Below are positions 1-64,000 of a stretch of 64,000 bases of DNA, piece after piece (position 1 is the stretch's first letter; each line of letters opens with the position of its first letter). A program made the position numbers and the translations under genes. The notes beneath the pieces were generated by a model that worked only from the letters and a program-made list of their open reading frames with translations, was not told where the DNA came from and made no database searches. Source of the DNA: Flavobacteriia bacterium 40-80 (GTDB taxonomy: Bacteria > Bacteroidota > Bacteroidia > Flavobacteriales_D > Crocinitomicaceae); NCBI GenBank assembly GCA_001899145.1, contig MKVF01000018.1, positions 248,001 to 312,000 of the forward strand, in the 5' to 3' direction.

Positions 1-482
1 TTAAAAAAATCTTCTGATAACAGATGGTTTAAAGGGAGTTGTAGTTGTAAAATAACATAAAGGGAATATGTGAATAAACCAAGTATGGCCAATGTGCAAC
101 TTATACATAGAGTAACTAATAAGATTGTTACTTTTTCTTTTGTGATTTTTATAGCAAGTGGAATAAGTAATGGAAATATAAAAATTACGAGTTGCCTCTC
201 TATTAGGGATATAGCTTCAATTTTATTCTGTGAATAGAAATATCCTGAGACCGATAAAAAGAATATTATTTGAAAAATCCAGAAATTTTTAGGAATTTGT
301 TTCAGTTTCATCTTGTTAAAATTTAACAAGGTGGTAATAATTAATACGTATAAGATGAGTGTGGTATAAAACTTATCAAAGGGTAAAAAGAAAACGAATA
401 AATTTAAAAGAATAAATCGAATCTGTTCTAATCTTGTTGTGTCGTTAGCAGACAGATTGAAAGTAGAAAAATAATTATTCAT
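1..482 (-). CDS. O-antigen ligase/polymerase-like membrane protein, N-terminal part (cut by window edge)
   Basis: An open frame starts with ATG at 482 and runs off the left edge without a stop (about 160 residues visible). The N-terminus is polar and followed by several hydrophobic segments (around residues 24-55, 68-82, 95-110 and 120-145). A short motif, YSQNKIEAISLIERQL, lies just before a hydrophobic stretch and is typical of Wzy/WaaL-type O-antigen ligase or polymerase proteins of Bacteroidota. I infer an inner-membrane protein that polymerises or transfers lipid-linked glycans. The C-terminal part, with the diagnostic large periplasmic loop, is outside the window, so ligase and polymerase cannot be separated. 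It is transcribed away from the glycosyltransferase at 693, with a 210-nt gap between them. Confidence 0.6.
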   Translation of the reverse strand, partial: MNNYFSTFNLSANDTTRLEQIRFILLNLFVFFLPFDKFYTTLILYVLIITTLLNFNKMKLKQIPKNFWIFQIIFFLSVSGYFYSQNKIEAISLIERQLVIFIFPLLIPLAIKITKEKVTILLVTLCISCTLAILGLFTYSLYVILQLQLPLNHLLSEDFF

Positions 483-692
483 AATATAATAAATTAAAGT
501 ATGTTTTACACAATGAGTAATAAAAATACTTCTCGACGCTAAAGTACTAATTTCTTATGTATGCTGCTATTGAGTTTAGGATAATCATTTAATGACTGAT
601 TATGTCTTTTTTCTTACTTTTGCATATTACATGACATATTGTGCTTCTTATTAATGTAATTAATAAACTAAAAAATATTGTTATCATAAACT
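483..692. promoter_or_regulatory. AT-rich divergent intergenic region with one promoter-like box
   Basis: This gap separates the leftward ligase-like gene from the rightward glycosyltransferase at 693. TACTTTTG at 615-622 fits the Bacteroidota -7 consensus TAnnTTTG and would give a leader of about 60 nt for the plus-strand gene. I see no good TTTG element at the expected distance upstream of it, so the promoter call is tentative. No small gene is evident. Confidence 0.35.
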
Positions 693-1766
693 ATGAACGA
701 ACGTACTAAAGTAATTTGCCTGACACCTATAAAAAATGAAGACTGGATCCTGGATACTTTTTTAAAAGCAACTTCTCTATGGGCAGATCATATTATTGTG
801 GCAGATCAGAATTCGACTGATAAATCAAAAGAAATAGCGCAACGATTTGACAAAGTAATTTACGTTAAAAATGAGGGAAATAAATATGATGAATTGTCCC
901 GACAAGAATTACTCCTTCAAGAGGCAAGAAAAATTTCCGGGAAAAAGCTATTAATAGCATTAGATGCAGATGAATTTTTTACCAATATAGATATTACATC
1001 ACCTTCTTGGCAGACCATGCTAAATGCAGAAGAAGGAACAGTTTTTAGTTTTAATTGGCTGCATATATCATCTGACTTTACGAAAATAAAAAAATCAAAC
1101 TTTGATTTTCCATGGGGTGCTTTTGGTTTTATGGATAATGGCAGTAAACACAATGGTAGAAATATTCATAGCCCGAGAATCCCGATTCCTGAAAAATGTA
1201 TTAATATTGGTATTAAAGATAATTGGGTACTGCATTATAATTTAATTTCAGAGGAACGGCTCAATAGTAAAAATAGATGGTACATGCTGCACGAAACAAT
1301 AAATAAACAGCGAACCAATATTATTTTTCAAAATCATTATTATAATTATTCAAATTTTTTTGATGATGCTCTACCATTTGAGCCGAAATTATTGCGAGCA
1401 TATTGGGACAAAGGAATAGATATGTATTCCATCCGAAAAGATAAAATAAATTTGGAATATAATGATACTTCAGAACAATGGAAAAATGTTGATCATCAGT
1501 GGAAAAGTATAGAGTATTATTGGTGGGATCATGAAATGTTGCTGAAAATTCAAGAATATGGAGCTAAAAAATTCAGATATATTGACATTTGGGATTATGA
1601 TTGGAAAGGCCTGGCAAAATATCTTGGATTTAAAAACCCTGATCAATTCACAGATCCCAGAGGCTTAAGAGGAAAATTATTTATAAAATGGGTGAGGTAT
1701 TCAAAAGGGAAATCATCTATTTATGTTAGGATAATTAACCGTTTAATGAGAATGTTTATTTATTAG
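693..1766 (+). CDS. Glycosyltransferase, GT-A fold, family 2-like
   Basis: The 357-residue protein begins with a typical GT2 start (VICLTPIKNEDWIL, then ADQNSTDKS at about 37-45) and carries an acidic DADEFF motif at 91-96 in the position of the nucleotide-sugar/metal-binding DXD. No membrane segment is evident, so it is probably cytosolic or peripheral. The later part is rich in Trp and Tyr and resembles GT2 proteins from polysaccharide loci; donor and acceptor cannot be read from sequence. It is the only plus-strand gene in this polysaccharide block and converges on the WecG-like gene with a 4-nt overlap of coding ends. It probably has its own promoter (box at 615-622). Confidence 0.8.
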   Translation: MNERTKVICLTPIKNEDWILDTFLKATSLWADHIIVADQNSTDKSKEIAQRFDKVIYVKNEGNKYDELSRQELLLQEARKISGKKLLIALDADEFFTNIDITSPSWQTMLNAEEGTVFSFNWLHISSDFTKIKKSNFDFPWGAFGFMDNGSKHNGRNIHSPRIPIPEKCINIGIKDNWVLHYNLISEERLNSKNRWYMLHETINKQRTNIIFQNHYYNYSNFFDDALPFEPKLLRAYWDKGIDMYSIRKDKINLEYNDTSEQWKNVDHQWKSIEYYWWDHEMLLKIQEYGAKKFRYIDIWDYDWKGLAKYLGFKNPDQFTDPRGLRGKLFIKWVRYSKGKSSIYVRIINRLMRMFIY

Positions 1767-2527
1767 TGTTTGCCCATTTTCCATTTTATTGCTTTCAATA
1801 TGAACTTGAAGTTTGTAATGGTATATCTTTTGAATAATCTACGAGGCTCTCTTATCAACCTATAGAACCATTCTAGACCTAGTTTTTGGAAGATCTTGGG
1901 GGCTCTTTCTTTTAGGTTAAAATAAAATTCATAAGATGCCCCTAAAAATAGCATGATACAGGACTTAGAATAATCTTCCTGCTCCAGTATGTCTGTTATA
2001 TATTTGGCAATAATTCCCTGTTTTGGTTCTGAAATACCAAAGAAAACCAAATCAATATTATTTTTTTTAATTAATTGTGAAATAATCAAAGCTTCATTTT
2101 TCAAATTGCGGGTGTCTTCTAGGCTGAGATGAGGAGGGACATAATGAGTAGAGTTAATGCTAATAAGTTTAAATTCGTCTGCTAAATCTTGTGTACTTAG
2201 AATAAACAGAAGATTAAACTTCGTATTATTGACCTTATTGAAGAGTACAGGAAATAAATCGCTTCCTGTTAAACGTTTTGCTATTTTGTTTTGTGTTAAA
2301 TTACTTAACCAAACCAAAGGTTGCCCATCAGGGAGTATATACTTGGACTGTTGACAAAATTTATTTATTTCAGGAAATTTATCATATGAAACAATACCGT
2401 GTGCATTTGGTGTGATTACATTAGTGATGATAGTATTATTTTCAATATCATTAATAATTAACGTTGAGATTTGATCATAATTCAAATCACAGATAAAGTT
2501 ATATCCGAAAATTGATGTTGTTTTCAT
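1763..2527 (-). CDS. WecG/TagA/CpsF family glycosyltransferase (GT26)
   Basis: The 254-residue protein has the family landmarks: TPN at 39-41, LPDGQP at 65-70 (containing the conserved Asp of TagA-type enzymes), RLTGSDLF at 85-92, a FFGISEPKQ-type segment, and a basic C-terminus with RAPKIFQKLGLEWFYRL. The family transfers ManNAc, ManNAcA or related sugars onto a lipid-linked GlcNAc early in repeat-unit assembly; the exact sugar is not readable here. It is the last gene of the minus-strand operon, overlapping the upstream GT2 gene by 4 nt (ATGA type), so translation is probably coupled. Its 3' end overlaps the convergent glycosyltransferase. Confidence 0.9.
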   Translation of the reverse strand: MKTTSIFGYNFICDLNYDQISTLIINDIENNTIITNVITPNAHGIVSYDKFPEINKFCQQSKYILPDGQPLVWLSNLTQNKIAKRLTGSDLFPVLFNKVNNTKFNLLFILSTQDLADEFKLISINSTHYVPPHLSLEDTRNLKNEALIISQLIKKNNIDLVFFGISEPKQGIIAKYITDILEQEDYSKSCIMLFLGASYEFYFNLKERAPKIFQKLGLEWFYRLIREPRRLFKRYTITNFKFILKAIKWKMGKH

Positions 2528-3462
2528 TTTTTCGATAATCCTTTAAAAATACCTTTTACAGCCCATTTAAAATTTTTAAATGAAGGAAATGTTCTGATGA
2601 GATTAATTATAAGTAGACTGAATAAGGAAATTAACATTGTAAAAGACGAGTAATGTTTTCTGGTGAGTAGGATAGAAGACATTGAATAATAATAATAAAA
2701 TAGATGTGAATTATTTTTTGTGCTTCCCATTAATTTATGAAATATCCTGCTTTCAGGAACTAACTGGACTTTGTATCCTTTATTTTTTAGACTTATTTGC
2801 AAATCCAATTCTTCTGAGTATAAGAAATATCGTTCATCAAAATACCCGACTTGGTGAATAGCATTTAATCTTAACAACAGACTTGAGCCATTTAAGTAAT
2901 CAAAATCAATATTTGAATTCAGATCAAGATCTTTAACCTTTTGGTTTTTGTTGATTAATTTTGAAACTCCTAAAAAAGGATAATATTTAGCACCCGTATT
3001 CTGGATCAGCCCGTTATCTGGCTGATTTAGGACAATCGAACCTGCTATAGCAGTCATTTTATTTAAAAATAAGCACTGCTTTAGTGAAGACAATGTCCTA
3101 TCTTCTACAACCGCATCGTTATTTAATAACCATACATATTCGAAAATTACAGGTAGAGTATTGAGCTTTTTTAATATTGTATTGTTACCGGCTCCAAATC
3201 CTAAATTTTCATTATTTTGTACAATGTAATAATAAGTATTTACATCAAATTTTTGTATAATATCTTTCGGAGCTGATATATCAAACTGTATATCATGCTT
3301 GTGAAAAAATGTGCTTATTTTGTCAATACTTCTATCTGATGAATGATTGTCTATAATAAAAACATAGTCTTCTCCTTGAAGAATCTTATAAACCGATTCT
3401 ATACATAATATAGTATCATCTGCTCCATTCCAATTTAAAATAATAGTCGCTGTCTTATTCAT
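2524..3462 (-). CDS. Glycosyltransferase family 2, rhamnosyltransferase-like
   Basis: The 312-residue protein has an N-terminal GT2 fold (ATIILNWNGADDT at 5-17, NENLGFGAGNN at 84-94, WLLNNDAVVE at 111-120), the arrangement typical of WbbL-type rhamnosyltransferases. A hydrophobic C-terminal stretch (around residues 262-300) could bind the membrane. It would extend the lipid-linked repeat unit on the cytosolic face. It overlaps both operon neighbours by 4 nt. The sugar specificity is inferred only from family resemblance. Confidence 0.85.
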   Translation of the reverse strand: MNKTATIILNWNGADDTILCIESVYKILQGEDYVFIIDNHSSDRSIDKISTFFHKHDIQFDISAPKDIIQKFDVNTYYYIVQNNENLGFGAGNNTILKKLNTLPVIFEYVWLLNNDAVVEDRTLSSLKQCLFLNKMTAIAGSIVLNQPDNGLIQNTGAKYYPFLGVSKLINKNQKVKDLDLNSNIDFDYLNGSSLLLRLNAIHQVGYFDERYFLYSEELDLQISLKNKGYKVQLVPESRIFHKLMGSTKNNSHLFYYYYSMSSILLTRKHYSSFTMLISLFSLLIINLIRTFPSFKNFKWAVKGIFKGLSKK

Positions 3463-4418
3463 CTCATTCTCAGTCTAAGCGTATGATTAATTTTTTTTAC
3501 AAATTGAAAAGGAAATAGCAGGTGCAAAATGATAATCAGTATAATTGAGTTTTTTGGATGCAGGCCACGAAACTGAATGAATATAGGACGTAGGTTAATT
3601 TGACTGTTCTTTTTTGCAATTTTATAAATATAAGCCTGAAATAAGTAATAGGATGTTCGATTGATGTAATTCAACAGCATATTTTTTTTCCATTTATGCA
3701 GTACAGAAAAAGTATATTTAATTAGATTCGTATAATCCTGGCTCATTGAATTTGTTCGGACCCTGTAGGAACAAAAAATCCCTTCGATCCCAATAAACTT
3801 TATTTTCCCACTTAATAAGATGGACAAGTAAAAATCCCAATCTTCTTTTGATTTTAATTGGGTATCGAAAGCCATGTCTTCAATCATAATTCTAGGATAT
3901 AAAAAACAATGAGGAGGAATAACAAAGTTAAAGTCCCATTGATTATACATTCTTTGGAAATTAATTGAACTAATAGAATTTATATTAGGAAAAAGTTTGT
4001 ACTGCGTATTATTTTCTTTGTATGGATTGTCGTGATCAGAGAATATATAATCGCAGAAATAAATACAGTCAACAGAATGATTTGCTGTATAATGAGAGAT
4101 CATAACTTGAATCTTGTCCTCAAACAGAATATCATCGCTATCAAGAAACTGGATAAAATTTCCGCTTGACAAAGATAATCCCTTATTTCTCGCTGACGAT
4201 AAACCTTCATTTTTTTGAAAATGGTACTTAAATCTATCAGGTGTAGAACTGTTCTTAATGAACGATAATACTACTTTTTCTGTGTTATCCGTTGAACCAT
4301 CATTTATAATAATGCACTCCCAATTTTTAAATGTTTGATGTTGAACTGATTCCAGAGTATCAGTAATAAAATCTGCAGAATTGTAGGCTGGAATGATTAT
4401 GCTTACTAAACTATTCAT
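3459..4418 (-). CDS. Glycosyltransferase family 2
   Basis: The 319-residue protein has a textbook GT2 N-terminus: VSIIIPAYNSADFI at 5-18, IINDGSTDNT at 37-46, NEGLSSARNKGL at 70-81, and the DXD-type FLDSDD at 91-96. A hydrophobic segment near the C-terminus (IILIIILHLLFPFQF) followed by basic residues suggests membrane association. It overlaps the upstream polymerase gene by 8 nt and the downstream GT2 gene by 4 nt, placing it inside the polysaccharide operon. The transferred sugar is unknown. Confidence 0.88.
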   Translation of the reverse strand: MNSLVSIIIPAYNSADFITDTLESVQHQTFKNWECIIINDGSTDNTEKVVLSFIKNSSTPDRFKYHFQKNEGLSSARNKGLSLSSGNFIQFLDSDDILFEDKIQVMISHYTANHSVDCIYFCDYIFSDHDNPYKENNTQYKLFPNINSISSINFQRMYNQWDFNFVIPPHCFLYPRIMIEDMAFDTQLKSKEDWDFYLSILLSGKIKFIGIEGIFCSYRVRTNSMSQDYTNLIKYTFSVLHKWKKNMLLNYINRTSYYLFQAYIYKIAKKNSQINLRPIFIQFRGLHPKNSIILIIILHLLFPFQFVKKINHTLRLRMR

Positions 4419-6183
4419 TATTCTCTATTTTAGTAGATTTTAAATCTATTAGCATTACTAATTCAAAGAAAATAAGTAATGTTAAACTTTCAAACCAATA
4501 TTCGATCCCCATCATTAGAATTATTATAGGTAATATAAATTTACCAGCTTCCAATCTCCTCCATTTTCTTAAAAAATATCCTATGTAGAAAATCCCAAAG
4601 CATAAAAAACCAATGATTCCGTATTCCCCTAAAATTTGGTTGTATACTGAAAAAGGTAAATTAATAAAGCTGTGATATTCTGTTCCTAAATAATCAATAT
4701 ATTTCCATAATGCTTTATGATTTTCTGTAAAGTCTTTGTGTTCATATTTTGGAAGTAACAAATCAAAAAGTCTTGAATCTTCTTTTTCCTTGCTGCTCAA
4801 CATAGCTATTCTGGAAGAGAAATTCCCCACACCATTACCGAATAGAAAGTGCTTCGTATCACGAAGCAATAATTCTTTAGTTTGATTGAGAGAAATAACA
4901 TGCCCTTTAGTATTTTCCAAATCAAATTTTTTCAATTGCCCGAATTCGAATTCTTCTTTGCTATCTGCTATTACTTTTAAAGAATCTGTTCTGTTCCATA
5001 TTTTGTGGAAATTATTTTTTATCTGCTCTTTATTTTTATTCTTAATTTGTTCTTTGGGATTAACTTTTGTTAAGTGCCCGGTTATTACTGGTTCTGTTAT
5101 TGTTGGTTCAATTACTGTTGGTTCCGAAGTTATGAGACTAGTATCAGGATGTACTAAAGACGTATCTGTTGTTGTTTTTAAAAATGTATAACTCTGTTTG
5201 TGATAAGTATCATGGTCTTTTCGTATGTTTTTTTCTTTTCTATTATACCTGTCTATGGTAGATTTTTCCCACGTTGATAAAATTGAATCTATTTCTTGAT
5301 TTTTAATGGCGGCAGGATCTTTTTCACTGAAAACATCATTGTAAGTTTGCTGGTAGAACTCATTTGTTTTTGCTAGATGAAATTTACAAAGGATTTCGTA
5401 ATAATTGAATGTATTTATTTTAGCATAAAATGCCAGTAAGATGGCAATAGCACATATGGAATAATACTTAACAAGTTTATCCTTGACAAGTAAAATCATC
5501 GAAATAAGTACTATGAAAACTAAAATTACAGTAAGATTGCTTGACGCCATTAATAATGTCAATAATGATAAACAACTTATTAAAAATTCTTTCTTATATA
5601 GGAAGAAGATAAATAATAGCCCTGCTACACAAGCATTCGGAAGATGATTAATACCAAAGAATCCCCGAATTAAATCTCCGCTCATAGACCCATAAGGAGG
5701 AGGAATTGTTATAGCAGTGTAAGGATTAATTGTTTGGGTAATGAACATTACTTGAATAAGATCATAGAATGATATTAAAAAATTCAGAATAATAAATACT
5801 TTCAGGGTATTAACAAGTGTATTGTATTTATTATTATCTACAAAATAGGATATCTGATTATGTACTAGGAGATTTAAGATCCAAAATAAACTTCCTGCAA
5901 ATACAACTATTCCATATTTTACACTCATATCCACTCCCTCTAAAAAGAAGTTGATAACTGCTATGGCTATCATTAGAATATAAAAAATATTTATTTTCTC
6001 CTTTTTTATTTTTATTCCCCGATGAATAACAAAAAACAGTAGAATGGCAATGAGCTTAAAGTAATACCGGTGATTAGCCATTAAAATCAAGAAAAGTAAT
6101 AACCCTGTATTTATTTCATTTAATGCGTATTGCTTCAACTTGTGAAATAAATTTATGAAGGAAACGAATAAGTTATTTATCAT
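4411..6183 (-). CDS. Wzy/O-antigen ligase-like polytopic membrane protein with long internal loop
   Basis: The 590-residue protein has many hydrophobic segments in its first 260 residues and a further group after about residue 515. Between them lies a hydrophilic stretch of about 245 residues, presumably the large periplasmic loop of Wzy/WaaL proteins. The loop carries an FGNGVGNF motif and, before the last helices, SVYNQILGEYGIIGFL, both usual in O-antigen ligase-domain proteins. The likely role is polymerisation of repeat units at the outer face of the inner membrane. The oddity is a Thr/Pro/Glu-rich run (about residues 345-376) with near-repeats of the type EPT-I, followed by KEQIKN twice. 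It overlaps the GT4 gene by 4 nt. The assignment as polymerase rests on context: the operon also has a flippase and an initiating transferase. Confidence 0.75.
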   Translation of the reverse strand: MINNLFVSFINLFHKLKQYALNEINTGLLLFLILMANHRYYFKLIAILLFFVIHRGIKIKKEKINIFYILMIAIAVINFFLEGVDMSVKYGIVVFAGSLFWILNLLVHNQISYFVDNNKYNTLVNTLKVFIILNFLISFYDLIQVMFITQTINPYTAITIPPPYGSMSGDLIRGFFGINHLPNACVAGLLFIFFLYKKEFLISCLSLLTLLMASSNLTVILVFIVLISMILLVKDKLVKYYSICAIAILLAFYAKINTFNYYEILCKFHLAKTNEFYQQTYNDVFSEKDPAAIKNQEIDSILSTWEKSTIDRYNRKEKNIRKDHDTYHKQSYTFLKTTTDTSLVHPDTSLITSEPTVIEPTITEPVITGHLTKVNPKEQIKNKNKEQIKNNFHKIWNRTDSLKVIADSKEEFEFGQLKKFDLENTKGHVISLNQTKELLLRDTKHFLFGNGVGNFSSRIAMLSSKEKEDSRLFDLLLPKYEHKDFTENHKALWKYIDYLGTEYHSFINLPFSVYNQILGEYGIIGFLCFGIFYIGYFLRKWRRLEAGKFILPIIILMMGIEYWFESLTLLIFFELVMLIDLKSTKIENNE

Positions 6184-7385
6184 ATCTTATATGCGTTTAT
6201 GACTTGTTTGTACAAAGATAAATGATCCGTGGCTGATTTCTTGATGTCAAACCGTTCTTCAACAGCTTTCCTCCCATTAACCGCATATTTTTGCTGTAAG
6301 TTTTTATTATTTATTAAGGTTATTATCTTTTCAGCAATCTCGTTTATGTCATCAGGGTTGACAAGCATTCCGTCTATGTTATCTCTCACAATTTCCGGCC
6401 CGCAAGAATATTTCGTAAATATGGTCGGACATGCAGTACTCATTGCCTCTATGGGAGCAAGTCCAAATGTTTCGGAATAAGATGGAAATATTGCAAGTGT
6501 AGCTGTGGATAGATTTTGATAAACGACTTCTCTTGAAACATGTCCTTTGAAAATCACTGTATTTAAGCTGTTTGCGGAAAGTAGTTGTTTTAAATGCTCT
6601 GTTTTCCCTTTTCCAAAAATTAATAGCTTTGCCCTTGGAAAGACACCATTTACGATATTCCATGCTAATAATAATGATCTAATTCCTTTTTTTTCTACCA
6701 AAGCCCCGGTAAAAATGACTGTTTCTTTTTCTCTTTTGTTTATATCTGGTCGAAAGGCTGAAATATCAATTCCATTATACATTAAATGTATTTCTTTTTG
6801 AATATTAAATTTTTGTTGCACTTTACTTGCCGTATATTGACTTACAGAAAAAAGACTATCAGCACGTTTATATAATAATTCATCTGTTTTAAAATTCATA
6901 TCATTTATTGGAATTCCAAGCTCTTCTGCAAAATAAGTCTTGGAGCCATGACACTTAACAATTACGGGAATAGATAAGACTGGGATTTCAGGTGCAAACC
7001 CTAAAAACTCATCATAAGTACTGAAATCAGGTATTTCAATGACATCGATTTTTTTAGTTTTTACTAAGATCTTAATAAAATTCAAATATTTTTGATAATC
7101 TCTTTTGCCATATAGAAAGCGTTGTAAAAACTTAGGAAGCTTATTTTGAAGCCTATTCAGTTTATTGTTCGTATTTTTTGAAAATTTTAACCCATATCTT
7201 AAGCGATAGACTTCAACACTATTGTCATTTTCGTAATCATTTTGTCCATAATAATAACTATATAAGCCAACGACATATACTTTATGCCCCTGATTTACTA
7301 ATTCTCTACTTAAGAGCTGGACTGCGGTTCCAATCCCCCCATTCATTCCCGGAGGATATTCATCACAGATATATAATATTGTCAT
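6180..7385 (-). CDS. Glycosyltransferase family 4 (GT-B fold)
   Basis: The 401-residue protein has the GT4 two-domain layout: an N-terminal acceptor domain beginning ILYICDEYPPGMNGGIGT, and a C-terminal domain with VIFTGALVEKKGI, FGKGKTEHLKQL, and the donor-binding E-x7-E segment ETFGLAPIEAM. Such retaining enzymes use NDP-sugars on the cytosolic face. It overlaps the polymerase gene by 4 nt and the flippase gene by 4 nt within the coupled operon. Sugar specificity is unknown. Confidence 0.88.
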   Translation of the reverse strand: MTILYICDEYPPGMNGGIGTAVQLLSRELVNQGHKVYVVGLYSYYYGQNDYENDNSVEVYRLRYGLKFSKNTNNKLNRLQNKLPKFLQRFLYGKRDYQKYLNFIKILVKTKKIDVIEIPDFSTYDEFLGFAPEIPVLSIPVIVKCHGSKTYFAEELGIPINDMNFKTDELLYKRADSLFSVSQYTASKVQQKFNIQKEIHLMYNGIDISAFRPDINKREKETVIFTGALVEKKGIRSLLLAWNIVNGVFPRAKLLIFGKGKTEHLKQLLSANSLNTVIFKGHVSREVVYQNLSTATLAIFPSYSETFGLAPIEAMSTACPTIFTKYSCGPEIVRDNIDGMLVNPDDINEIAEKIITLINNKNLQQKYAVNGRKAVEERFDIKKSATDHLSLYKQVINAYKI

Positions 7386-8803
7386 AAACTTTTTATGGTG
7401 GATAAGGATTTTATACTTAATTGCTTAGTACAGTAGGATAAAATTAGGAAGATACTTGTTGCGACAGCTAATTTTAAAGAGTAATGCAGGTTAAATTGCA
7501 TAGAAACCAATGTAGATAACACACCGTTAAACAGCGCTATCAAAGGTGTCTTTATTTTAAATCGGTAAGTTTGCTGCTTCGTAATTTTTAAATATAACAT
7601 AAAAGAGATAATGGAACTGATAAGATCAGATAGCGCAGCTCCTTCACCACCCCAAAAGTATATTAACAACAAATTGCTTAATACATTAATTGAAGTGCTG
7701 ATAATTGTTATGAGTAGTATTTGTTTTAACTGCCCTTGTGCAAAAGCCATAGACCACAAAAAATTTGTTGCATAATGAAAAGGAATACCAATAACCATAA
7801 TCTGATAAGTTAATGCATTTACCGCTCCATATTTATTATCTGTTATAGTATCGAAAAATTCAGACCATATTGATACGGTTGCCAAAGGGATTAAAATACC
7901 TATAATCATTTCTATTTTAAGAAATTCATCCAGTTGATTAGATGTGGAAAGGTCAAGCGGTTTATCTGAATTAAATATTTTGGAAAATCGCGTTAGGAGG
8001 ATAGATGAAATAATTAATAAAGGTATCTGGCTAATTTGAACAATTTTCAGCGCAAAGCTATATTCAGCAGTTTTTATAGCTGTAGCTAAAAGCCCCATCA
8101 TAATTAAATCAAGTCTTACGGAAGAAGTACTCAGAATAACTGTTCCTAATTGGGGTAGTGACTCTTTTATTAATTCTTTGTATTCATCAATTATAAGTTT
8201 GGGTTTGATGTGGCCTATGTACGTTTTTTTTATAAAAAAAATGCTATATAAAAATTCAATAAGATATGTTAAAGTAAAAGCATAAATAATTTTGAAAATG
8301 GTAAACTGCCCGATAAAAAACAGTATTAATATTAAAATTAATTTAATAGTGCTGACCAAGATAGCTATATAAGCCAGATAAGTGTATTTTTCCAAGCCAT
8401 TAATAGCAAGCTTTACAGAATTGGATACGGCAAAAGACACCTGGCTAATTAGTATCAATAAAAATAAAGACTTTCCACTCAATAAATTGGGAAAAAACAT
8501 TATAAAAAGTATGGATAAGGTAATAAGAGCTATACCAGTAAGTAATGTATGAAAAAAATGTAGTTCAATAGTAATTTTTTCCTTAAAACCTGATGCAACC
8601 CTCTTAACATATACCAGGTCCATGCCTAATGAGAGAATGGTAATGATAGTAGTAGAAGTAGCAGTTGCCCAATTATAAAACCCAAATTCCTCTTTTGAAA
8701 TATACTTCGATATAAGGTAGAAGATAATCAGATTAGCTGCTTGTGTAGCAATAACCTGTATCCCGCTTGCAGATATATCTTTTAAAAACCGTTTATTTTG
8801 CAT
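7382..8803 (-). CDS. Wzx-like oligosaccharide flippase (polysaccharide transport family)
   Basis: The 473-residue protein is hydrophobic throughout, with about 12-14 predicted membrane helices, and begins with the family start KDISASGIQVIATQAANLIIFYLISK followed by a KEEFGFYNW segment. Proteins of this PST/MATE-like group flip undecaprenyl-linked repeat units across the inner membrane. It lies between the initiating transferase (3-nt gap upstream) and a GT4 gene (4-nt overlap). That placement supports the Wzx role in a Wzx/Wzy pathway together with the polymerase at 4411-6183. Confidence 0.85.
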   Translation of the reverse strand: MQNKRFLKDISASGIQVIATQAANLIIFYLISKYISKEEFGFYNWATATSTTIITILSLGMDLVYVKRVASGFKEKITIELHFFHTLLTGIALITLSILFIMFFPNLLSGKSLFLLILISQVSFAVSNSVKLAINGLEKYTYLAYIAILVSTIKLILILILFFIGQFTIFKIIYAFTLTYLIEFLYSIFFIKKTYIGHIKPKLIIDEYKELIKESLPQLGTVILSTSSVRLDLIMMGLLATAIKTAEYSFALKIVQISQIPLLIISSILLTRFSKIFNSDKPLDLSTSNQLDEFLKIEMIIGILIPLATVSIWSEFFDTITDNKYGAVNALTYQIMVIGIPFHYATNFLWSMAFAQGQLKQILLITIISTSINVLSNLLLIYFWGGEGAALSDLISSIISFMLYLKITKQQTYRFKIKTPLIALFNGVLSTLVSMQFNLHYSLKLAVATSIFLILSYCTKQLSIKSLSTIKSL

Positions 8804-8806
8804 CCG

Positions 8807-9796
8807 CTAAAAAGTATGTGTTTTTGGAAGAAAAACTTCCGATACGGTTTTAAATATAATCTTTATATCTAGACCAAAGTTCCAATTCTGGATATAAAAA
8901 CGATCTGTCCGGACACGCATTTTCATCAGGTAAATACTGGATTCTGTTTCACCACGATAGCCTAATACTTGTGCAAGGCCCGTGATACCAGGTTTTACTA
9001 AATTACGATAATTATAATTACCGATTAATTCCGAATAATCTTCATTGTGTTTGATCATATGGGGACGTGGCCCGACAACGGACATATCTCCTTTTAACAC
9101 ATTAAAAAATTGAGGAAGCTCATCCAAGCTGGTTTTTCGCAAAATTTTACCTATAGTTGTGATACGATTATCCCCTCTTTGTGCCTGTTGCTCATCAGCA
9201 AGGTCATTTACAATCATGGTTCTGAACTTATAACAATTAAATTCCTTATTGTATAGCCCATTTCTTTTCTGAATGAACAGGACAGGTCCTTTGGAGCTGA
9301 ATTTAATGAGAACGGCGATAAGTGGGTAAAGCCAGCTTAAAACCGTGAGAATAACCAAAGAACTAAAGAAAATATCAAAGCAACGTTTTATCCATTTATT
9401 TATTTTAAGATCTAACGGGCGCTTAACTAACTGAAAAGCAATAATACTTTTAATAGATACAGGAACGAAGTTCTTTGAATAAGAACTGTTATTGTCCGGA
9501 ATTATCAGTAATTCAATATTACCTGTATCACATATTTCGATGAGCTCATTGATGGTGCTTTTCGTGACTTTTGATTCGCTGCAGATAACTCGCTCAATCT
9601 TGTTTTCTTTCAGGAACAGAATTCCAGAATTAACATCTCCTATGACAAGAGGATTATTCCTTTCATCAAAAAAGCCGACTCCCTGATTGTTCTTACCATT
9701 AAAGAACTCATAGAGATGTCTGGATTCGGTGGATAAGCCAATATATAAAGTTATAAGTAATGTTTTTTTACTATTGATTTGTGTATATTGTAGCAT
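8807..9796 (-). CDS. Initiating sugar transferase (polyprenyl-phosphate sugar-1-phosphate transferase)
   Basis: The C-terminal half is a clear bacterial sugar transferase domain. It has a membrane hairpin at about 141-165, then PVLFIQKRNG (171-180), KFRTM (190-194), DELPQF (225-230) and VGPRP (241-245), the signature of WbaP/WcaJ/PglC-type enzymes that load the first sugar-1-phosphate onto undecaprenyl phosphate. The first 130 residues look like the Rossmann-type regulatory domain of long WcaJ-like proteins, but the usual four or five N-terminal membrane helices are absent: the protein has 329 residues where long forms have about 460. It is the first gene of the minus-strand polysaccharide operon. 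ATG at 9796 is the only start available, because the upstream in-frame sequence has no ATG, GTG or TTG before the terminator hairpin. Confidence 0.88.
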   Translation of the reverse strand: MLQYTQINSKKTLLITLYIGLSTESRHLYEFFNGKNNQGVGFFDERNNPLVIGDVNSGILFLKENKIERVICSESKVTKSTINELIEICDTGNIELLIIPDNNSSYSKNFVPVSIKSIIAFQLVKRPLDLKINKWIKRCFDIFFSSLVILTVLSWLYPLIAVLIKFSSKGPVLFIQKRNGLYNKEFNCYKFRTMIVNDLADEQQAQRGDNRITTIGKILRKTSLDELPQFFNVLKGDMSVVGPRPHMIKHNEDYSELIGNYNYRNLVKPGITGLAQVLGYRGETESSIYLMKMRVRTDRFYIQNWNFGLDIKIIFKTVSEVFLPKTHTF

Positions 9797-9830
9797 GATG
9801 GGTTGATAACTAAAGGCAACTAAAATATAA

Positions 9831-9864
9831 ATAAAAATCCAACTTCTTCATGTTGGATTTTTAT
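9831..9864. terminator. Hairpin terminator after atpG, at the polysaccharide-locus boundary
   Basis: ATAAAAATCCAAC at 9831-9843 pairs perfectly (13 bp) with GTTGGATTTTTAT at 9852-9864 around an 8-nt loop. It lies 22 nt past the atpG stop on the minus strand and ends in a T-run on either strand. It should end atp operon transcription before the sugar transferase gene, implying a separate promoter for the polysaccharide operon between about 9797 and 9830 or limited read-through. Confidence 0.85.
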
Positions 9865-9885
9865 CTAATGATTCAAATGTCTGTT

Positions 9886-10758
9886 TTAATTATTTAATGC
9901 CTCAGCTCCTCCGACAATTTCAAGGATTTCATTTGTAATTGCTGCCTGACGGGCTTTATTATAACTGATAGTCAATGTTTTTTTCAGTTCTTTTGCATTA
10001 TCTGTAGCTTTGTTCATTGCAATCATCCTTGCTCCATGCTCTGAAGCGTGTGAGTCCAATAATGCTTTGTAAAGCTGTGTTTTTAATGATTTAGGGATTA
10101 AATCTTCAACAATTTCTGCTTTTGACGGCTCGTAAATATAGTCTGCTGCATTGGTCTCCTGGGCATTTTCACTTTGAGCAATTGGTAAGAACTGCTCGTT
10201 CATGACAATTTGTGTAGCAGCATTTACAAATCGGTTGTAAACGATAACTACTTTGTCATATTTTCCCGATGTAAATCCTTCCATTGCATACTCTGCAATC
10301 ACAGAGGCGTTCTTGAAAGTAAAATCCGCAAAGAAATCGTCAATTCCTAAAGAGGCAGTAGTAACTACCTGATTGGAACGTTTAACGACATCAAAGATTT
10401 TTTTACCGATAGGTAAGACGGTTACGTTCTTATCTGCATATTCAGTAACAAGCAGATTGTTTACTTTTTTAATAATATTGTTGTTAAAGCCACCACACAA
10501 TCCTCTGTTGGAGGTAATAGCAATAATCAGAACATTTTTTACCGCTCTTACTTCTGAATAACCATTTTCTGAAAGATCTAAGGTGGAGCTTACATTCTGT
10601 AATATCTCCTGCAACTTTTCAGAATAAGGTCTCATCTGTGTGATCGCATCCTGTGCACGTTTTAATTTTGCAGCAGAAACCATTTTCATAGCAGATGTGA
10701 TCTGCATTGTCGATCCCACAGAAGCGATTCTATTTCTAATTTCCTTTAAGTTAGCCAT
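9886..10758 (-). CDS. atpG: ATP synthase F1 subunit gamma
   Basis: The 290-residue protein is collinear with AtpG: MANLKEIRNRIASVGSTMQITSAMKMVSAAKLKRAQ at the N-terminus forms one helix of the central shaft, SNRGLCGGFNNN sits near residue 85, and the C-terminal NKARQAAITNEILEIVGGA closes the coiled coil. Gamma rotates inside the alpha3-beta3 head and couples proton flow to ATP synthesis at the inner membrane. It is the last gene of atpBEFHAG, 44 nt after atpA and before a strong hairpin. Confidence 0.97.
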   Translation of the reverse strand: MANLKEIRNRIASVGSTMQITSAMKMVSAAKLKRAQDAITQMRPYSEKLQEILQNVSSTLDLSENGYSEVRAVKNVLIIAITSNRGLCGGFNNNIIKKVNNLLVTEYADKNVTVLPIGKKIFDVVKRSNQVVTTASLGIDDFFADFTFKNASVIAEYAMEGFTSGKYDKVVIVYNRFVNAATQIVMNEQFLPIAQSENAQETNAADYIYEPSKAEIVEDLIPKSLKTQLYKALLDSHASEHGARMIAMNKATDNAKELKKTLTISYNKARQAAITNEILEIVGGAEALNN

Positions 10759-10802
10759 GTTTTATTTAAGCTAAAACCGGCGGCATGTACCGCCGGAAAT
10801 TA

Positions 10803-12377
10803 TTAATATTTATCAGCGATATCTTTCGCTACTTTTGTCAATACATCTGTTAAAGAATCATCGAATTTACCGGCTTTCAACGCTAATAATACATCAGAAT
10901 GTTTACTTTCCAAAAAGTTTAAATACTCTGTTTCGAATTCTTTCACTTTATTCACAGGAACACTTCTCAATAAGTTTTTAGTTCCCGCATAGATAATTGC
11001 AATTTGCTTCTCTACCGGATATGGATCGCCATCTTTTTGTTTCAGGATCTCCAGGTTTCTCACCCCTTTGTCCAATACTGATTTCGTAGCAGCATCAAGG
11101 TCAGAACCAAACTTAGCAAATGCTTCAAGTTCACGGTATTGTGCCTGATCTAATTTTAATGTACCTGCTACTTTTTTCATGGATTTGATCTGAGCGTTAC
11201 CTCCTACACGCGATACGGAAATACCTACGTTAATTGCAGGACGGATGCCGGAGTTGAACAGGTCATTTTCCAGGAAAATCTGGCCATCAGTAATAGAGAT
11301 TACGTTTGTCGGAATGTAGGCGGATACGTCACCGGCCTGAGTTTCGATAATCGGAAGGGCTGTTAATGAACCTCCACCTTTCACCAGATGTCTGATCGAT
11401 TCCGGCAGGTCATTCATTTGAGATGCGATTGCATCGTCATTAATGATTTTCGCTGCACGTTCCAGCAATCTTGAGTGAAGATAGAATACATCACCAGGAT
11501 ACGCCTCGCGGCCCGGAGGACGACGTAATAATAAAGATACCTCACGGTAAGCAACGGCTTGTTTTGATAAGTCATCATAAACGATCAACGCTGGTTTCCC
11601 GCTGTCACGAAAGAACTCTCCGATAGCAGCACCGGTCATTGGCGCGTAAAATTGATTTGGAGCAGGCTCAGAAGCATTTGCAGCCACAACTACAGTATAG
11701 TTCATCGCACCGGCATCTTCTAATTTCTTAACAATACTTGCTACGGTAGAACCTTTCTGACCAATTGCTACATAAATACAATAAACAGCTTCTCCACGGT
11801 CATAAAATTCTTTTTGGTTAATGATTGCATCAATAGTAACAGTTGTTTTCCCTGTTTGACGGTCACCAATGATCAGCTCACGTTGTCCGCGCCCTATCGG
11901 AATCATCGCATCTACTGCTTTGATACCCGTCTGAAGCGGTTCGGTTACCGGCTGACGGAAAATTACTCCCGGCGCTTTACGCTCAATCGGCATTTCATAT
12001 AGCTCACCTTCAATCGGTCCTTTGCCGTCGATAGGATTTCCTAATGTATCTACAACACGCCCGATCATTCCCTTCCCTACTTTTACAGAGGCAATTTTCC
12101 CGGTACGTTTTACAGTATCTCCTTCTTTAACTTCATTCGAACGACCCAATAATACCACTCCGACATTGTCTTCTTCCAGATTCATCGCGATACCCTGAAG
12201 TCCTCCTTCAAATTCAATTAATTCACCAGATTGTACACCACTCAATCCGTAGATACGAGCAATACCATCACCAATCTGGATGACTGTACCTACTTCCTGA
12301 AGTTCAGCTTCTGATTTGAACCCTGATAATTGTTCTCTTAAGATCGCAGAAATTTCTGCTGGTTTTACATCTGCCAT
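10803..12377 (-). CDS. atpA: ATP synthase F1 subunit alpha
   Basis: The 524-residue protein has the alpha-subunit features: an N-terminal beta-barrel ([17 protein letters not shown]), the P-loop [15 protein letters not shown], the [16 protein letters not shown] segment and the conserved [14 protein letters not shown]. It forms the non-catalytic nucleotide sites of F1. It lies 34 nt downstream of atpH in the same operon. The beta subunit that must partner it is not adjacent but at 36389-37894. Confidence 0.98.
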
Positions 12378-12411
12378 AGTATTGATGTTTTCTTATTTCG
12401 AAATAATCGAA

Positions 12412-12945
12412 TTATTTTGTTAAACGTTGTTTTATTGTATTTAATTGGTTTGCAATTGATGCGTCGATTTTCTGGTCTCCCATTACAATTGTAAAACCAC
12501 CAATTAAGCTTTTGTCAGTTTTTTCGATAAGCTCAACTTTCTCTTTCGTCAGGTTTTTAATTTTTGACAAAATTACGGATTTTGTTGCTTCATCCAACGG
12601 AGATGCGGATGTTAAAACCACTTCTGAAATTCCCTGTTGTTCTTTTAATAACTTCAGGTAGACCTGAGCGATATCTGCCAGTTGGGCTTCTCTTCCGTTT
12701 TTAGTAATTAAGCGGATGAACTTTGCTGATAACTCCTCAAAGTTTGAAAACAAGCTGTCAAATACTGAAATTTTCTTTTCAGCACTTATGATAGGACTGT
12801 TCAGGAATAACTGAAATTCTCTGTTTTCATCGTACGCATTTACAATTGCCTGCATGTTTACAGCAATCTTATCGGAATTGTTTTGCTCAACGCTTAGCTC
12901 CAATAATGACTTGGCATACCTGGCTGCTGATTTAGTTCCTTTCAT
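12412..12945 (-). CDS. atpH: ATP synthase F1 subunit delta
   Basis: The 177-residue protein starts MKGTKSAARYAKSLLELSVEQN, as AtpH/OSCP proteins do, with an N-terminal helical domain and a C-terminal region containing LTSASPLDEATKSVI and the conserved SLIGGFTIVMGDQKIDASI. Delta links the F1 head to the peripheral stalk formed by subunit b, encoded immediately upstream. Spacing to atpF is 7 nt. Confidence 0.95.
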   Translation of the reverse strand: MKGTKSAARYAKSLLELSVEQNNSDKIAVNMQAIVNAYDENREFQLFLNSPIISAEKKISVFDSLFSNFEELSAKFIRLITKNGREAQLADIAQVYLKLLKEQQGISEVVLTSASPLDEATKSVILSKIKNLTKEKVELIEKTDKSLIGGFTIVMGDQKIDASIANQLNTIKQRLTK

Positions 12946-12952
12946 CCGTTTT

Positions 12953-13447
12953 TTAATTCAGGTTTAATTCTCCGGCTAATTTCGCTGCCAGTTCTTGTTG
13001 CTTTGAATCATCGCTGATTGCTGTCCGGACTATTTTCTCTGCAATTTCAACTGCTAAGTCCGCAATCTGTGATTTAACATCTGCCATTGCCGCGTTCTTT
13101 TCTGTCTGAATAGCTGTTCTTGCATCTTCAATCATCTTATCCGCTTCTGCTTTCGCTTTAGATTTCGCCTCTTCAACCATTTTCGTAGCTACTTCACGCG
13201 CATCTTTTACAATTGCATCTCTTTCCGCTTTTGCTTCTTTCAGCAATGCTTCATTCTGAGATTGAAGCGCTGCCATTTCAGCTCTTGTCTTTTTGGCTAA
13301 TTCCAAAGCTTCAGCAATATCCTGCTCACGTTTGTTGATCATTCCCAGAATTGGTTTCCAGGCAAATTTTGTAAGCAATACCAAAAGGATCACGAATACT
13401 AAACCTGTCCAGAATACTAACCCTACGTTTGGAGTAATTAAATCCAT
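12953..13447 (-). CDS. atpF: ATP synthase F0 subunit b
   Basis: The 164-residue protein has one N-terminal membrane helix (VGLVFWTGLVFVILLVLLTKFAW), then a long Ala/Lys/Glu-rich coiled coil forming the peripheral stalk. The open frame extends upstream to 13504, but the added 19 residues are polar and absent from the family. I therefore place the start at MDLITP (13447), which matches the usual AtpF length and N-terminus. It sits between atpE and atpH. Confidence 0.95.
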   Translation of the reverse strand: MDLITPNVGLVFWTGLVFVILLVLLTKFAWKPILGMINKREQDIAEALELAKKTRAEMAALQSQNEALLKEAKAERDAIVKDAREVATKMVEEAKSKAKAEADKMIEDARTAIQTEKNAAMADVKSQIADLAVEIAEKIVRTAISDDSKQQELAAKLAGELNLN

Positions 13448-13544
13448 ATCTTTTGTTTTATAAAATGTTTCTTTTGTTTGAAATAAGCTCCGGTTTTCAA
13501 CCAACCGTTTATTCCGGAGCTCTGTGTTTCTTTCGCGGGTTTAA

Positions 13545-13790
<246 letters not shown>

Positions 13791-14888
13791 TTAATGATGT
13801 GCTTCTTCCACAGCACCTCCGATGTATAACGCTGTTAACATCGTGAATAAATAAGCTTGTAAATAAGCTACTAATAATTCCAATACTGATATGAATAATG
13901 CCATTGGTACGGACAAGCCTGCCCACCCCATGTTTTTATTTATAAAGATGATTGAAACCAATGCAATAATGATAATGTGCCCCGCAGTAATATTTGCGAA
14001 TAAACGTACCATTAGTGAGAATGGTTTTGTAAAAATACCGATGATTTCGATGGGAACCATAATGATTAACAGTGGAATAGGGACTCCCGGCGTTGCAAAA
14101 ATATGTTTCCAGTAATTTTTGTTAGCGGAGAATAAAGTAGCCAATAATGCCAGAACAGCCAATACAAATGTTAATGAGATTGATCCTGTTAAGTTGGATC
14201 CCATTACCGGAATCAACCCGATCATGTTGTTTACCCAGATAAAGAAGAACAAGGTCAGCAGAAAAGGAACGTATTTTTTGTATTTGTGTTCATCAATGTT
14301 TGCCTTGGCAATATCATCACGGACGTGAAGAATCAACGGCTCAACAAACTTCGCCATTCCCTTTGGGGCAACAGCGCCGTTCTTTCTGAAGAAATTAGCA
14401 GTCGGGATAACTAATAATAAAACAACAAGTGCGCCTAACAATGTGGCTATCACATTTCTTGTCATTGAAAAATCCCACGGTTTTGCATTGGTTGGGTGAT
14501 CGTGTTCGAATGCCAGTTCACCGTTTTCGTCCAGTTTGTATATTTTTTCATGGAACATGGCATATCCTTCGCCTTTTCCTGTTCCTGCAATATAAGAGAT
14601 TGTATTTCCTTCGTGATCTGTGTATGTTTTTTCTTCTCCGTGATAAAATACTTCAGAGCTGAAAATTTTTACTCCGTTGTCCACTAAAATGATAGGGAGA
14701 TAGAAAGTGATGTGCTTGCCGTTAATTTCCGCAATATGCCATTCATGAGCGTCCTTAATGTGGTGCATGATGGTCTCTGTTACGTTGAATTCTTCTGTTT
14801 CGTGATTGCCGCCGGCAAATGTGAGAAACGAACTTAGCATTAAAGCGGCTCCTAACAGGATGGGTCTCATTTTTCTTAATTCAATCAT
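13791..14888 (-). CDS. atpB: ATP synthase F0 subunit a with long periplasmic N-terminal domain
   Basis: At 365 residues this is longer than classical AtpB (about 270). A signal-peptide-like stretch (RPILLGAALMLSSFLTFAGG) is followed by a His/Glu-rich soluble region to about residue 140, then the membrane domain. SLMVRLFANITAGHIII contains the essential Arg that faces the c ring. Such N-terminal extensions are known in Bacteroidota. MRPILL at 14870 is an alternative start and arguably the better signal-peptide start. It is the first gene of the operon in this window; no atpI or atpZ precedes it, because the next gene upstream is divergent. Confidence 0.95.
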   Translation of the reverse strand: MIELRKMRPILLGAALMLSSFLTFAGGNHETEEFNVTETIMHHIKDAHEWHIAEINGKHITFYLPIILVDNGVKIFSSEVFYHGEEKTYTDHEGNTISYIAGTGKGEGYAMFHEKIYKLDENGELAFEHDHPTNAKPWDFSMTRNVIATLLGALVVLLLVIPTANFFRKNGAVAPKGMAKFVEPLILHVRDDIAKANIDEHKYKKYVPFLLTLFFFIWVNNMIGLIPVMGSNLTGSISLTFVLAVLALLATLFSANKNYWKHIFATPGVPIPLLIIMVPIEIIGIFTKPFSLMVRLFANITAGHIIIIALVSIIFINKNMGWAGLSVPMALFISVLELLVAYLQAYLFTMLTALYIGGAVEEAHH

Positions 14889-14926
14889 TACTTAAAATTG
14901 TTTTGTAACGCTCGTAAAAATTTTTG

Positions 14927-14956
14927 CAAATTTACTAGCTTTTTTTGAACTGACAA
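14927..14956 (-). promoter_or_regulatory. Bacteroidota-type promoter for atpBEFHAG
   Basis: On the minus strand, TTG (plus 14954-14956) is followed after 19 nt by TAAATTTG (plus 14934-14927), a full match to the TAnnTTTG -7 element and its expected spacing. It is about 40 nt before the atpB start and is the best promoter match seen in the window. Confidence 0.65.
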
Positions 14957-15018
14957 GGATAAATTTCCTTTTGTTGATAAATAACCTTAAGTTCTTCTAA
15001 AATAAATAATTGAAGCCT

Positions 15019-15048
15019 TTTGTTTCTTTTTTACCTTTCATATATTTG
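15019..15048 (+). promoter_or_regulatory. Promoter for the polyprenyl synthase operon
   Basis: TTTG at 15019-15022 is followed after 18 nt by TATATTTG at 15041-15048, matching the Bacteroidota -33/-7 pair. A second TATATTTG lies at 15079-15086, only 5 nt before the ATG at 15092, which would give an almost leaderless transcript. The pair points rightward, divergent from the atp promoter. Confidence 0.55.
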
Positions 15049-15091
15049 AAATGTCGTTTTCCTGTTTAAACACTTTCGTATATTTGTCACG

Positions 15092-16060
15092 ATGGATATA
15101 AAAGAGATTTATTCGTGTATTAGCGCTGAAATGCAGTATTTTGATGAAGTGTTTGTCCGTAATATGCAATCCAATGTCAAAATGCTGGACAAGGTAACAC
15201 AGTATATCGTCAAGCGAAAAGGAAAGCAAATGCGGCCTATGTTCCTGTTCCTGACGGCTAAAATGCTGGGCGAGATCAATGACCGTACTTATCAGGCTGC
15301 TTCTATGATTGAACTGCTTCATACGGCTACTTTAGTACATGACGATGTGGTGGATGATGCGAATGAACGCCGGGGGTTTTATTCTGTAAACGCACTCTGG
15401 AAAAACAAAATAGCGGTTCTTGTCGGAGATTTTTTTCTCTCAAAGGTGCTGCTGCTTTCCATTGAGAATAATCAAACGCGGTTTCTGGGGATCACTGCCC
15501 GTGCCGTGAAAGAAATGAGCGAAGGTGAATTGTTGCAGGTGGAGAAAGCCCGTCGTATGGATATTTCGGAAGAGCTTTATTTTGAAGTAATCAGGAAAAA
15601 GACCGCTTCGTTGATTGAATCGGTTTGTGAAATTGCAGCTGTTTCTGTGGACAGAGAAGACCAGGCGGACAATATGCGTAAATTCGGAGAGCTGGTTGGG
15701 TTGGCTTTCCAGATAAAAGATGATATTTTTGATTATGGTTTACCGGATGATGTGGGAAAGCCGACGGGACTGGATATCCGGGAACGGAAGGTGACACTTC
15801 CGTTAATTTATGTGCTTGAGAATTCCTCCAGAGAGATCAGAAACGAGCTGATCAATATTGTGAAGAATCATAATGAGGATAAAGAGAAAGTAAGACGCGC
15901 CGTACAGTTAGTAACTCAGGAAGGTGGGGTTGAATATGCTTACCGGAAAATGAATGAGCTGAAACAGCAGGCGTTGGATTGTATCAGCGATATTCCCGAA
16001 TCGAAAGCAAAGGAGGCGCTGATCGGATTAGTTAATTATACAATTGAAAGAACAAGATGA
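15092..16060 (+). CDS. ispB: Long-chain polyprenyl diphosphate synthase (octaprenyl synthase-like)
   Basis: The 322-residue protein has both aspartate-rich motifs of trans-prenyltransferases, DDVVD at 84-88 (followed by ERRG) and DDIFD at 210-214, plus KGKQMRP near residue 45 and GELLQVE near residue 150. It condenses isopentenyl diphosphate onto an allylic primer to make the side chain of respiratory quinones, using magnesium; chain length cannot be read securely. It is the first gene of an apparent operon with a lipoprotein (4-nt overlap) and dnaG. Confidence 0.92.
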   Translation: MDIKEIYSCISAEMQYFDEVFVRNMQSNVKMLDKVTQYIVKRKGKQMRPMFLFLTAKMLGEINDRTYQAASMIELLHTATLVHDDVVDDANERRGFYSVNALWKNKIAVLVGDFFLSKVLLLSIENNQTRFLGITARAVKEMSEGELLQVEKARRMDISEELYFEVIRKKTASLIESVCEIAAVSVDREDQADNMRKFGELVGLAFQIKDDIFDYGLPDDVGKPTGLDIRERKVTLPLIYVLENSSREIRNELINIVKNHNEDKEKVRRAVQLVTQEGGVEYAYRKMNELKQQALDCISDIPESKAKEALIGLVNYTIERTR

Positions 16061-16485
16061 AAAATTTAGTGTGGGTATTTTTAATGCTTTTTGCCGTTGC
16101 TGCCTGTAAAAATAAAGAAAACAACGGAAGTGAAACAGTAGTAAAGCAAACGGAAGAGGAGAATATATTATTGCCCGAAAATCGCCAGGACTTGATCACA
16201 ATTAAAAACGGACAGTATATTGAATACTATCCGGGTAAAAAGCAAATTAAGTTTCAGGGATTTTTAGATGATAAAGAGCAACGTGACGGAAAGTGGGTGT
16301 TCTTTGGTGAAAACGGTGAAGAATTGTCTATCACTTTATATAAAAACGGGAAAAGACACGGCCATACCATTGTGAAATATCCGAGTGGAAGATTACATTA
16401 TGTTGGGGAGTACGATATGGATAAGCGAATCGGTGAATGGAAGTTCTACGATGAAGCAGGTAAGGAAACCGTGAAAAACTTCTGA
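16057..16485 (+). CDS. Lipoprotein with MORN-like repeats
   Basis: The 142-residue protein has a short signal peptide ending in the lipobox AVAAC, so Cys17 should be lipidated. The mature part contains several beta-hairpin repeats of the MORN / YwqK antitoxin-like type (YIEYYPGKKQIKFQGFLDD, then RDGKWVFFGENGEE, then RIGEWKFYDEAGK). Such proteins are common and mostly uncharacterised in Bacteroidota. It overlaps the polyprenyl synthase gene by 4 nt and precedes dnaG, but I see no functional link. Envelope location is inferred from the lipobox. Confidence 0.8.
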   Translation: MKNLVWVFLMLFAVAACKNKENNGSETVVKQTEEENILLPENRQDLITIKNGQYIEYYPGKKQIKFQGFLDDKEQRDGKWVFFGENGEELSITLYKNGKRHGHTIVKYPSGRLHYVGEYDMDKRIGEWKFYDEAGKETVKNF

Positions 16486-16497
16486 TTATAAGTGGCG

Positions 16498-18474
16498 ATG
16501 ATTCCTCCGCATATTATCGATGATATCCTTTCAACAGCGAGAATTGAAGAGGTAATAGGCCAGTTTGTAAACTTAAAGCGTGCAGGATCGAACCTGAAAG
16601 GACTTAGCCCGTTTACAGATGAAAAGACACCCTCTTTTGTAGTTTCTCCCGCAAAGCAGATTTTTAAATGTTTTTCCACAGGAAAAGGAGGAAATGTTGT
16701 CTCTTTCCTGATGGAAAAAGAACATTATTCTTATCCGGAAGCATTGAAATGGCTGGCGGATAAGTATAATATTGAAATTCCTGAAGACAAGCCGCCGACG
16801 CCGGAAGAGCTTGCTGCTATTTCGGAACGGGAAAGCCTTTATATTATTAATGAATTTGCTAAAAATCATTTTAAGCACAACCTTCACGAAACGGAAGAAG
16901 GGAGTTCAATCGGGCTGTCATATTTTTTAGAGCGGGGATTCCGGAAAGACATTATCGAAAAGTTTGATCTGGGATACTGCCTTAATTCCGGTGATGATCT
17001 TACTAAGCACGCTCTGGAAAAAGGGTACCGGTTGCCGTATCTGGAAACCGTAGGACTGACGAAATCCAAAGAAGACCGCCATTTTGATTTTTTCCGTGGC
17101 CGTGTGATGTTCCCGATTCATTCGGTGACAGGCCGTGTTCTGGGATTTGGAGGTAGAACATTGCTTGTCGATAAGAAAATTGCCAAGTATTTTAATTCCC
17201 CGGAAAGTATCATCTATAATAAAAGCGAGATACTTTACGGGTTATATTTTGCCAAAGGCGATATCGTAAAATATGACAATTGTTATCTGGTAGAAGGTTA
17301 TACAGATGTCATCAGCATGCACCAGGCAGGGATTCAGAACGTGGTTTCTTCTTCGGGGACATCCTTAACGGTTGACCAGATAAAACTGATTCGCCGTTAT
17401 ACGAATAATGTAACAATTTTATATGATGGTGATGCGGCAGGAATCAAAGCGTCATTCAGAGGGATTGACCTGATTCTGGAAGAGGGGCTGACCGTTCAGG
17501 TAGTGCTCTTTCCGGATGGTGACGATCCGGACTCTTACTCCAAGAAGGTAACTTCTGAAGCGCTGATTTCCTATATTAACGCTGCAAAGAAGGATTTTAT
17601 CTCCTTTAAAGCAGATATTCTTCTGGAAGAAAACCAGAACGATCCGATCAAACGTGTTCAGCTGATCCATGACATGGTACATTCCATTTCACTTATTCCG
17701 GATGCTGTAACCCGTACTATTTATACGAATGAGATCGCAGAGCGTTTCGGAGTAGAAAAGCAGGTGATCCACCAGGAAATCACTAAACAGCGGACGAAAC
17801 ACACGGCAAAAGGATCCGGGGCAGATGCGAATGAAACGTCGGTTTTAAATCAGTATATTGCCTCGGAGTCAAAAAAGCAGGCAGAAACAGATGGTGACGC
17901 TGGAACAGTAGCATCTAGCGCTTATACAGAAGAATTTGTCGAAAAAGACCTGATCCGTATTCTGATCCAGTATGGTGCCAACGCCGTTGAAGTGAACGCT
18001 CAGGAAGGAACGATAGAGGTATCTGTCGCCGAGTTGGTGCATCATGAGCTGCTACGGGATAAGCTGACATTTGTAAACCCTCTTTACACGGAGGTTTTTC
18101 AAATGATTGTAGAAGGATTAGAGAAGAAGGAGCTGTATAAATCGTCTTATTTTCTTAAAGTTCATAATCCACAGGTCGTAAGTTTGGTGACAGAATTTGA
18201 AACGAGTAATTATGATTTGTCTTATAACTGGCTGAACAGATACAATATTGACGTGAATACAGAACTGGATAAATTAAGAAATGCGGTAATGCAGTCGATT
18301 TACGTTTTCAAGCTTATTAAGATCAGCCGCTTAATTGATGGGATCCGTGAAGAGCTAGGTGTGGAAAATATTGCTGCAGAGCGAATTGAAGAGTTGTTGG
18401 TGGACCAGGTGATTTATGAAAAGATCAAAATTTCTCTGGCGGCGCAATTGGGAAGAACGATGAATAATGCGTAG
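16498..18474 (+). CDS. dnaG: DNA primase with degenerate zinc-binding site
   Basis: DnaG makes the RNA primers for replication. The N-terminal zinc-ribbon region is recognisable (LKGLSPFTDEKTPSF, then KQIFKCFSTGKGGN), but the usual Cys/His ligands are Ser37, Thr40, Cys58 and Thr61, so only one of four remains. The catalytic TOPRIM domain is intact, with EGYTDV, SSSGTSLT, DGDAAG and DGDDPD. The C-terminal part (after about residue 440) is the helicase-interaction region and is less conserved. The frame opens with GTG at 16492, but ATG at 16498 gives the family N-terminus MIPPHIIDDIL and is preferred (658 residues). It is the third gene of the operon starting at 15092. Confidence 0.95.
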   Translation: MIPPHIIDDILSTARIEEVIGQFVNLKRAGSNLKGLSPFTDEKTPSFVVSPAKQIFKCFSTGKGGNVVSFLMEKEHYSYPEALKWLADKYNIEIPEDKPPTPEELAAISERESLYIINEFAKNHFKHNLHETEEGSSIGLSYFLERGFRKDIIEKFDLGYCLNSGDDLTKHALEKGYRLPYLETVGLTKSKEDRHFDFFRGRVMFPIHSVTGRVLGFGGRTLLVDKKIAKYFNSPESIIYNKSEILYGLYFAKGDIVKYDNCYLVEGYTDVISMHQAGIQNVVSSSGTSLTVDQIKLIRRYTNNVTILYDGDAAGIKASFRGIDLILEEGLTVQVVLFPDGDDPDSYSKKVTSEALISYINAAKKDFISFKADILLEENQNDPIKRVQLIHDMVHSISLIPDAVTRTIYTNEIAERFGVEKQVIHQEITKQRTKHTAKGSGADANETSVLNQYIASESKKQAETDGDAGTVASSAYTEEFVEKDLIRILIQYGANAVEVNAQEGTIEVSVAELVHHELLRDKLTFVNPLYTEVFQMIVEGLEKKELYKSSYFLKVHNPQVVSLVTEFETSNYDLSYNWLNRYNIDVNTELDKLRNAVMQSIYVFKLIKISRLIDGIREELGVENIAAERIEELLVDQVIYEKIKISLAAQLGRTMNNA

Positions 18475-18517
18475 GTGAAGGAGCAGAGCGAAAAAAAAAG
18501 CGCTATTTTTTATATTT

Positions 18518-18550
18518 TTTGTGCATAATTTGCGATTTCATTTATTTTTG
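18518..18550 (+). promoter_or_regulatory. Bacteroidota-type promoter for the gene at 18569
   Basis: TTTG at 18518-18521 is followed after 21 nt by TATTTTTG at 18543-18550, fitting the -33/-7 consensus. It sits 18 nt before the start codon in a very AT-rich gap after dnaG. Confidence 0.55.
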
Positions 18551-18568
18551 CCCTCAAAATGATGTGAT

Positions 18569-18856
18569 ATGTCTGAAGATGCTTTTGAATTAGTGGAAAA
18601 AGAGAGTGTATCTGCCTTGGTTTTTCCTGTTGCTGAAATCCTGGCAAAGGCTGATGATATTAAGCTGAGAACAGCTGATATCAATCGTGCGATTTCATTG
18701 GGTAATCTGGAACATCAGAAAGTAAAAATTTACTTTGAGGATGACAAAGGCCGTAAGTATGTGAATACAACTATATGGGCAGTAACTGAAGACGCTGTTG
18801 TCTTAAAACAAAATACAGTAATACCTATTCGTAGAATTATTAAATTAGAAATATAA
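18569..18856 (+). CDS. Small conserved protein of unknown function
   Basis: The 95-residue soluble protein resembles a short conserved hypothetical family seen in Flavobacteriia. The C-terminal half (KIYFEDDKGRKYVNTTIWAV, then QNTVIPIRRIIKLEI) looks like a small beta-barrel, while the N-terminal half is helical. I recognise no catalytic motif. It has its own promoter-like element and lies 5 nt before the next small gene, suggesting co-transcription of the two. Confidence 0.7.
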   Translation: MSEDAFELVEKESVSALVFPVAEILAKADDIKLRTADINRAISLGNLEHQKVKIYFEDDKGRKYVNTTIWAVTEDAVVLKQNTVIPIRRIIKLEI

Positions 18857-18861
18857 AACGT

Positions 18862-19209
18862 ATGTCTAAAAAGCGTGCTATAGTCAGTTATGACAGGCTG
18901 ACGGTTGAACAGAGGAAAAAATTAGAGGAAGCATTTCCCGACGGATATGCGGATGCAATGACACAGATCAAGACTCCTACGGGCGAAACACTGGATGCAA
19001 TTCTTTGGGAAACGGAAGAAATTATCTATCTGGTTAAATTGCTGAAGCCACAAGTGAAGTCGGTGTCTGTGGAGGAGGATGAAGAAGACGATATCCTGGT
19101 TCCGCTGGATGTGAAAGTAGAAGACGAGGATGTTGACGACGACGATGAGGAGGATGACAGCTATGATGATGCGGCTGACGATGAGGAAGATGATGACGAT
19201 GAAGAATAA
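18862..19209 (+). CDS. Small protein with a very acidic C-terminal tail
   Basis: The 115-residue protein has a structured N-terminal part of about 65 residues (SKKRAIVSYDRLTVEQRKKL, then a segment on cleaving or using a peptide-like KTPTGETLDAILWETEEIIY) followed by a tail of about 45 residues made almost wholly of Asp and Glu. Such tails often mimic nucleic acid or bind basic proteins, but no function is established here. It is 5 nt after the preceding small gene and ends before a strong bidirectional terminator. Coding is supported by in-frame position, the conserved-looking start and the neighbouring gene. Confidence 0.7.
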   Translation: MSKKRAIVSYDRLTVEQRKKLEEAFPDGYADAMTQIKTPTGETLDAILWETEEIIYLVKLLKPQVKSVSVEEDEEDDILVPLDVKVEDEDVDDDDEEDDSYDDAADDEEDDDDEE

Positions 19210-19233
19210 TGACTGGACATACTAATCATAAAT

Positions 19234-19266
19234 AAAAAATGCGGTTTCTGAAAAACCGCATTTTTT
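19234..19266. terminator. Bidirectional hairpin terminator between convergent genes
   Basis: AAAAAATGCGGTTT (19234-19247) pairs perfectly over 14 bp with AAACCGCATTTTTT (19253-19266) around CTGAA. It has A/T runs on both sides, as expected for the convergent small-protein pair (+) and bacilliredoxin (-). Confidence 0.9.
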
Positions 19267-19287
19267 ATTGGGTAAGCTTTTTGGTCG

Positions 19288-19701
19288 TTAACAGTACTGA
19301 TTATATGCTTCTTTTAAATTCTCAGCGATCATTCCAGCAGAAGCTCCTTCAATATGGTGTCTCTCAATGAAATGCACTAATTCTCCATCTTTAAATAAAC
19401 CGATAGAAGGAGAAGAAGGAGGATAAGGTAAAAAATGTTTTCTTGCCTCAGCAACAGCATCGGAGTCGAAACCTGCAAAAACAGTTGTTAATTTTGAGGG
19501 TAATTTATCATTGTCCAAGGATTGCTTTACTCCCGGGCGCATATTTCCGGCAGCGCATCCGCACACTGAATTTACAACAACTAATACCGTGCCCTCCGTA
19601 TTTTTTATAACGTCATCAACTTGTTGCGGAGATGTCAAATCTGCAAAACCAACATCAACAAGCTCTTGTTTCATGGGTAATACTAATGATTCTGGATACA
19701 T
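19288..19701 (-). CDS. BrxA/BrxB family bacilliredoxin
   Basis: The 137-residue thioredoxin-fold protein carries the CGC active-site motif (VNSVCGCAAGNMRPG, Cys47 and Cys49) diagnostic of the YphP/YqiW bacilliredoxin family. In Firmicutes these reverse protein bacillithiolation, and some Bacteroidota use related thiol chemistry. The role here, disulfide or mixed-disulfide reduction in the cytosol, follows from the family. It is monocistronic, with its 3' end at a shared terminator. Confidence 0.92.
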   Translation of the reverse strand: MYPESLVLPMKQELVDVGFADLTSPQQVDDVIKNTEGTVLVVVNSVCGCAAGNMRPGVKQSLDNDKLPSKLTTVFAGFDSDAVAEARKHFLPYPPSSPSIGLFKDGELVHFIERHHIEGASAGMIAENLKEAYNQYC

Positions 19702-19848
19702 ATCAAAAATTTTTCTATAAAGTTAATTATAATTTCAGGACTTTCGAAAATTAACCGAATGATAACGGCGTTCCGGTTTAAATTCCCATCGGTGTAGTCC
19801 CGTTATACTATCATTTAATTATATTTACAAATCAAAATTGAAAGTGGT

Positions 19849-20625
19849 ATGACTTACGAAAACATTTTAGTGGAAAATAAGGGATTAACAGCATGGATTA
19901 CCATCAACCGCCCTTCACAATTAAATGCTTTAAATAAAAATACAATAGCGGAATTGCGCCAGGCGCTGGAATCGGCGAATAATGATGCCGGAATTGGTGT
20001 TGTTATTCTGACAGGTTCAGGAGAAAAATCATTTGTTGCAGGAGCTGATATTAAAGAATTTGCTGATTTTTCAGTGGAAGAAGGTAGGTCACTGGCAAAA
20101 AAAGGGCAGGAGCTGCTGTTTGATTATATTGAAAATATGTCTAAGCCGGTGATCGCTGCTGTTAACGGTTTCGCGCTGGGCGGTGGCCTGGAGCTGGCAA
20201 TGGCTTGCCATATCCGTATTGCCTCCGATAATGCAAAAGTCGGATTGCCGGAAGTTTCTCTCGGAGTTATTCCCGGGTATGGAGGGACACAACGTTTAAC
20301 ACAATTGGTTGGAAAAGGTAAGGCAAGTGAAATGGTATTCACTGCAGGAATGATTACAGCGGAAGAAGCATTGAAATGGGGACTGGTAAATAATGTTTGC
20401 CCTTTAGCTGAATTGTACGAAAAGGCGGAAAAATTAGCTTCTAAAATTCTGGCAAATTCAGGAACGGCAATTTCCAGTGCGATCCGTGCGATTAACGCAC
20501 AGGCAGATAAAACGAAAAACGGCTTTCAGGCAGAAATTGAAGAATTTGGAAACTGCTTTGGAACAGCAGATTTTAAAGAAGGTACAACTGCTTTTATTGA
20601 GAAAAGAAAACCAAATTTCAGATAA
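19849..20625 (+). CDS. Enoyl-CoA hydratase/isomerase family protein
   Basis: The 258-residue crotonase-fold protein contains the oxyanion-hole segments SFVAGADIKEF and NGFALGGGLELA and both catalytic glutamates of hydratases (Glu115 in GGGLELA and Glu135 in LPEVSLG), so hydration of 2-enoyl-CoA is plausible. The length is normal for stand-alone short-chain enoyl-CoA hydratases of fatty acid or amino acid breakdown. The stop codon directly abuts the next gene's TTG start, giving an unexpected pairing with a flippase. Confidence 0.9.
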   Translation: MTYENILVENKGLTAWITINRPSQLNALNKNTIAELRQALESANNDAGIGVVILTGSGEKSFVAGADIKEFADFSVEEGRSLAKKGQELLFDYIENMSKPVIAAVNGFALGGGLELAMACHIRIASDNAKVGLPEVSLGVIPGYGGTQRLTQLVGKGKASEMVFTAGMITAEEALKWGLVNNVCPLAELYEKAEKLASKILANSGTAISSAIRAINAQADKTKNGFQAEIEEFGNCFGTADFKEGTTAFIEKRKPNFR

Positions 20626-22083
20626 TTGAACCCGATCAGAAAATTATTTGGTCAGACGGCTGCTTACGGCCTTCCGAGTATTCTCGGGAGGCTTTTGAAT
20701 TATTTATTGGTTCCCTTGCATACGTACTTCATGAAACCCGAAATCTACGGTGTTGTTTCAGAGCTGTATTCCTGGGTGGCTTTTTTAATCGTCTTTCTGA
20801 CGTTTGGGCAGGAAACAGCTTTTTTCCGTTTTTCCAACCTGAAGGAAACAGCAAAGGAGAACGTTTTTAAATCAAGCTTTGCTACAGTTATCGGGATTAA
20901 CCTGTTTTTCCTGATGATCGTTTTGCTTGCTTTAAAACCCATTTCCGCGGCGATGCTATATCAGGATCACCCGGAATATATTTTGCTGGTAGCATTCATT
21001 ATCGCAATTGATGCAACCTCAGCATTGCCTTTAGCCAAGCTGCGTTCCGAGGAGAAAACAAAGAAATTCGTGACGATCCAAATGGTCTCCATCCTGATTA
21101 ATATAGTGATGAATGTCATTTTACTGACATTTTTCTTTGATGATGAACATCCGGAGGTTGGCGTGCTTTATATCCTGCTGGCGAATCTTTTTGCATCCCT
21201 GACAAAGCCACTGATGATGCTGAATGATTTCATAAAAATTGACCTGAATCTGGATTTTTCGCTGATCAGGGAAATGCTGAAATATTCCTTCCCGCTGGTA
21301 ATTGCCGGCTTTGCCGGAATTGTCAATGAAACGATGGACAGGATCTTGTTAAAATTTGTATCCATCAATGCGGGAATGACGACAGAAGCAGCACTCTTTC
21401 AGGTAGGAGTCTATAGTGCGTGTTATAAGCTGGCGATGTTGATCTCCATATTTTTACAGGCGTACCGTTACGCTTCCGAGCCGTTTTTTTTCAAATTGAA
21501 ACAAAGTACGGATGAGAAAAAAGTGTATGGTAAAGTAATGAACTACTTTGTAGCGATCGTAATACTATTCTTCCTGCTTGTCAGCCTGAATCTTCCGGTG
21601 CTTAAATATTTCATTTCCAATCATACCTATTGGGAAGGACTGAAAGTAGTTCCGATATTGCTGATAGCAAATATATTTTTAGGAATTTATTATAATCAGA
21701 GCATCTGGTATAAGCTTTCCGGACAGACAAAATTCGGGGCGATGATAGCAATTATCGGTGCTGTAGCAACCATCGTTCTGAATATCGTATTTATTCCGAA
21801 GTACGGCTATATCGCCTGTGCATGGACAACTATGGTTGTTTATCTCGTACAAATGATCATTTCTTATTTTCTCGGGCAGAAGTATTATCCGATTAAATAT
21901 AATCTGACGAAATTTTTTACCTACCTGGCATTGGGAGTACTGTTGTTTTTTGCAGCAGGAATCTGGGAAGGAAAAATGTCTGTCTGGGCAGAATTAATAT
22001 TGAATAACCTGTTGATAGCCGCTTTTGTCGGTTTTATCTTACGGGTAGAAAAACCATTGAAAAACTTAAAAAAAGCAATATGA
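20626..22083 (+). CDS. Polysaccharide-type flippase / lipid-linked glycan exporter
   Basis: The 485-residue protein has about 14 hydrophobic helices and the N-terminus NPIRKLFGQTAAYGLPSILG, common for Bacteroidota oligosaccharide flippase family proteins (MATE/MVF-like fold). It starts with TTG immediately after the hydratase stop; the start is fixed because this N-terminus is the family's usual one. The substrate is unknown. It overlaps the DUF2911 gene by 4 nt. It is one of three such proteins in the window and is not embedded in a glycan cluster, so a housekeeping or cell-wall role is possible. Confidence 0.82.
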   Translation: MNPIRKLFGQTAAYGLPSILGRLLNYLLVPLHTYFMKPEIYGVVSELYSWVAFLIVFLTFGQETAFFRFSNLKETAKENVFKSSFATVIGINLFFLMIVLLALKPISAAMLYQDHPEYILLVAFIIAIDATSALPLAKLRSEEKTKKFVTIQMVSILINIVMNVILLTFFFDDEHPEVGVLYILLANLFASLTKPLMMLNDFIKIDLNLDFSLIREMLKYSFPLVIAGFAGIVNETMDRILLKFVSINAGMTTEAALFQVGVYSACYKLAMLISIFLQAYRYASEPFFFKLKQSTDEKKVYGKVMNYFVAIVILFFLLVSLNLPVLKYFISNHTYWEGLKVVPILLIANIFLGIYYNQSIWYKLSGQTKFGAMIAIIGAVATIVLNIVFIPKYGYIACAWTTMVVYLVQMIISYFLGQKYYPIKYNLTKFFTYLALGVLLFFAAGIWEGKMSVWAELILNNLLIAAFVGFILRVEKPLKNLKKAI

Positions 22084-22922
22084 AAAAAATGAAATCTTTA
22101 ATTGCAGTAGCGTTGTTCTCATCTGCATTTACATTTGCTCAGGGGTCTGCATTGAAATTTCCTGCGGCAAGCCCGTTACAAACACTGAAACAGGAAGTGG
22201 GAATTTCATCTGTTACATTCGAGTATTCACGTCCGAGTGCAAACGGCCGTGTTATTTTTGGAAATGTGGTGCCTTACGGGCAGTTCTGGAGGGCAGGAGC
22301 AAACGCACCTACTAAGATAATATTCGAGTCCGAAGCAGTTATTAACGGTGCAAAGATTCCGGCAGGAGCCTATTCCTTGTTCACTTATCCAAAGGCAGAT
22401 GAATGGACGATTGTCATTAATAAAAATCTGAATATCCGAAGTGAGGCAGAACATGATAAATCACAGGACGTTGCAAATTTTAAAGTAAAGACTGCGAAAA
22501 CAGCCGGTTTTGTGGAAGTTTTTACAATTGATTTTACGAAAGTTTCCCCGACAAAAACTACAGTTGAATTGAAATGGGAGAATACTGTTATCTCTTTTGA
22601 TATCGCATTTGATTATGATAATCAGCTGACAGCTAATATCGAAAAAGCGCTGGCAAGTGATTCCCGTCCGTTCTACCAGGCGGCACGTTATTATTATGAC
22701 AATAAGAAAGACCTGAAAAAAGCGCTGGAGTGGGCAACGGTCGCGTACAGCTCCTCTCCGAACGCATATTGGGTTGGGACTTTGAAAGCTAAAATTCAGC
22801 TGGATCTGAACGATAAAAAAGGAGCGTTGGAAACACTGGAAGCAGTTAAGAAAAACGGTAATCTGGATCCTCAGACAGCAGCAGGAATTGAAGAACTGAT
22901 CCAAAAAGCGAAAGTAAAATAA
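22080..22922 (+). CDS. Secreted DUF2911 domain protein
   Basis: The 280-residue protein has a signal peptide (KKMKSLIAVALFSSAFTFAQG) followed by the DUF2911 domain, recognisable from EYSRPSANGRVIFG, PYGQFWRAGANAPTKI and IPAGAYSLFTYP. The last 85 residues form TPR-like helices (DNKKDLKKALEWATVAYSSS and following). It should be periplasmic or outside the cell; the biochemical function of DUF2911 is unknown. It is the last gene of the hydratase/flippase operon and is followed by a terminator. Confidence 0.88.
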   Translation: MKKMKSLIAVALFSSAFTFAQGSALKFPAASPLQTLKQEVGISSVTFEYSRPSANGRVIFGNVVPYGQFWRAGANAPTKIIFESEAVINGAKIPAGAYSLFTYPKADEWTIVINKNLNIRSEAEHDKSQDVANFKVKTAKTAGFVEVFTIDFTKVSPTKTTVELKWENTVISFDIAFDYDNQLTANIEKALASDSRPFYQAARYYYDNKKDLKKALEWATVAYSSSPNAYWVGTLKAKIQLDLNDKKGALETLEAVKKNGNLDPQTAAGIEELIQKAKVK

Positions 22923-22943
22923 AAGAAAGAATTGACAAGCAGG

Positions 22944-22978
22944 AAAAGTTGATCTGAATTCAGGTCAACTTTTTTGTT
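22944..22978 (+). terminator. Rho-independent terminator
   Basis: AAAAGTTGATCTG (22944-22956) pairs with CAGGTCAACTTTT (22961-22973), one G-T wobble, around AATT, followed by TT and more T residues. It lies 21 nt after the DUF2911 stop. Confidence 0.85.
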
Positions 22979-23065
22979 TTGTATTTATTGCCGGAAATCG
23001 TCAGAACTATTGGATATTGTCAATAAAATCTAAAATACCGCTGATTAAATCCCGTTTTTTTGAGT

Positions 23066-23073
23066 TAACTTTG
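23066..23073 (+). promoter_or_regulatory. Promoter -7 box upstream of lepA
   Basis: TAACTTTG matches TAnnTTTG and lies 20 nt before the lepA ATG. No convincing -33 element is visible at the expected distance. Confidence 0.4.
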
Positions 23074-23093
23074 TCAGTTGAACTTATAATTAT

Positions 23094-24890
23094 ATGAAGA
23101 ACATTCGCAATTTTTGTATTATTGCTCATATTGACCACGGTAAAAGTACCCTAGCGGACAGATTACTGCAAAAAACAGGAACTATTTCGGATCGGGAAAT
23201 GCAGAATCAAGCACTGGATGATATGGATCTGGAACGTGAAAGGGGAATTACCATCAAGAGTCATGCGATTCAAATGAATTACAAATACAAAGGGGAAGAT
23301 TATGTATTGAACCTGATCGACACTCCGGGACACGTGGATTTTTCATATGAAGTTTCCCGTTCCATTGCCGCTTGTGAAGGAGCCTTGTTAATTGTGGATG
23401 CCACTCAGGGAATAGAAGCCCAAACCATTTCTAATTTATATCTTGCACTGGAACATGATCTGGAAATCATTCCGGTTTTAAATAAAATGGATCTTCCGAG
23501 CGCAATGCCGGAAGAAGTGACTGACCAAATCGTGGATTTGATCGGTTGTGATCCTTCCGATATTATTCCTGCTTCAGGTAAGACCGGTTTGGGAGTAGAT
23601 GAAATTCTTTCTGCTGTGATAGAACGTATCAATCCGCCGAAAGGAGATCCGAAAGCACCACTTCAGGCAATGATTTTTGACTCTGTATTTAACTCTTTCA
23701 GAGGGATTATCGCTTACTTTCGTGTAAAAAATGGGGTAATCCGAAAAGGAGATAAAGTGAAATTCTTTAACACAGGCCGGGAATATTTTGCAGATGAAAT
23801 TGGTATTCTAAAAATGGATCTGGTTCCGAAAAATGAGGTTGGGGCAGGAGATGTAGGATATATCATTTCCGGAATTAAGCAGGCAAATGAAGTAAAAGTA
23901 GGAGATACGATCACTACAAAAGAAAATCCGTGTACAGAAGCGATAAAAGGTTTTGAAGATGTAAAACCGATGGTATTTGCCGGAATCTATCCGGTAGAAA
24001 CAGATGATTACGAGGAGTTGCGTTATTCAATGGAGAAATTGCAATTAAATGACTCCTCCCTGGTTTTTGAGCCGGAATCATCGGCAGCGTTAGGATTTGG
24101 TTTCCGTTGTGGTTTCTTGGGAATGCTGCACATGGAAATTATTCAGGAACGTTTGGAGCGGGAATTTAATATGACGGTAATTACGACGGTTCCGAACGTA
24201 TCCTATTACTGTTATATGCGAAAAGATCCTGAATTGGGTGTTGTTATCAATAATCCATCTGAATTACCGGATCCATCTACGATTGATCATATTCAGGAGC
24301 CATTTATCAAAGCACAGGTGATTACCAAATCAGAATATGTAGGACCGGTGATGAATCTGTGTATCGAAAAACGAGGGGAGCTTGTTAATCAGGTATATCT
24401 GACACAGGATCGTGTGGAGCTGACATTTGAAATGCCACTGGCAGAAATCGTTTTTGACTTTTACGACCGTTTGAAATCCATTTCAAGAGGTTATGCGTCT
24501 TTTGACTATCATCCTATTGGGTACAAAAACTCAGATCTGGTAAAAATGGATTTGATGTTGAATGGAGAGACTTTAGATGCACTTTCTGCTTTGGTTCACA
24601 GAAGCAATGCCTTTGATTTAGGGAAAAAAATCTGTATCAAGCTGAAGGAGCTTATTCCGAGACAGCAATTTGAAATTCCGATTCAGGCAGCAATCGGTGC
24701 AAAAATTATTGCACGTGAAACAATAAAAGCTTTACGTAAAGACGTAACCGCAAAATGTTATGGTGGTGATATTTCCCGTAAGCGTAAATTACTGGAAAAA
24801 CAAAAAGAAGGTAAAAAACGTATGCGCCAGGTAGGGAAAGTAGAAGTTCCGCAAGAGGCATTTATGGCAGTATTAAAGTTGAACGATTAA
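23094..24890 (+). CDS. lepA: Elongation factor 4 (LepA), ribosome back-translocase GTPase
   Basis: The 598-residue protein is full length for LepA. The GTPase domain has [14 protein letters not shown] (G1), RGITIKS (G2), [12 protein letters not shown] (G3) and NKMDLPSA (G4). Later segments include [17 protein letters not shown] and the family-specific C-terminal domain with [21 protein letters not shown]4 acts on stalled or mistranslocated ribosomes. It is monocistronic, with its own -7 box and terminator. Confidence 0.98.
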
Positions 24891-24915
24891 TAATAAATAG
24901 TATATTTTATTTCAG

Positions 24916-24943
24916 ATTCCCTTCAAACGAAGGGAATTTTTTG
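24916..24943 (+). terminator. Rho-independent terminator of lepA
   Basis: ATTCCCTTC (24916-24924) and GAAGGGAAT (24929-24937) form a 9-bp stem with an AAAC loop followed by a T-run. Confidence 0.88.
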
Positions 24944-25177
24944 TTTCTAATCTTGTTGCTTTAATTATTAATGTGTTGAAATTCAAAATTTTATTAAATT
25001 AGAATTACAACTTTTGCATTTAGTCTTGTTCTGAAATCTGATAAAATATAATTTTTATCAGGATGATTTATCATTCATAATGATGTATATTACTAATAAT
25101 GAATGAAAGAACAGTTATTAATTATTTTTTATATATTTGAATGAATTATCATTTATTAATTTGTTTAATTCATAAAT
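24944..25177 (+). promoter_or_regulatory. AT-rich hipBA control region with inverted repeats and promoter
   Basis: This gene-free stretch precedes hipB. TATATTTG at 25132-25139 is a full match to the -7 consensus. It is immediately followed by an inverted repeat, ATGAATTA (25141-25148) and TAATTCAT (25166-25173), spaced by 17 nt, so a dimeric repressor bound there would cover the start of transcription. A second imperfect inverted repeat lies upstream, TCATTCATAAT at about 25070-25080 and AATAATGAATGA at about 25094-25105. HipB-type antitoxins bind such operators, so autoregulation is the natural inference. Confidence 0.6.
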
Positions 25178-25525
25178 ATGAGTGAAATTTCATACATAAA
25201 TACTTATAGTGATAAAAATATCATGAAAGACATCGGAACATTTGTCCGACAAAAACGGATCGCTAAAAATCTGACACAACAGGAGCTGGCGGATCAGGCT
25301 GCAATGAGCCGCTCTACATTAAGCCTGATGGAACGCGGGGAGAATATCGTCTTGCTGAACCTAATTAAAGTACTGCGTATCCTGGATGTATTGTATGTAT
25401 TTGAGAAGTTTCATCTGGAGCCTCAAATCAGCCCGATATTATTGGCTAAAGAAGAAGCGAAACGGCGGAAGAGAGTACGTACAGGTAAAAATGCAGGTCC
25501 GTCAAATTATGATTTAGGATGGTAA
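25178..25525 (+). CDS. hipB: HipB-like antitoxin, XRE-family DNA-binding protein
   Basis: The 115-residue protein has a clear XRE helix-turn-helix (IGTFVRQKRIAKNLTQQELA, then AMSRSTLSLMERGE; about residues 19-65) and a basic C-terminal tail (AKRRKRVRTGKN). It overlaps the HipA-like gene by 7 nt, the usual antitoxin-first arrangement. HipB proteins neutralise HipA and repress their own operon. The inverted repeat just upstream fits that role. ATG at 25178 is preferred; MKDIG at residue 16 is a possible shorter start. Confidence 0.88.
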   Translation: MSEISYINTYSDKNIMKDIGTFVRQKRIAKNLTQQELADQAAMSRSTLSLMERGENIVLLNLIKVLRILDVLYVFEKFHLEPQISPILLAKEEAKRRKRVRTGKNAGPSNYDLGW

Positions 25526-26799
25526 CAACGGCTTTTGTAAAATTATGGGGAATGACTGTCGGGGCGGTAGCATGGGATCCTGTTCAAAATATTGCCGTGT
25601 TTGAATACGACCCGTCTTTTGATCCGGACCAATATCCCGTAGCACCCTTGAAGATGCCTTCCCGGCAGATTTATTCCTTTCCGGAGTTGCGCAATTCTCC
25701 TACTTTTAAAGGTCTCCCGGGATTGTTGGCGGATGCCTTGCCGGATAAATACGGAAATGAATTAATTAATATATGGCTGGCGCAAAACGGCCGTCCGGAA
25801 AATTCTATGAATCCGGTAGAATTGTTATGTTTTATCGGAAAAAGAGCAATGGGAGCGTTAGAATTTGAACCGACAATTATACCTCAGACAGCTGCTAAGA
25901 ACCTTGAATTATCAGGACTGATCGAATTCACTACACAGCTTTTAAACAGCAAAGAAAATTTGCTGGTACATACGTCAGAACAAATGCGGGATACAATGCT
26001 GGAAGTTCTTAAAATGGGAACTTCTGCAGGCGGTGCCCGTCCAAAAGCAATCATCGCATACAATGAGAAGAGCGGTGAGATTCGTTCCGGTCAGCTTATT
26101 CAGGATGACGGATTTGATTACTGGCTGTTAAAATTTGACGGAGTAAACGATACCCAGTTCGGCGCGACTTACGGATATGGACGTGTGGAGATGGCATATT
26201 ATAAAATGGCGACAGATTTTGGAATAGAAATGATGGAAAGTCGGTTGGTCGAAGAGGGAGGAAGAGCGCATTTTATGACCAGAAGATTTGACCGTCTGAA
26301 CGGAATAAAAATTCATACACAGACATTTTGTGCGCTACAACACTATGATTTTAACCGGATTTCCAGTTACAGCTATGAGCAGTTATTTCAAACGATGAGA
26401 ATGTTGCGTCTGACTTATCCGGAAGCGGAGCAGCTGTTCAGGAGAATGGTATTTAATGTAGTGGCCCGCAATTGCGATGATCACACTAAGAATTTTGCTT
26501 TTTTGCTTGCTCCGGATGGAAAATGGAAATTAGCTCCTGCTTACGATATTTGTCATGCCTACCGGCCGGACAGTTCTTGGGTAAGCCAGCATTGTCTGAG
26601 TATCAACGGAAAAAGAAAAGACTTTTCGATGAGTGATCTTCTAGCGATAGCAGAACAGAACTCTATCCGTCATCCCCAAAGAATAGTACAGGAAGCATTT
26701 GAAATTGCCGGAAGATGGAAAGACTATGCTGCTCTATACGGTGTCAATAAACAATTAACAAAAACAATTGATAGAACACTGATTAAATATTTTGAATGA
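25519..26799 (+). CDS. hipA: HipA-like Ser/Thr kinase toxin
   Basis: The 426-residue protein has the full HipA domain order. An N-terminal subdomain contains LPGLLADALPDKYGN (66-80). The P-loop motif is GTSAGGARPK (167-176), with the Ser that is autophosphorylated in E. coli HipA. Lys205 in WLLKFDG, MTRRFDR (253-259), the catalytic NCDDHTKN (318-325) and the metal-binding Asp343 in LAPAYDI follow. All catalytic residues are present, so an active kinase is likely. E. coli HipA phosphorylates glutamyl-tRNA synthetase and induces persistence; the target here is not known. The frame continues to a stop at 26799 with no disruption. Confidence 0.92.
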   Translation: MVTTAFVKLWGMTVGAVAWDPVQNIAVFEYDPSFDPDQYPVAPLKMPSRQIYSFPELRNSPTFKGLPGLLADALPDKYGNELINIWLAQNGRPENSMNPVELLCFIGKRAMGALEFEPTIIPQTAAKNLELSGLIEFTTQLLNSKENLLVHTSEQMRDTMLEVLKMGTSAGGARPKAIIAYNEKSGEIRSGQLIQDDGFDYWLLKFDGVNDTQFGATYGYGRVEMAYYKMATDFGIEMMESRLVEEGGRAHFMTRRFDRLNGIKIHTQTFCALQHYDFNRISSYSYEQLFQTMRMLRLTYPEAEQLFRRMVFNVVARNCDDHTKNFAFLLAPDGKWKLAPAYDICHAYRPDSSWVSQHCLSINGKRKDFSMSDLLAIAEQNSIRHPQRIVQEAFEIAGRWKDYAALYGVNKQLTKTIDRTLIKYFE

Positions 26800-26846
26800 T
26801 ATTTAATTCATTAAATGATTTTTTATATATTATTGAATGATATTTA
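26792..26846. repeat. AT-rich repeat block downstream of hipA
   Basis: TTGAATGATATTTA occurs twice (26792-26805 and 26833-26846), the first copy overlapping the hipA stop. Between them lies the palindrome ATTTAATTCATTAAAT and the run TTTTTTATATAT (26819-26830). That run plus TTGAATGA two bases later also occurs upstream of hipB (25125-25144), so the module is bracketed by related sequence. Confidence 0.7.
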
Positions 26847-27007
26847 CTTCTTTTTATCGAAAATAATTTTCCGTTTAATCTAAAAAACAGCAATTTCACT
26901 CAATCACATTAGTTTCTTGACAGAAATACAGTATCTTAACTGAAATCGAAAGTGAAATTTATAAAGTTAATGTAAGGCCGAACTCTTGTCGATAAAAAAA
27001 TGATGAT

Positions 27008-27448
27008 ATGAAAAAACGAATATTTTTTGTGGCTTGTTTTATGATGACTTCCGGTGTATGGGCACAAACAGAGCAAACAATTCCCCCAACCCATTCTAAT
27101 TCTTCTGAGATTAAGTCTGAACCTGCAAAAATAGAACAAATTGTAGAGGAAGAACCGGAATTTCCCGGAGGACGTGCTGCAATGATGAAATTTCTGTCGG
27201 AGAATCTGGTATATCCTAAGATTGCAATTGCTGAAAATAAGTCGGGCAAATGTTATATTCAGTTTATTGTTGAAAAAGATGGAAGTATCACAAATGTAGT
27301 CGTAAAAAAAGGGACTCCAGATTGTCCGGAATGTGATAAGGAAGCTGTTCGGGTGGTAAAATTAATGCCGAATTGGATCCCTGCAAAGTCTGATGGCAAA
27401 GCTGTTAGGACCTATTTTATGCTGCCGATTATTTTTAACTTGCAATGA
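27008..27448 (+). CDS. Secreted TonB C-terminal domain protein without membrane anchor
   Basis: The 146-residue protein has a cleavable-looking signal peptide (KKRIFFVACFMMTSGVWAQ), a short acidic spacer, and one TonB C-terminal domain (EFPGGRAAMMKFLSENLVYP, then GKCYIQFIVEKDGSITNVVV, then EAVRVVKLMPNWIPA). It lacks both the membrane helix and the Pro-rich rod of true TonB, so it is predicted to be free in the periplasm. A CPEC motif (DCPECD) sits where the domain usually has a short loop. A second copy overlaps its stop codon. Single TonB-C domain proteins of this kind are common in Bacteroidota and their function is unclear. Confidence 0.8.
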   Translation: MKKRIFFVACFMMTSGVWAQTEQTIPPTHSNSSEIKSEPAKIEQIVEEEPEFPGGRAAMMKFLSENLVYPKIAIAENKSGKCYIQFIVEKDGSITNVVVKKGTPDCPECDKEAVRVVKLMPNWIPAKSDGKAVRTYFMLPIIFNLQ

Positions 27449-27878
27449 TGAAGTTGATATTTATTTCTTGGATAGTGTTATCTGTTCATTCTGTTTGGGG
27501 CAAAATGTGAATAGTGGTTCCGAAAATTCGGAGAAAGGTTCAACCAGTATAATAACAGATAGAGAAGTGGAAATAGAGGAACAAGCTCAATTTCCCGGTG
27601 GATGTGCTGCAATGATGAAATTTGTATCCGAAAATATCGTTTATCCATCAATAAAATATGATCAACAATTAGGTGGAAAAGTTGTTTTAAAATTTGTTGT
27701 TGAAGAAGACGGCTCGCTAACAAATATCCAAGTCGCGAAAGGAATGCTTGGTTGTCCGGAATGCGATGAGGAAGCAATTCGGGTTGTAAAGTTAATGCCG
27801 AAATGGATACCTGCTAAAGTTGGAGAAAAGATCATTCGCTCAAAATTTATATTACCTATACAGATTTGTTTGAAATGA
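27445..27878 (+). pseudogene. Frameshifted paralogue of the TonB C-terminal domain protein
   Basis: A start at 27445 (ATGATG, overlapping the upstream stop) gives a good signal peptide, MMKLIFISWIVLSVHSVWG, but the frame ends at TGA 27508-27510. The rest of the protein (QNVNSGSENS onward, including EEQAQFPGGCAAMMKFVSEN, the CPEC motif and RVVKLMPKWIPA) continues in the next frame to 27878. The break falls at the GGGG run of 27497-27500. One additional G would join the two halves and give VWGQN, a normal signal-peptidase site. It is closely similar to the upstream gene, so this is a tandem duplicate. Natural decay, phase variation or an assembly error are all possible. Confidence 0.75.
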
Positions 27879-27912
27879 TGAGGTTAGCAAGGAATTATTT
27901 TCTACAGAATAA

Positions 27913-28161
27913 TTAAATTTCCTCTTCTTTCTCGTTATTTTTTTGCTTTACTATGAGAAGTAGTATCACATAAATTGTCCATACAATGAATAAAATAATA
28001 CCGATAGGAATGGTAATTATGGAGAACCAGCCGAAAACCATCATGGAATAAAGCGTTTCACCGTGATTTTTCCCAAATAAAATACAGTTATGAACCCCGG
28101 CTTCATTGACAGTGCACTGAGCACAATTGCCGATCAAAGAGGCGATGAATGCCATTATCAA
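27913..28161 (-). CDS. Small membrane protein of unknown function, start uncertain
   Basis: The frame encodes a small protein with a Cys-containing loop (GNCAQCTVNEAGVHNCILFGKNHGETLY), then a strong hydrophobic segment (MMVFGWFSIITIPIGIILFIV type) and a charged tail ending KQKNNEKEEEI. TTG at 28161 and ATG at 28155 are the only normal starts, but both fall inside an earlier hydrophobic helix. The open frame continues upstream to about 28245 and would encode basic residues then a hydrophobic helix (KRLRKIIAGYLFIILFGFF), which looks like the true N-terminus. No ATG, GTG or TTG is present there, so initiation may use a rare codon or the gene has lost its start. Confidence 0.5.
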   Translation of the reverse strand: MIMAFIASLIGNCAQCTVNEAGVHNCILFGKNHGETLYSMMVFGWFSIITIPIGIILFIVWTIYVILLLIVKQKNNEKEEEI

Positions 28162-28252
28162 AGGAAAAAATCCAAATAGAATGATGAATAAATAACCTGC
28201 TATGATTTTCCTCAGCCTTTTTATAATTATGAGTAGTAAGCTAACCCGGGAA

Positions 28253-29404
28253 TTACATCAACTCTTCCGCTAATTTTCGCGCAGCTGTATTGATCTGAAT
28301 ATAATCTTCCAGTGTAGGTTTGGTAATTAACGGCGTTTTTGCTAATGTTTCTTCGTTGATGCGGGCGATATCTAAAAAAGAAATCTTTTCCTGTAAGAAT
28401 GCCTGAACAGTTATTTCGTTAGCCGCGTTAAGTGCGCAGGCTGCTGTTCCTTCCATATTCATGGCTTTATAAGCCAGTTCCAGGTTCCGGAAGGTGGATT
28501 TGTCCGGTTGTTCAAATGTCAGTTGCGGATAATCTAAAAAATTGAAACGTGGAAAATCGGTTTTAAACCGATCCGGATAAGTCAGCGCATACTGGATAGG
28601 TAGCTTCATATCCGGTAATCCCATTTGTGCTTTCATGCTTCCGTCTTCAAATTGAACAATGGAATGTACGATGGATTGAGGATGCACAATTACATCAATC
28701 TGATCCGGCTGCAGATCAAAAAGCCATTTTGCCTCAATCACTTCCAGCCCTTTGTTCATAAGTGAAGCGGAATCAATAGTAACTTTAGCGCCCATGGACC
28801 AATTCGGATGCTTCAGTGCCTGAGCAGGTGTAACAGATTTTAATTGTTCTGCTGTCCAGCCTCTGAACGGACCGCCTGAAGCTGTCAGATAGATTTTTTC
28901 AATAGGATTGGAGTATTCGCCGGTCAGGCATTGGAAGATTGCGGAGTGTTCCGAATCCACAGGATAAATCGTTACCTGATGCTCTTTTACGAGCTCGCGG
29001 ATCAGCTCGCCGGCAACCACCAGTGTTTCTTTATTCGCCAGCGCAATATTCTTTTTTGCCTTAATTGCATTGATGGTCGGCTTTAGCCCTGAGTATCCTA
29101 CAAGTGCGGTAAGGACAACATCTATATTTTCATTCGTCACTACATCCGCAAGTGCTTCTTCTCCGCAATAGACTTTGATATCCTGCTGCCATAGTTCATT
29201 TTTGACATATTCGTACTGTTCTCTGTTACCGATCACAATCGTGTTGGGCTGGAATTTGACCGCCTGCTGAATCAGCAGATCAGCGTTGTTTTGTGCGGTA
29301 AGAACTTCAACCGTGAAAAGCTCCGGATTTGCCTCAATAACTTCCAGTGTTTGCGTCCCGATGGAGCCGGTTGAGCCCAATATACAAATTCCTTTTTTTG
29401 CCAT
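28253..29404 (-). CDS. dxr: 1-deoxy-D-xylulose 5-phosphate reductoisomerase
   Basis: The 383-residue enzyme converts DXP to methylerythritol 4-phosphate with NADPH and a divalent metal, the second step of MEP isoprenoid synthesis. Visible motifs are the NADPH fold GSTGSIGTQTLEV, the metal/substrate site VDSEHSAIFQCL, the flexible loop ASGGPFRGW and HPNWSMGAKVTIDSASLMNK. The length is normal. The start overlaps the upstream flippase stop by one base (TAATG), so translation is probably coupled. It supplies the precursors used by the polyprenyl synthase, UppS and GGGP synthase elsewhere in the window. Confidence 0.97.
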   Translation of the reverse strand: MAKKGICILGSTGSIGTQTLEVIEANPELFTVEVLTAQNNADLLIQQAVKFQPNTIVIGNREQYEYVKNELWQQDIKVYCGEEALADVVTNENIDVVLTALVGYSGLKPTINAIKAKKNIALANKETLVVAGELIRELVKEHQVTIYPVDSEHSAIFQCLTGEYSNPIEKIYLTASGGPFRGWTAEQLKSVTPAQALKHPNWSMGAKVTIDSASLMNKGLEVIEAKWLFDLQPDQIDVIVHPQSIVHSIVQFEDGSMKAQMGLPDMKLPIQYALTYPDRFKTDFPRFNFLDYPQLTFEQPDKSTFRNLELAYKAMNMEGTAACALNAANEITVQAFLQEKISFLDIARINEETLAKTPLITKPTLEDYIQINTAARKLAEELM

Positions 29405-30843
29405 TATGAACGTGTTTTTATCAGCTGTATGATGTTTTTGATATCAATGAGCCGCAAAATTACCGAAAAAATGATCGAAACACTTACAAATAAGCAAAAG
29501 TTGACAAAGAACCCATGCGTTGCTTTCAGGAAGATATCTGAAACGAGATATAATCCTGTTCCAAGGATAATAAGTGCGATAAGTGTTTTCCATGCTGTTT
29601 TTAAATGGAAAAAACGTTTGGTATAAACGATTTGAACTCCCGCTATTACAATATGTGTCACCAGACATGCCATTGCTGTTCCAATCGCGCCACGATACGG
29701 GATCAGGAATATATTCAATCCGACATTAATAATAATTCCTACGATTGAAACAATGATTAAAAAGCGAAGATTATCACTGGCTGTGTTTAAGGTCCCAAAA
29801 ATTTGGATCGCGCATATAGGCATGAAGGAGATGATCAGAATCCGGAAAGTAATGACGGAAACCAGGTGTACCTGATCGTAGAAGAGAGAAAGAATATCTT
29901 CTGCAAAGAAGATGCTTCCTATAGTAACGGAAATAGCCAGCGTAAAGATAAGTTTACCGGAAGTTAAAAGCAACGGCTGAATATTTTCCCTTTTCTGTAT
30001 TTGAGTGGAAAAAATCGGAAACAGCAATGTGTTAAACAACATGGCAAACATTACAAAAGCGTCTAAAATCCGGTATGCCTGCGCATATATTCCCGTTTGA
30101 AAATCACCATATGGATGAAGTCGTTCTAAGAGTACCGCATCGATCCGCGTATAAACGGTCATTGTCAGGATTAACAAGGCATAAGGAAGTGATTTCTTAA
30201 AGATAGCAATGGAAAAATTAGGTTGTATTTTAAAATTTTGAAAACCGATTTTTTTCGAAAGAATAATAAGAGCCAGTATTAGAGAAAGAATATATGCAGC
30301 TGTTTGTGAAAAGATAAAGTGATAGATTGTAAATGCTGTTGTTTGATTGATATACAGGTAATAACCGCAAATCCCGATGAGCAGCAATTTATCAAAAACA
30401 GAGAAAAAAGCATCTAATCCAAATAATAGCATCCCGGAGAAGTAGCTCCTTAAAAATTGTAATAAGCTTAATAAGAATTGATTAATTATCAGGAAAAATA
30501 GAATATAAACCTGGTTTTGACGGAATCCGATGAGTGAGCCTATAGTGAATATGACTACCGCATAAAACAGAAACAAAACGATCCGCAGGGAAATCAGCTT
30601 TCCGATATAACGTCTGGAAAGCACCGGGAACTGAGCTACATTCTTGATATTGAAATTGGTAATTCCTAAATCAAGCAGGATATTAAAGATATAAGTAAAG
30701 TTGAATAACGAGAAATAAATGCCGTAATCCTCATAACCGATCCGGTTCTGAACTTCTGCATCAATCCCGAAAATAGCCAGTGGCTTTATCAGCAAATTGA
30801 CAGCAATTAACAGGAGTAAATTAAAAAGGAATTTCCGCTGCAT
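29404..30843 (-). CDS. Polysaccharide-type flippase (oligosaccharide flippase family)
   Basis: The 479-residue protein is hydrophobic with about 14 predicted helices and resembles the oligosaccharide flippase / MurJ-like group (start QRKFLFNLLLLIAVNLLIKP, then NRIGYEDYGIYFSLFNFTYI). It lies directly upstream of dxr with a one-base overlap, and divergently from a GT4 gene 80 nt away, suggesting a small surface-glycan pair. The substrate is not readable. Confidence 0.82.
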   Translation of the reverse strand: MQRKFLFNLLLLIAVNLLIKPLAIFGIDAEVQNRIGYEDYGIYFSLFNFTYIFNILLDLGITNFNIKNVAQFPVLSRRYIGKLISLRIVLFLFYAVVIFTIGSLIGFRQNQVYILFFLIINQFLLSLLQFLRSYFSGMLLFGLDAFFSVFDKLLLIGICGYYLYINQTTAFTIYHFIFSQTAAYILSLILALIILSKKIGFQNFKIQPNFSIAIFKKSLPYALLILTMTVYTRIDAVLLERLHPYGDFQTGIYAQAYRILDAFVMFAMLFNTLLFPIFSTQIQKRENIQPLLLTSGKLIFTLAISVTIGSIFFAEDILSLFYDQVHLVSVITFRILIISFMPICAIQIFGTLNTASDNLRFLIIVSIVGIIINVGLNIFLIPYRGAIGTAMACLVTHIVIAGVQIVYTKRFFHLKTAWKTLIALIILGTGLYLVSDIFLKATHGFFVNFCLFVSVSIIFSVILRLIDIKNIIQLIKTRS

Positions 30844-30922
30844 ACATTAATCTTTCACAATATTACGAACAATTGTCAATAAATTCGTAATATCGCAGCG
30901 CCTTAAATGGTGTTTTTGAATT

Positions 30923-32050
30923 ATGCGGATTGGGATCAATACACGTTTTTTGCTTTCCTCTAAGATGGAAGGCTTTGGCTGGTACACTTACGAGGTGGTA
31001 AAAAGAATGGTAAAACAGCATCCCGAACATGAATTCGTATTCTTTTTTGACCGCCCGTATGATAAAAAATTTATTTTCGGACCGAATGTAAAACCGGTCG
31101 TTCTTTTTCCGCCTACACGTGCTGTAGTATTGATTATTTCCTGGTTTGAATTTGCTTTACCGGCAGCTTTGAAAAATGAAAAAATTGATATTTTTTTCTC
31201 TCCCGATGGTTTCCTGTCATTACGAGCAGAATGCAAACAGATCGGAGTGATGCACGATCTGAATTTCCTTCACCACCCGAAAGATTTACCGCTTCGTTTC
31301 CGTTGGTATTACAATAAGTTTTTTCCGAAATTTGCTAAAAAAGCGGAAAGGCTGCTGACGGTTTCCGAATATTCAAAGCAGGATATCGTTGCTTCTTACG
31401 GAATAGAGCCGGCTAAGGTAAAAGTTGCCTGGAACGGAGCTTCCGAAACATTCAGGCCTGTTACGGAACAAGAAAAACAGAAGGTACGGATCCAATATGC
31501 TGGCGGTGAGCCTTATTTTTTATTTGTCGGGGCCTTACATCCCAGAAAGAATCTGAAGAGCTTGCTGAAAGCCTTTCAGATATACCGTGAACGCGGAAAT
31601 AAGGGGAAACTGCTGATTGTAGGCGCGAATTTATTCGCGACGAATCATATGGAAGCTTCTTTGGTTGCTGAAGAATTTCGTTCAGATGTTCATTTTACAG
31701 GACACCTTTCGCTGGAAGAGCTGGCAAAGGTGACGGCTAGTGCATTGGCATTGGTTTTTGTCCCTTATTTTGAAGGGTTTGGAATCCCGCTGGTAGAAGC
31801 AATGCGTTGTGGAACACCCATAATTGCCGGTAATCTAACTTCCCTTCCTGAAGTAGTCGGCGATGCCGGTATTTTAGTAAATCCATTCGATACAGCAGAA
31901 ATCGCTACGCAAATGCAACGGCTTTTTGTTGATGAACAGCTTCAAAAGGACCTTAGTGAAAAAGGTTTGCAGCGTGCCCCGCTTTTCAACTGGGATTTCA
32001 CTGCAAATGCTGTCTGGAGCGTGATAGAGGAAGTTGGAAAAGAGCTGTAG
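30923..32050 (+). CDS. Glycosyltransferase family 4
   Basis: The 375-residue GT-B enzyme has an N-terminal domain starting MRIGINTRFLLSSKMEGFGWYT and a C-terminal donor domain with FVGALHPRKNLKSLL and the E-x7-E segment EGFGIPLVEAM followed by GTPIIAGN and SLPEVVGDAG. This arrangement is typical of mannosyl- or related transferases of Bacteroidota. It is divergent from the flippase-dxr pair and convergent with rodA; a repeat tract lies just past its stop. Confidence 0.88.
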   Translation: MRIGINTRFLLSSKMEGFGWYTYEVVKRMVKQHPEHEFVFFFDRPYDKKFIFGPNVKPVVLFPPTRAVVLIISWFEFALPAALKNEKIDIFFSPDGFLSLRAECKQIGVMHDLNFLHHPKDLPLRFRWYYNKFFPKFAKKAERLLTVSEYSKQDIVASYGIEPAKVKVAWNGASETFRPVTEQEKQKVRIQYAGGEPYFLFVGALHPRKNLKSLLKAFQIYRERGNKGKLLIVGANLFATNHMEASLVAEEFRSDVHFTGHLSLEELAKVTASALALVFVPYFEGFGIPLVEAMRCGTPIIAGNLTSLPEVVGDAGILVNPFDTAEIATQMQRLFVDEQLQKDLSEKGLQRAPLFNWDFTANAVWSVIEEVGKEL

Positions 32051-32077
32051 ATGATGTCTCCCCGGAGAATTATGAAT

Positions 32078-32141
32078 ATTGAATACTGAATTTTGAATGA
32101 GTTAGCAATTTGTAATTTGCAATTTGGAATCTGCAATTCAC
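32078..32141. repeat. Low-complexity repeat tract between convergent genes
   Basis: A degenerate run of GAATATTGAATACTGAATTTTGAAT units is followed by GCAATTTGTAATTTGCAATT and CTGCAATTCAC. It begins near the glycosyltransferase 3' end and reaches the rodA stop codon. A related tract occurs at 50925-50963 and a GAATTTTGAATTT array at 56512-56552. Confidence 0.65.
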
Positions 32142-33550
32142 TGTAATATATCAATTCGCTGGCTATCCAACTTCAATAAGATAAATAACATTACTGAAAA
32201 AGACATCATGGAAGAACCTCCATAGCTGATAAACGGCAATGGAATCCCGATAACAGGAGCAAGTCCGATGTTCATTCCGATATTAATAGCAAAGTGATAG
32301 AACAAAATCGTCGCAACCGAATAAGCATATATTCTGGAGAACGAAGACCGCTGCCTTTCTGCGATAACGATAATCCTGATCAGCAACACCGTGTAAAGAA
32401 GAACAATTGTTCCTGATCCGATAAAGCCCCATTCTTCTGACAACGGACAGAAAATGAAATCCGTTTCTGATTCGGGAACGTGATTTGCTTCAACTGATGA
32501 TAAGCTGGCCTGCTGGTATCCTTTGCCTTTTAGTCCGCCGGAACCTACCGCGGCCATTGCACGGTTCCGGTTATAATCATCACCATTCGGATCCTCTCTC
32601 AATCCAAGGAACAGTTCAATTCTTTCTTTTTGGTGCTTTTTCAGTGATTGGAACATCCGATCGACACCAATAACAATGGAGAAAACAATACCCAGGCTGA
32701 AAATTAAGATCAGTAAAAATTTAGACCTGTCTTTTTTAGTCGTGAAAATTAAAACAAGAATCAGCAGCAGCAGGAAGACAGAAAAGAAAAATAACAGAAC
32801 GCCGTACATTCCCGGCAATTCAATTCCCGGTAGGCTCTCAAAAGTGATAATATTGTTGCTCGTTAGAAGTGCGGCCATTGAAATGACAATCACGATAAAC
32901 AAAAGAGGAATAAAATGGTTTCCTACCCATGTGCTTTTTAAGCGGGTGATTCCAAGGAATCGAAGCAGCTTTAGCAAAATAGGGTCGTAGCTTAAGCCTT
33001 CCCGGTAGAGCACAAAAAGAAATGCAGTGAACACGACAAAAGAACCTGCGTCGGGTTGCAGGATAATCAAAATCATCGGAATGAGAATAATGATATTGGA
33101 AAGCAGTACCGATTTCGAATCAAGCGTCCGTATATTCAGCGAGGGAATAAATTTCGCCAGCGCCAAAGCCGTTCCGATTTTAGCAAATTCTGCCGGTTGA
33201 ATTCCCATGCTTCCAATTCCTAACCAGGCACGTGCACCATTTACAGGAGGCATGAATAATACGATGACTAAAAGTCCCAGACAGAAAATATAAATGAAAT
33301 AAGCAAACTTCTGATAGATAGTCGTATCAATCAGGAAGATGAGAAAACCGAGAAAAAAGGAAACACCTACCCATGCAATCTGCTTTCCGTATTTTTCAGA
33401 AAAGGAGAGCAATGACGGATGCTCGGGATTGTAAGCAGTTGAATAGATCGTTGCAATGCCGATAGTCACTAATGCAATATAGATGATAAGGATCAGCCAG
33501 TCAATCTTTCCCAGTAGTGAATTGTTTCTGTATGCAGTTTCTCTACTCAT
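32138..33550 (-). CDS. rodA: RodA, SEDS-family peptidoglycan glycosyltransferase
   Basis: The 470-residue polytopic protein belongs to the SEDS family, which polymerises lipid II during cell elongation. Family landmarks include GARAWLGIGSMGIQPAEFAK, the periplasmic-loop segment SLSSVEANHVPESETDFIFC, SEEWGFIGSG and GIPLPFISYGGSSMMSF. It contains a hydrophilic insertion in the middle, usual for Bacteroidota RodA. It overlaps the PBP2 gene by 8 nt; the two proteins act as a polymerase/transpeptidase pair. mreB, mreC and mreD are not next to it in this window. Confidence 0.95.
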   Translation of the reverse strand: MSRETAYRNNSLLGKIDWLILIIYIALVTIGIATIYSTAYNPEHPSLLSFSEKYGKQIAWVGVSFFLGFLIFLIDTTIYQKFAYFIYIFCLGLLVIVLFMPPVNGARAWLGIGSMGIQPAEFAKIGTALALAKFIPSLNIRTLDSKSVLLSNIIILIPMILIILQPDAGSFVVFTAFLFVLYREGLSYDPILLKLLRFLGITRLKSTWVGNHFIPLLFIVIVISMAALLTSNNIITFESLPGIELPGMYGVLLFFFSVFLLLLILVLIFTTKKDRSKFLLILIFSLGIVFSIVIGVDRMFQSLKKHQKERIELFLGLREDPNGDDYNRNRAMAAVGSGGLKGKGYQQASLSSVEANHVPESETDFIFCPLSEEWGFIGSGTIVLLYTVLLIRIIVIAERQRSSFSRIYAYSVATILFYHFAINIGMNIGLAPVIGIPLPFISYGGSSMMSFSVMLFILLKLDSQRIDILQ

Positions 33551-35456
33551 TTGCCGTATTGGATTTAGTGGTCTTTCCCATGAAATTTGCTTCCAGAATA
33601 TATTTTTCCCGTTCTTTCTCTGTAACTTCCCTTTTCAGGTATTTCTCTACGATCAGGCTGGCAATTGGTGCTGCCCAGGTACCGCCCGCTCCGGCATTTT
33701 CCACAAAGACTGCGACGGCGATTTTAGGATTGTCCTTAGGGGCAAAGCAGATAAATACAGAATGATCTTCCCCGTGAGGATTTTGTGCTGTTCCTGTTTT
33801 TCCACAGATGATGATATCATTTAAACGCGCTCTTCGTGCGGTACCACCCGCTTCATATACCACGCGTCGCATCCCTTCGATAACCGGTTCGAAATGCTGA
33901 GGATTAATTCCTGTCTGATGTTTTTCCAGGAATACTTTTTCCGAACCTTTATTTCCGATCGATTTTACCACATGTGGGACATAAAACCAGCCTCTGTTCG
34001 CCAGCATGGCGGCAATATTGGCCATTTGCAACGGTGTTACTTTTACTTCTCCCTGACCGATAGAAATGGAACGTATGGTAGAAAATGCCCAGCGATGATG
34101 CCCGTAAGGATTTCTCTTTGACGGAAAAAGATTATCGTAATAATTCGGATCCGGGATCAGTCCGGGGCGGACGCCGGGAATGTCTGTCGCCAGCTTTTCA
34201 CCCAGCCCGAAATTGTGCATATATTCCGCCCATTTTCCGAGTCCGTACTCAGCATCTGCATAGATGTTTTTCTTTACTCCCGGCTGAATGACACGGCGTA
34301 CCGCCTGATAATAATAGGGATTACAAGACATTTGTACCGCTTCGATAATGCTTCTCGCATTCGGATGGTTGTGACAGCCGACTAAGCTTTTATTACACGG
34401 GAAACCAGTGTTGACGGTAATTCTTCCTTCTTGTAACGCAATGAGAGATTGTAAAAGCTTAAAGATGGAGCCCGGTGGATATTCTGCCTGAAGCGGCCGT
34501 GGAAAAAGCGGCTTGTTCTCATCCAGAAGCAACTTTGGATAATTGGTTTGAATGGCGCGTTTTCCGACTAATAAATTGGGATCGTAGGTCGGTGCGCTGA
34601 CCATTGTCAGAATTTCTCCCGTTGACGGTTCGATAGCAACGATGGTTCCGCGTTTGTTCTGCATCAGCTGTTCACCATACACCTGTAATTCAATATCAAC
34701 TCCTAACTGTAAACGGTCACCCTGTTTGGCCTTGATATCATATTTGCCGTTAGCATACGGCTGTAGCTCATTGTTCATCGCCGAAGTAACAATATAATTG
34801 ACTCCTTTGATCCCGCGTAATTCTTTCTCATAGTATTTTTCAATCCCCGCTTTTCCTATGTTGTCACCCGGACGGTAATAACGCGCTGAATCAGCATCAA
34901 TCTCCTGTTGATTGACCTCACTTACATACCCGAGAATATTTGCGGCATTCGGATAAGAATAGTAGCGCATGCTTGACAACTCCTCATAGAAACCCGGAAA
35001 CTTGTAAAGATGAGGTGCGATTTGTGCCATCTCATCAATGGTGATTTCTTTGACAAAGACGTATGGCCTTACTTTCTGATAACGGGGCAAGTCGCGTTTT
35101 CCTGTTTTAGGGTTTTTATCATATCCCTGCTCTTCACGAATCTCTTTAAAACGTTCTCTGATTTTTATCGGTTCCCAGCCAATAAGGTTTGCCAGTGCTA
35201 CAGTATCAAGATCTTTGATGTTTTTTTCGATCATCATCAGATTGTAGTAAGGCTTGTTGCTTACTACTAATTTTCCTGTACGGTCAACAACGTGTCCTCT
35301 GGGAGGAATAACAAGCTTCCTTTTTTCCGATATTTCCGCAGCACGGAGCGTCCAGTATTCATCCAGTACCTGCATATAAAATAAGCGGGATATATATATG
35401 ATCCCTATCGCAAGGAACATAATGATGGAAACATATTTTCTGGATTGCAGGTTCAC
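33543..35456 (-). CDS. mrdA: Penicillin-binding protein 2 (elongation transpeptidase)
   Basis: The 637-residue class B PBP has one N-terminal membrane helix (YVSIIMFLAIGIIYISRLFY), the PBP dimerisation domain (VIPPRGHVVDRTGKLVVSN), and a transpeptidase domain with SIFK as the S-x-x-K motif (Ser330), SCN at 377-379 and KTGTAQ near residue 557. It crosslinks glycan strands made by RodA, whose gene overlaps its 3' end. It is the first gene of the two-gene mrdA-rodA unit. Confidence 0.96.
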   Translation of the reverse strand: MNLQSRKYVSIIMFLAIGIIYISRLFYMQVLDEYWTLRAAEISEKRKLVIPPRGHVVDRTGKLVVSNKPYYNLMMIEKNIKDLDTVALANLIGWEPIKIRERFKEIREEQGYDKNPKTGKRDLPRYQKVRPYVFVKEITIDEMAQIAPHLYKFPGFYEELSSMRYYSYPNAANILGYVSEVNQQEIDADSARYYRPGDNIGKAGIEKYYEKELRGIKGVNYIVTSAMNNELQPYANGKYDIKAKQGDRLQLGVDIELQVYGEQLMQNKRGTIVAIEPSTGEILTMVSAPTYDPNLLVGKRAIQTNYPKLLLDENKPLFPRPLQAEYPPGSIFKLLQSLIALQEGRITVNTGFPCNKSLVGCHNHPNARSIIEAVQMSCNPYYYQAVRRVIQPGVKKNIYADAEYGLGKWAEYMHNFGLGEKLATDIPGVRPGLIPDPNYYDNLFPSKRNPYGHHRWAFSTIRSISIGQGEVKVTPLQMANIAAMLANRGWFYVPHVVKSIGNKGSEKVFLEKHQTGINPQHFEPVIEGMRRVVYEAGGTARRARLNDIIICGKTGTAQNPHGEDHSVFICFAPKDNPKIAVAVFVENAGAGGTWAAPIASLIVEKYLKREVTEKEREKYILEANFMGKTTKSNTANE

Positions 35457-35493
35457 GTCTTATTCTCCGTTATAATTTACAAAAATAAAAAAA

Positions 35494-35528
35494 CCTGAAA
35501 AGAGCGAACCCGTTTTGCCCTTTTCAGG
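35494..35528 (-). terminator. Terminator downstream of the DUF3109 gene
   Basis: CCTGAAAAG (35494-35502) pairs with CTTTTCAGG (35520-35528), with a partly paired inner stem. On the minus strand it is followed by a run of T. It lies 100 nt past the DUF3109 stop and just before the mrdA start. Confidence 0.75.
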
Positions 35529-35627
35529 AATCTGCAAGGAAAATAAAACCAAAGTAGAACTGAATGTAAACTATGAGTTACCGATGTTCTACAATTTAAA
35601 GACGTGACAGCCATGAAAAAGGTTGGG

Positions 35628-36209
35628 TTAAAAATCAAAATTTTTTATTTCCTCGCTGACCGTTTCCAGCTCTCTGAAAAAATCTTCTCCATACGCTCTG
35701 ATAATCGGTTCTTTCAGGAATTTATATACAGGGACCTGAAGCTGTTCGCCCAGCGAGCAGGCATCTTTACAAATACTCCATTCGTTGTAGTTAAGAGCAG
35801 TCAGCTCATTCAACCGCATTTCCCGGATTGGATAAAGGTGACAGGAAATAGGTTTTTTAAAATCAATCTCATTATTAAGATAAGCTTTCTCAATCGCACA
35901 TTTGGTAATACCTTGTTCGTCAAAATAAACGAAAGCACATTCACCGCCATTTACTAAAGCTGTCACAGGCTCGTTATCTTCGTCGATGTAAAAGACTCCT
36001 TTTTTCTCAACTTCTGCGATTCCTTCGGGGCGCATATACGGTTTGACAAGATCATATACTTCCTCCAGAATATCGACTTCCTCAAAGGTTAAGGGTGCTC
36101 CCGCATCTCCTTCTATGCAGCAGGCTCCTTTACAGGCATTCAGATCGCAGACGAATTTTCGTTTAAAAATATCTGTTGAGACAACTTTGTCCTTTACTTC
36201 TAACAACAT
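35628..36209 (-). CDS. DUF3109 family Cys-rich protein
   Basis: The 193-residue protein has the DUF3109 / YkgJ-like cysteine cluster (CDLNACKGACCIEGDAGAP near the N-terminus; CAFVYFDEQGITKCAIEKAY; SCHLYPIRE; SICKDACSLG), expected to bind zinc or an iron-sulfur cluster. The function is unknown. The frame opens at 36233, but ATG at 36209 (MLLEVKDKVVS) matches the family N-terminus and is preferred. It is a single gene with its own terminator, divergent from atpD. Confidence 0.88.
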   Translation of the reverse strand: MLLEVKDKVVSTDIFKRKFVCDLNACKGACCIEGDAGAPLTFEEVDILEEVYDLVKPYMRPEGIAEVEKKGVFYIDEDNEPVTALVNGGECAFVYFDEQGITKCAIEKAYLNNEIDFKKPISCHLYPIREMRLNELTALNYNEWSICKDACSLGEQLQVPVYKFLKEPIIRAYGEDFFRELETVSEEIKNFDF

Positions 36210-36304
36210 GTTTGTTGGATTTTTCGAATACAAAAATAGTTTTAGTTATTCGTATTTTTATCATATACGATGTTAATGCAAACTTTTTTTCAGATGAGAG
36301 GTAA

Positions 36305-37894
<1,590 letters not shown>

Positions 37895-37905
37895 TCTGAA
37901 GAATT

Positions 37906-38196
37906 ATGCAATTAGAGATCATAACGCCTGAAGCTAAAATTTTTTCCGGAGAAGCTACTGCAGTTCAGTTTCCCGGTTTAGATGGCCTGTTTCAGGTTTT
38001 AAATAACCATGCTCCGGTCATCTCTTCCTTAAAAGAAGGAGAAGTAAAAGTAGATCTGGTAAACGCAGTTGCTGATGCCGAAGATCTTCCTGCTTCTGTA
38101 AGAGTAGATGAGAAAAATGCTTCCGTGATTTATGTGAAAATTAATGGAGGAGTTGTGGAGATGAGCAATAATAAAATTATCGTTTTAGCAGAATAA
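37906..38196 (+). CDS. atpC: ATP synthase F1 subunit epsilon, short form
   Basis: The 96-residue protein matches only the N-terminal beta-sandwich domain of epsilon (LEIITPEAKIFSGEATAVQF, then GLDGLFQVLNNHAPVISSL). The C-terminal two-helix domain, which inhibits ATP hydrolysis in E. coli and Bacillus, is absent (epsilon there is about 135 residues). This short form is common in the phylum. It lies 11 nt after atpD and is followed by a terminator. Confidence 0.94.
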   Translation: MQLEIITPEAKIFSGEATAVQFPGLDGLFQVLNNHAPVISSLKEGEVKVDLVNAVADAEDLPASVRVDEKNASVIYVKINGGVVEMSNNKIIVLAE

Positions 38197-38218
38197 ATAA
38201 AAGCTGCTGTTAAATCTT

Positions 38219-38249
38219 AAGGGATTTGTTTTACAAATCCCTTTTTTTA
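38219..38249 (+). terminator. Rho-independent terminator of atpDC
   Basis: AAGGGATTTGT (38219-38229) and ACAAATCCCTT (38233-38243) form a perfect 11-bp stem with a TTT loop, followed by five more T residues. Confidence 0.92.
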
Positions 38250-38314
38250 ATTTTGGCAAACTTTAAGAATTACATACTATAAGTTAATTTCTTGCGTTTA
38301 AGCAGAGTTTTTTT

Positions 38315-39064
38315 ATGAATACTGAACAACAGATAGATTTGACAAGGATTCCGGAGCACATTGCCGTAATTATGGATGGTAATGGACGTTGGGCGAAGAA
38401 ACAGGGGCAGGACCGCTTGTTCGGTCACTCTTTTGGAGTAGATGCTGTGCGTCAAACGGTAAATGCTTGTCAGAAACTGGGAGTTCGGTATTTGACGATG
38501 TACGCATTCTCGACAGAGAATTGGGGAAGGCCGAAGGCAGAAGTGGATGGATTAATGGAACTGATGGTACGTACCATTGTGGGAGAAATCCCGGATTTGA
38601 TGAAACGTAAGGTCAGAATCCACGGTATTGGCGATTTGGAAGGACTTCCTGAGGATTGCAAAGCCGAAATGTATAATGCTATTGAAGTAACAAAAAATAA
38701 TACCGGGTTGCATCTTATCTTAGCATTAAACTATAGTGCTAAGTGGGAGATTACGAAAGCGGTGAAGAAGATTGCTGAAAAGACGAAAGCGGGAGATTTG
38801 GATCCAATTGCTGTAAATGAAGAACTAATCTCTGCGAACCTTTCAACAGCAGCTTTTCCTGATCCTGAATTGCTAATAAGAACGAGCGGTGAAATGCGGT
38901 TGAGTAATTTCCTTCTCTGGCAATGTGCCTATTCCGAATTCTATTTCACAGAAGTACTATGGCCGGACTTTAACGAAGAGGAATTATACAAGGCAGTGAT
39001 AGATTTTCAGTTCAGGGAACGGCGTTTCGGAAAAACTTCAGAGCAAATCATAAATGTAGAATGA
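38315..39064 (+). CDS. uppS: Undecaprenyl diphosphate synthase (isoprenyl transferase)
   Basis: The 249-residue cis-prenyltransferase has the catalytic loop HIAVIMDGNGRWAKKQG near residue 14, LTMYAFSTENWGRP near residue 60, and RTSGEMRLSNFLLWQCAYSE followed by WPDF near the C-terminus. It makes the undecaprenyl carrier used by peptidoglycan and O-antigen synthesis, including the sugar transferase at 8807-9796. It overlaps bamA by 4 nt (ATGA). The uppS-bamA-skp order is a common outer-membrane biogenesis operon. Confidence 0.97.
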   Translation: MNTEQQIDLTRIPEHIAVIMDGNGRWAKKQGQDRLFGHSFGVDAVRQTVNACQKLGVRYLTMYAFSTENWGRPKAEVDGLMELMVRTIVGEIPDLMKRKVRIHGIGDLEGLPEDCKAEMYNAIEVTKNNTGLHLILALNYSAKWEITKAVKKIAEKTKAGDLDPIAVNEELISANLSTAAFPDPELLIRTSGEMRLSNFLLWQCAYSEFYFTEVLWPDFNEEELYKAVIDFQFRERRFGKTSEQIINVE

Positions 39065-41649
39065 AGATATACAATCAATATACAGCGAAGCTACTTTTCT
39101 TTTTCTGCTTCTTTTCATCAGCATTGATGGCACAGGAAGTGGAAGATTCTTCCAATACTTCTAATCCCGTACAGGTCACATCAATCGGCGACGGAGACTG
39201 GGATTACGCAAACCCGAAAGAATACCAGATCGGAGCTATCCGTGTGGAAGGTGCAGATAATTTCGATCACCAGGCCATTTTATTGATTGCTGGCTTGCGC
39301 CAGGGGCAGAAAGTAATGATCCCGGGTGATAAAATTACCAATGCGATCAAGAACCTTTGGAAAGAAGGACTTTTTTCACAGGTAGATATTTATGTGGACA
39401 GGATTGTCGCAAACATTGCTTTTCTGACCATTGAACTTCAGCCGAAACCGAAGCTTTCCCGTTTTAAGCTGGAAGGAGTAGCCAAGAAAGATGCGGACAA
39501 GGTCAGAGAGCAGATCAACCTGTTTTCCGGAAAGACTATTTCTGAAAACACGGTTAATCTTACAGCTGCGAAGATCCGGGGATATTACCGGGATAAAGGT
39601 TTTTGGAATGTAAAGGTAAATATCAGGCGCGAAGCAGATAGTTTACTGAATAATTCAGAAATGTTTGTAATTAATGTGGACCGTGGCCAGCGGATCCGTG
39701 TTCAGGATATTTTGATTGAAGGAAATGAGCAGCTTAGCGATGCGAAGATCAGAAAAGCAATGAAAGAAACAAAAAGAACCAGCTTGCTCCGCATCTTTAA
39801 AAAATCTAAATTCCTTGAATCTACTTATGAAACCGATAAGCAGAATGTAATTGCCAAATACAATGCGAATGGTATGCGGAATGCCAAGATCGTATCGGAT
39901 ACTTTTTTCCTGATCAGCGACAGAAGCTTGTTGATCAAAATGAAAATTGAGGAAGGAAGCAAATTTTATTTTGGTAATATAGAGTGGGTTGGAAATACAA
40001 AATACAGAAGCTCTTATTTAGATACAGTTCTTGGAATAAAATACGGTGATATTTATAATAAGGAATTACTGGATACCCGTTTGAACATGAGTCCTGACGG
40101 AAGGGATATCTCTTCTTTATATATGGACAAAGGATATTTATTCTTCAACATTCAGGCAATAGAAAAAAGTATTGTTGATAACCATATCAACTATCAGATC
40201 CGCCTGATTGAAGGAAAAGAAGCAATTGTCGATAACATTTTTATTAAGGGAAACACAAAAACGAGCGAGCACGTAATCCGCCGGGAAATTCGTACTAAGC
40301 CGGGAGATTTATTCAATCGTAATGACATTATCCGTACACAGCGTGAGCTGGCTCAGCTGGGATATTTCAATGAGCAGGGGTTTCAGATCAATCCTTTACC
40401 AAATCCACAAAAAGGAACAGTAGATATTGAATACGTAGTGGAGGAAAAATCTTCTGACCAGGTGGAATTATCAGGAGGTTATGCTATTAAGCGTCTGATT
40501 CTGACAGCCGGACTGACCTTCAATAATTTCTCAACAAAGAAATTCTTTGATAAATCAGCATGGTCGCCGTTACCTTCGGGAGACGGGCAGCGTTTATCCT
40601 TACGTGTACAGACAAACGGGAAATATTATCAGGGTTATAACTTCTCATTTACGGAGCCGTGGTTAGGAGGTAAAAAACCTACATCACTCAGCTTTTGGGC
40701 AAACCACACTTCTTATTCCAGTTCCGGAGTAGCAAAAAGCAAAGAAGGATACCAGGGAATTCAGCAAACAGGTATAGGACTTGGGCTGGGACGCCGTAAA
40801 AAGATTCCGGATGATTTCTTTACAGCATATTATGAGCTGGGATATACCTATTATGACCTGAATATGAACGGCTTTACAGAGAGCTTTGAAAAAGGTTTTG
40901 CGAATGATATCAGCTTTAAATATATTCTTCAGAGAAGCTCGGTAAGTGCGCCGATTTATCCGCAGGAAGGCTCAAACATTACCTTCATGTTTAAAACAAC
41001 AGCTCCATATTCATTATTCAGAAAAGACAAAGATTATTCCGGTGCGACAGGACAGGAACGCTATAAATTTGTGGAGTATTACCGGTTTAAATTTTCAACG
41101 GAATATTATTTCCCGTTAACAAGAGACAGAAAGCTGGTATTGATGTCGCGTGTCGGTGTCGGATATATGGGAGCATACAACTCTTCGAAAGGCTTATCTC
41201 CGTTTGAGCGTTATAAGATGGGAGGAAGCGGTATGATCGGAGCTTATTCGTTTGTAGGATATCAGTTGCTGGCACTTCGCGGATATGATGATAATTCTGT
41301 TTCGTCATCCACCGGAGATCCGATTGCGACAAAATATACGCTGGAGCTGCGTTATCCGTTATCATTAAACCCGTCAGCAACCTTCTATTTACTATTATTC
41401 GGAGAGGCTGGAAATACCTATCCGAATTTCAAGAAATTTAATCCGCTGAATGTGAAACGGTCTGCAGGTATCGGTCTGAGAATTTTCCTTCCGATGTTCG
41501 GTATGCTTGGAGTAGATTACGGCTGGGGCTTTGATACGCTGGATCCGCATTCGGATGGTTATAAAGGATCTTCCGATTCAAGTATAAGACAAAAAGGATA
41601 TTTTGGTAAATTTACCTTCACAATTGGTATGAATTTAGGAGAGTTATAA
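39061..41649 (+). CDS. bamA: Outer membrane protein assembly factor BamA
   Basis: The 862-residue protein has a signal peptide (KLLFFFCFFSSALMAQ), several POTRA domains (residues about 50-470; note IRVEGADNFDHQAILLIAGL and IFIKGNTKTSEHVIRREI), and a C-terminal Omp85 beta-barrel ending FTFTIGMNLGEL. BamA inserts beta-barrel proteins, including the TonB-dependent receptors of this window, into the outer membrane. It overlaps uppS by 4 nt and is 3 nt before an OmpH/Skp gene. Confidence 0.96.
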   Translation: MKIYNQYTAKLLFFFCFFSSALMAQEVEDSSNTSNPVQVTSIGDGDWDYANPKEYQIGAIRVEGADNFDHQAILLIAGLRQGQKVMIPGDKITNAIKNLWKEGLFSQVDIYVDRIVANIAFLTIELQPKPKLSRFKLEGVAKKDADKVREQINLFSGKTISENTVNLTAAKIRGYYRDKGFWNVKVNIRREADSLLNNSEMFVINVDRGQRIRVQDILIEGNEQLSDAKIRKAMKETKRTSLLRIFKKSKFLESTYETDKQNVIAKYNANGMRNAKIVSDTFFLISDRSLLIKMKIEEGSKFYFGNIEWVGNTKYRSSYLDTVLGIKYGDIYNKELLDTRLNMSPDGRDISSLYMDKGYLFFNIQAIEKSIVDNHINYQIRLIEGKEAIVDNIFIKGNTKTSEHVIRREIRTKPGDLFNRNDIIRTQRELAQLGYFNEQGFQINPLPNPQKGTVDIEYVVEEKSSDQVELSGGYAIKRLILTAGLTFNNFSTKKFFDKSAWSPLPSGDGQRLSLRVQTNGKYYQGYNFSFTEPWLGGKKPTSLSFWANHTSYSSSGVAKSKEGYQGIQQTGIGLGLGRRKKIPDDFFTAYYELGYTYYDLNMNGFTESFEKGFANDISFKYILQRSSVSAPIYPQEGSNITFMFKTTAPYSLFRKDKDYSGATGQERYKFVEYYRFKFSTEYYFPLTRDRKLVLMSRVGVGYMGAYNSSKGLSPFERYKMGGSGMIGAYSFVGYQLLALRGYDDNSVSSSTGDPIATKYTLELRYPLSLNPSATFYLLLFGEAGNTYPNFKKFNPLNVKRSAGIGLRIFLPMFGMLGVDYGWGFDTLDPHSDGYKGSSDSSIRQKGYFGKFTFTIGMNLGEL

Positions 41650-41652
41650 GTT

Positions 41653-42168
41653 ATGAAGCATTTACTTTTATTAGCTGCATTGTTTTTTGGCACATCATTT
41701 GCCTCAATTGCTCAGAAATACGGTTACATTGATTCAGATTACATTCTGAATAATATAGAAGAATATAAAACAGCAAAGGAACGTCTTGATAAAATGGTAG
41801 AGCGCTGGACCACAGAAATTGAGGAGCGCTATGAAATAATTAAAACAAAGAAAGATAACTTTGCAAGAGAAGAGGTATTATTGCCTGCTGAAGAGAAAGA
41901 AAAGCGCCAGGAAGAAATTAAGAAACTGGAGGGAGAAGCAATGGAATTGCAGAAATCCCGTTTCGGAGTTACCGGTGATTATTTTCAAAAACGTCAGGAA
42001 CTCATAAAACCGATTCAGGACAGAATTTACGAAGCGATGCAGAAAGTTGCTTCCAGTAAGAATTATAGTTTTATATTTGACAAGGCAAATCAGAGCAATC
42101 TGATTTACGCAGATAGTAAATTTGATATTAGCGATGCCGTAATTAAAGAGTTAGGAATTAAAAAGTAA
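41653..42168 (+). CDS. OmpH/Skp-family periplasmic chaperone, copy 1
   Basis: The 171-residue protein has a signal peptide (KHLLLLAALFFGTSFASIAQ), a KYGYIDSDYILNN strand, a long charged coiled coil (about residues 40-115) and a KNYSFIFDKANQSNLIYADS end typical of Skp. Skp-like trimers carry unfolded outer membrane proteins to BamA, encoded just upstream with a 3-nt gap. Confidence 0.92.
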   Translation: MKHLLLLAALFFGTSFASIAQKYGYIDSDYILNNIEEYKTAKERLDKMVERWTTEIEERYEIIKTKKDNFAREEVLLPAEEKEKRQEEIKKLEGEAMELQKSRFGVTGDYFQKRQELIKPIQDRIYEAMQKVASSKNYSFIFDKANQSNLIYADSKFDISDAVIKELGIKK

Positions 42169-42187
42169 AGTAAATAGAAAAGTAAAA

Positions 42188-42706
42188 ATGAGAAAGTTAT
42201 TATTCGTTTTTGTTTCCGTATTGATGATCGGAACTGTAAGTGCTCAATCTAAAGTTGCACATATTAATTCAACGAAAGTATTAGATACATTACCTTCCAG
42301 AAAAGATGCGTTGAAAGAGCTTCAGGACTTTAGTAAAGCTGCGGAAAAAGAATTGACAGATTTAGAAGCAGAATTGCAAAAAGCATATGAAAAATATATG
42401 AAAGAACGTGAGTCGCTTTCTCCTGTTTTGAGACAGTACGAAGAAGAGCGCCTGCAAAAAATGCAAACGAACCTGCAGACAAGAGAGCAGGAATTGCAAC
42501 AACGCCTTCAGGCACGCGGAAATGAATTGAATGATCCGATTTTAAAACGTCTTCAAAAAGCAGTGGAGCTTGTTTCTGACCGTAAAAAGCTGAGCTACGT
42601 AATTGACGAAACTCAATTACTGTATTTCAAAGGAGGGCAGGATATCACAAATGAAGTAATTGATGAGATCCTTAAACTGGATGCTGCTGAGTACAAAAAG
42701 AAATAA
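42188..42706 (+). CDS. OmpH/Skp-family periplasmic chaperone, copy 2
   Basis: The 172-residue paralogue has a signal peptide (KLLFVFVSVLMIGTVSAQ), SKVAHINSTKVLDTLPS, a Glu/Leu/Gln-rich coiled coil (about residues 45-120) and the Skp-like end KLSYVIDETQLLYFKGGQDI. It is 19 nt after copy 1 and before a strong terminator, completing uppS-bamA-skp-skp. Two copies in tandem are usual in the phylum; division of labour is unknown. Confidence 0.92.
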   Translation: MRKLLFVFVSVLMIGTVSAQSKVAHINSTKVLDTLPSRKDALKELQDFSKAAEKELTDLEAELQKAYEKYMKERESLSPVLRQYEEERLQKMQTNLQTREQELQQRLQARGNELNDPILKRLQKAVELVSDRKKLSYVIDETQLLYFKGGQDITNEVIDEILKLDAAEYKKK

Positions 42707-42720
42707 ATAAAAAGATTTAA

Positions 42721-42761
42721 AAACAAAAAGCCCTGCTTAATTTAAGCGGGGCTTTTTGTTT
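42721..42761 (+). terminator. Rho-independent terminator of the bamA-skp operon
   Basis: A 20-bp stem with a single G-T wobble spans 42721-42740 and 42742-42761 (core AAAAAGCCCTGC / GCGGGGCTTTTT), giving a T-run on the plus strand. Confidence 0.92.
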
Positions 42762-43053
42762 ATATCTACACTAAGAATTCGAAAGAAGCTCATGGAAATA
42801 CTTTTCTGTTAATTTGCAGGTGATAATAAGTAACGCTGATAACTGAATTACCAAATGATTCATAACGCAGCATTTATTTGCTGTTACAGATACTTAAATG
42901 CAGAAATATATGGGAAAGATACAGGGATGGTTTTTAAAGTGCTTAAATCGTTTTAAAAAGACATAAAAAGCCGGCGAAGATTTTTCTTCGCCGGCTTCAT
43001 TTTATCTTTATCCTGATTAATCAGTCTTATTTCAGACGATTTGTTTTAATTAA
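42762..43053. other. Gene-poor intergenic region between convergent operons
   Basis: About 290 nt separate the skp terminator from the POT transporter stop. The only recognised element is the hairpin at 42968-42997. A 22-codon frame (42898-42966) exists but has no supporting features. No RNA gene or promoter is recognised. Confidence 0.6.
42968..42997 (-). terminator. Hairpin terminator of the first POT transporter gene
   Basis: AAGCCGGCGAAGA (42968-42980) pairs perfectly over 13 bp with TCTTCGCCGGCTT (42985-42997); on the minus strand it is followed by TTT. It lies 57 nt past the stop of the minus-strand gene. Confidence 0.88.
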
Positions 43054-44904
43054 TTACTTAACACCGTGCATCATTTTGACCAGTAGCTTACTTAGTAAAA
43101 ATAAAATGACCGATGATCCTCCGGCTAAATAGACGAATAACCAAAAGAATGATTTCAAATCAGTAATTTTGATACCCAGAAAAGATTTTTCTTTGTTTAT
43201 AGCCATCTTCGCGTATTCGATCTTCTTTTCCTGAATAATCTGGCTATTTTTTTTGATTAAATCCTCGTTTTTTGTCTTTGGAAGTAATCTGTCAAATTTT
43301 ATATCTGAGTACTTGACTTCAGATATATTTCCTTTTTGATCAATGATTTGCGTTGTGTCAGAAAGAGAAGCTGTTTTTGTATCTTCAGCAGTTAAATAAC
43401 ACGTGTACTGATCAGTAGTAAATTGCTTTTCTAGATCTCTGACCTGTTCTCCGGTTAATACAGGATCTGGGTAGAAAGAGCTTAAAAATCCTGCAAAATT
43501 ATTGGCAGCTGCTGTACTCAGAAACCATACTCCCATTAATAAGGAAGCAAATCTGACAGGTGCCAGCTTATTAACCATGGACAAACCGATAGGAGACAAG
43601 AATAATTCACCGATCGTATGAATAAAATAAAGGCCTGTTAACCATATCATTGATACTTTTATTCCTGGTTCAACACCATCAACCCCAAATGCAATGAATA
43701 CATAACCAAGGGCAAGTAAAAACAGACCGTAGGCTTGTTTATAAGGAGAAGCCGGTTCTAAATTTTTCTTTGCTAATTTAGTCCATAATATAGAGATTAA
43801 AGGAGCTAGCAGAACAATAAATACAGCGTTAAAACTGTTGAACCAGCTTGCTGGCATGTGGAAATTGAAAATGACCCTGTTTGTTTGTTCCGCTGCAAAA
43901 AATGTCAGAGAAGCACCTGCTTGTTCAAAAGCTGCCCAGAAGAAAATTACAAAGAAAGCAACTATGTAAATGACTGATATCCTTTGCTTTTCTATTTTAT
44001 TTAATGATTTGTCCGTAATAATTATTAATGGAATAGCTATTGAAACAGCAAAGATAGCTGCTGAAATGTAATTATTGGTAATGTCAATAACTGATTCATC
44101 TGCTGATATAAATACAAAAAAGCGGAAAAAAACCAAAAGAATAATACCAACAAGAATACCGATAAAAACATTTGAATTGCTTTTTTTAGGAGCAACTGTA
44201 TCATTTGGATTCTCCTGTGCTAATCTTTTTTGGTTAGGTTCGACACCGATAGGATTCCCTTCAGGTGTGTTTAATACTTTATTTTTCCTTAATTCGAAAG
44301 TCACAACAGAGATAATCATACCAAGGCAGGCACAAAGGAAACCCCACTTGAATGCGCTTGGAATAACAGCACCGGAAGCATCATATCTTTCTCCTAAATA
44401 TCCACAAAGTAATGGGGCAATGAATGCTCCCAGGTTGATTCCCATGTAAAAAATAGTATAAGCGGCATCTTTACGTTTGTCCGTTTCTGAATATAATTGC
44501 CCTACAAGAGTAGATATATTTGGTTTGAAAAATCCGTTTCCGAAAATTAAGAAGGTTAGCCCGACAATCATTAAAATCATAGCCAAACTATGATTCACAT
44601 AAAATGAGGCGGATAAAAACATGAAAAACTGCCCGATAGCCATCATTATTCCTCCTACAAAAATGGACTTTCGGTTCCCCCAGATATTATCGGCAAAGTA
44701 ACCTCCGATTATAGGTGTAAGGTAAACAAGGCTGGTATATGATCCGTAAATTCCGGAAGCAGTTTTTTTATCAAACATTAATGCATTAACTAAGAATAAT
44801 GTAAATAATGCTCTCATCCCATAATAACTGAAACGTTCCCACATTTCGGTTGTAAATAACAGATACAACCCTTTAGGATGTCCTTTTTGTGTTTCTATAC
44901 TCAT
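43054..44904 (-). CDS. POT-family proton-coupled di/tripeptide transporter, copy 1
   Basis: The 616-residue protein is a PTR2/POT member of the major facilitator superfamily. The first helix carries the ExxERFSYYGMR motif (EMWERFSYYGMR) that couples protons to peptide uptake, and FYMGINLGAFIAPLLCGYLG is the family signature. About 14 helices are expected. Compared with the classical length (about 500), it has a charged insertion of about 100 residues between the last two helices (residues about 478-575), common in Bacteroidota members. It is followed by a hairpin terminator. A paralogue lies 95 nt upstream. Confidence 0.94.
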   Translation of the reverse strand: MSIETQKGHPKGLYLLFTTEMWERFSYYGMRALFTLFLVNALMFDKKTASGIYGSYTSLVYLTPIIGGYFADNIWGNRKSIFVGGIMMAIGQFFMFLSASFYVNHSLAMILMIVGLTFLIFGNGFFKPNISTLVGQLYSETDKRKDAAYTIFYMGINLGAFIAPLLCGYLGERYDASGAVIPSAFKWGFLCACLGMIISVVTFELRKNKVLNTPEGNPIGVEPNQKRLAQENPNDTVAPKKSNSNVFIGILVGIILLVFFRFFVFISADESVIDITNNYISAAIFAVSIAIPLIIITDKSLNKIEKQRISVIYIVAFFVIFFWAAFEQAGASLTFFAAEQTNRVIFNFHMPASWFNSFNAVFIVLLAPLISILWTKLAKKNLEPASPYKQAYGLFLLALGYVFIAFGVDGVEPGIKVSMIWLTGLYFIHTIGELFLSPIGLSMVNKLAPVRFASLLMGVWFLSTAAANNFAGFLSSFYPDPVLTGEQVRDLEKQFTTDQYTCYLTAEDTKTASLSDTTQIIDQKGNISEVKYSDIKFDRLLPKTKNEDLIKKNSQIIQEKKIEYAKMAINKEKSFLGIKITDLKSFFWLFVYLAGGSSVILFLLSKLLVKMMHGVK

Positions 44905-44998
44905 TTTACATCTTTAAATTTAAAAGTTGTGAAATTATAAAAAAATGTAAAAAAAACAACGTCCTGTTATTTTTTAACGAGCTGCAGCCATTAAATTT

Positions 44999-46780
44999 CT
45001 ATTTTATGCCGTGAAGCAGTTTTTTGAGCAACGGATGCAGCAACATGATAATAATGGCCACAACTAAAGGAATGGCGGTGAATAACAAAAAGAAATGGCT
45101 TAATGAATACTCTTCTTTTATAACTTCCACCTGCCCGCCGAGCAAGGCTGCTAATTTTTGAGCTATAGCGATAGCTAAATACCAGATTCCGTACATAAAT
45201 GCCAGCATTCTGGCAGGAACAAGCTTACTGACATAAGACAGGCCGACCGGAGAAATAAAAAGCTCTCCAATGGTGTGTAGGAGATACGTTAAAATTAACC
45301 AGATCATGGAGATTTTCACTCCTTCCCCGATTCCCCATGAGCCGATTCCTAATAACAGGAAGCCGATAGACACAAAAATTAATCCGAAACCATATTTGAA
45401 AGCAACCGGAGGATTGTATTTGGAATCCCATATTTTAGAGATTGTGGATGCCAGCAGGATGATAAAGAACGCATTTAATGTGGAAAACCATGAAACGGTA
45501 ATCTCTGACGCATCTGCGGTAAACTCTTTATGAAGCATCTTGAGCACGGCAGCCCAGATCAGTCCGAAACAGATAAACAGGATTATATTGGAAATACTGA
45601 TCTTTTTCCATGTTATCAGGGCAAGCTTGACCAATACCCATGAGATAATGGATAATGGAACGATAGTCAATAACGCATTTACGATATTGAAAATAACTAA
45701 TGCATTTCCTTCAAGGGAACGGTCAATATAATCCCTTGCTACAATTACCAGAGAAGAAGCTCCCTGTTCGAAGCTCATGAAAAAGAAAAGTAAGGTGACT
45801 GCCAAAATAATAATTGCCAGCATCCTGTCTTTTACAACTTTCCCGTACCGCAGAATTCTGTTGATAATCAGAAAGAAAAATAAGAGAAGTGTGCCGATAA
45901 TCACAATATATTGCCCGCGGAAAACGCTTCCGTCTGATTTTAAAATATCTAAAAATTTAAAGATGTCTTTGTCCGGAAGGTTTCTGGAAATAGGATCATT
46001 GAAGGCATACATCAATCCCAAAATAGAAACGATTACAATTAAAGCAATATCAATTATTTTAAACGGATTTCTGACTTTCTCATCCGGGTGATTGACGTCT
46101 TCTTCTTTTAATTCAACTGTTTTGTCTTCTTTTTTCAGATCACCTATTGTACCAAATAACGGTTTTGCCAACCAAAACTGAATGGTTCCCAGAAGCATAA
46201 AGATTCCTGCTAGGCCAAATCCCCAGTGCCAGCCGAATTTTTCAGCAAAATACCCGCACAACATCATTCCGAAAAATGCGCCGGCATTTACTCCCATATA
46301 AAAAATCGTATAGCCGCCATCTTTTTTCTCCGGAAATTTCTTATACATTTCCCCGAGAATTGCCGGCATATTGGGCTTGAAAAAACCGGTTCCTAAGATC
46401 AGGCAGGCTAATCCGATGAAGAAAGTGATATCATTCTCGATTGCCATGGAAGCATGCCCCAAAGTCATGATGATGGAGCCTATAATCACCGATTTCCATG
46501 ATCCTAACAGCTTGTCGGCAATGACACCTCCGAAAACAGGAGTGATATACAACAGCATTACATACGTTCCGTAAAGAGCAGAAGCAGACTGAACATCCCA
46601 CCCTAAACCTGATTTCGGATTTCCGTGGATGACCGCAGCTGTCAGATACTGGATCAGTAATACGCGCATCCCGTAAAAGGAAAAGCGCTCCCACATTTCT
46701 GTAAAGAAGAGGACAAATAATCCGCTTGGATGCCCTAATAGTTTAGAATCAAAGAAGTTAGAATTCACTGTTGTACTCAT
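44999..46780 (-). CDS. POT-family proton-coupled di/tripeptide transporter, copy 2
   Basis: The 593-residue paralogue has EMWERFSFYGMR in helix 1 and FYMGVNAGAFFGMMLCGYFA. It imports small peptides with protons across the inner membrane, probably from extracellular protein breakdown. It lacks the long C-terminal insertion of copy 1, but has a hydrophilic loop of about 60 residues near the middle. It is co-directional with copy 1 and divergent from tatD. Confidence 0.94.
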   Translation of the reverse strand: MSTTVNSNFFDSKLLGHPSGLFVLFFTEMWERFSFYGMRVLLIQYLTAAVIHGNPKSGLGWDVQSASALYGTYVMLLYITPVFGGVIADKLLGSWKSVIIGSIIMTLGHASMAIENDITFFIGLACLILGTGFFKPNMPAILGEMYKKFPEKKDGGYTIFYMGVNAGAFFGMMLCGYFAEKFGWHWGFGLAGIFMLLGTIQFWLAKPLFGTIGDLKKEDKTVELKEEDVNHPDEKVRNPFKIIDIALIVIVSILGLMYAFNDPISRNLPDKDIFKFLDILKSDGSVFRGQYIVIIGTLLLFFFLIINRILRYGKVVKDRMLAIIILAVTLLFFFMSFEQGASSLVIVARDYIDRSLEGNALVIFNIVNALLTIVPLSIISWVLVKLALITWKKISISNIILFICFGLIWAAVLKMLHKEFTADASEITVSWFSTLNAFFIILLASTISKIWDSKYNPPVAFKYGFGLIFVSIGFLLLGIGSWGIGEGVKISMIWLILTYLLHTIGELFISPVGLSYVSKLVPARMLAFMYGIWYLAIAIAQKLAALLGGQVEVIKEEYSLSHFFLLFTAIPLVVAIIIMLLHPLLKKLLHGIK

Positions 46781-46849
46781 GGTTTGATTTTGAAAGGCAA
46801 AAGATATATTATTTTTTTAGAATAATGGTGAATATCCTAACTTTATCCC

Positions 46850-47485
46850 ATGTTAATTGATTTGCATACACATCATTCCGGTTCCGCAGATTTGTCCATT
46901 TTCAATGCTTTTGACAAGAGGACGGAATTAATTTGTTCCTATGGAATTCATCCGTGGTATGCAGAGCAGTTTTCTTTTGATTTTCTGGAAGAGCTGGAAT
47001 ATCTGGTTCAGCAGCCAAATTGCCTGGCAATTGGAGAGTGCGGGCTGGATAAGCTGGCCCTCTCTGACTGGAACAAACAAATGCAATGGCTGGAAATACA
47101 GATCAGCTTATCTGAGAAATATCGAAAACCGTTGATCGTTCATTGTGTGAAAGCAATTCAGGAGCTGATTCTGCTGAGAAGGAAGATAGATCCTTCTCAG
47201 GTATGGATTTTTCATGGTTTTAGAAAAACAAATACGATAAAACAATTACTGGAAGAAGGATTTTACCTGAGTATCGGAACGGCTTTATTGACAGATGAAA
47301 AATTACAAGAGGTGATGAGGGATTTTCCGTTGGAGCGATTGTTTCTGGAAACAGATGATAAAGAAATGAATATCCGTCTTTTATATGAAAAGCTGGCAGT
47401 AATTAGGAAGATTCCGGTTGAATATATCGAGAAGCAGTTAATGGATAATTTCGAAAAAGTTTTTGACAGAAAACTTCTTCCGTAA
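46850..47485 (+). CDS. TatD-family metal-dependent hydrolase, short form
   Basis: The 211-residue protein belongs to the TatD amidohydrolase-like family. Metal-site residues are visible: DLHTHH (His6 and His8), Glu in IGECGLDK, His in LIVHCVKA, His in IFHGFRK and Asp in LETDDKE. It is about 50 residues shorter than classical TatD (about 260), yet the set of ligands appears complete. TatD proteins are DNases or related phosphoesterases; the substrate here is unknown. It is followed 48 nt later by tcdA. Confidence 0.9.
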   Translation: MLIDLHTHHSGSADLSIFNAFDKRTELICSYGIHPWYAEQFSFDFLEELEYLVQQPNCLAIGECGLDKLALSDWNKQMQWLEIQISLSEKYRKPLIVHCVKAIQELILLRRKIDPSQVWIFHGFRKTNTIKQLLEEGFYLSIGTALLTDEKLQEVMRDFPLERLFLETDDKEMNIRLLYEKLAVIRKIPVEYIEKQLMDNFEKVFDRKLLP

Positions 47486-47533
47486 AGACATTGTGATTTT
47501 TATATATTTTTGGAAAGATAAAAAAGGAAATTC

Positions 47534-48301
47534 ATGACAAACTGGTTAGAACGTGCAGAACTTTTGATAGGAGACGACGGATTACACAAATTGAAGAAAG
47601 CACATGTTTTGATAGTCGGCTTAGGAGGAATAGGCTCTTTTGCAGGAGAATTTATTGCCCGGGCAGGCGTTGGAACCATCACGTTGATTGATGGAGATAA
47701 ATTTGACCCGACCAATAAAAACAGACAGCTGACAGCTTTGGACAGTACGATCGGCCGGAACAAAGCGGTAGTTCTTGCTGAACGGATCCGTGAGATCAAT
47801 CCTGATGCTGAATTAAACGTGATAGAGGAGTTTGTCGTACCGGAAAGAGTGTGGGAGCTTCTGGAAGATTTAAAACCGGATTATGTAATGGATTGTATTG
47901 ATTCCGTAACACCTAAGCTGGAATGGATCATAGCCTGTAAAAAGACCAATACGAAGATTATTTCCCATATGGGCGCGGGAGGAAAAATGGATCCGGCCCA
48001 GGTACGTGTGGATAAGCTACATAAAACGAAGAACTGTAAGCTTGCCAGCCACTTAAAAAAGCGCCTGAAAAAAGATAAGATTGACTATCGCAGGATAAAA
48101 GCGGTATATTCAACAGAATTGCAGGATAAAGATTCGTTGAAATTAACGGATGGAAGCAATTTTAAACGATCTTTCTACGGAACAATCAGCTATATCCCGG
48201 CTCTTTTTGGTTTATATGGAGCTGCGGAGGTAATAAAAATGATTCTGGGGAAAGAATGGGAGGAAGATACAGATTGGGACGAAAGTGTGCAGGAGGATTG
48301 A
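47534..48301 (+). CDS. tcdA: tRNA threonylcarbamoyladenosine dehydratase (TcdA, E1-like)
   Basis: The 255-residue ThiF/MoeB-superfamily protein has the ATP-binding GLGGIGSFAGEFIARAGVG, then LIDGDKFDPTNKNRQLTALD with the adenylation residues. TcdA uses ATP to dehydrate t6A in tRNA to the cyclic form ct6A. The domain ends near SYIPALFGLYGAAEVIKMIL, characteristic of TcdA/CsdL. The TAnnTTTG-like TATTTTTG at 47505-47512 may be its promoter. Confidence 0.9.
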   Translation: MTNWLERAELLIGDDGLHKLKKAHVLIVGLGGIGSFAGEFIARAGVGTITLIDGDKFDPTNKNRQLTALDSTIGRNKAVVLAERIREINPDAELNVIEEFVVPERVWELLEDLKPDYVMDCIDSVTPKLEWIIACKKTNTKIISHMGAGGKMDPAQVRVDKLHKTKNCKLASHLKKRLKKDKIDYRRIKAVYSTELQDKDSLKLTDGSNFKRSFYGTISYIPALFGLYGAAEVIKMILGKEWEEDTDWDESVQED

Positions 48302-48352
48302 TTACATACTATCTACCGGAGAAAGTTCAATAAATATTTAGCATTTAATATT

Positions 48353-49168
48353 ATGTCAGTACATAAAGAAGTAAAAAGAGTGACAACCAACGTCCTGAAG
48401 GAGATGAAAGCAGCAGGAGCAAAAATTTCCATGCTGACGGGATATGATTTTTCAATGGCAAAGATTATTGATGATGCCGGTATTGATATTATCCTGGTAG
48501 GAGATTCAGCATCTAATGTCATGGCTGGCCATGAAACTACTTTGCCGATTACCTTAGACCAGATGATTTACCATGCTTCTTCGGTGGTTCGCGGAGCGAA
48601 AAGAGCGCTGGTTGTTGTAGATATGCCTTTCGGATCTTATCAGGGAAACTCTAAAGAAGCGCTTTCCAACGCGATCCGGATTATGAAGGAATCGGGTGGA
48701 CACGGTGTTAAATTAGAAGGCGGCTCGGAGATCATTGAATCCATAAAAAGAATCCTGACAGCCGGAATTCCTGTAATGGGACATCTGGGACTGACTCCGC
48801 AGTCGATCTATAAATTCGGAACATACGTAGTCCGGGCGAAAGAAGAAGAAGAAGCGATCCGGTTGATTGAAGATGCGAAAGCATTGGAAGAAGCCGGTTG
48901 TTTTGCGATTGTTCTTGAAAAAATCCCTGCAAAACTGGCTAAAAAAGTAGCGGAAAGTGTTTCTATTCCGATCATAGGGATCGGTGCGGGAGGACATGTG
49001 GATGGACAAGTATTGGTGATTCACGATATGCTGGGAATCAATAATGAATTTAATCCGAGATTTCTGAGGAAATACAATAACTTGTACGAACAGATGAAAT
49101 CCTCTATTGAAAAATATGTGGAGGATGTACGAAGAGGAGATTTCCCGAATGAAAAAGAATCTTATTGA
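48353..49168 (+). CDS. panB: 3-methyl-2-oxobutanoate hydroxymethyltransferase
   Basis: The 271-residue protein is full length for PanB, the first step of pantothenate and hence CoA synthesis: a hydroxymethyl group from 5,10-methylene-THF is added to 2-oxoisovalerate. Family landmarks are [54 protein letters not shown] and GHLGLTPQS. The decameric TIM-barrel enzyme is cytosolic. It precedes the cyclase-HD gene by 16 nt with no metabolic link seen. Confidence 0.96.
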
Positions 49169-49184
49169 TAGAAGATATTAATCT

Positions 49185-50897
49185 TTGGAACACTTTGTAA
49201 ACATACTTTTCGTAAGTCGGCAGACAGCTCTTTTTCGCGAGTTTAAGCTTGCTTTCAAAAGTGTTGGCACGAATCTTATTCAGGTGGAAGATGAAGCAGA
49301 AGCAAAACGTGTTTTAGAGAAAAAAACAATCGGAATTCAGATCCTGGATTGCTCGCAGGGAGAATTTTGTTCCGCACCTGCTGTTTCGGGACTGATCAGA
49401 AACAGTAAGAATGCAGAAGTATTTACCCTGTTGATGGCCGATGCACCACAAGCGCTCGCACCTCTTGTTTTTTCAGTAAAAGAAGGGATTTGTGATATTC
49501 TTCCATTGCCCTTTGATCCTGTTAGTCTGAACGTTAAGATAGAAGTGTACAAACGTATGTTTTTCGACGTGCAGCGTGTAACATCTCTTATGGCGAATGT
49601 ATTTCCGGAAACAGTAATCGAAGATTTTCGCAGAAATGGAAAAGTAGAACCGAAACGCTACAAAAATGCTGTAATTCTTTTTACTGATTTTGTGGGATTT
49701 TCATCTAAATCTGCAGATTTACAACCGATGGAGCTGATTCGTCAACTTGAAAAATACTTTTCAAGATTTGATGATATCTGCGAGCGCTACCGGTTAGAAA
49801 AGATCAAAACAGTCGGAGATGCTTATATGGCAATTGCCGGAGTTACGGAAGATCTTCCGTCTCCTGAGATTCGTGCCTGCCTGGCTGCGAATGAAATTAT
49901 TAGCTTTGTGGAAACAGAATTTGCTTTGGAAAAAGCCCAGGGCAAGGATGGCTGGCAGATCCGGATTGGTATCAATGCCGGAAGCCTGGTAGGAGGTATC
50001 GTTGGAAGGAAAAAGCTGATATATGATGTTTGGGGAGATGCAGTCAATATAGCAGCAAGGGCAGAACAAACTTCCTCCGAAGGGAAAATTCTGATTACAC
50101 AACGAATTTATGATAAAGTTGCCCCTTATTTCTCAACGACTTTCTTTGACGAAGTTGAAATAAAGAAAAGGGGAGGGCGGTTGAATATGTATTTTTTGAG
50201 CTGGCTTAAACCGGAATTTTGTAATGATAACTGGGGAATCTCTCCTAATTTACAGGTGATGGATGAATGCGGATTACCTGCCATGGATTTTTACAGGATG
50301 CGCCGGAATATTTTACAAATGCTGAAATGCTTTTTACCTGATACAATGTGTTATCACACAATTGACCATACTTTGAAAATGGACGAAACCGTGAAGCGGT
50401 ACGCACGCCTGGAAGCATTGTCACAACGTGAGATTTTGCTGCTGCGTACGGCTGCTTTGTATCACGATGTGGGGTTTATTGTTGAATACGAGAACAATGA
50501 GCAATTTGCAGTAATGCTGGCAAAGAATAACCTGCCGCAATACGGTTATTCAAGTGAAGATATAGAGAAGGTGTGTGAGCTGATTTGGGCGACAGCACGT
50601 TTTGAAACACCTAAAAACCTGCTGGAGCAATTAATGTGTGATGCCGATTCGGATTATCTGGGAAGAAGCGATTACCATTTGATCGCCGACAAGCTTCGGA
50701 AAGAGCTGGCACTTTACCTGCTTCGTATGACAGACGAACAATGGCTGGATTACCAGATTGATTATCTGGAGTATAAGCACCGTTATTATAGTGACCTGGT
50801 TAAAAATATCCGTGAAAAAGGGAAATCCCTGCGGATTGAAGAGCTGAAAGAAAAACGCCTTTGGCTGATTGATAGTGAAGCCTCCGGTCAACAGTAA
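49185..50897 (+). CDS. Receiver-like / class III adenylate cyclase / HD-domain fusion protein
   Basis: The 570-residue protein combines three modules. Residues 1-125 look like a response-regulator receiver: Asp54 is in the phospho-site position, but the acidic pair after strand 1 is replaced (LFVSRQ) and the conserved Lys of KPF is Leu108, so phosphorylation is doubtful. Residues 160-340 are a class III cyclase with metal ligands Asp168 (FTDF) and Asp212 (VGDAY), adenine-selecting Lys208 and Asp281 (YDVWGD), and transition-state Asn288 and Arg292, so cAMP synthesis is predicted. Residues 385-500 carry HD-type motifs: HTIDH (391-395), LYHD (425-428) and CDADSD (485-490). It starts with TTG at 49185, 16 nt after panB; no in-frame ATG is closer to the receiver start. 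Confidence 0.85.
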   Translation: MEHFVNILFVSRQTALFREFKLAFKSVGTNLIQVEDEAEAKRVLEKKTIGIQILDCSQGEFCSAPAVSGLIRNSKNAEVFTLLMADAPQALAPLVFSVKEGICDILPLPFDPVSLNVKIEVYKRMFFDVQRVTSLMANVFPETVIEDFRRNGKVEPKRYKNAVILFTDFVGFSSKSADLQPMELIRQLEKYFSRFDDICERYRLEKIKTVGDAYMAIAGVTEDLPSPEIRACLAANEIISFVETEFALEKAQGKDGWQIRIGINAGSLVGGIVGRKKLIYDVWGDAVNIAARAEQTSSEGKILITQRIYDKVAPYFSTTFFDEVEIKKRGGRLNMYFLSWLKPEFCNDNWGISPNLQVMDECGLPAMDFYRMRRNILQMLKCFLPDTMCYHTIDHTLKMDETVKRYARLEALSQREILLLRTAALYHDVGFIVEYENNEQFAVMLAKNNLPQYGYSSEDIEKVCELIWATARFETPKNLLEQLMCDADSDYLGRSDYHLIADKLRKELALYLLRMTDEQWLDYQIDYLEYKHRYYSDLVKNIREKGKSLRIEELKEKRLWLIDSEASGQQ

Positions 50898-50924
50898 TAA
50901 ATTATAATCTTTCAATTTTCCAAC

Positions 50925-50963
50925 CTGCAATTTGTAATCTGTAACCTGCAATTCACAATTCAC
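50925..50963. repeat. Low-complexity repeat tract between convergent genes
   Basis: CTGCAATTTGTAATCTGTAA followed by CCTGCAATTCACAATTCACA fills the gap between the cyclase gene and the response regulator stop. It shares GCAATTTGTAAT and CTGCAATTCAC with the tract at 32105-32141. Confidence 0.65.
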
Positions 50964-50964
50964 A

Positions 50965-51642
50965 CTAACTTCCTTCCGAGGCGAACAAGAATTTATTAGG
51001 ACTGACAATATTCATTTTTACGGCATACATAACAATCCCTGCTGTATTTTTCACACCGAGTTTGGACATGATATTCTTGCGGTGCGTATTAACAGTATGA
51101 TTGCTTAAGAACAGTTGCTCCGCAATTTGGATATTGGTAAGACCTTCTGCGATCATTTTGATTATTTCATTTTCCCGTTCAGATAAGCTTACAGGCTCGC
51201 AGGAGAATACATCACTGTCCAGATCTTCGATGTTGATATTCGCTTTTTGAATGGTTTCAAGGATTTTGCCACAGAAAAAATTGTTCCCTTTTCCGGTTTC
51301 TATGATTGCATCCATTATTTCCGTAACAGAGCAATCTTTTTTCACATAGCTTTTTACGCCTGATTTCAGGGCGTTTATCAATGTGGTGGCCGATTGTTCG
51401 GGAGTGATGGCAATTACATTGATATCAGGCCTTTTCTGAATGATTTTCGGAACAATATCAATAGAGAAGCCGTCAGAAGTGTAATCAATAATCACTTCAT
51501 CAATGGGTGTGTTTTCGCACATAAGCCATAGATCATGAGATGAAACAGCCTCACCGATAATCTCGATCTCGGGATAATTTTCTAAAACGGACCGAAGACC
51601 AATTCTGATTAATTCATTACTGTCTGCTAAAACGACTTTCAT
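50965..51642 (-). CDS. NarL/FixJ-type response regulator
   Basis: The 225-residue protein has an N-terminal receiver domain (VVLADSNELIRIGL; phospho-acceptor Asp53 in IIDYTS; Lys near residue 106) and a C-terminal LuxR-type helix-turn-helix (LSERENEIIKMIAEGL and LFLSNHTVNTHRKNIMSKL). The acidic pocket has one Asp (Asp7) where most receivers have two. I prefer ATG at 51642 (MKVVLADSN) over 51660. No sensor kinase is adjacent. It converges on the cyclase gene. Confidence 0.9.
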   Translation of the reverse strand: MKVVLADSNELIRIGLRSVLENYPEIEIIGEAVSSHDLWLMCENTPIDEVIIDYTSDGFSIDIVPKIIQKRPDINVIAITPEQSATTLINALKSGVKSYVKKDCSVTEIMDAIIETGKGNNFFCGKILETIQKANINIEDLDSDVFSCEPVSLSERENEIIKMIAEGLTNIQIAEQLFLSNHTVNTHRKNIMSKLGVKNTAGIVMYAVKMNIVSPNKFLFASEGS

Positions 51643-51703
51643 ATTTTTTGCAATAAGCAAATATAAAAAGGATGATCCGGATTATCTAAGATAATAAAAT
51701 AAA

Positions 51704-51731
51704 AAAACTGCAAACCTGAGTCTGCAGTTTT
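51704..51731 (-). terminator. Terminator of the T9SS cargo gene
   Basis: AAAACTGCA (51704-51712) pairs with TGCAGTTTT (51723-51731); on the minus strand it is followed by a T-run. It lies 30 nt past the stop. Confidence 0.85.
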
Positions 51732-51760
51732 CGTTGTGTTTGTTTTACTTACTGTGTGGT

Positions 51761-53362
51761 TTAGTGCTTGATCAGTTTAATAGCTTTTCTGGAAGATGAA
51801 TTGCTGATGTTTAACAGGTAAATTCCATTTGTTAAATCTGAAACATTCACTTCCGTGCTGTTTGATTTTAATACTTCTGATTTAACAACTTTACCTTCAA
51901 GTGTAAGGATTTCCAAAGTTGCTTCATCGTCCATATTTGTGTTAATTGTTACAGTGTTGTTTGCAGGATTCGGATAAACAGATACGTTAATATCTTCGTT
52001 TTTAGTAACTGCTAAGAAATCATTTCCAAACTTAGTATTTGTGAAGTTCGCACCTGTTGCTGCAACTGAACCTGAATTCAGACGTGCATCTGGCTTAGTA
52101 CCTAATGCAGGGAACAGATTCACCCAGTTTACCTGAGCAATTGTTTTTGTTGAATCGTTACCATCCTGTGTAAAGAACGTAGCGTAGAAAGAAGGAGTTG
52201 CTGTTACTGTTACTGTTCCCGGATCAAAATTGATGAACAAGTTGTTTGCTATTACCATAGAATCCGCAGTCAGATTATCTTCAGTAGCCGCACCTTCAAT
52301 AGATAATCCTTTTTCCCATCCTGTGATCAGTGAATTGAATACAGATGTTGCAGTATTTCTTCTTAAACGGAACGCTTTTTCGAATTTTTCACCTGTTGGC
52401 AAAGCAATGGAACCGTTTCCTTTCGGCCCTACGATAGTGATGTTAGAGAAAACAGGAGCTGTCATCGGATAATTGGAAGAACCTGTTGCATCGTTATCAC
52501 TTTCAAAAGCGTTAGAGTCACCTGCAGCATCAGAAATATCTTTATCACGGATGATCAAACCGAACTGAACACGGCCTCTGAATCCAAAATCAGTGTCAAA
52601 ATCATCATCCAGACCTCTGTAAGCAATTAAATATTTTGCATCAACAGTTCCTCCGAACCACTCAAAAGAGTCATCTCCCGACCAGGAAACCTGAATGTGA
52701 TCTACTTGTGTCTGGCTCCCCACTGAACCAAAAGTGATTCCGTTGATCTCTTTATTCGGTTCAAATGGAATACCGGCGAACTCAATACGGATGAAGCTTA
52801 AAACACCGGAATTATCTTCGTCGTTAGTTCCTCCAAATTGCGTATCCGTTGTTGGCGCGATACCTTCGATGTTCGCAACACCTCCCGGCTGGTTATTTTT
52901 TGCATTTCCTAAAATAACAACACCTCCCCAGTCTCCTTCAGCTCTGTCTCCGACACTTTCATTGGATGTAAAGATGATAGGATTTGTTACAGTACCTGCT
53001 GCATGGATTTTAGAACCTCTTGTTACGATCAATGTCGCCTGAGTAGCTTTGTCACCACGGATAATTGTTCCCGGTTCGATCGTTAAAGTAGCACCATTTT
53101 TTACATATACCTTGTTTTTCAATAAAATGATACCACTCCACGTAGTATTTGATGTAATGTTATTCTCCACTGTTTGTGTAGGTGTCCCGTAGTTCGTTGT
53201 TTCAGGAGAAAAATTCGCCCAGCCTGCAGTCCAGTCTGTTGCGTTTGTGTTATCGGTTACAGGGAAAGCTCCTCTGTAAGCTGTTTCTTCCCAGAATCCT
53301 GTCTGTGCATTTAAAGCTGCTGCACATAATAGCGTTGCTAAGCTTAAGTAGATCTTTTTCAT
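51761..53362 (-). CDS. Secreted protein with T9SS type A sorting domain
   Basis: The 533-residue protein has a signal peptide (MKKIYLSLATLLCAAALNAQ), a central Gly/Asp/Asn-rich region with beta-helix character (NGATLTIEPGTIIRGDKATQ, then GDWGGVVILGNAKNN, GDDSFEWFGGTVD) and a C-terminal sorting domain of about 75 residues (VSVYPNPANNTVTINT, then NGIYLLNIS and KAIKLIKH). It should be exported by Sec, moved through T9SS and anchored or released at the surface. The frame extends upstream to 53389, but MKKIYL at 53362 gives the signal peptide. It is downstream of, and co-directional with, the TonB-dependent receptor 125 nt away. Confidence 0.9.
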   Translation of the reverse strand: MKKIYLSLATLLCAAALNAQTGFWEETAYRGAFPVTDNTNATDWTAGWANFSPETTNYGTPTQTVENNITSNTTWSGIILLKNKVYVKNGATLTIEPGTIIRGDKATQATLIVTRGSKIHAAGTVTNPIIFTSNESVGDRAEGDWGGVVILGNAKNNQPGGVANIEGIAPTTDTQFGGTNDEDNSGVLSFIRIEFAGIPFEPNKEINGITFGSVGSQTQVDHIQVSWSGDDSFEWFGGTVDAKYLIAYRGLDDDFDTDFGFRGRVQFGLIIRDKDISDAAGDSNAFESDNDATGSSNYPMTAPVFSNITIVGPKGNGSIALPTGEKFEKAFRLRRNTATSVFNSLITGWEKGLSIEGAATEDNLTADSMVIANNLFINFDPGTVTVTATPSFYATFFTQDGNDSTKTIAQVNWVNLFPALGTKPDARLNSGSVAATGANFTNTKFGNDFLAVTKNEDINVSVYPNPANNTVTINTNMDDEATLEILTLEGKVVKSEVLKSNSTEVNVSDLTNGIYLLNISNSSSRKAIKLIKH

Positions 53363-53386
53363 TTTATTTTTCTTTTTTCTTTGATA

Positions 53387-53394
53387 CAAATTTA
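53387..53394 (-). promoter_or_regulatory. Promoter -7 box for the T9SS cargo gene
   Basis: TAAATTTG on the minus strand (plus CAAATTTA) matches TAnnTTTG and is 24 nt before the preferred start. It suggests the cargo gene can be expressed apart from the receptor upstream. No -33 element at the right distance is visible. Confidence 0.4.
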
Positions 53395-53486
53395 TTTCGG
53401 TGACATTGTATGAAAATTAAGACAAGGTTATGCTTGCTTTAGTTATACGTTACCTAATTATTACCACATTTCAGAACCGGGATTTA

Positions 53487-56342
53487 TTAAAATTTATAAG
53501 AAACACCCAATGATACCGACTGTCCGTAAGTAGTTACCTGCCACAGGTTATCAACGCCTTTGTCATATTTGTAATTACCTCCTAAATCCTGGTAGAAGAT
53601 TAATTTTTGTGCAAGCAGATCCCGGACATTCAGCTTTATTTCAAGTTTGTTGTTTAAGAAGGTATGCGCATATTGCAGGTCGATTAAATGGCGGTGATTT
53701 TCCCATACATCCGGTTCCTGAACATTCCCTACAATGAAGATTCTTCTTCCGACAATGTTATAGGAAATACTCAGCGCACCATTGACTTTCGGAAATTCGA
53801 AAAATAATCCGGCATTGACAATGTACGGGGATTGTCCCTGAAGCGGCCTACTTTTTGCCGTTGCTCCTTGTATGTTTGAAACATCGACGCGGGAACGGAT
53901 TAAGGAAAAATTGGTAAAAACCGTGGTGTTTTTAAGAAAGCTGATGTCTTTTTCAGGAGCGAATGTCGAAAGTTTGATACGATATTCCATTTCCCCTCCG
54001 AAGTTTGTTGCAGAAGAGACGTTGGTATAATATAATTCACTTGCTCCGGATGTCCCCGTCCGGTTTACCAATTCGATCGGATTGATAAAATATTTATAGA
54101 AACCGGATACGGATAACGATTGTCCCGGTGCAGGATAAAACTCGAACCGGATTTCAGCATTATGAATCTTAGCACGTTTCAGCTGCGGATTCCCGGAAAG
54201 GATATTATCCAGCGTATAATTATAGAAGGAGAAAGGTGCCAGCTCTCTGAATTCAGGCCTTGAAACAGTCTGATAATAAGCCAAACGGATATTGATTTTT
54301 TCAATAGGAGAGTAGATGATATTCATGGAAGGAAGCACATCTGTAACTGTTGTATCAATAGTGCGGTCAATGTTTGTCCCGAACTCTGTATAATTAAACT
54401 GCTGTCTGTATGATTCTACCCTCGCACCGCCAACGAATCTTAATTTATTGAAAAACTTAAAGTCGATCATTCCGAAACCGGCATGAAGCATTGTGGATGC
54501 CTGATAGCTGTCACTCACTTTAGTTGATTCATCCAGTTTGAAACCTCCCAGAGAGTCATTTTTTAATCCGAGATTTTCAGGAGCAAAAATGGCATCTTCC
54601 GGTAATGTCAGCAGACTGTTATCAAATGAAGATCCAAGAGGCTTATATCTTGAAAATCCAAGGCTTCGTGCACTGAAATCTCTTGTTCTGAACTGATGGC
54701 TTCCTCCGATTTTGAATTTCAGAAGAGCATTTTTTACTTCTACTTTTTTCTCAAAATCGTATTTGGCATTTGCTATTTTTTCATTCGTAGCTGACCAGAA
54801 CATGTTTCCTGCGGCTGTTGGGATTGTTCCGTTATTCTGAACAACAGCTGTGAATTCCGATTCAGGATCATTGATATCCATTGCACTCTTCTGATAAACG
54901 ATCCTTCTCATATTCGGAATGCTTCTTTTGATATCGCTGTATCCTAAATTCCAGTTCATCTGAAGAAATTCTTTAAACAGCTGATGTTCACCTTCTAATT
55001 GCCCGGTGTACATATTGTTCTGAGTGTACCAGCGGTTAGAAGAGATCTCGTAGAAATGAGGATTATTATCCATTTCCCTCACTCCGTTACGAATCGTGAC
55101 TTTATCCTCGGAGTTTAAGGAGTAAATGTTTTTGAATTTTAATTTATTATTGTTGTTGATTTTGAAATCAAGATTCAACATTGCGCTGTTCAGGACATTC
55201 GTAGTAAATACGGAGTCATTTAATTCTGATCTTAAGACCACTCCTGTGGATTGCTCTTCAAATTCCCTCCGGATATTCTGTCTGGTATCTCTTGAATTTT
55301 GGTAAGTGTAAGCGAATGCGATTCCCAGTTTCTTTTCTCCGAACCGGATCATACGATTCAGGCCATATTGCAGGTTCAGGTTTGGTAAAGCCATTTTGCT
55401 GTTGATTGCCCATGACGGAGTCATGTCTTTTGCAAGGTCGGCTCTCTCTCGTGTGGATAAGCCTGCAAAATCGTTTGTTGAAGGAATAGAAGAAGGAAGG
55501 GCTCTTGAACCATTATCAAAACCAAACCAGTCTGTTTTTGATCCCTGATAAGTTTTATAATTCCTGAATGTGGTCAGTGTGTTATAAGTTCCGGAAACAG
55601 AAATTGTCTGAAAATTTTTGTCTTCTACGTTTTTCGTATTAATAGAAATAACACCACCCGCAAATTCTCCGGGCATATCTGGTGTCGCGGTTTTGTTTAC
55701 CATGATGTTGTCCAGGAATACAGAAGGAAAAATATCGAATGAAAATGCTTTTTTATCACTTTCGGAGCTTGGAAGCGGGGATCCGTTGATGGTTGCAAAG
55801 TTATAACGATCACTTAATCCGCGGATCACTAAAAATTTGTTGTCCTGAATAGAAGCGCCACTGATCCGTTTCAGTGCATCGCTGACTTTTGTATCAGGCC
55901 GTTTTTTGATGTCCTCAGCAGATGTCCCGTCGGTTGCAACTGCGCTGTTTTGTTTTTCTTTTTCCAGGCTGACATTTCCGCTTTCCTTAGCTTTTGTTTT
56001 AATGACAATATCTTCCAGTTGGTTAGAAGGAGCTTTTAATGTAATAACCAAAGGAGCTTCAAGGTAATGATTAGGATTAACTGATAATGTGGCTTCTTCA
56101 AATTCAAACGATTTTACAAGAATGGAAACCGCTTCTCCTTTATATCTGAATGTAAAATTCCCATCCATATCGGAAACAATCTTCTGCTCGATTCCGTTTT
56201 CGGTCACGATGACTTGTGCGCCGATTACCGGTTCCTGAGATTCATCCGTAACCTGCGCTGTGAGGCTCTTTTGCGAGAATGATCCGAAGGGAATCAGGTA
56301 AAAAACTGTTACAAGTAAGTAATAAATAAATTTCATAAACAA
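53487..56342 (-). CDS. TonB-dependent receptor with carboxypeptidase-like N-terminal domain
   Basis: The 951-residue outer membrane protein has a signal peptide (KFIYYLLVTVFYLIPFGSFSQ), a carboxypeptidase-regulatory-like domain (QEPVIGAQVIVTENGIEQK), a plug (KRPDTKVSDALKRISGASIQ, VIRGLSDRYNFATINGSPLP, ATPDMPGEFAGGVISI) and a long beta-barrel ending in Phe (SLGVSYKF). It should import a large or scarce substrate using TonB energy; the substrate is unknown. MFMKF may start at the second Met. It pairs with the secreted cargo gene downstream, a frequent arrangement in Bacteroidota. Confidence 0.92.
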   Translation of the reverse strand: MFMKFIYYLLVTVFYLIPFGSFSQKSLTAQVTDESQEPVIGAQVIVTENGIEQKIVSDMDGNFTFRYKGEAVSILVKSFEFEEATLSVNPNHYLEAPLVITLKAPSNQLEDIVIKTKAKESGNVSLEKEKQNSAVATDGTSAEDIKKRPDTKVSDALKRISGASIQDNKFLVIRGLSDRYNFATINGSPLPSSESDKKAFSFDIFPSVFLDNIMVNKTATPDMPGEFAGGVISINTKNVEDKNFQTISVSGTYNTLTTFRNYKTYQGSKTDWFGFDNGSRALPSSIPSTNDFAGLSTRERADLAKDMTPSWAINSKMALPNLNLQYGLNRMIRFGEKKLGIAFAYTYQNSRDTRQNIRREFEEQSTGVVLRSELNDSVFTTNVLNSAMLNLDFKINNNNKLKFKNIYSLNSEDKVTIRNGVREMDNNPHFYEISSNRWYTQNNMYTGQLEGEHQLFKEFLQMNWNLGYSDIKRSIPNMRRIVYQKSAMDINDPESEFTAVVQNNGTIPTAAGNMFWSATNEKIANAKYDFEKKVEVKNALLKFKIGGSHQFRTRDFSARSLGFSRYKPLGSSFDNSLLTLPEDAIFAPENLGLKNDSLGGFKLDESTKVSDSYQASTMLHAGFGMIDFKFFNKLRFVGGARVESYRQQFNYTEFGTNIDRTIDTTVTDVLPSMNIIYSPIEKINIRLAYYQTVSRPEFRELAPFSFYNYTLDNILSGNPQLKRAKIHNAEIRFEFYPAPGQSLSVSGFYKYFINPIELVNRTGTSGASELYYTNVSSATNFGGEMEYRIKLSTFAPEKDISFLKNTTVFTNFSLIRSRVDVSNIQGATAKSRPLQGQSPYIVNAGLFFEFPKVNGALSISYNIVGRRIFIVGNVQEPDVWENHRHLIDLQYAHTFLNNKLEIKLNVRDLLAQKLIFYQDLGGNYKYDKGVDNLWQVTTYGQSVSLGVSYKF

Positions 56343-56511
56343 ACAACCTTAAAATTTTACTGCAAAGGTTGCTTGATGACTTTAGATGAATATTAAAGTG
56401 AAATTATCGGACTGTTAAATAGGTTTTGCCTTAGTAAAATATTTTTAAAACATAAGACATATATAATTAATATTGAGGTAACATTCTGATGTAATTCTTA
56501 ATTCTGTATTA

Positions 56512-56552
56512 CAAAATTCAAATTCAAAATTCAAATTCAAAATTCAAAATTT
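56512..56552. repeat. Short tandem repeat of GAATTTTGAATTT units at a gene 3' end
   Basis: About three 13-nt units, AAAATTCAAATTC on the plus strand, run across the stop codon of the GGGP synthase gene (stop ends at 56537). The last residues, ENFEF, are part of the same repeat. Longer-period tandem array and CRISPR structure are absent. Confidence 0.75.
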
Positions 56553-57292
56553 TCCTTACTTTTCATCAGCGCAATATCCAGTAAGAACTCCGGATTTTTT
56601 TCAATATGATTACCAATGACAATGACATTGGCCGAATTTTTGAAATTCTGAATATCATCGATTGTGCGGATACCGCCACCAACGATTACGGGATAATCGG
56701 GTAGTTCGTGAGTAGTCATCTCAATAAGAGCAGGAGGCACGGTATTTTTAGCGCCGCTCCCCGCATCGAAATAGATAACTTTTTTCCCCTGCATAACTCC
56801 TGCAATAGCTGTCTGAAGAGCGATTTGCTCTTGCTCTAAAGGAATAGGTGTCGTTTGGCTGACGTAAGCGACAGAACTTTTCGTTCCGCCCTCTATTAAT
56901 ATATATGCAGTCGGTAATATCTCCAGCTTTGATTTGTGAAGTTCGTGGCTGGCAAGAATGTGATGCCCGATCAGATAATCCGGATTTCTTCCTGACAAAA
57001 GGCTCAATAAAAGAATAGCATCGGCATCGGGCGAAATCTGATGGCTGGATCCGGGAAAAATAACCAAAGGAATTTTTGTGTTCTCCTTTAAATAACTTAC
57101 CACATGTTCCATATCTTTTCGGGTAACTGTGCTTCCGCCAATGAAGAAATAATCAATAGAAGCAGCCTGCGCTTTTGAGATCAGAGCGGAAAGTTGCCGG
57201 TCGGTTTCAATTTTTTCCGGATCAATCAGGATAGCGATTTGGCCTTTTTGTGAATTGATACGGTTGAATATTTCGGTTTTATTTCTGTACAA
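56537..57292 (-). CDS. Geranylgeranylglyceryl/heptaprenylglyceryl phosphate synthase family protein
   Basis: The 251-residue TIM-barrel protein is a PcrB/GGGP synthase homologue: AILIDPEKIE, DYFFIGGSTVTRKDMEHVV, PLVIFPGSSHQISPDADAI, AYILIEGG, IYFDAGSGAKNTVP and VIVGGGIRT are family segments that bind glycerol-1-phosphate and the prenyl diphosphate. In archaea this makes the first ether bond of membrane lipids; a bacterial group, including Bacteroidota, makes polyprenylglyceryl phosphates of less clear use. It overlaps the phosphopantetheinyl transferase by 14 nt. Its stop lies in a short tandem repeat. Confidence 0.92.
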   Translation of the reverse strand: MYRNKTEIFNRINSQKGQIAILIDPEKIETDRQLSALISKAQAASIDYFFIGGSTVTRKDMEHVVSYLKENTKIPLVIFPGSSHQISPDADAILLLSLLSGRNPDYLIGHHILASHELHKSKLEILPTAYILIEGGTKSSVAYVSQTTPIPLEQEQIALQTAIAGVMQGKKVIYFDAGSGAKNTVPPALIEMTTHELPDYPVIVGGGIRTIDDIQNFKNSANVIVIGNHIEKNPEFLLDIALMKSKENFEF

Positions 57293-57953
57293 GCGCTTTT
57301 TGATTAAAACTCATTATATAATTGTCCTTTACAAAGGTAAGGATTTCTGTGGTAAACCATTTGCCTTCAATCCTTACATCTGCAAAATAACGGTCTGATT
57401 CTTTGGTGACATGAATATCTTCCTTAAAATCCAGCCCCGGACAACCTGCTGTTTTATAAATAACTTCTTTAATCGTCCAGATTCTTGTTGTCTCCTCTGG
57501 AGAAGATATATCAAATGAAAGCATTTCCTGCGTATTCATAAATTTAGGAGAAAGCTTTACCGCCTTTCCGGAAATGAGTTCTATATCCAGCCCGATGTTA
57601 AAAGGGGCCGCAGCTATACCTATATATATATAAGAATGGCTGATGGAGATAAATTCTTTTTTACTGTTTGCTAAATAAGGAGCGCCATTTTCGGTATAAG
57701 AGATCTCCTCATCCGTGAACAGATGATTTTTTAACCGGATGATTCCCATAAATTCTCTTTTCCTTTTTTCGCTGCTGAAATTTTCAAAACGCGTCTTTTC
57801 GGCTTCAGTCATAAAAGAAAGGTCACTATCAGAAACGGGGTTGTTCTGAATAATTGCAATCCGTACTTCGTTGAAATTTATGTCTTCAATCAAGCAAAAT
57901 GGCATTTCACTAAAATTAAATTTTTTGTAAAGATTATATTTATATAATAGCAA
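57279..57953 (-). CDS. 4'-phosphopantetheinyl transferase superfamily protein
   Basis: The 224-residue protein has the family motifs IGLDIELI (magnesium and CoA site) and WTIKEVIYK, with the split two-domain layout of Sfp/AcpT/HetI-type enzymes. It transfers the phosphopantetheine arm from CoA to acyl carrier proteins. The start codon could be MLLYKYN or MPFCLIED 51 nt later. It overlaps the GGGP synthase gene by 14 nt, so the two are co-translated, although no joint pathway is evident. Confidence 0.88.
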   Translation of the reverse strand: MLLYKYNLYKKFNFSEMPFCLIEDINFNEVRIAIIQNNPVSDSDLSFMTEAEKTRFENFSSEKRKREFMGIIRLKNHLFTDEEISYTENGAPYLANSKKEFISISHSYIYIGIAAAPFNIGLDIELISGKAVKLSPKFMNTQEMLSFDISSPEETTRIWTIKEVIYKTAGCPGLDFKEDIHVTKESDRYFADVRIEGKWFTTEILTFVKDNYIMSFNQKALVQK

Positions 57954-58113
57954 AAGAAATCAAAACTAAATATTAATATGGAGAGATGGAAGAAATTAAT
58001 TTTTTATTAAAAAAAAGCGGATAAATCTTTTTATGAACCGTTGATTATGTTCTAAATTGACTATATTTACGCACTTTTGAAGTAATAGCAAGTATAATTT
58101 TTAAATAGTACTT

Positions 58114-61100
58114 ATGATTAAACGATTACATTTAATTATTTTAATTATCTTTTTATCAGCCACTTATTCTATGGCTCAGGGTGGCTTGGGTAACATAAAA
58201 GGATACGTTAAGGATGGGGATGGAAATCCTCTGGATTATGTTACCGTAATCATCAAACAGGGACAAACGGCAAAATCGAATGTGCTTACGGATGATGAAG
58301 GTATGTATGAGGTTCGGGCGTTGGAACCGGGGAGATATACGATTGTCGTTCCGGCAACAGCGGATTTTCCCGAATATACAATTGAGGATTTCTCGGTGAA
58401 ATCCGATCAGACGAACTACGTTCCTGATATTGTATTGAAAGCAGATGCAAATGAGATCACAGGAGTGAAAATTATTGCCAAAGAACCTTTGATTGATAAA
58501 GGTGGAAGTATGAAATCCACTATTTCAAGAGAGCAGGTGGAGAATCTGGCAGTCCGAAGCCCGGCAGAGATGGTTAAAACCCAGGCTGGGGTGATTGAGG
58601 ACGAAGGTACCGGAGAGATCAGTATTCGTGGATCGCGTCCGGAAGATAATTACTTCTATATAGATGGTGTTAAGGTTCGTGGATCCAGTAATATCCCTAA
58701 AGGAGCAATTGAGGAGATTTCCGTATTCGTATCTGGTTTACCAGCAGCTTATGGTGATGCTACCGGTGGTGTGATCTCGGTTACTACCCGTGGTCCGCAA
58801 GGAAAGTTTTTCGGTAGCGTTGAAGGTGTGACATCAGGTTTTTACTTTAAAGGAAAAGATAAGGACGGATACGATGGAAAAGTAATAGGCTTGGACAAAT
58901 ACGGTTATAATCTTGTTGAGGGACTATTGGCAGGGCCACTTTGGATGCAGAAAGACTCCACAGGTAAAAAAACAAAACCGAGATTAGGATTTTTGGTTAC
59001 GGCGATGTATAATGATATATTAGACAACCGTCCGATGGCTAATGGTGGTAATTACCGTGTTAAAAAAGATGTGAGAGATGAATTATTGGCAAATCCACTT
59101 CGTCAGGATGCTACCGGACAAGGGTCTTATCCGAATGCGGAGTTCCTGAGAGAATCCGATTTCGAGAGAGTGAAGTGGAGAATGAATGCCAGAAGAAGAG
59201 TAATTTCCGGGACAGCAAAATTAGATGTTGCGACAGGCCCGAAAACAAACTTGTCTTTCGGTGGATCCATGAACTATAGCGGTGGTTCTAACTACAACTA
59301 TGAAAACTCTTTGTTCAACTTTAACAATTTCGGAGTTGACAATCAGTTGGACTGGAGGGTTTACGGGCGTTTTACACAACGTTTTATCAATAACTCTGAA
59401 AATGCAAAAATCAGAAGCTTTGTATATACTTTAATGGTGGATTACTCTCAGACAAAACGAGAACTTTATGACCCTAAGCATAAGTACAACTTATTTAATT
59501 ACGGTCATGTTGGTACGTTTATTACAGAAAGAGAGAATTCTTATGAAATGAATTTTGCTACCCAGTCAGCAGTTCACAACGGATTCAGAGATGTAATTGT
59601 TAATTTTACTCCTTCTTCTACCAATCCGGAGCTTGCAGCATATACACAGCAATATTATAATATCTACGCAGGTAACCCTACAGGTCACTACGAAAACTTA
59701 TACCAGATCAATTTAGGAAATGGTTTGAGAAATGGTGACGTTCCAAGAGCTGTTTATAACACTTGGTTTAATATCGGGGCACCTTATAATGGTTTTGCAT
59801 TACAGAATAATGAGCAGTTCCGTATCTCAGGTTCTGGAACGTTGACTGCCGGAAAACATTCCATCACACTTGGTTTCGAATTTGAACAGCGTTTTGACAG
59901 AGGCTGGACGAATGGTTATACTCAGTCAGGAGCTGGAAACGGACCTGTTGGGATCTGGACAGTTGCGCGCCAGCTGGCTAACTTCCACTTAACGGAGCTT
60001 GATCTGAATAATCCGATGATTACCGTTGAAAATGGTATTCAGATTATTAACTATAACCGTTTGAACTCTGGTCACGCATATAATAACGGAGGAGTTTACG
60101 GGGGCAAGAAAAATGGAGACGAACAGTCGTTCTTTGATTATAATTTACGTAAAAAGCTGGGAATGTCAGGTGCCAGCAGCAACTACGTTGATATCGACGC
60201 TTACGATCCTAATATGTACTCTTTGGATATGTTCTCTGCAGATGAGTTGCTGAACTCCGGTAATTCTTTTGTATCCTACTGGGGATATGACCACACAGGA
60301 AAAAGAGTGAAAGGAACAACAGATATCAACCGATATTTCAATGAGTATGATGAAAATGGAAATTATACACGTTTTGTAGGTGCTTTCCAGCCGATTTATG
60401 CTTCTGTGTATGCAATGGATAAATTTGAGTTCAAAAATATGATCTTCAACCTGGGGGTTCGTGTTGACGTATTTGACGCTAATCAGCCGGTATTGAAAGA
60501 TCCATATTTATTATACGGTGCTTATACAGCAGGTGAAGTTAGAAATATGGCTTCCGGAGCAGGATATACCTGGGCGGAAAACTTGCCGACAAGCGTTGGA
60601 GATAACTATGTTGTATATGTAAATGATGTAAATAACCCAACTGCAATCAACGGATTCAGAAACGGTGATACCTGGTATAATGTTAACGGTGACGTAGTAG
60701 ATGATCCTAAATTGATCAGAGGTTCTGCAGGTATTGCACCATGGTTGAAAGATGCGAATAATCAGGTTGTAAATGCAGATGCTTTTACCACTTATAAACC
60801 TCAGATTAATGTGATGCCGCGTATTTCCTTTGCTTTCCCTATTTCAGAGAGAGCATTGTTCAGTGCGCACTATGATATCTTGACGAAGCGTCCTACAACA
60901 GGTTTACGCTTTGATCCGGTGAACTACCAGTTTTTGGAAAACCGTTCAGCAGTGATCTCAAATCCTAATTTGAAGCCGGAGCAGACAATCGATTATGAGG
61001 TTGGATTCCAGCAGGCAATCGGGGATAACTCTTCCATTAAAATTGCAGCTTACTACCGTGAGCAGAGAAATGTGGTTCAGTTAATAAATGTTCAGGAAGC

Positions 61101-61878
61101 TTATCCGAAAACATACAGAACTTACGGAAACAGAGATTTCGGTACGGTAAAAGGAATTATTTTATCTTATGATTTGAGAAGAATCGGTAATGTACGTTTA
61201 TCAGCTAACTATACATTACAATTTGCTGAAGGTACAGGATCAGATGCTACATCTGCAGCAGGTTTGATTAACGCAGGACAGCCGAATCTGAGAAATATTT
61301 TTCCTTATGATTTTGACAGAAGACATTCCTTCGCAATCAATATCGACTATCGTTACGGAAGAGCAAATGATTATAACGGACCGAGAATTAACGACGTAAA
61401 ATTGTTTGAAGGAATGGGGATCAATATCCTGACGAATGTTTACTCAGGTTCACCATATTCTGCACAAACCAATATCACTGACGAAGGTCATTTCAACCCT
61501 CAGTACGCAGGTTTATCAGGAACACTTAATGGTTCCAGATTACCTTGGACTTACCGTTTGGATTTACAAATTGACAGAGTAATTCCTTTAAAAGTAGGTA
61601 AAAAACAGGAAGGACAGGATGACAAACGTAAGCAGGTATATCTACAAGTGTATCTGCGTGTTACAAACTTGTTGAATCAGATGAACATTATTAATGTTTA
61701 CAGAGCAACAGGAAACTGGAACGATGATGGTTATCTGGAAGCTGCTCAATATCAGTTGGCAATCCAGTCTCAGTTGGATCAGGCTGCTTACAGAGATTTT
61801 TATACGATGAAAATCCAGAACGCATCCAACATCAGCATGCCACGTCAGATTCGTTTGGGAGTGAAATTTGATTTTTAA
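58114..61878 (+). CDS. Large TonB-dependent receptor
   Basis: The 1254-residue outer membrane protein has a signal peptide (IKRLHLIILIIFLSATYSMAQ), a carboxypeptidase-regulatory-like domain (GYVKDGDGNPLDYVTVIIKQ), a plug with ISIRGSRPEDNYFYIDGVKV and AAYGDATGGVISVTTRGPQG, and a very long beta-barrel with many Asn/Gly/Tyr-rich loops, ending RQIRLGVKFDF. The substrate is unknown. It starts about 160 nt after the divergent phosphopantetheinyl transferase gene, and a secreted protein gene follows 20 nt after the stop, suggesting a receptor-partner pair. Confidence 0.93.
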   Translation: MIKRLHLIILIIFLSATYSMAQGGLGNIKGYVKDGDGNPLDYVTVIIKQGQTAKSNVLTDDEGMYEVRALEPGRYTIVVPATADFPEYTIEDFSVKSDQTNYVPDIVLKADANEITGVKIIAKEPLIDKGGSMKSTISREQVENLAVRSPAEMVKTQAGVIEDEGTGEISIRGSRPEDNYFYIDGVKVRGSSNIPKGAIEEISVFVSGLPAAYGDATGGVISVTTRGPQGKFFGSVEGVTSGFYFKGKDKDGYDGKVIGLDKYGYNLVEGLLAGPLWMQKDSTGKKTKPRLGFLVTAMYNDILDNRPMANGGNYRVKKDVRDELLANPLRQDATGQGSYPNAEFLRESDFERVKWRMNARRRVISGTAKLDVATGPKTNLSFGGSMNYSGGSNYNYENSLFNFNNFGVDNQLDWRVYGRFTQRFINNSENAKIRSFVYTLMVDYSQTKRELYDPKHKYNLFNYGHVGTFITERENSYEMNFATQSAVHNGFRDVIVNFTPSSTNPELAAYTQQYYNIYAGNPTGHYENLYQINLGNGLRNGDVPRAVYNTWFNIGAPYNGFALQNNEQFRISGSGTLTAGKHSITLGFEFEQRFDRGWTNGYTQSGAGNGPVGIWTVARQLANFHLTELDLNNPMITVENGIQIINYNRLNSGHAYNNGGVYGGKKNGDEQSFFDYNLRKKLGMSGASSNYVDIDAYDPNMYSLDMFSADELLNSGNSFVSYWGYDHTGKRVKGTTDINRYFNEYDENGNYTRFVGAFQPIYASVYAMDKFEFKNMIFNLGVRVDVFDANQPVLKDPYLLYGAYTAGEVRNMASGAGYTWAENLPTSVGDNYVVYVNDVNNPTAINGFRNGDTWYNVNGDVVDDPKLIRGSAGIAPWLKDANNQVVNADAFTTYKPQINVMPRISFAFPISERALFSAHYDILTKRPTTGLRFDPVNYQFLENRSAVISNPNLKPEQTIDYEVGFQQAIGDNSSIKIAAYYREQRNVVQLINVQEAYPKTYRTYGNRDFGTVKGIILSYDLRRIGNVRLSANYTLQFAEGTGSDATSAAGLINAGQPNLRNIFPYDFDRRHSFAINIDYRYGRANDYNGPRINDVKLFEGMGINILTNVYSGSPYSAQTNITDEGHFNPQYAGLSGTLNGSRLPWTYRLDLQIDRVIPLKVGKKQEGQDDKRKQVYLQVYLRVTNLLNQMNIINVYRATGNWNDDGYLEAAQYQLAIQSQLDQAAYRDFYTMKIQNASNISMPRQIRLGVKFDF

Positions 61879-61898
61879 TAATTGAAATAATTTATATT

Positions 61899-64000
61899 AT
61901 GCGAGTTAAGGTAAAATACTTATTGATGATGTTGGCGATGGTGATCGCAACTGATTCATTTGCGTACTATAGAGCTAAGGATAAAGGAGGGGATGCCGGA
62001 AAAGGCCAGAACGGATTTGACGGTAAGGCAAACTGTGCTCCTGCAACTTCGACTTTGAGTTTAGCATTTAATAATGTACGTGCTGTTTTGAATACCAATG
62101 GTGTGCTTTTCCGTGATTACCGTAACAACGGTAATGCCGGTTATGAAGTTCCGAAAGTGGATATTGGTATCAAGAGAAAAGCGATCTATGCGGCTGCTTT
62201 ATGGATGGGAGGTACAGACGTAAATAAGCAATTGAAGTTGGCAGCAACTACTTTTGGTGAAGGTAATGACTTCTGGACAGGTCCGTTAACAGTTAATCAT
62301 GGTACTGGTAATTATGATCCTACTCAACCTGTGGGACATAATGCTGTCCGGGATTATGGAGAGGCATCAATAACACCGGGTCAATGTGCGAAATACGATA
62401 AATATTTCTCGATCTCTAAAGCTCAGGTAATTCAGTTTGTTACCTGGTGGGAGGTGAATAATGGCGTTGTACAGCCAGGAGCAGAGCCGGTAGCTGAACC
62501 TTCTGCAGAAGCAATGGACAGAATTTTGAACTGGCCGGCACACGGTGATCCGACTTTTGGTCAGGATCATTATCTGGCTCCTTTTTACGACAGACCGGAG
62601 CAAGGTTCTACTGTAGGAAACGGAACTTATGACGCTATGGTAGACGGTGACTACCCGTGGTACGATGATATTCTTGGAAGAGATGATATAACTTGTGGTA
62701 GCGACCGCCGTATCTCATTATTCGGCGATGAAACTCACTGGTGGATTTTTAATGACAAAGGAAATATCCATACTTCTTCCAGTGGCGATCCTATCGGTAT
62801 GGAAATTCGCGCACAGGCATTTGCTTTTACTACATCGGATGAGATCAATAATATGACGTTTTATAACTATGAAATGATTAACCGTGGTACGCAAACGTTG
62901 TATAATACTTACTTCGCTCAATATGTGGATCCTGATGTGGGAGGCGGAATGGACGATTATATTGGTTGTGATGTTTCCCGTGGTTTGGGATATGCCTTCA
63001 ATGGTGATAATTACGATGACGATTATCAGGGAAATCCTGGTTATGGGGCTAATCCTCCGGCTATCGGTGTCGATTTCTTTGAAGGTCCTTACCAAGATCC
63101 GGATGGAAGAGATAACTACGGACCACATAAAGATACCACTACCGGACTGGATGTCCCTATGAGCGTTGCTTTGGCACTTGCTGATACAGGTATCGTATAT
63201 AAAGGTTTGGGTATTGGTTATAATGATGGTATCATTGATAACGAGCGTTTTGGTATGAAACGTTTTGCTTACTATATTAACGGGGCTGCTGCCAATAAGT
63301 CGGACCCCTCCACAGCTGCGCAGTTTTATAATTATATGCAGGGTAGATGGAGATATGGAGATCCGATGATCTACGGAGGAGACGGATTTGGAGTTGGTAT
63401 TTCCGCAGATTATATGTTCCCGGGAGATTCTGATCCTCTGAACTGGTCTACAAAAGGAGTTCAGCCTTCATTTGCTGATTGGAGAGAAAACAATACAGAT
63501 GGAAACGGTGGTAGTAACCAGCCAGGAGACCGTCGTTTTGTGCAGGCAGCAGGACCATTTAAATTAAAACCAGGTGCAATTAATAATATTACTGTAGGGG
63601 TTGTTTATGCACGTTCTCTTGATGGTGATTTATTTGCATCTGTAAGAGCATTGAAAGTTGCAGATACGAAGGCTCAGGCATTATTTGATAACTGTTTTGA
63701 GCTTTTGGACCCGCCAAATGCGCCGACACTGACTATTCAGGAGCTGGATAAAGAGTTGGTATTGATGTTATCTAACCCGGTTAACTCTAATAATAAAGGA
63801 GAGAAATATATTCAGGAAGATAAAATCAATATTGTTGATCCGGAAGACGGAGTGACAGTATATGACAAGAACTATCGTTTTGAAGGATACCAGATCTTCC
63901 AGTTAAAAGACGGTTCGGTTTCAATCGCTGATATCTTTGATACGGATAAATCCCGCTTAGTAGCTCAGTGTGACCTTAAAAATGAATATACCCGTTTGAT
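61899..64000 (+). CDS. Large secreted protein, cut by window end
   Basis: An open frame starts at ATG 61899 and runs to the end without a stop (700 codons). It begins with a basic N-terminus and a signal peptide (KYLLMMLAMVIATDSFAYY). The rest is rich in Gly, Asp, Asn and aromatic residues, with no clear enzyme motif, and resembles large surface proteins of Flavobacteriia. A T9SS sorting domain may lie beyond the window end. It is 20 nt after a TonB-dependent receptor and probably co-transcribed with it. Confidence 0.75.
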   Translation, partial: MRVKVKYLLMMLAMVIATDSFAYYRAKDKGGDAGKGQNGFDGKANCAPATSTLSLAFNNVRAVLNTNGVLFRDYRNNGNAGYEVPKVDIGIKRKAIYAAALWMGGTDVNKQLKLAATTFGEGNDFWTGPLTVNHGTGNYDPTQPVGHNAVRDYGEASITPGQCAKYDKYFSISKAQVIQFVTWWEVNNGVVQPGAEPVAEPSAEAMDRILNWPAHGDPTFGQDHYLAPFYDRPEQGSTVGNGTYDAMVDGDYPWYDDILGRDDITCGSDRRISLFGDETHWWIFNDKGNIHTSSSGDPIGMEIRAQAFAFTTSDEINNMTFYNYEMINRGTQTLYNTYFAQYVDPDVGGGMDDYIGCDVSRGLGYAFNGDNYDDDYQGNPGYGANPPAIGVDFFEGPYQDPDGRDNYGPHKDTTTGLDVPMSVALALADTGIVYKGLGIGYNDGIIDNERFGMKRFAYYINGAAANKSDPSTAAQFYNYMQGRWRYGDPMIYGGDGFGVGISADYMFPGDSDPLNWSTKGVQPSFADWRENNTDGNGGSNQPGDRRFVQAAGPFKLKPGAINNITVGVVYARSLDGDLFASVRALKVADTKAQALFDNCFELLDPPNAPTLTIQELDKELVLMLSNPVNSNNKGEKYIQEDKINIVDPEDGVTVYDKNYRFEGYQIFQLKDGSVSIADIFDTDKSRLVAQCDLKNEYTRL

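Follow-up and report, generated by a model that had tools for sequence, protein, structure and literature searches.

The nearest precedent that we found for the protein described here comes from plants. CAPE (COMBINED AC with PDE), present in Marchantia and other streptophytes, unites a class III adenylyl cyclase and a class I phosphodiesterase in one chain; both activities are reported (PMC5159850 and PMC8115329), and the former paper reports hydrolysis of cAMP as well as cGMP by the phosphodiesterase part. CAPE is a eukaryotic protein, with a recognised class I phosphodiesterase at its N-terminus and the cyclase at its C-terminus, whereas our protein, from Flavobacteriia bacterium 40-80, has the opposite order, carries a receiver in front, and ends in a compact HD domain of 200 aa that PDEase_I leaves unmatched. 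Among bacterial enzymes, class III adenylate cyclases such as Rv1625c/Cya (soluble domain 5o5k) resemble it in cyclase fold and residues at about 30% identity; compared with these, it adds the receiver in front and the HD domain behind.

A second bacterial comparison is with Pycsar, for which background is given in PMC11224242. The PADLOC profile for the Pycsar cyclase, PycC, does match the cyclase domain of our protein (best E 2e-14). Nonetheless, we rejected an identity with Pycsar: the match is limited to the cyclase domain, the genome yields no match to the PycTM effector domain (PF18967), and the neighbours of the gene are panB and a LuxR-type regulator.

The available text of the 2005 signalling census (PMC1183210), and that of PMC3710099 and PMC8195603, does not describe the present fusion. 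More broadly, within the open-licence literature, a scope outside which most subscription papers fall, we found no account of a comparable fusion of cyclase and HD domain in bacteria, nor of how Bacteroidota remove cAMP, though 85 of 149 sampled Bacteroidia genomes carry class III cyclases. Overall, we believe the protein is best explained as a soluble adenylate cyclase with a cyclic-nucleotide phosphodiesterase built into the same chain, a reading that predicted fold, conserved residues and distribution across genomes together make somewhat probable, and one that we weigh below against three others.

The gene and its three domains

In the window, by which we mean the whole 64,000-nucleotide stretch that was analysed, an open and intact reading frame at 49185-50897 (+) encodes three domains, which are, from the N-terminus onwards, a receiver fold, a cyclase of class III and an HD domain. 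The TTG start is supported because the translation opens with an xE(R/H/K)F-like motif that is conserved, Glu2 being present in 21 of 22 aligned proteins, our own included. The locus is laid out as follows.

48353..49168 (+): panB (ketopantoate hydroxymethyltransferase), ending 16 nt upstream of the cyclase-HD gene
49185..50897 (+): receiver-like / class III cyclase / HD gene, 570 aa, TTG start backed by ortholog alignment
49185..49556 (+): degenerate receiver (REC), residues 1-124, with S11 R12 where an acidic pair would stand, D55 as acceptor residue, A85, and L108 for Lys
49518..49640 (+): long helix (112-139) and next helix (142-151) of the receiver-cyclase linker, from the predicted structure
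49647..50201 (+): class III (adenylate-type) cyclase, residues 155-339, with D168, K208, D212, D281, N288 and R292
50277..50894 (+): HD domain of predicted phosphodiesterase-like fold, residues 365-570, with H391, H395, H427, D428, E439, T470, D488 and Q524
50965..51660 (-): LuxR-type response regulator, convergent with the cyclase-HD gene, at most a candidate member of the system

A conserved operon with panB was considered and rejected, since panB is the neighbour in just 4 of the 27 loci examined (L001, L003, L004 and L053). Elsewhere in the window, at 43054-46780 (-), two adjoining long open reading frames of 616 and 593 aa resemble membrane transporters and one another, and are apparently tandem paralogs.

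The same layout occurs in 21 further proteins, in which both sites retain their metal ligands. Together with the window protein, these make up the 22-protein alignment used throughout; within it, L026 belongs to another family and L031 carries a deletion. L003-L021 share 39-46% identity with the window protein over nearly the full length. Among the nearest named relatives that share the whole layout are Fluviicola sp. NORP8 (L054) and further MAGs of the Flavobacteriales; related proteins are also present in Crocinitomicaceae MAGs. A first homolog scan, made with single-sequence patterns, found no homologs.

The cyclase domain has a Pfam Guanylate_cyc match at 155-339 (E 4e-41, 140.9 bits against a cut-off of 21.9). 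The first-pass annotation of this DNA, made from the letters alone, had named six expected catalytic residues (Asp168, Asp212, Lys208, Asp281, Asn288 and Arg292), and these positions proved right and conserved: D168, K208, D212, D281 and N288 are identical in all 22 proteins, and R292 in 21. A Lys/Asp pair of the K208/D281 type is adenine-selecting in class III cyclases and predicts ATP as substrate; in the comparison with PycC, too, we take K208 and D281 to be of the adenine type. The residues thus suggest that the cyclase domain, probably as a homodimer, would make cAMP from ATP.

In the N-terminal domain of the window protein, Response_reg (PF00072) gives no match at E <= 1, while 18 of the 31 members of a wider alignment (A1), of which 19 contain all of the N-terminal part and another contains some of it, match at E <= 0.01. 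AlphaFold2, given an alignment of the window protein with 58 named relatives, 5 of them spanning the receiver, predicts a (beta-alpha)5 fold, from which a long helix, residues 112-139, runs into the cyclase (mean pLDDT 90.1). The structure matches listed for this full model are cyclases only and are silent on the receiver. By predicted fold and by homology, then, the N-terminal domain of the window protein is a response-regulator receiver.

This receiver has an incomplete set of phosphorylation residues (acidic pair, Asp, Thr/Ser, Lys), with S11 and R12, D55, A85 and L108 in their places. The absence of the acidic pair and of the Lys had been noticed in the first-pass annotation and is borne out; that the acceptor Asp is retained, as D55, had gone unmentioned there. 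Across the 22 proteins the acceptor position holds Asn in 15, Asp in 5 and Ser in 2, and the Lys at 108 is kept in 11. The complete set (D, E; D; T; K) survives in one of the 22, L015, while L026 has the acidic pair, the Asp and the Lys, with Leu at the Thr position. We therefore rejected phosphorylation for the window protein and, with the acceptor Asp in 5 of 22, as a general mechanism, the complete set of L015 and near-complete set of L026 being the contrary cases. Thus the earlier proposal of a receiver that works independently of phosphorylation is supported for the window protein and most of its relatives, but does not extend to L015. The distribution of residues suggests an ancestral phospho-receiver that has decayed, fully in the window protein and less so in some relatives. 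In the window protein the fold would no longer serve as a phospho-switch, and would most likely act through dimerisation or partner binding by way of helix 112-139.

Fold and residues of the HD domain

The first-pass annotation had also read an HD-type domain from HTIDH and further motifs. Pfam agrees, placing HD (PF01966) at 392-489 above its cut-off (E 2e-6, 28.7 bits against 22), and the metal ligands are complete. H391, H395, H427, D428, E439, T470, D486, D488 and D490 are identical in all 22 aligned proteins. In a larger set of 167 HD sequences, either fused to a cyclase or standalone, H391 and D486 occur in every one, H395, H427, D428, E439, T470 and D488 in 98-99%, and Gln at position 524 in 162. 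The ligands are kept among homologues, which favours the first-pass reading of the domain. Overall, its three-domain account and the conservation of both active sites stand, while its statements on activity and substrate stay at the level of prediction.

The predicted structure of the HD domain modelled by itself (pLDDT 96.6) has the fold of the class I phosphodiesterase catalytic domain. VIA-align 2 was run on the 1000 best Foldseek matches, and among its best 50 entries all are cyclic-nucleotide phosphodiesterases, including 5vp0, which we take to be one although its title does not say so. PDE10A (4dff_B) comes first, with Z 18.1 and 2.6 A over 192 of 206 residues, and the 50 also include PDE7A, a rhodopsin phosphodiesterase (RhoPDE) and PDE6C, at Z 17-18 over about 190 residues. 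YpgQ, YedJ and 2pq7 are absent among these best 50, hence there is no comparable Z for hydrolases of the YpgQ type. Foldseek itself gives another order, with 2pq7 and YpgQ (one of them with ADP) first at E ~4e-4, and PDE5A, PDE2A and GppA following from E 0.01.

A profile search of the PDB returns bacterial HD hydrolases first (2pq7, YedJ, BH2835 and, lower, YpgQ), with phosphodiesterases of trypanosomes and humans behind them (E 0.013-0.1), and single-sequence PDB searches with L211 and L037 returned no phosphodiesterase among their matches. The class I phosphodiesterase family, PDEase_I (PF00233), gives matches at E <= 0.1 for 26 of the 63 HD members (lowest E 2e-4), all of them under the curated cut-off where a score is shown; it has no match in the HD domain of the window protein or in any of the five other HD proteins of its genome (one scanned in part), and in none of the 198 genomes of the phylum sample, which we take to be Bacteroidota as we take the class sample to be Bacteroidia, does a match reach the curated cut-off. 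Ppx-GppA_III, for its part, gives weak matches in 18 of the 63 members.

When the 63-row HD profile is aligned to PDE4D with hhalign, the match is weak (P 0.0018, probability 15%), yet it sets H391 and H395 on HNxxH, H427 and D428 on HD, T470 on the Thr of LATD, D488 on the Asp of CADLS and Q524 on the Gln of SQVGF, the last presumably the base-reading residue. The default alignment covers only the stretch around Q524, the other residues appearing when a longer alignment is forced, and the global mode produced no useful alignment; E439 was paired with a PDE4D Glu by motif only. Compared with the eukaryotic class I phosphodiesterases, then, the window HD domain is alike in predicted fold and, on a weak alignment, in catalytic residues, perhaps including the Gln, but identity is about 14%, there is no PDEase_I match, and the PDE4D fragment used for comparison is longer by over 100 residues. 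The class I signature HNxxH...HDxxH is also incomplete, as the window protein has HTIDH followed by HDVGF (HDxGF) and the second His is missing.

With YpgQ, YedJ and 2pq7 the domain shares the HD superfamily core and profile similarity, and this suggests another reading, in which the HD domain does work as a hydrolase but on some other nucleotide, as either an NTP/dNTP pyrophosphohydrolase like YpgQ or an enzyme related to (p)ppGpp or polyphosphate, so that cyclase output would be coupled to nucleotide state. The ranking of bacterial HD hydrolases above phosphodiesterases by both Foldseek and the profile search speaks for it and against the phosphodiesterase reading, as do, for this rival, the Ppx-GppA_III matches, a fusion to polyphosphate kinase in L218 and an overlapping polyphosphate-kinase-like gene in L214. 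At the same time, T470 and Q524 agree, in the weak PDE4D alignment, with the class I phosphodiesterases, whereas the profile-search alignments show His in place of T470 in both 2pq7 and YedJ; VIA-align puts phosphodiesterases at the top of its best 50; and the HD family follows cyclases genome by genome, as described below. We consider this alternative unlikely. PMC8431786 reports a Brachypodium HD protein, modelled on BH2835 (3DTO), that acts as a cAMP phosphodiesterase and loses activity by a factor of about four when H/D residues are mutated.

Returning to the preferred reading, a cyclase with its own phosphodiesterase, the C-terminal HD domain would hydrolyse a 3',5'-cyclic purine nucleotide to the 5'-monophosphate, by chemistry like that of the class I phosphodiesterases, with a two-metal site, H391 as general acid and Q524 reading the base. 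The net effect might be a local, self-limiting cAMP signal, or else a switch whose sign is set by whichever active site the receiver favours.

The HD family and cyclases across genomes

Related cyclase-HD pairings are widespread in Bacteroidota. The window genome has two class III cyclases (PF00211), and both are HD-fused, the second being a protein of 1292 aa with Reg_prop and Y_Y_Y repeats ahead of the cyclase. In an even sample of 149 Bacteroidia genomes, 85 have both a cyclase and a member of the HD family, 6 the HD only, none a cyclase only and 58 neither (Fisher 6e-35, in a test that ignores phylogeny and with fused genes counted for both cyclase and HD). The HD family is thus in all 85 cyclase-bearing genomes and in 6 of the 64 without a cyclase, six genomes with weak HD matches (G068, G097, G119, G134, G172 and G194) having been scored HD-negative. 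Three of the six HD-only genomes (G078, G136 and G157) carry the HD as a PycTM fusion. The 38 cyclase genomes without an HD frame of fusion length, as judged by hand from frame length and with the 47 others set aside, all have an HD, as a separate gene or a fusion of PycTM size.

A cyclase lies no more than about 6 kb from 9 of 48 standalone HD genes, against an expectation of 0.79 (Poisson 1.6e-7), and the other 39 have none so near; the 48 were taken from 52 standalone-size hits (>= ~98 bits), leaving out those of G043 and G072, one of G136 and one of G180. An HD gene lies directly beside a cyclase gene in loci that include L072, L078 (Taibaiella koreensis), L125/L163 (one contig, judging by its length), L164, L174, L122, L221 and L222, with -20 to 59 nt between the open frames, and in L219 and L220 the domains are fused in reversed order, HD-membrane-cyclase. 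The family is therefore found fused behind the cyclase, fused ahead of it, and as the next gene. In an HD tree of 186 rows (FastTree), the cyclase-HD label changes 7 times, but the starred branches force only 1 change, and so the tree does not show several origins of the fusion; a second fusion is better indicated by the reversed arrangement of the domains.

Two of these loci recall the window gene in split form. In L221:3156-5670 (-) and L222:3273-5840 (+), a receiver-cyclase gene is directly followed by an HD fused to a YitT-type membrane protein, and the receiver-cyclase gene of L221 is confirmed by Pfam, with a strong Response_reg match.

A sceptical reading of these patterns would be that fusion brings shared regulation and nothing more, the HD and cyclase substrates being unrelated and their co-occurrence a product of lineage and genome size. 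The blindness of the co-occurrence statistic to phylogeny is in keeping with this, as is the purely local synteny with panB. However, seven families in the sample each hold both a cyclase+HD genome and a genome scored as having neither, the latter lacking any HD match in f15, f32 and f47 and showing a weak one (26-49 bits) in the other four; HD-cyclase adjacency is in excess; and the domains are fused in two opposite orders. We regard this reading as very improbable. The hint in the first-pass annotation that the protein might both make and destroy its signal gains strength instead, through the predicted resemblance to class I phosphodiesterases, the co-occurrence with cyclases and the repeated fusion and adjacency.

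How cAMP might be read and removed in this organism can also be considered at the level of the genome. Six proteins with a cNMP_binding domain are encoded, and these are possible readers of cAMP. Of the phosphodiesterase families for which the genome was searched, CpdA and PF00233, CpdA (NF008359, class III phosphodiesterase) has nothing over its cut-off, the best score being 19.8 bits against 225. Because a phosphodiesterase-like domain lies in the same chain as the cyclase, and no CpdA stands over the cut-off, the simplest model is that the local cAMP level would be set by synthesis and breakdown together, the receiver providing an input that does not depend on phosphorylation.

A more general proposal, which we offer tentatively and hold to be plausible but somewhat short of probable, is that Bacteroidota have a compact and as yet unnamed phosphodiesterase family, a relative of the eukaryotic class I enzymes, that serves as the standard off-switch of class III cyclases; that it has been fused to a cyclase more than once, giving single chains that make and destroy cAMP; and that residue 524 tunes the base that is read, with Gln alongside cyclases and mostly Asn, Glu or Asp alongside PycTM. 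If the HD domain is a phosphodiesterase, it would supply the missing half of the cAMP pathway in Bacteroidota, offer an assayable bacterial relative of eukaryotic drug-target enzymes, and represent a bacterial counterpart, with the opposite domain order, of the plant enzyme that makes and breaks cAMP.

The two active sites and other fusion partners

Loss and retention of the two sites bear on a further alternative. Completeness was judged from D168 and D212 for the cyclase and from eight residues for the HD domain, in 98 cyclase-HD proteins that leave out duplicate loci of the window genome's two genes (L002, L038, L039, L050 and L052). Both sites are complete in 76; 15 have an intact HD but a changed or unaligned metal position in the cyclase; in 7 the HD is damaged and the cyclase intact; and in none are both damaged. 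One of the 15, L031, was scored as damaged for a gap beside D168, where it has a deletion with the Asp nonetheless visible in alignment A1, which leaves 14 with a lost metal residue. Four of the seven damaged HD domains, in second genes of L083, L093, L099 and L112, are degenerate over the first part, which is the part that can be read before the stretch ends within the HD.

A regulatory role, in which the HD domain senses a nucleotide (cAMP, perhaps) and governs the cyclase by binding it without hydrolysis, would suit the domain's position C-terminal to the cyclase, as well as the 7 of 98 proteins in which HD residues are lost and the cyclase intact (four of these read over the first HD part only). 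A domain that served purely to sense for the cyclase attached to it would not predict that the metal ligands and general-acid His should be nearly invariant, that standalone copies should exist (56 of 186 tree rows), or that the HD should outlast the cyclase, as it does in the 15 proteins with cyclase damage; we think a sensor role distinctly improbable. The same 15 fusions indicate that the HD is not always paired with an active cyclase in the same chain, a point that applies equally to the preferred reading of the domain as a phosphodiesterase. In L028, L029, L032 and L033 (about 461-488 aa), the first cyclase metal Asp is lost and the HD complete, and these are probably, from their residues, pseudo-cyclases with an active HD. 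The loci L083, L093, L099 and L112, from Bacteroidales MAGs, each have an intact cyclase-HD gene and, about 3 kb on, a second cyclase with an apparent degenerate HD remnant; in L083 the second cyclase has a Y_Y_Y domain.

The HD family is also paired with PycTM, with YitT-type membrane proteins and with polyphosphate kinase, and not every member need therefore be a cAMP phosphodiesterase. Fusions in which the HD lies ahead of PycTM (PF18967) number 14 non-redundant proteins, with frames of 400-468 aa (L211-L217, L228-L230, L233, L235, L240 and L249). Residue 524 in these is N in 8, Q in 3, E in 2 and D in 1. An early set, in which 7 of 7 HD-PycTM proteins were without Gln, had suggested a clean switch of base specificity at this position; with Gln in 3 of the larger set of 14, and with positions 410, 490, 491 and 543 varying equally, a clean switch was rejected, and a part for 524 in base specificity is best treated as a hypothesis.

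As for the remaining partners, L218:4296-6995 (+) encodes an HD fused to polyphosphate kinase, and at L214:4033-7370 (+) the HD-PycTM gene overlaps the next gene, which looks polyphosphate-kinase-like. Finally, at G175:C63:11773-13020 a standalone PycTM frame lies beside a class III cyclase, the arrangement that a Pycsar pair would have.
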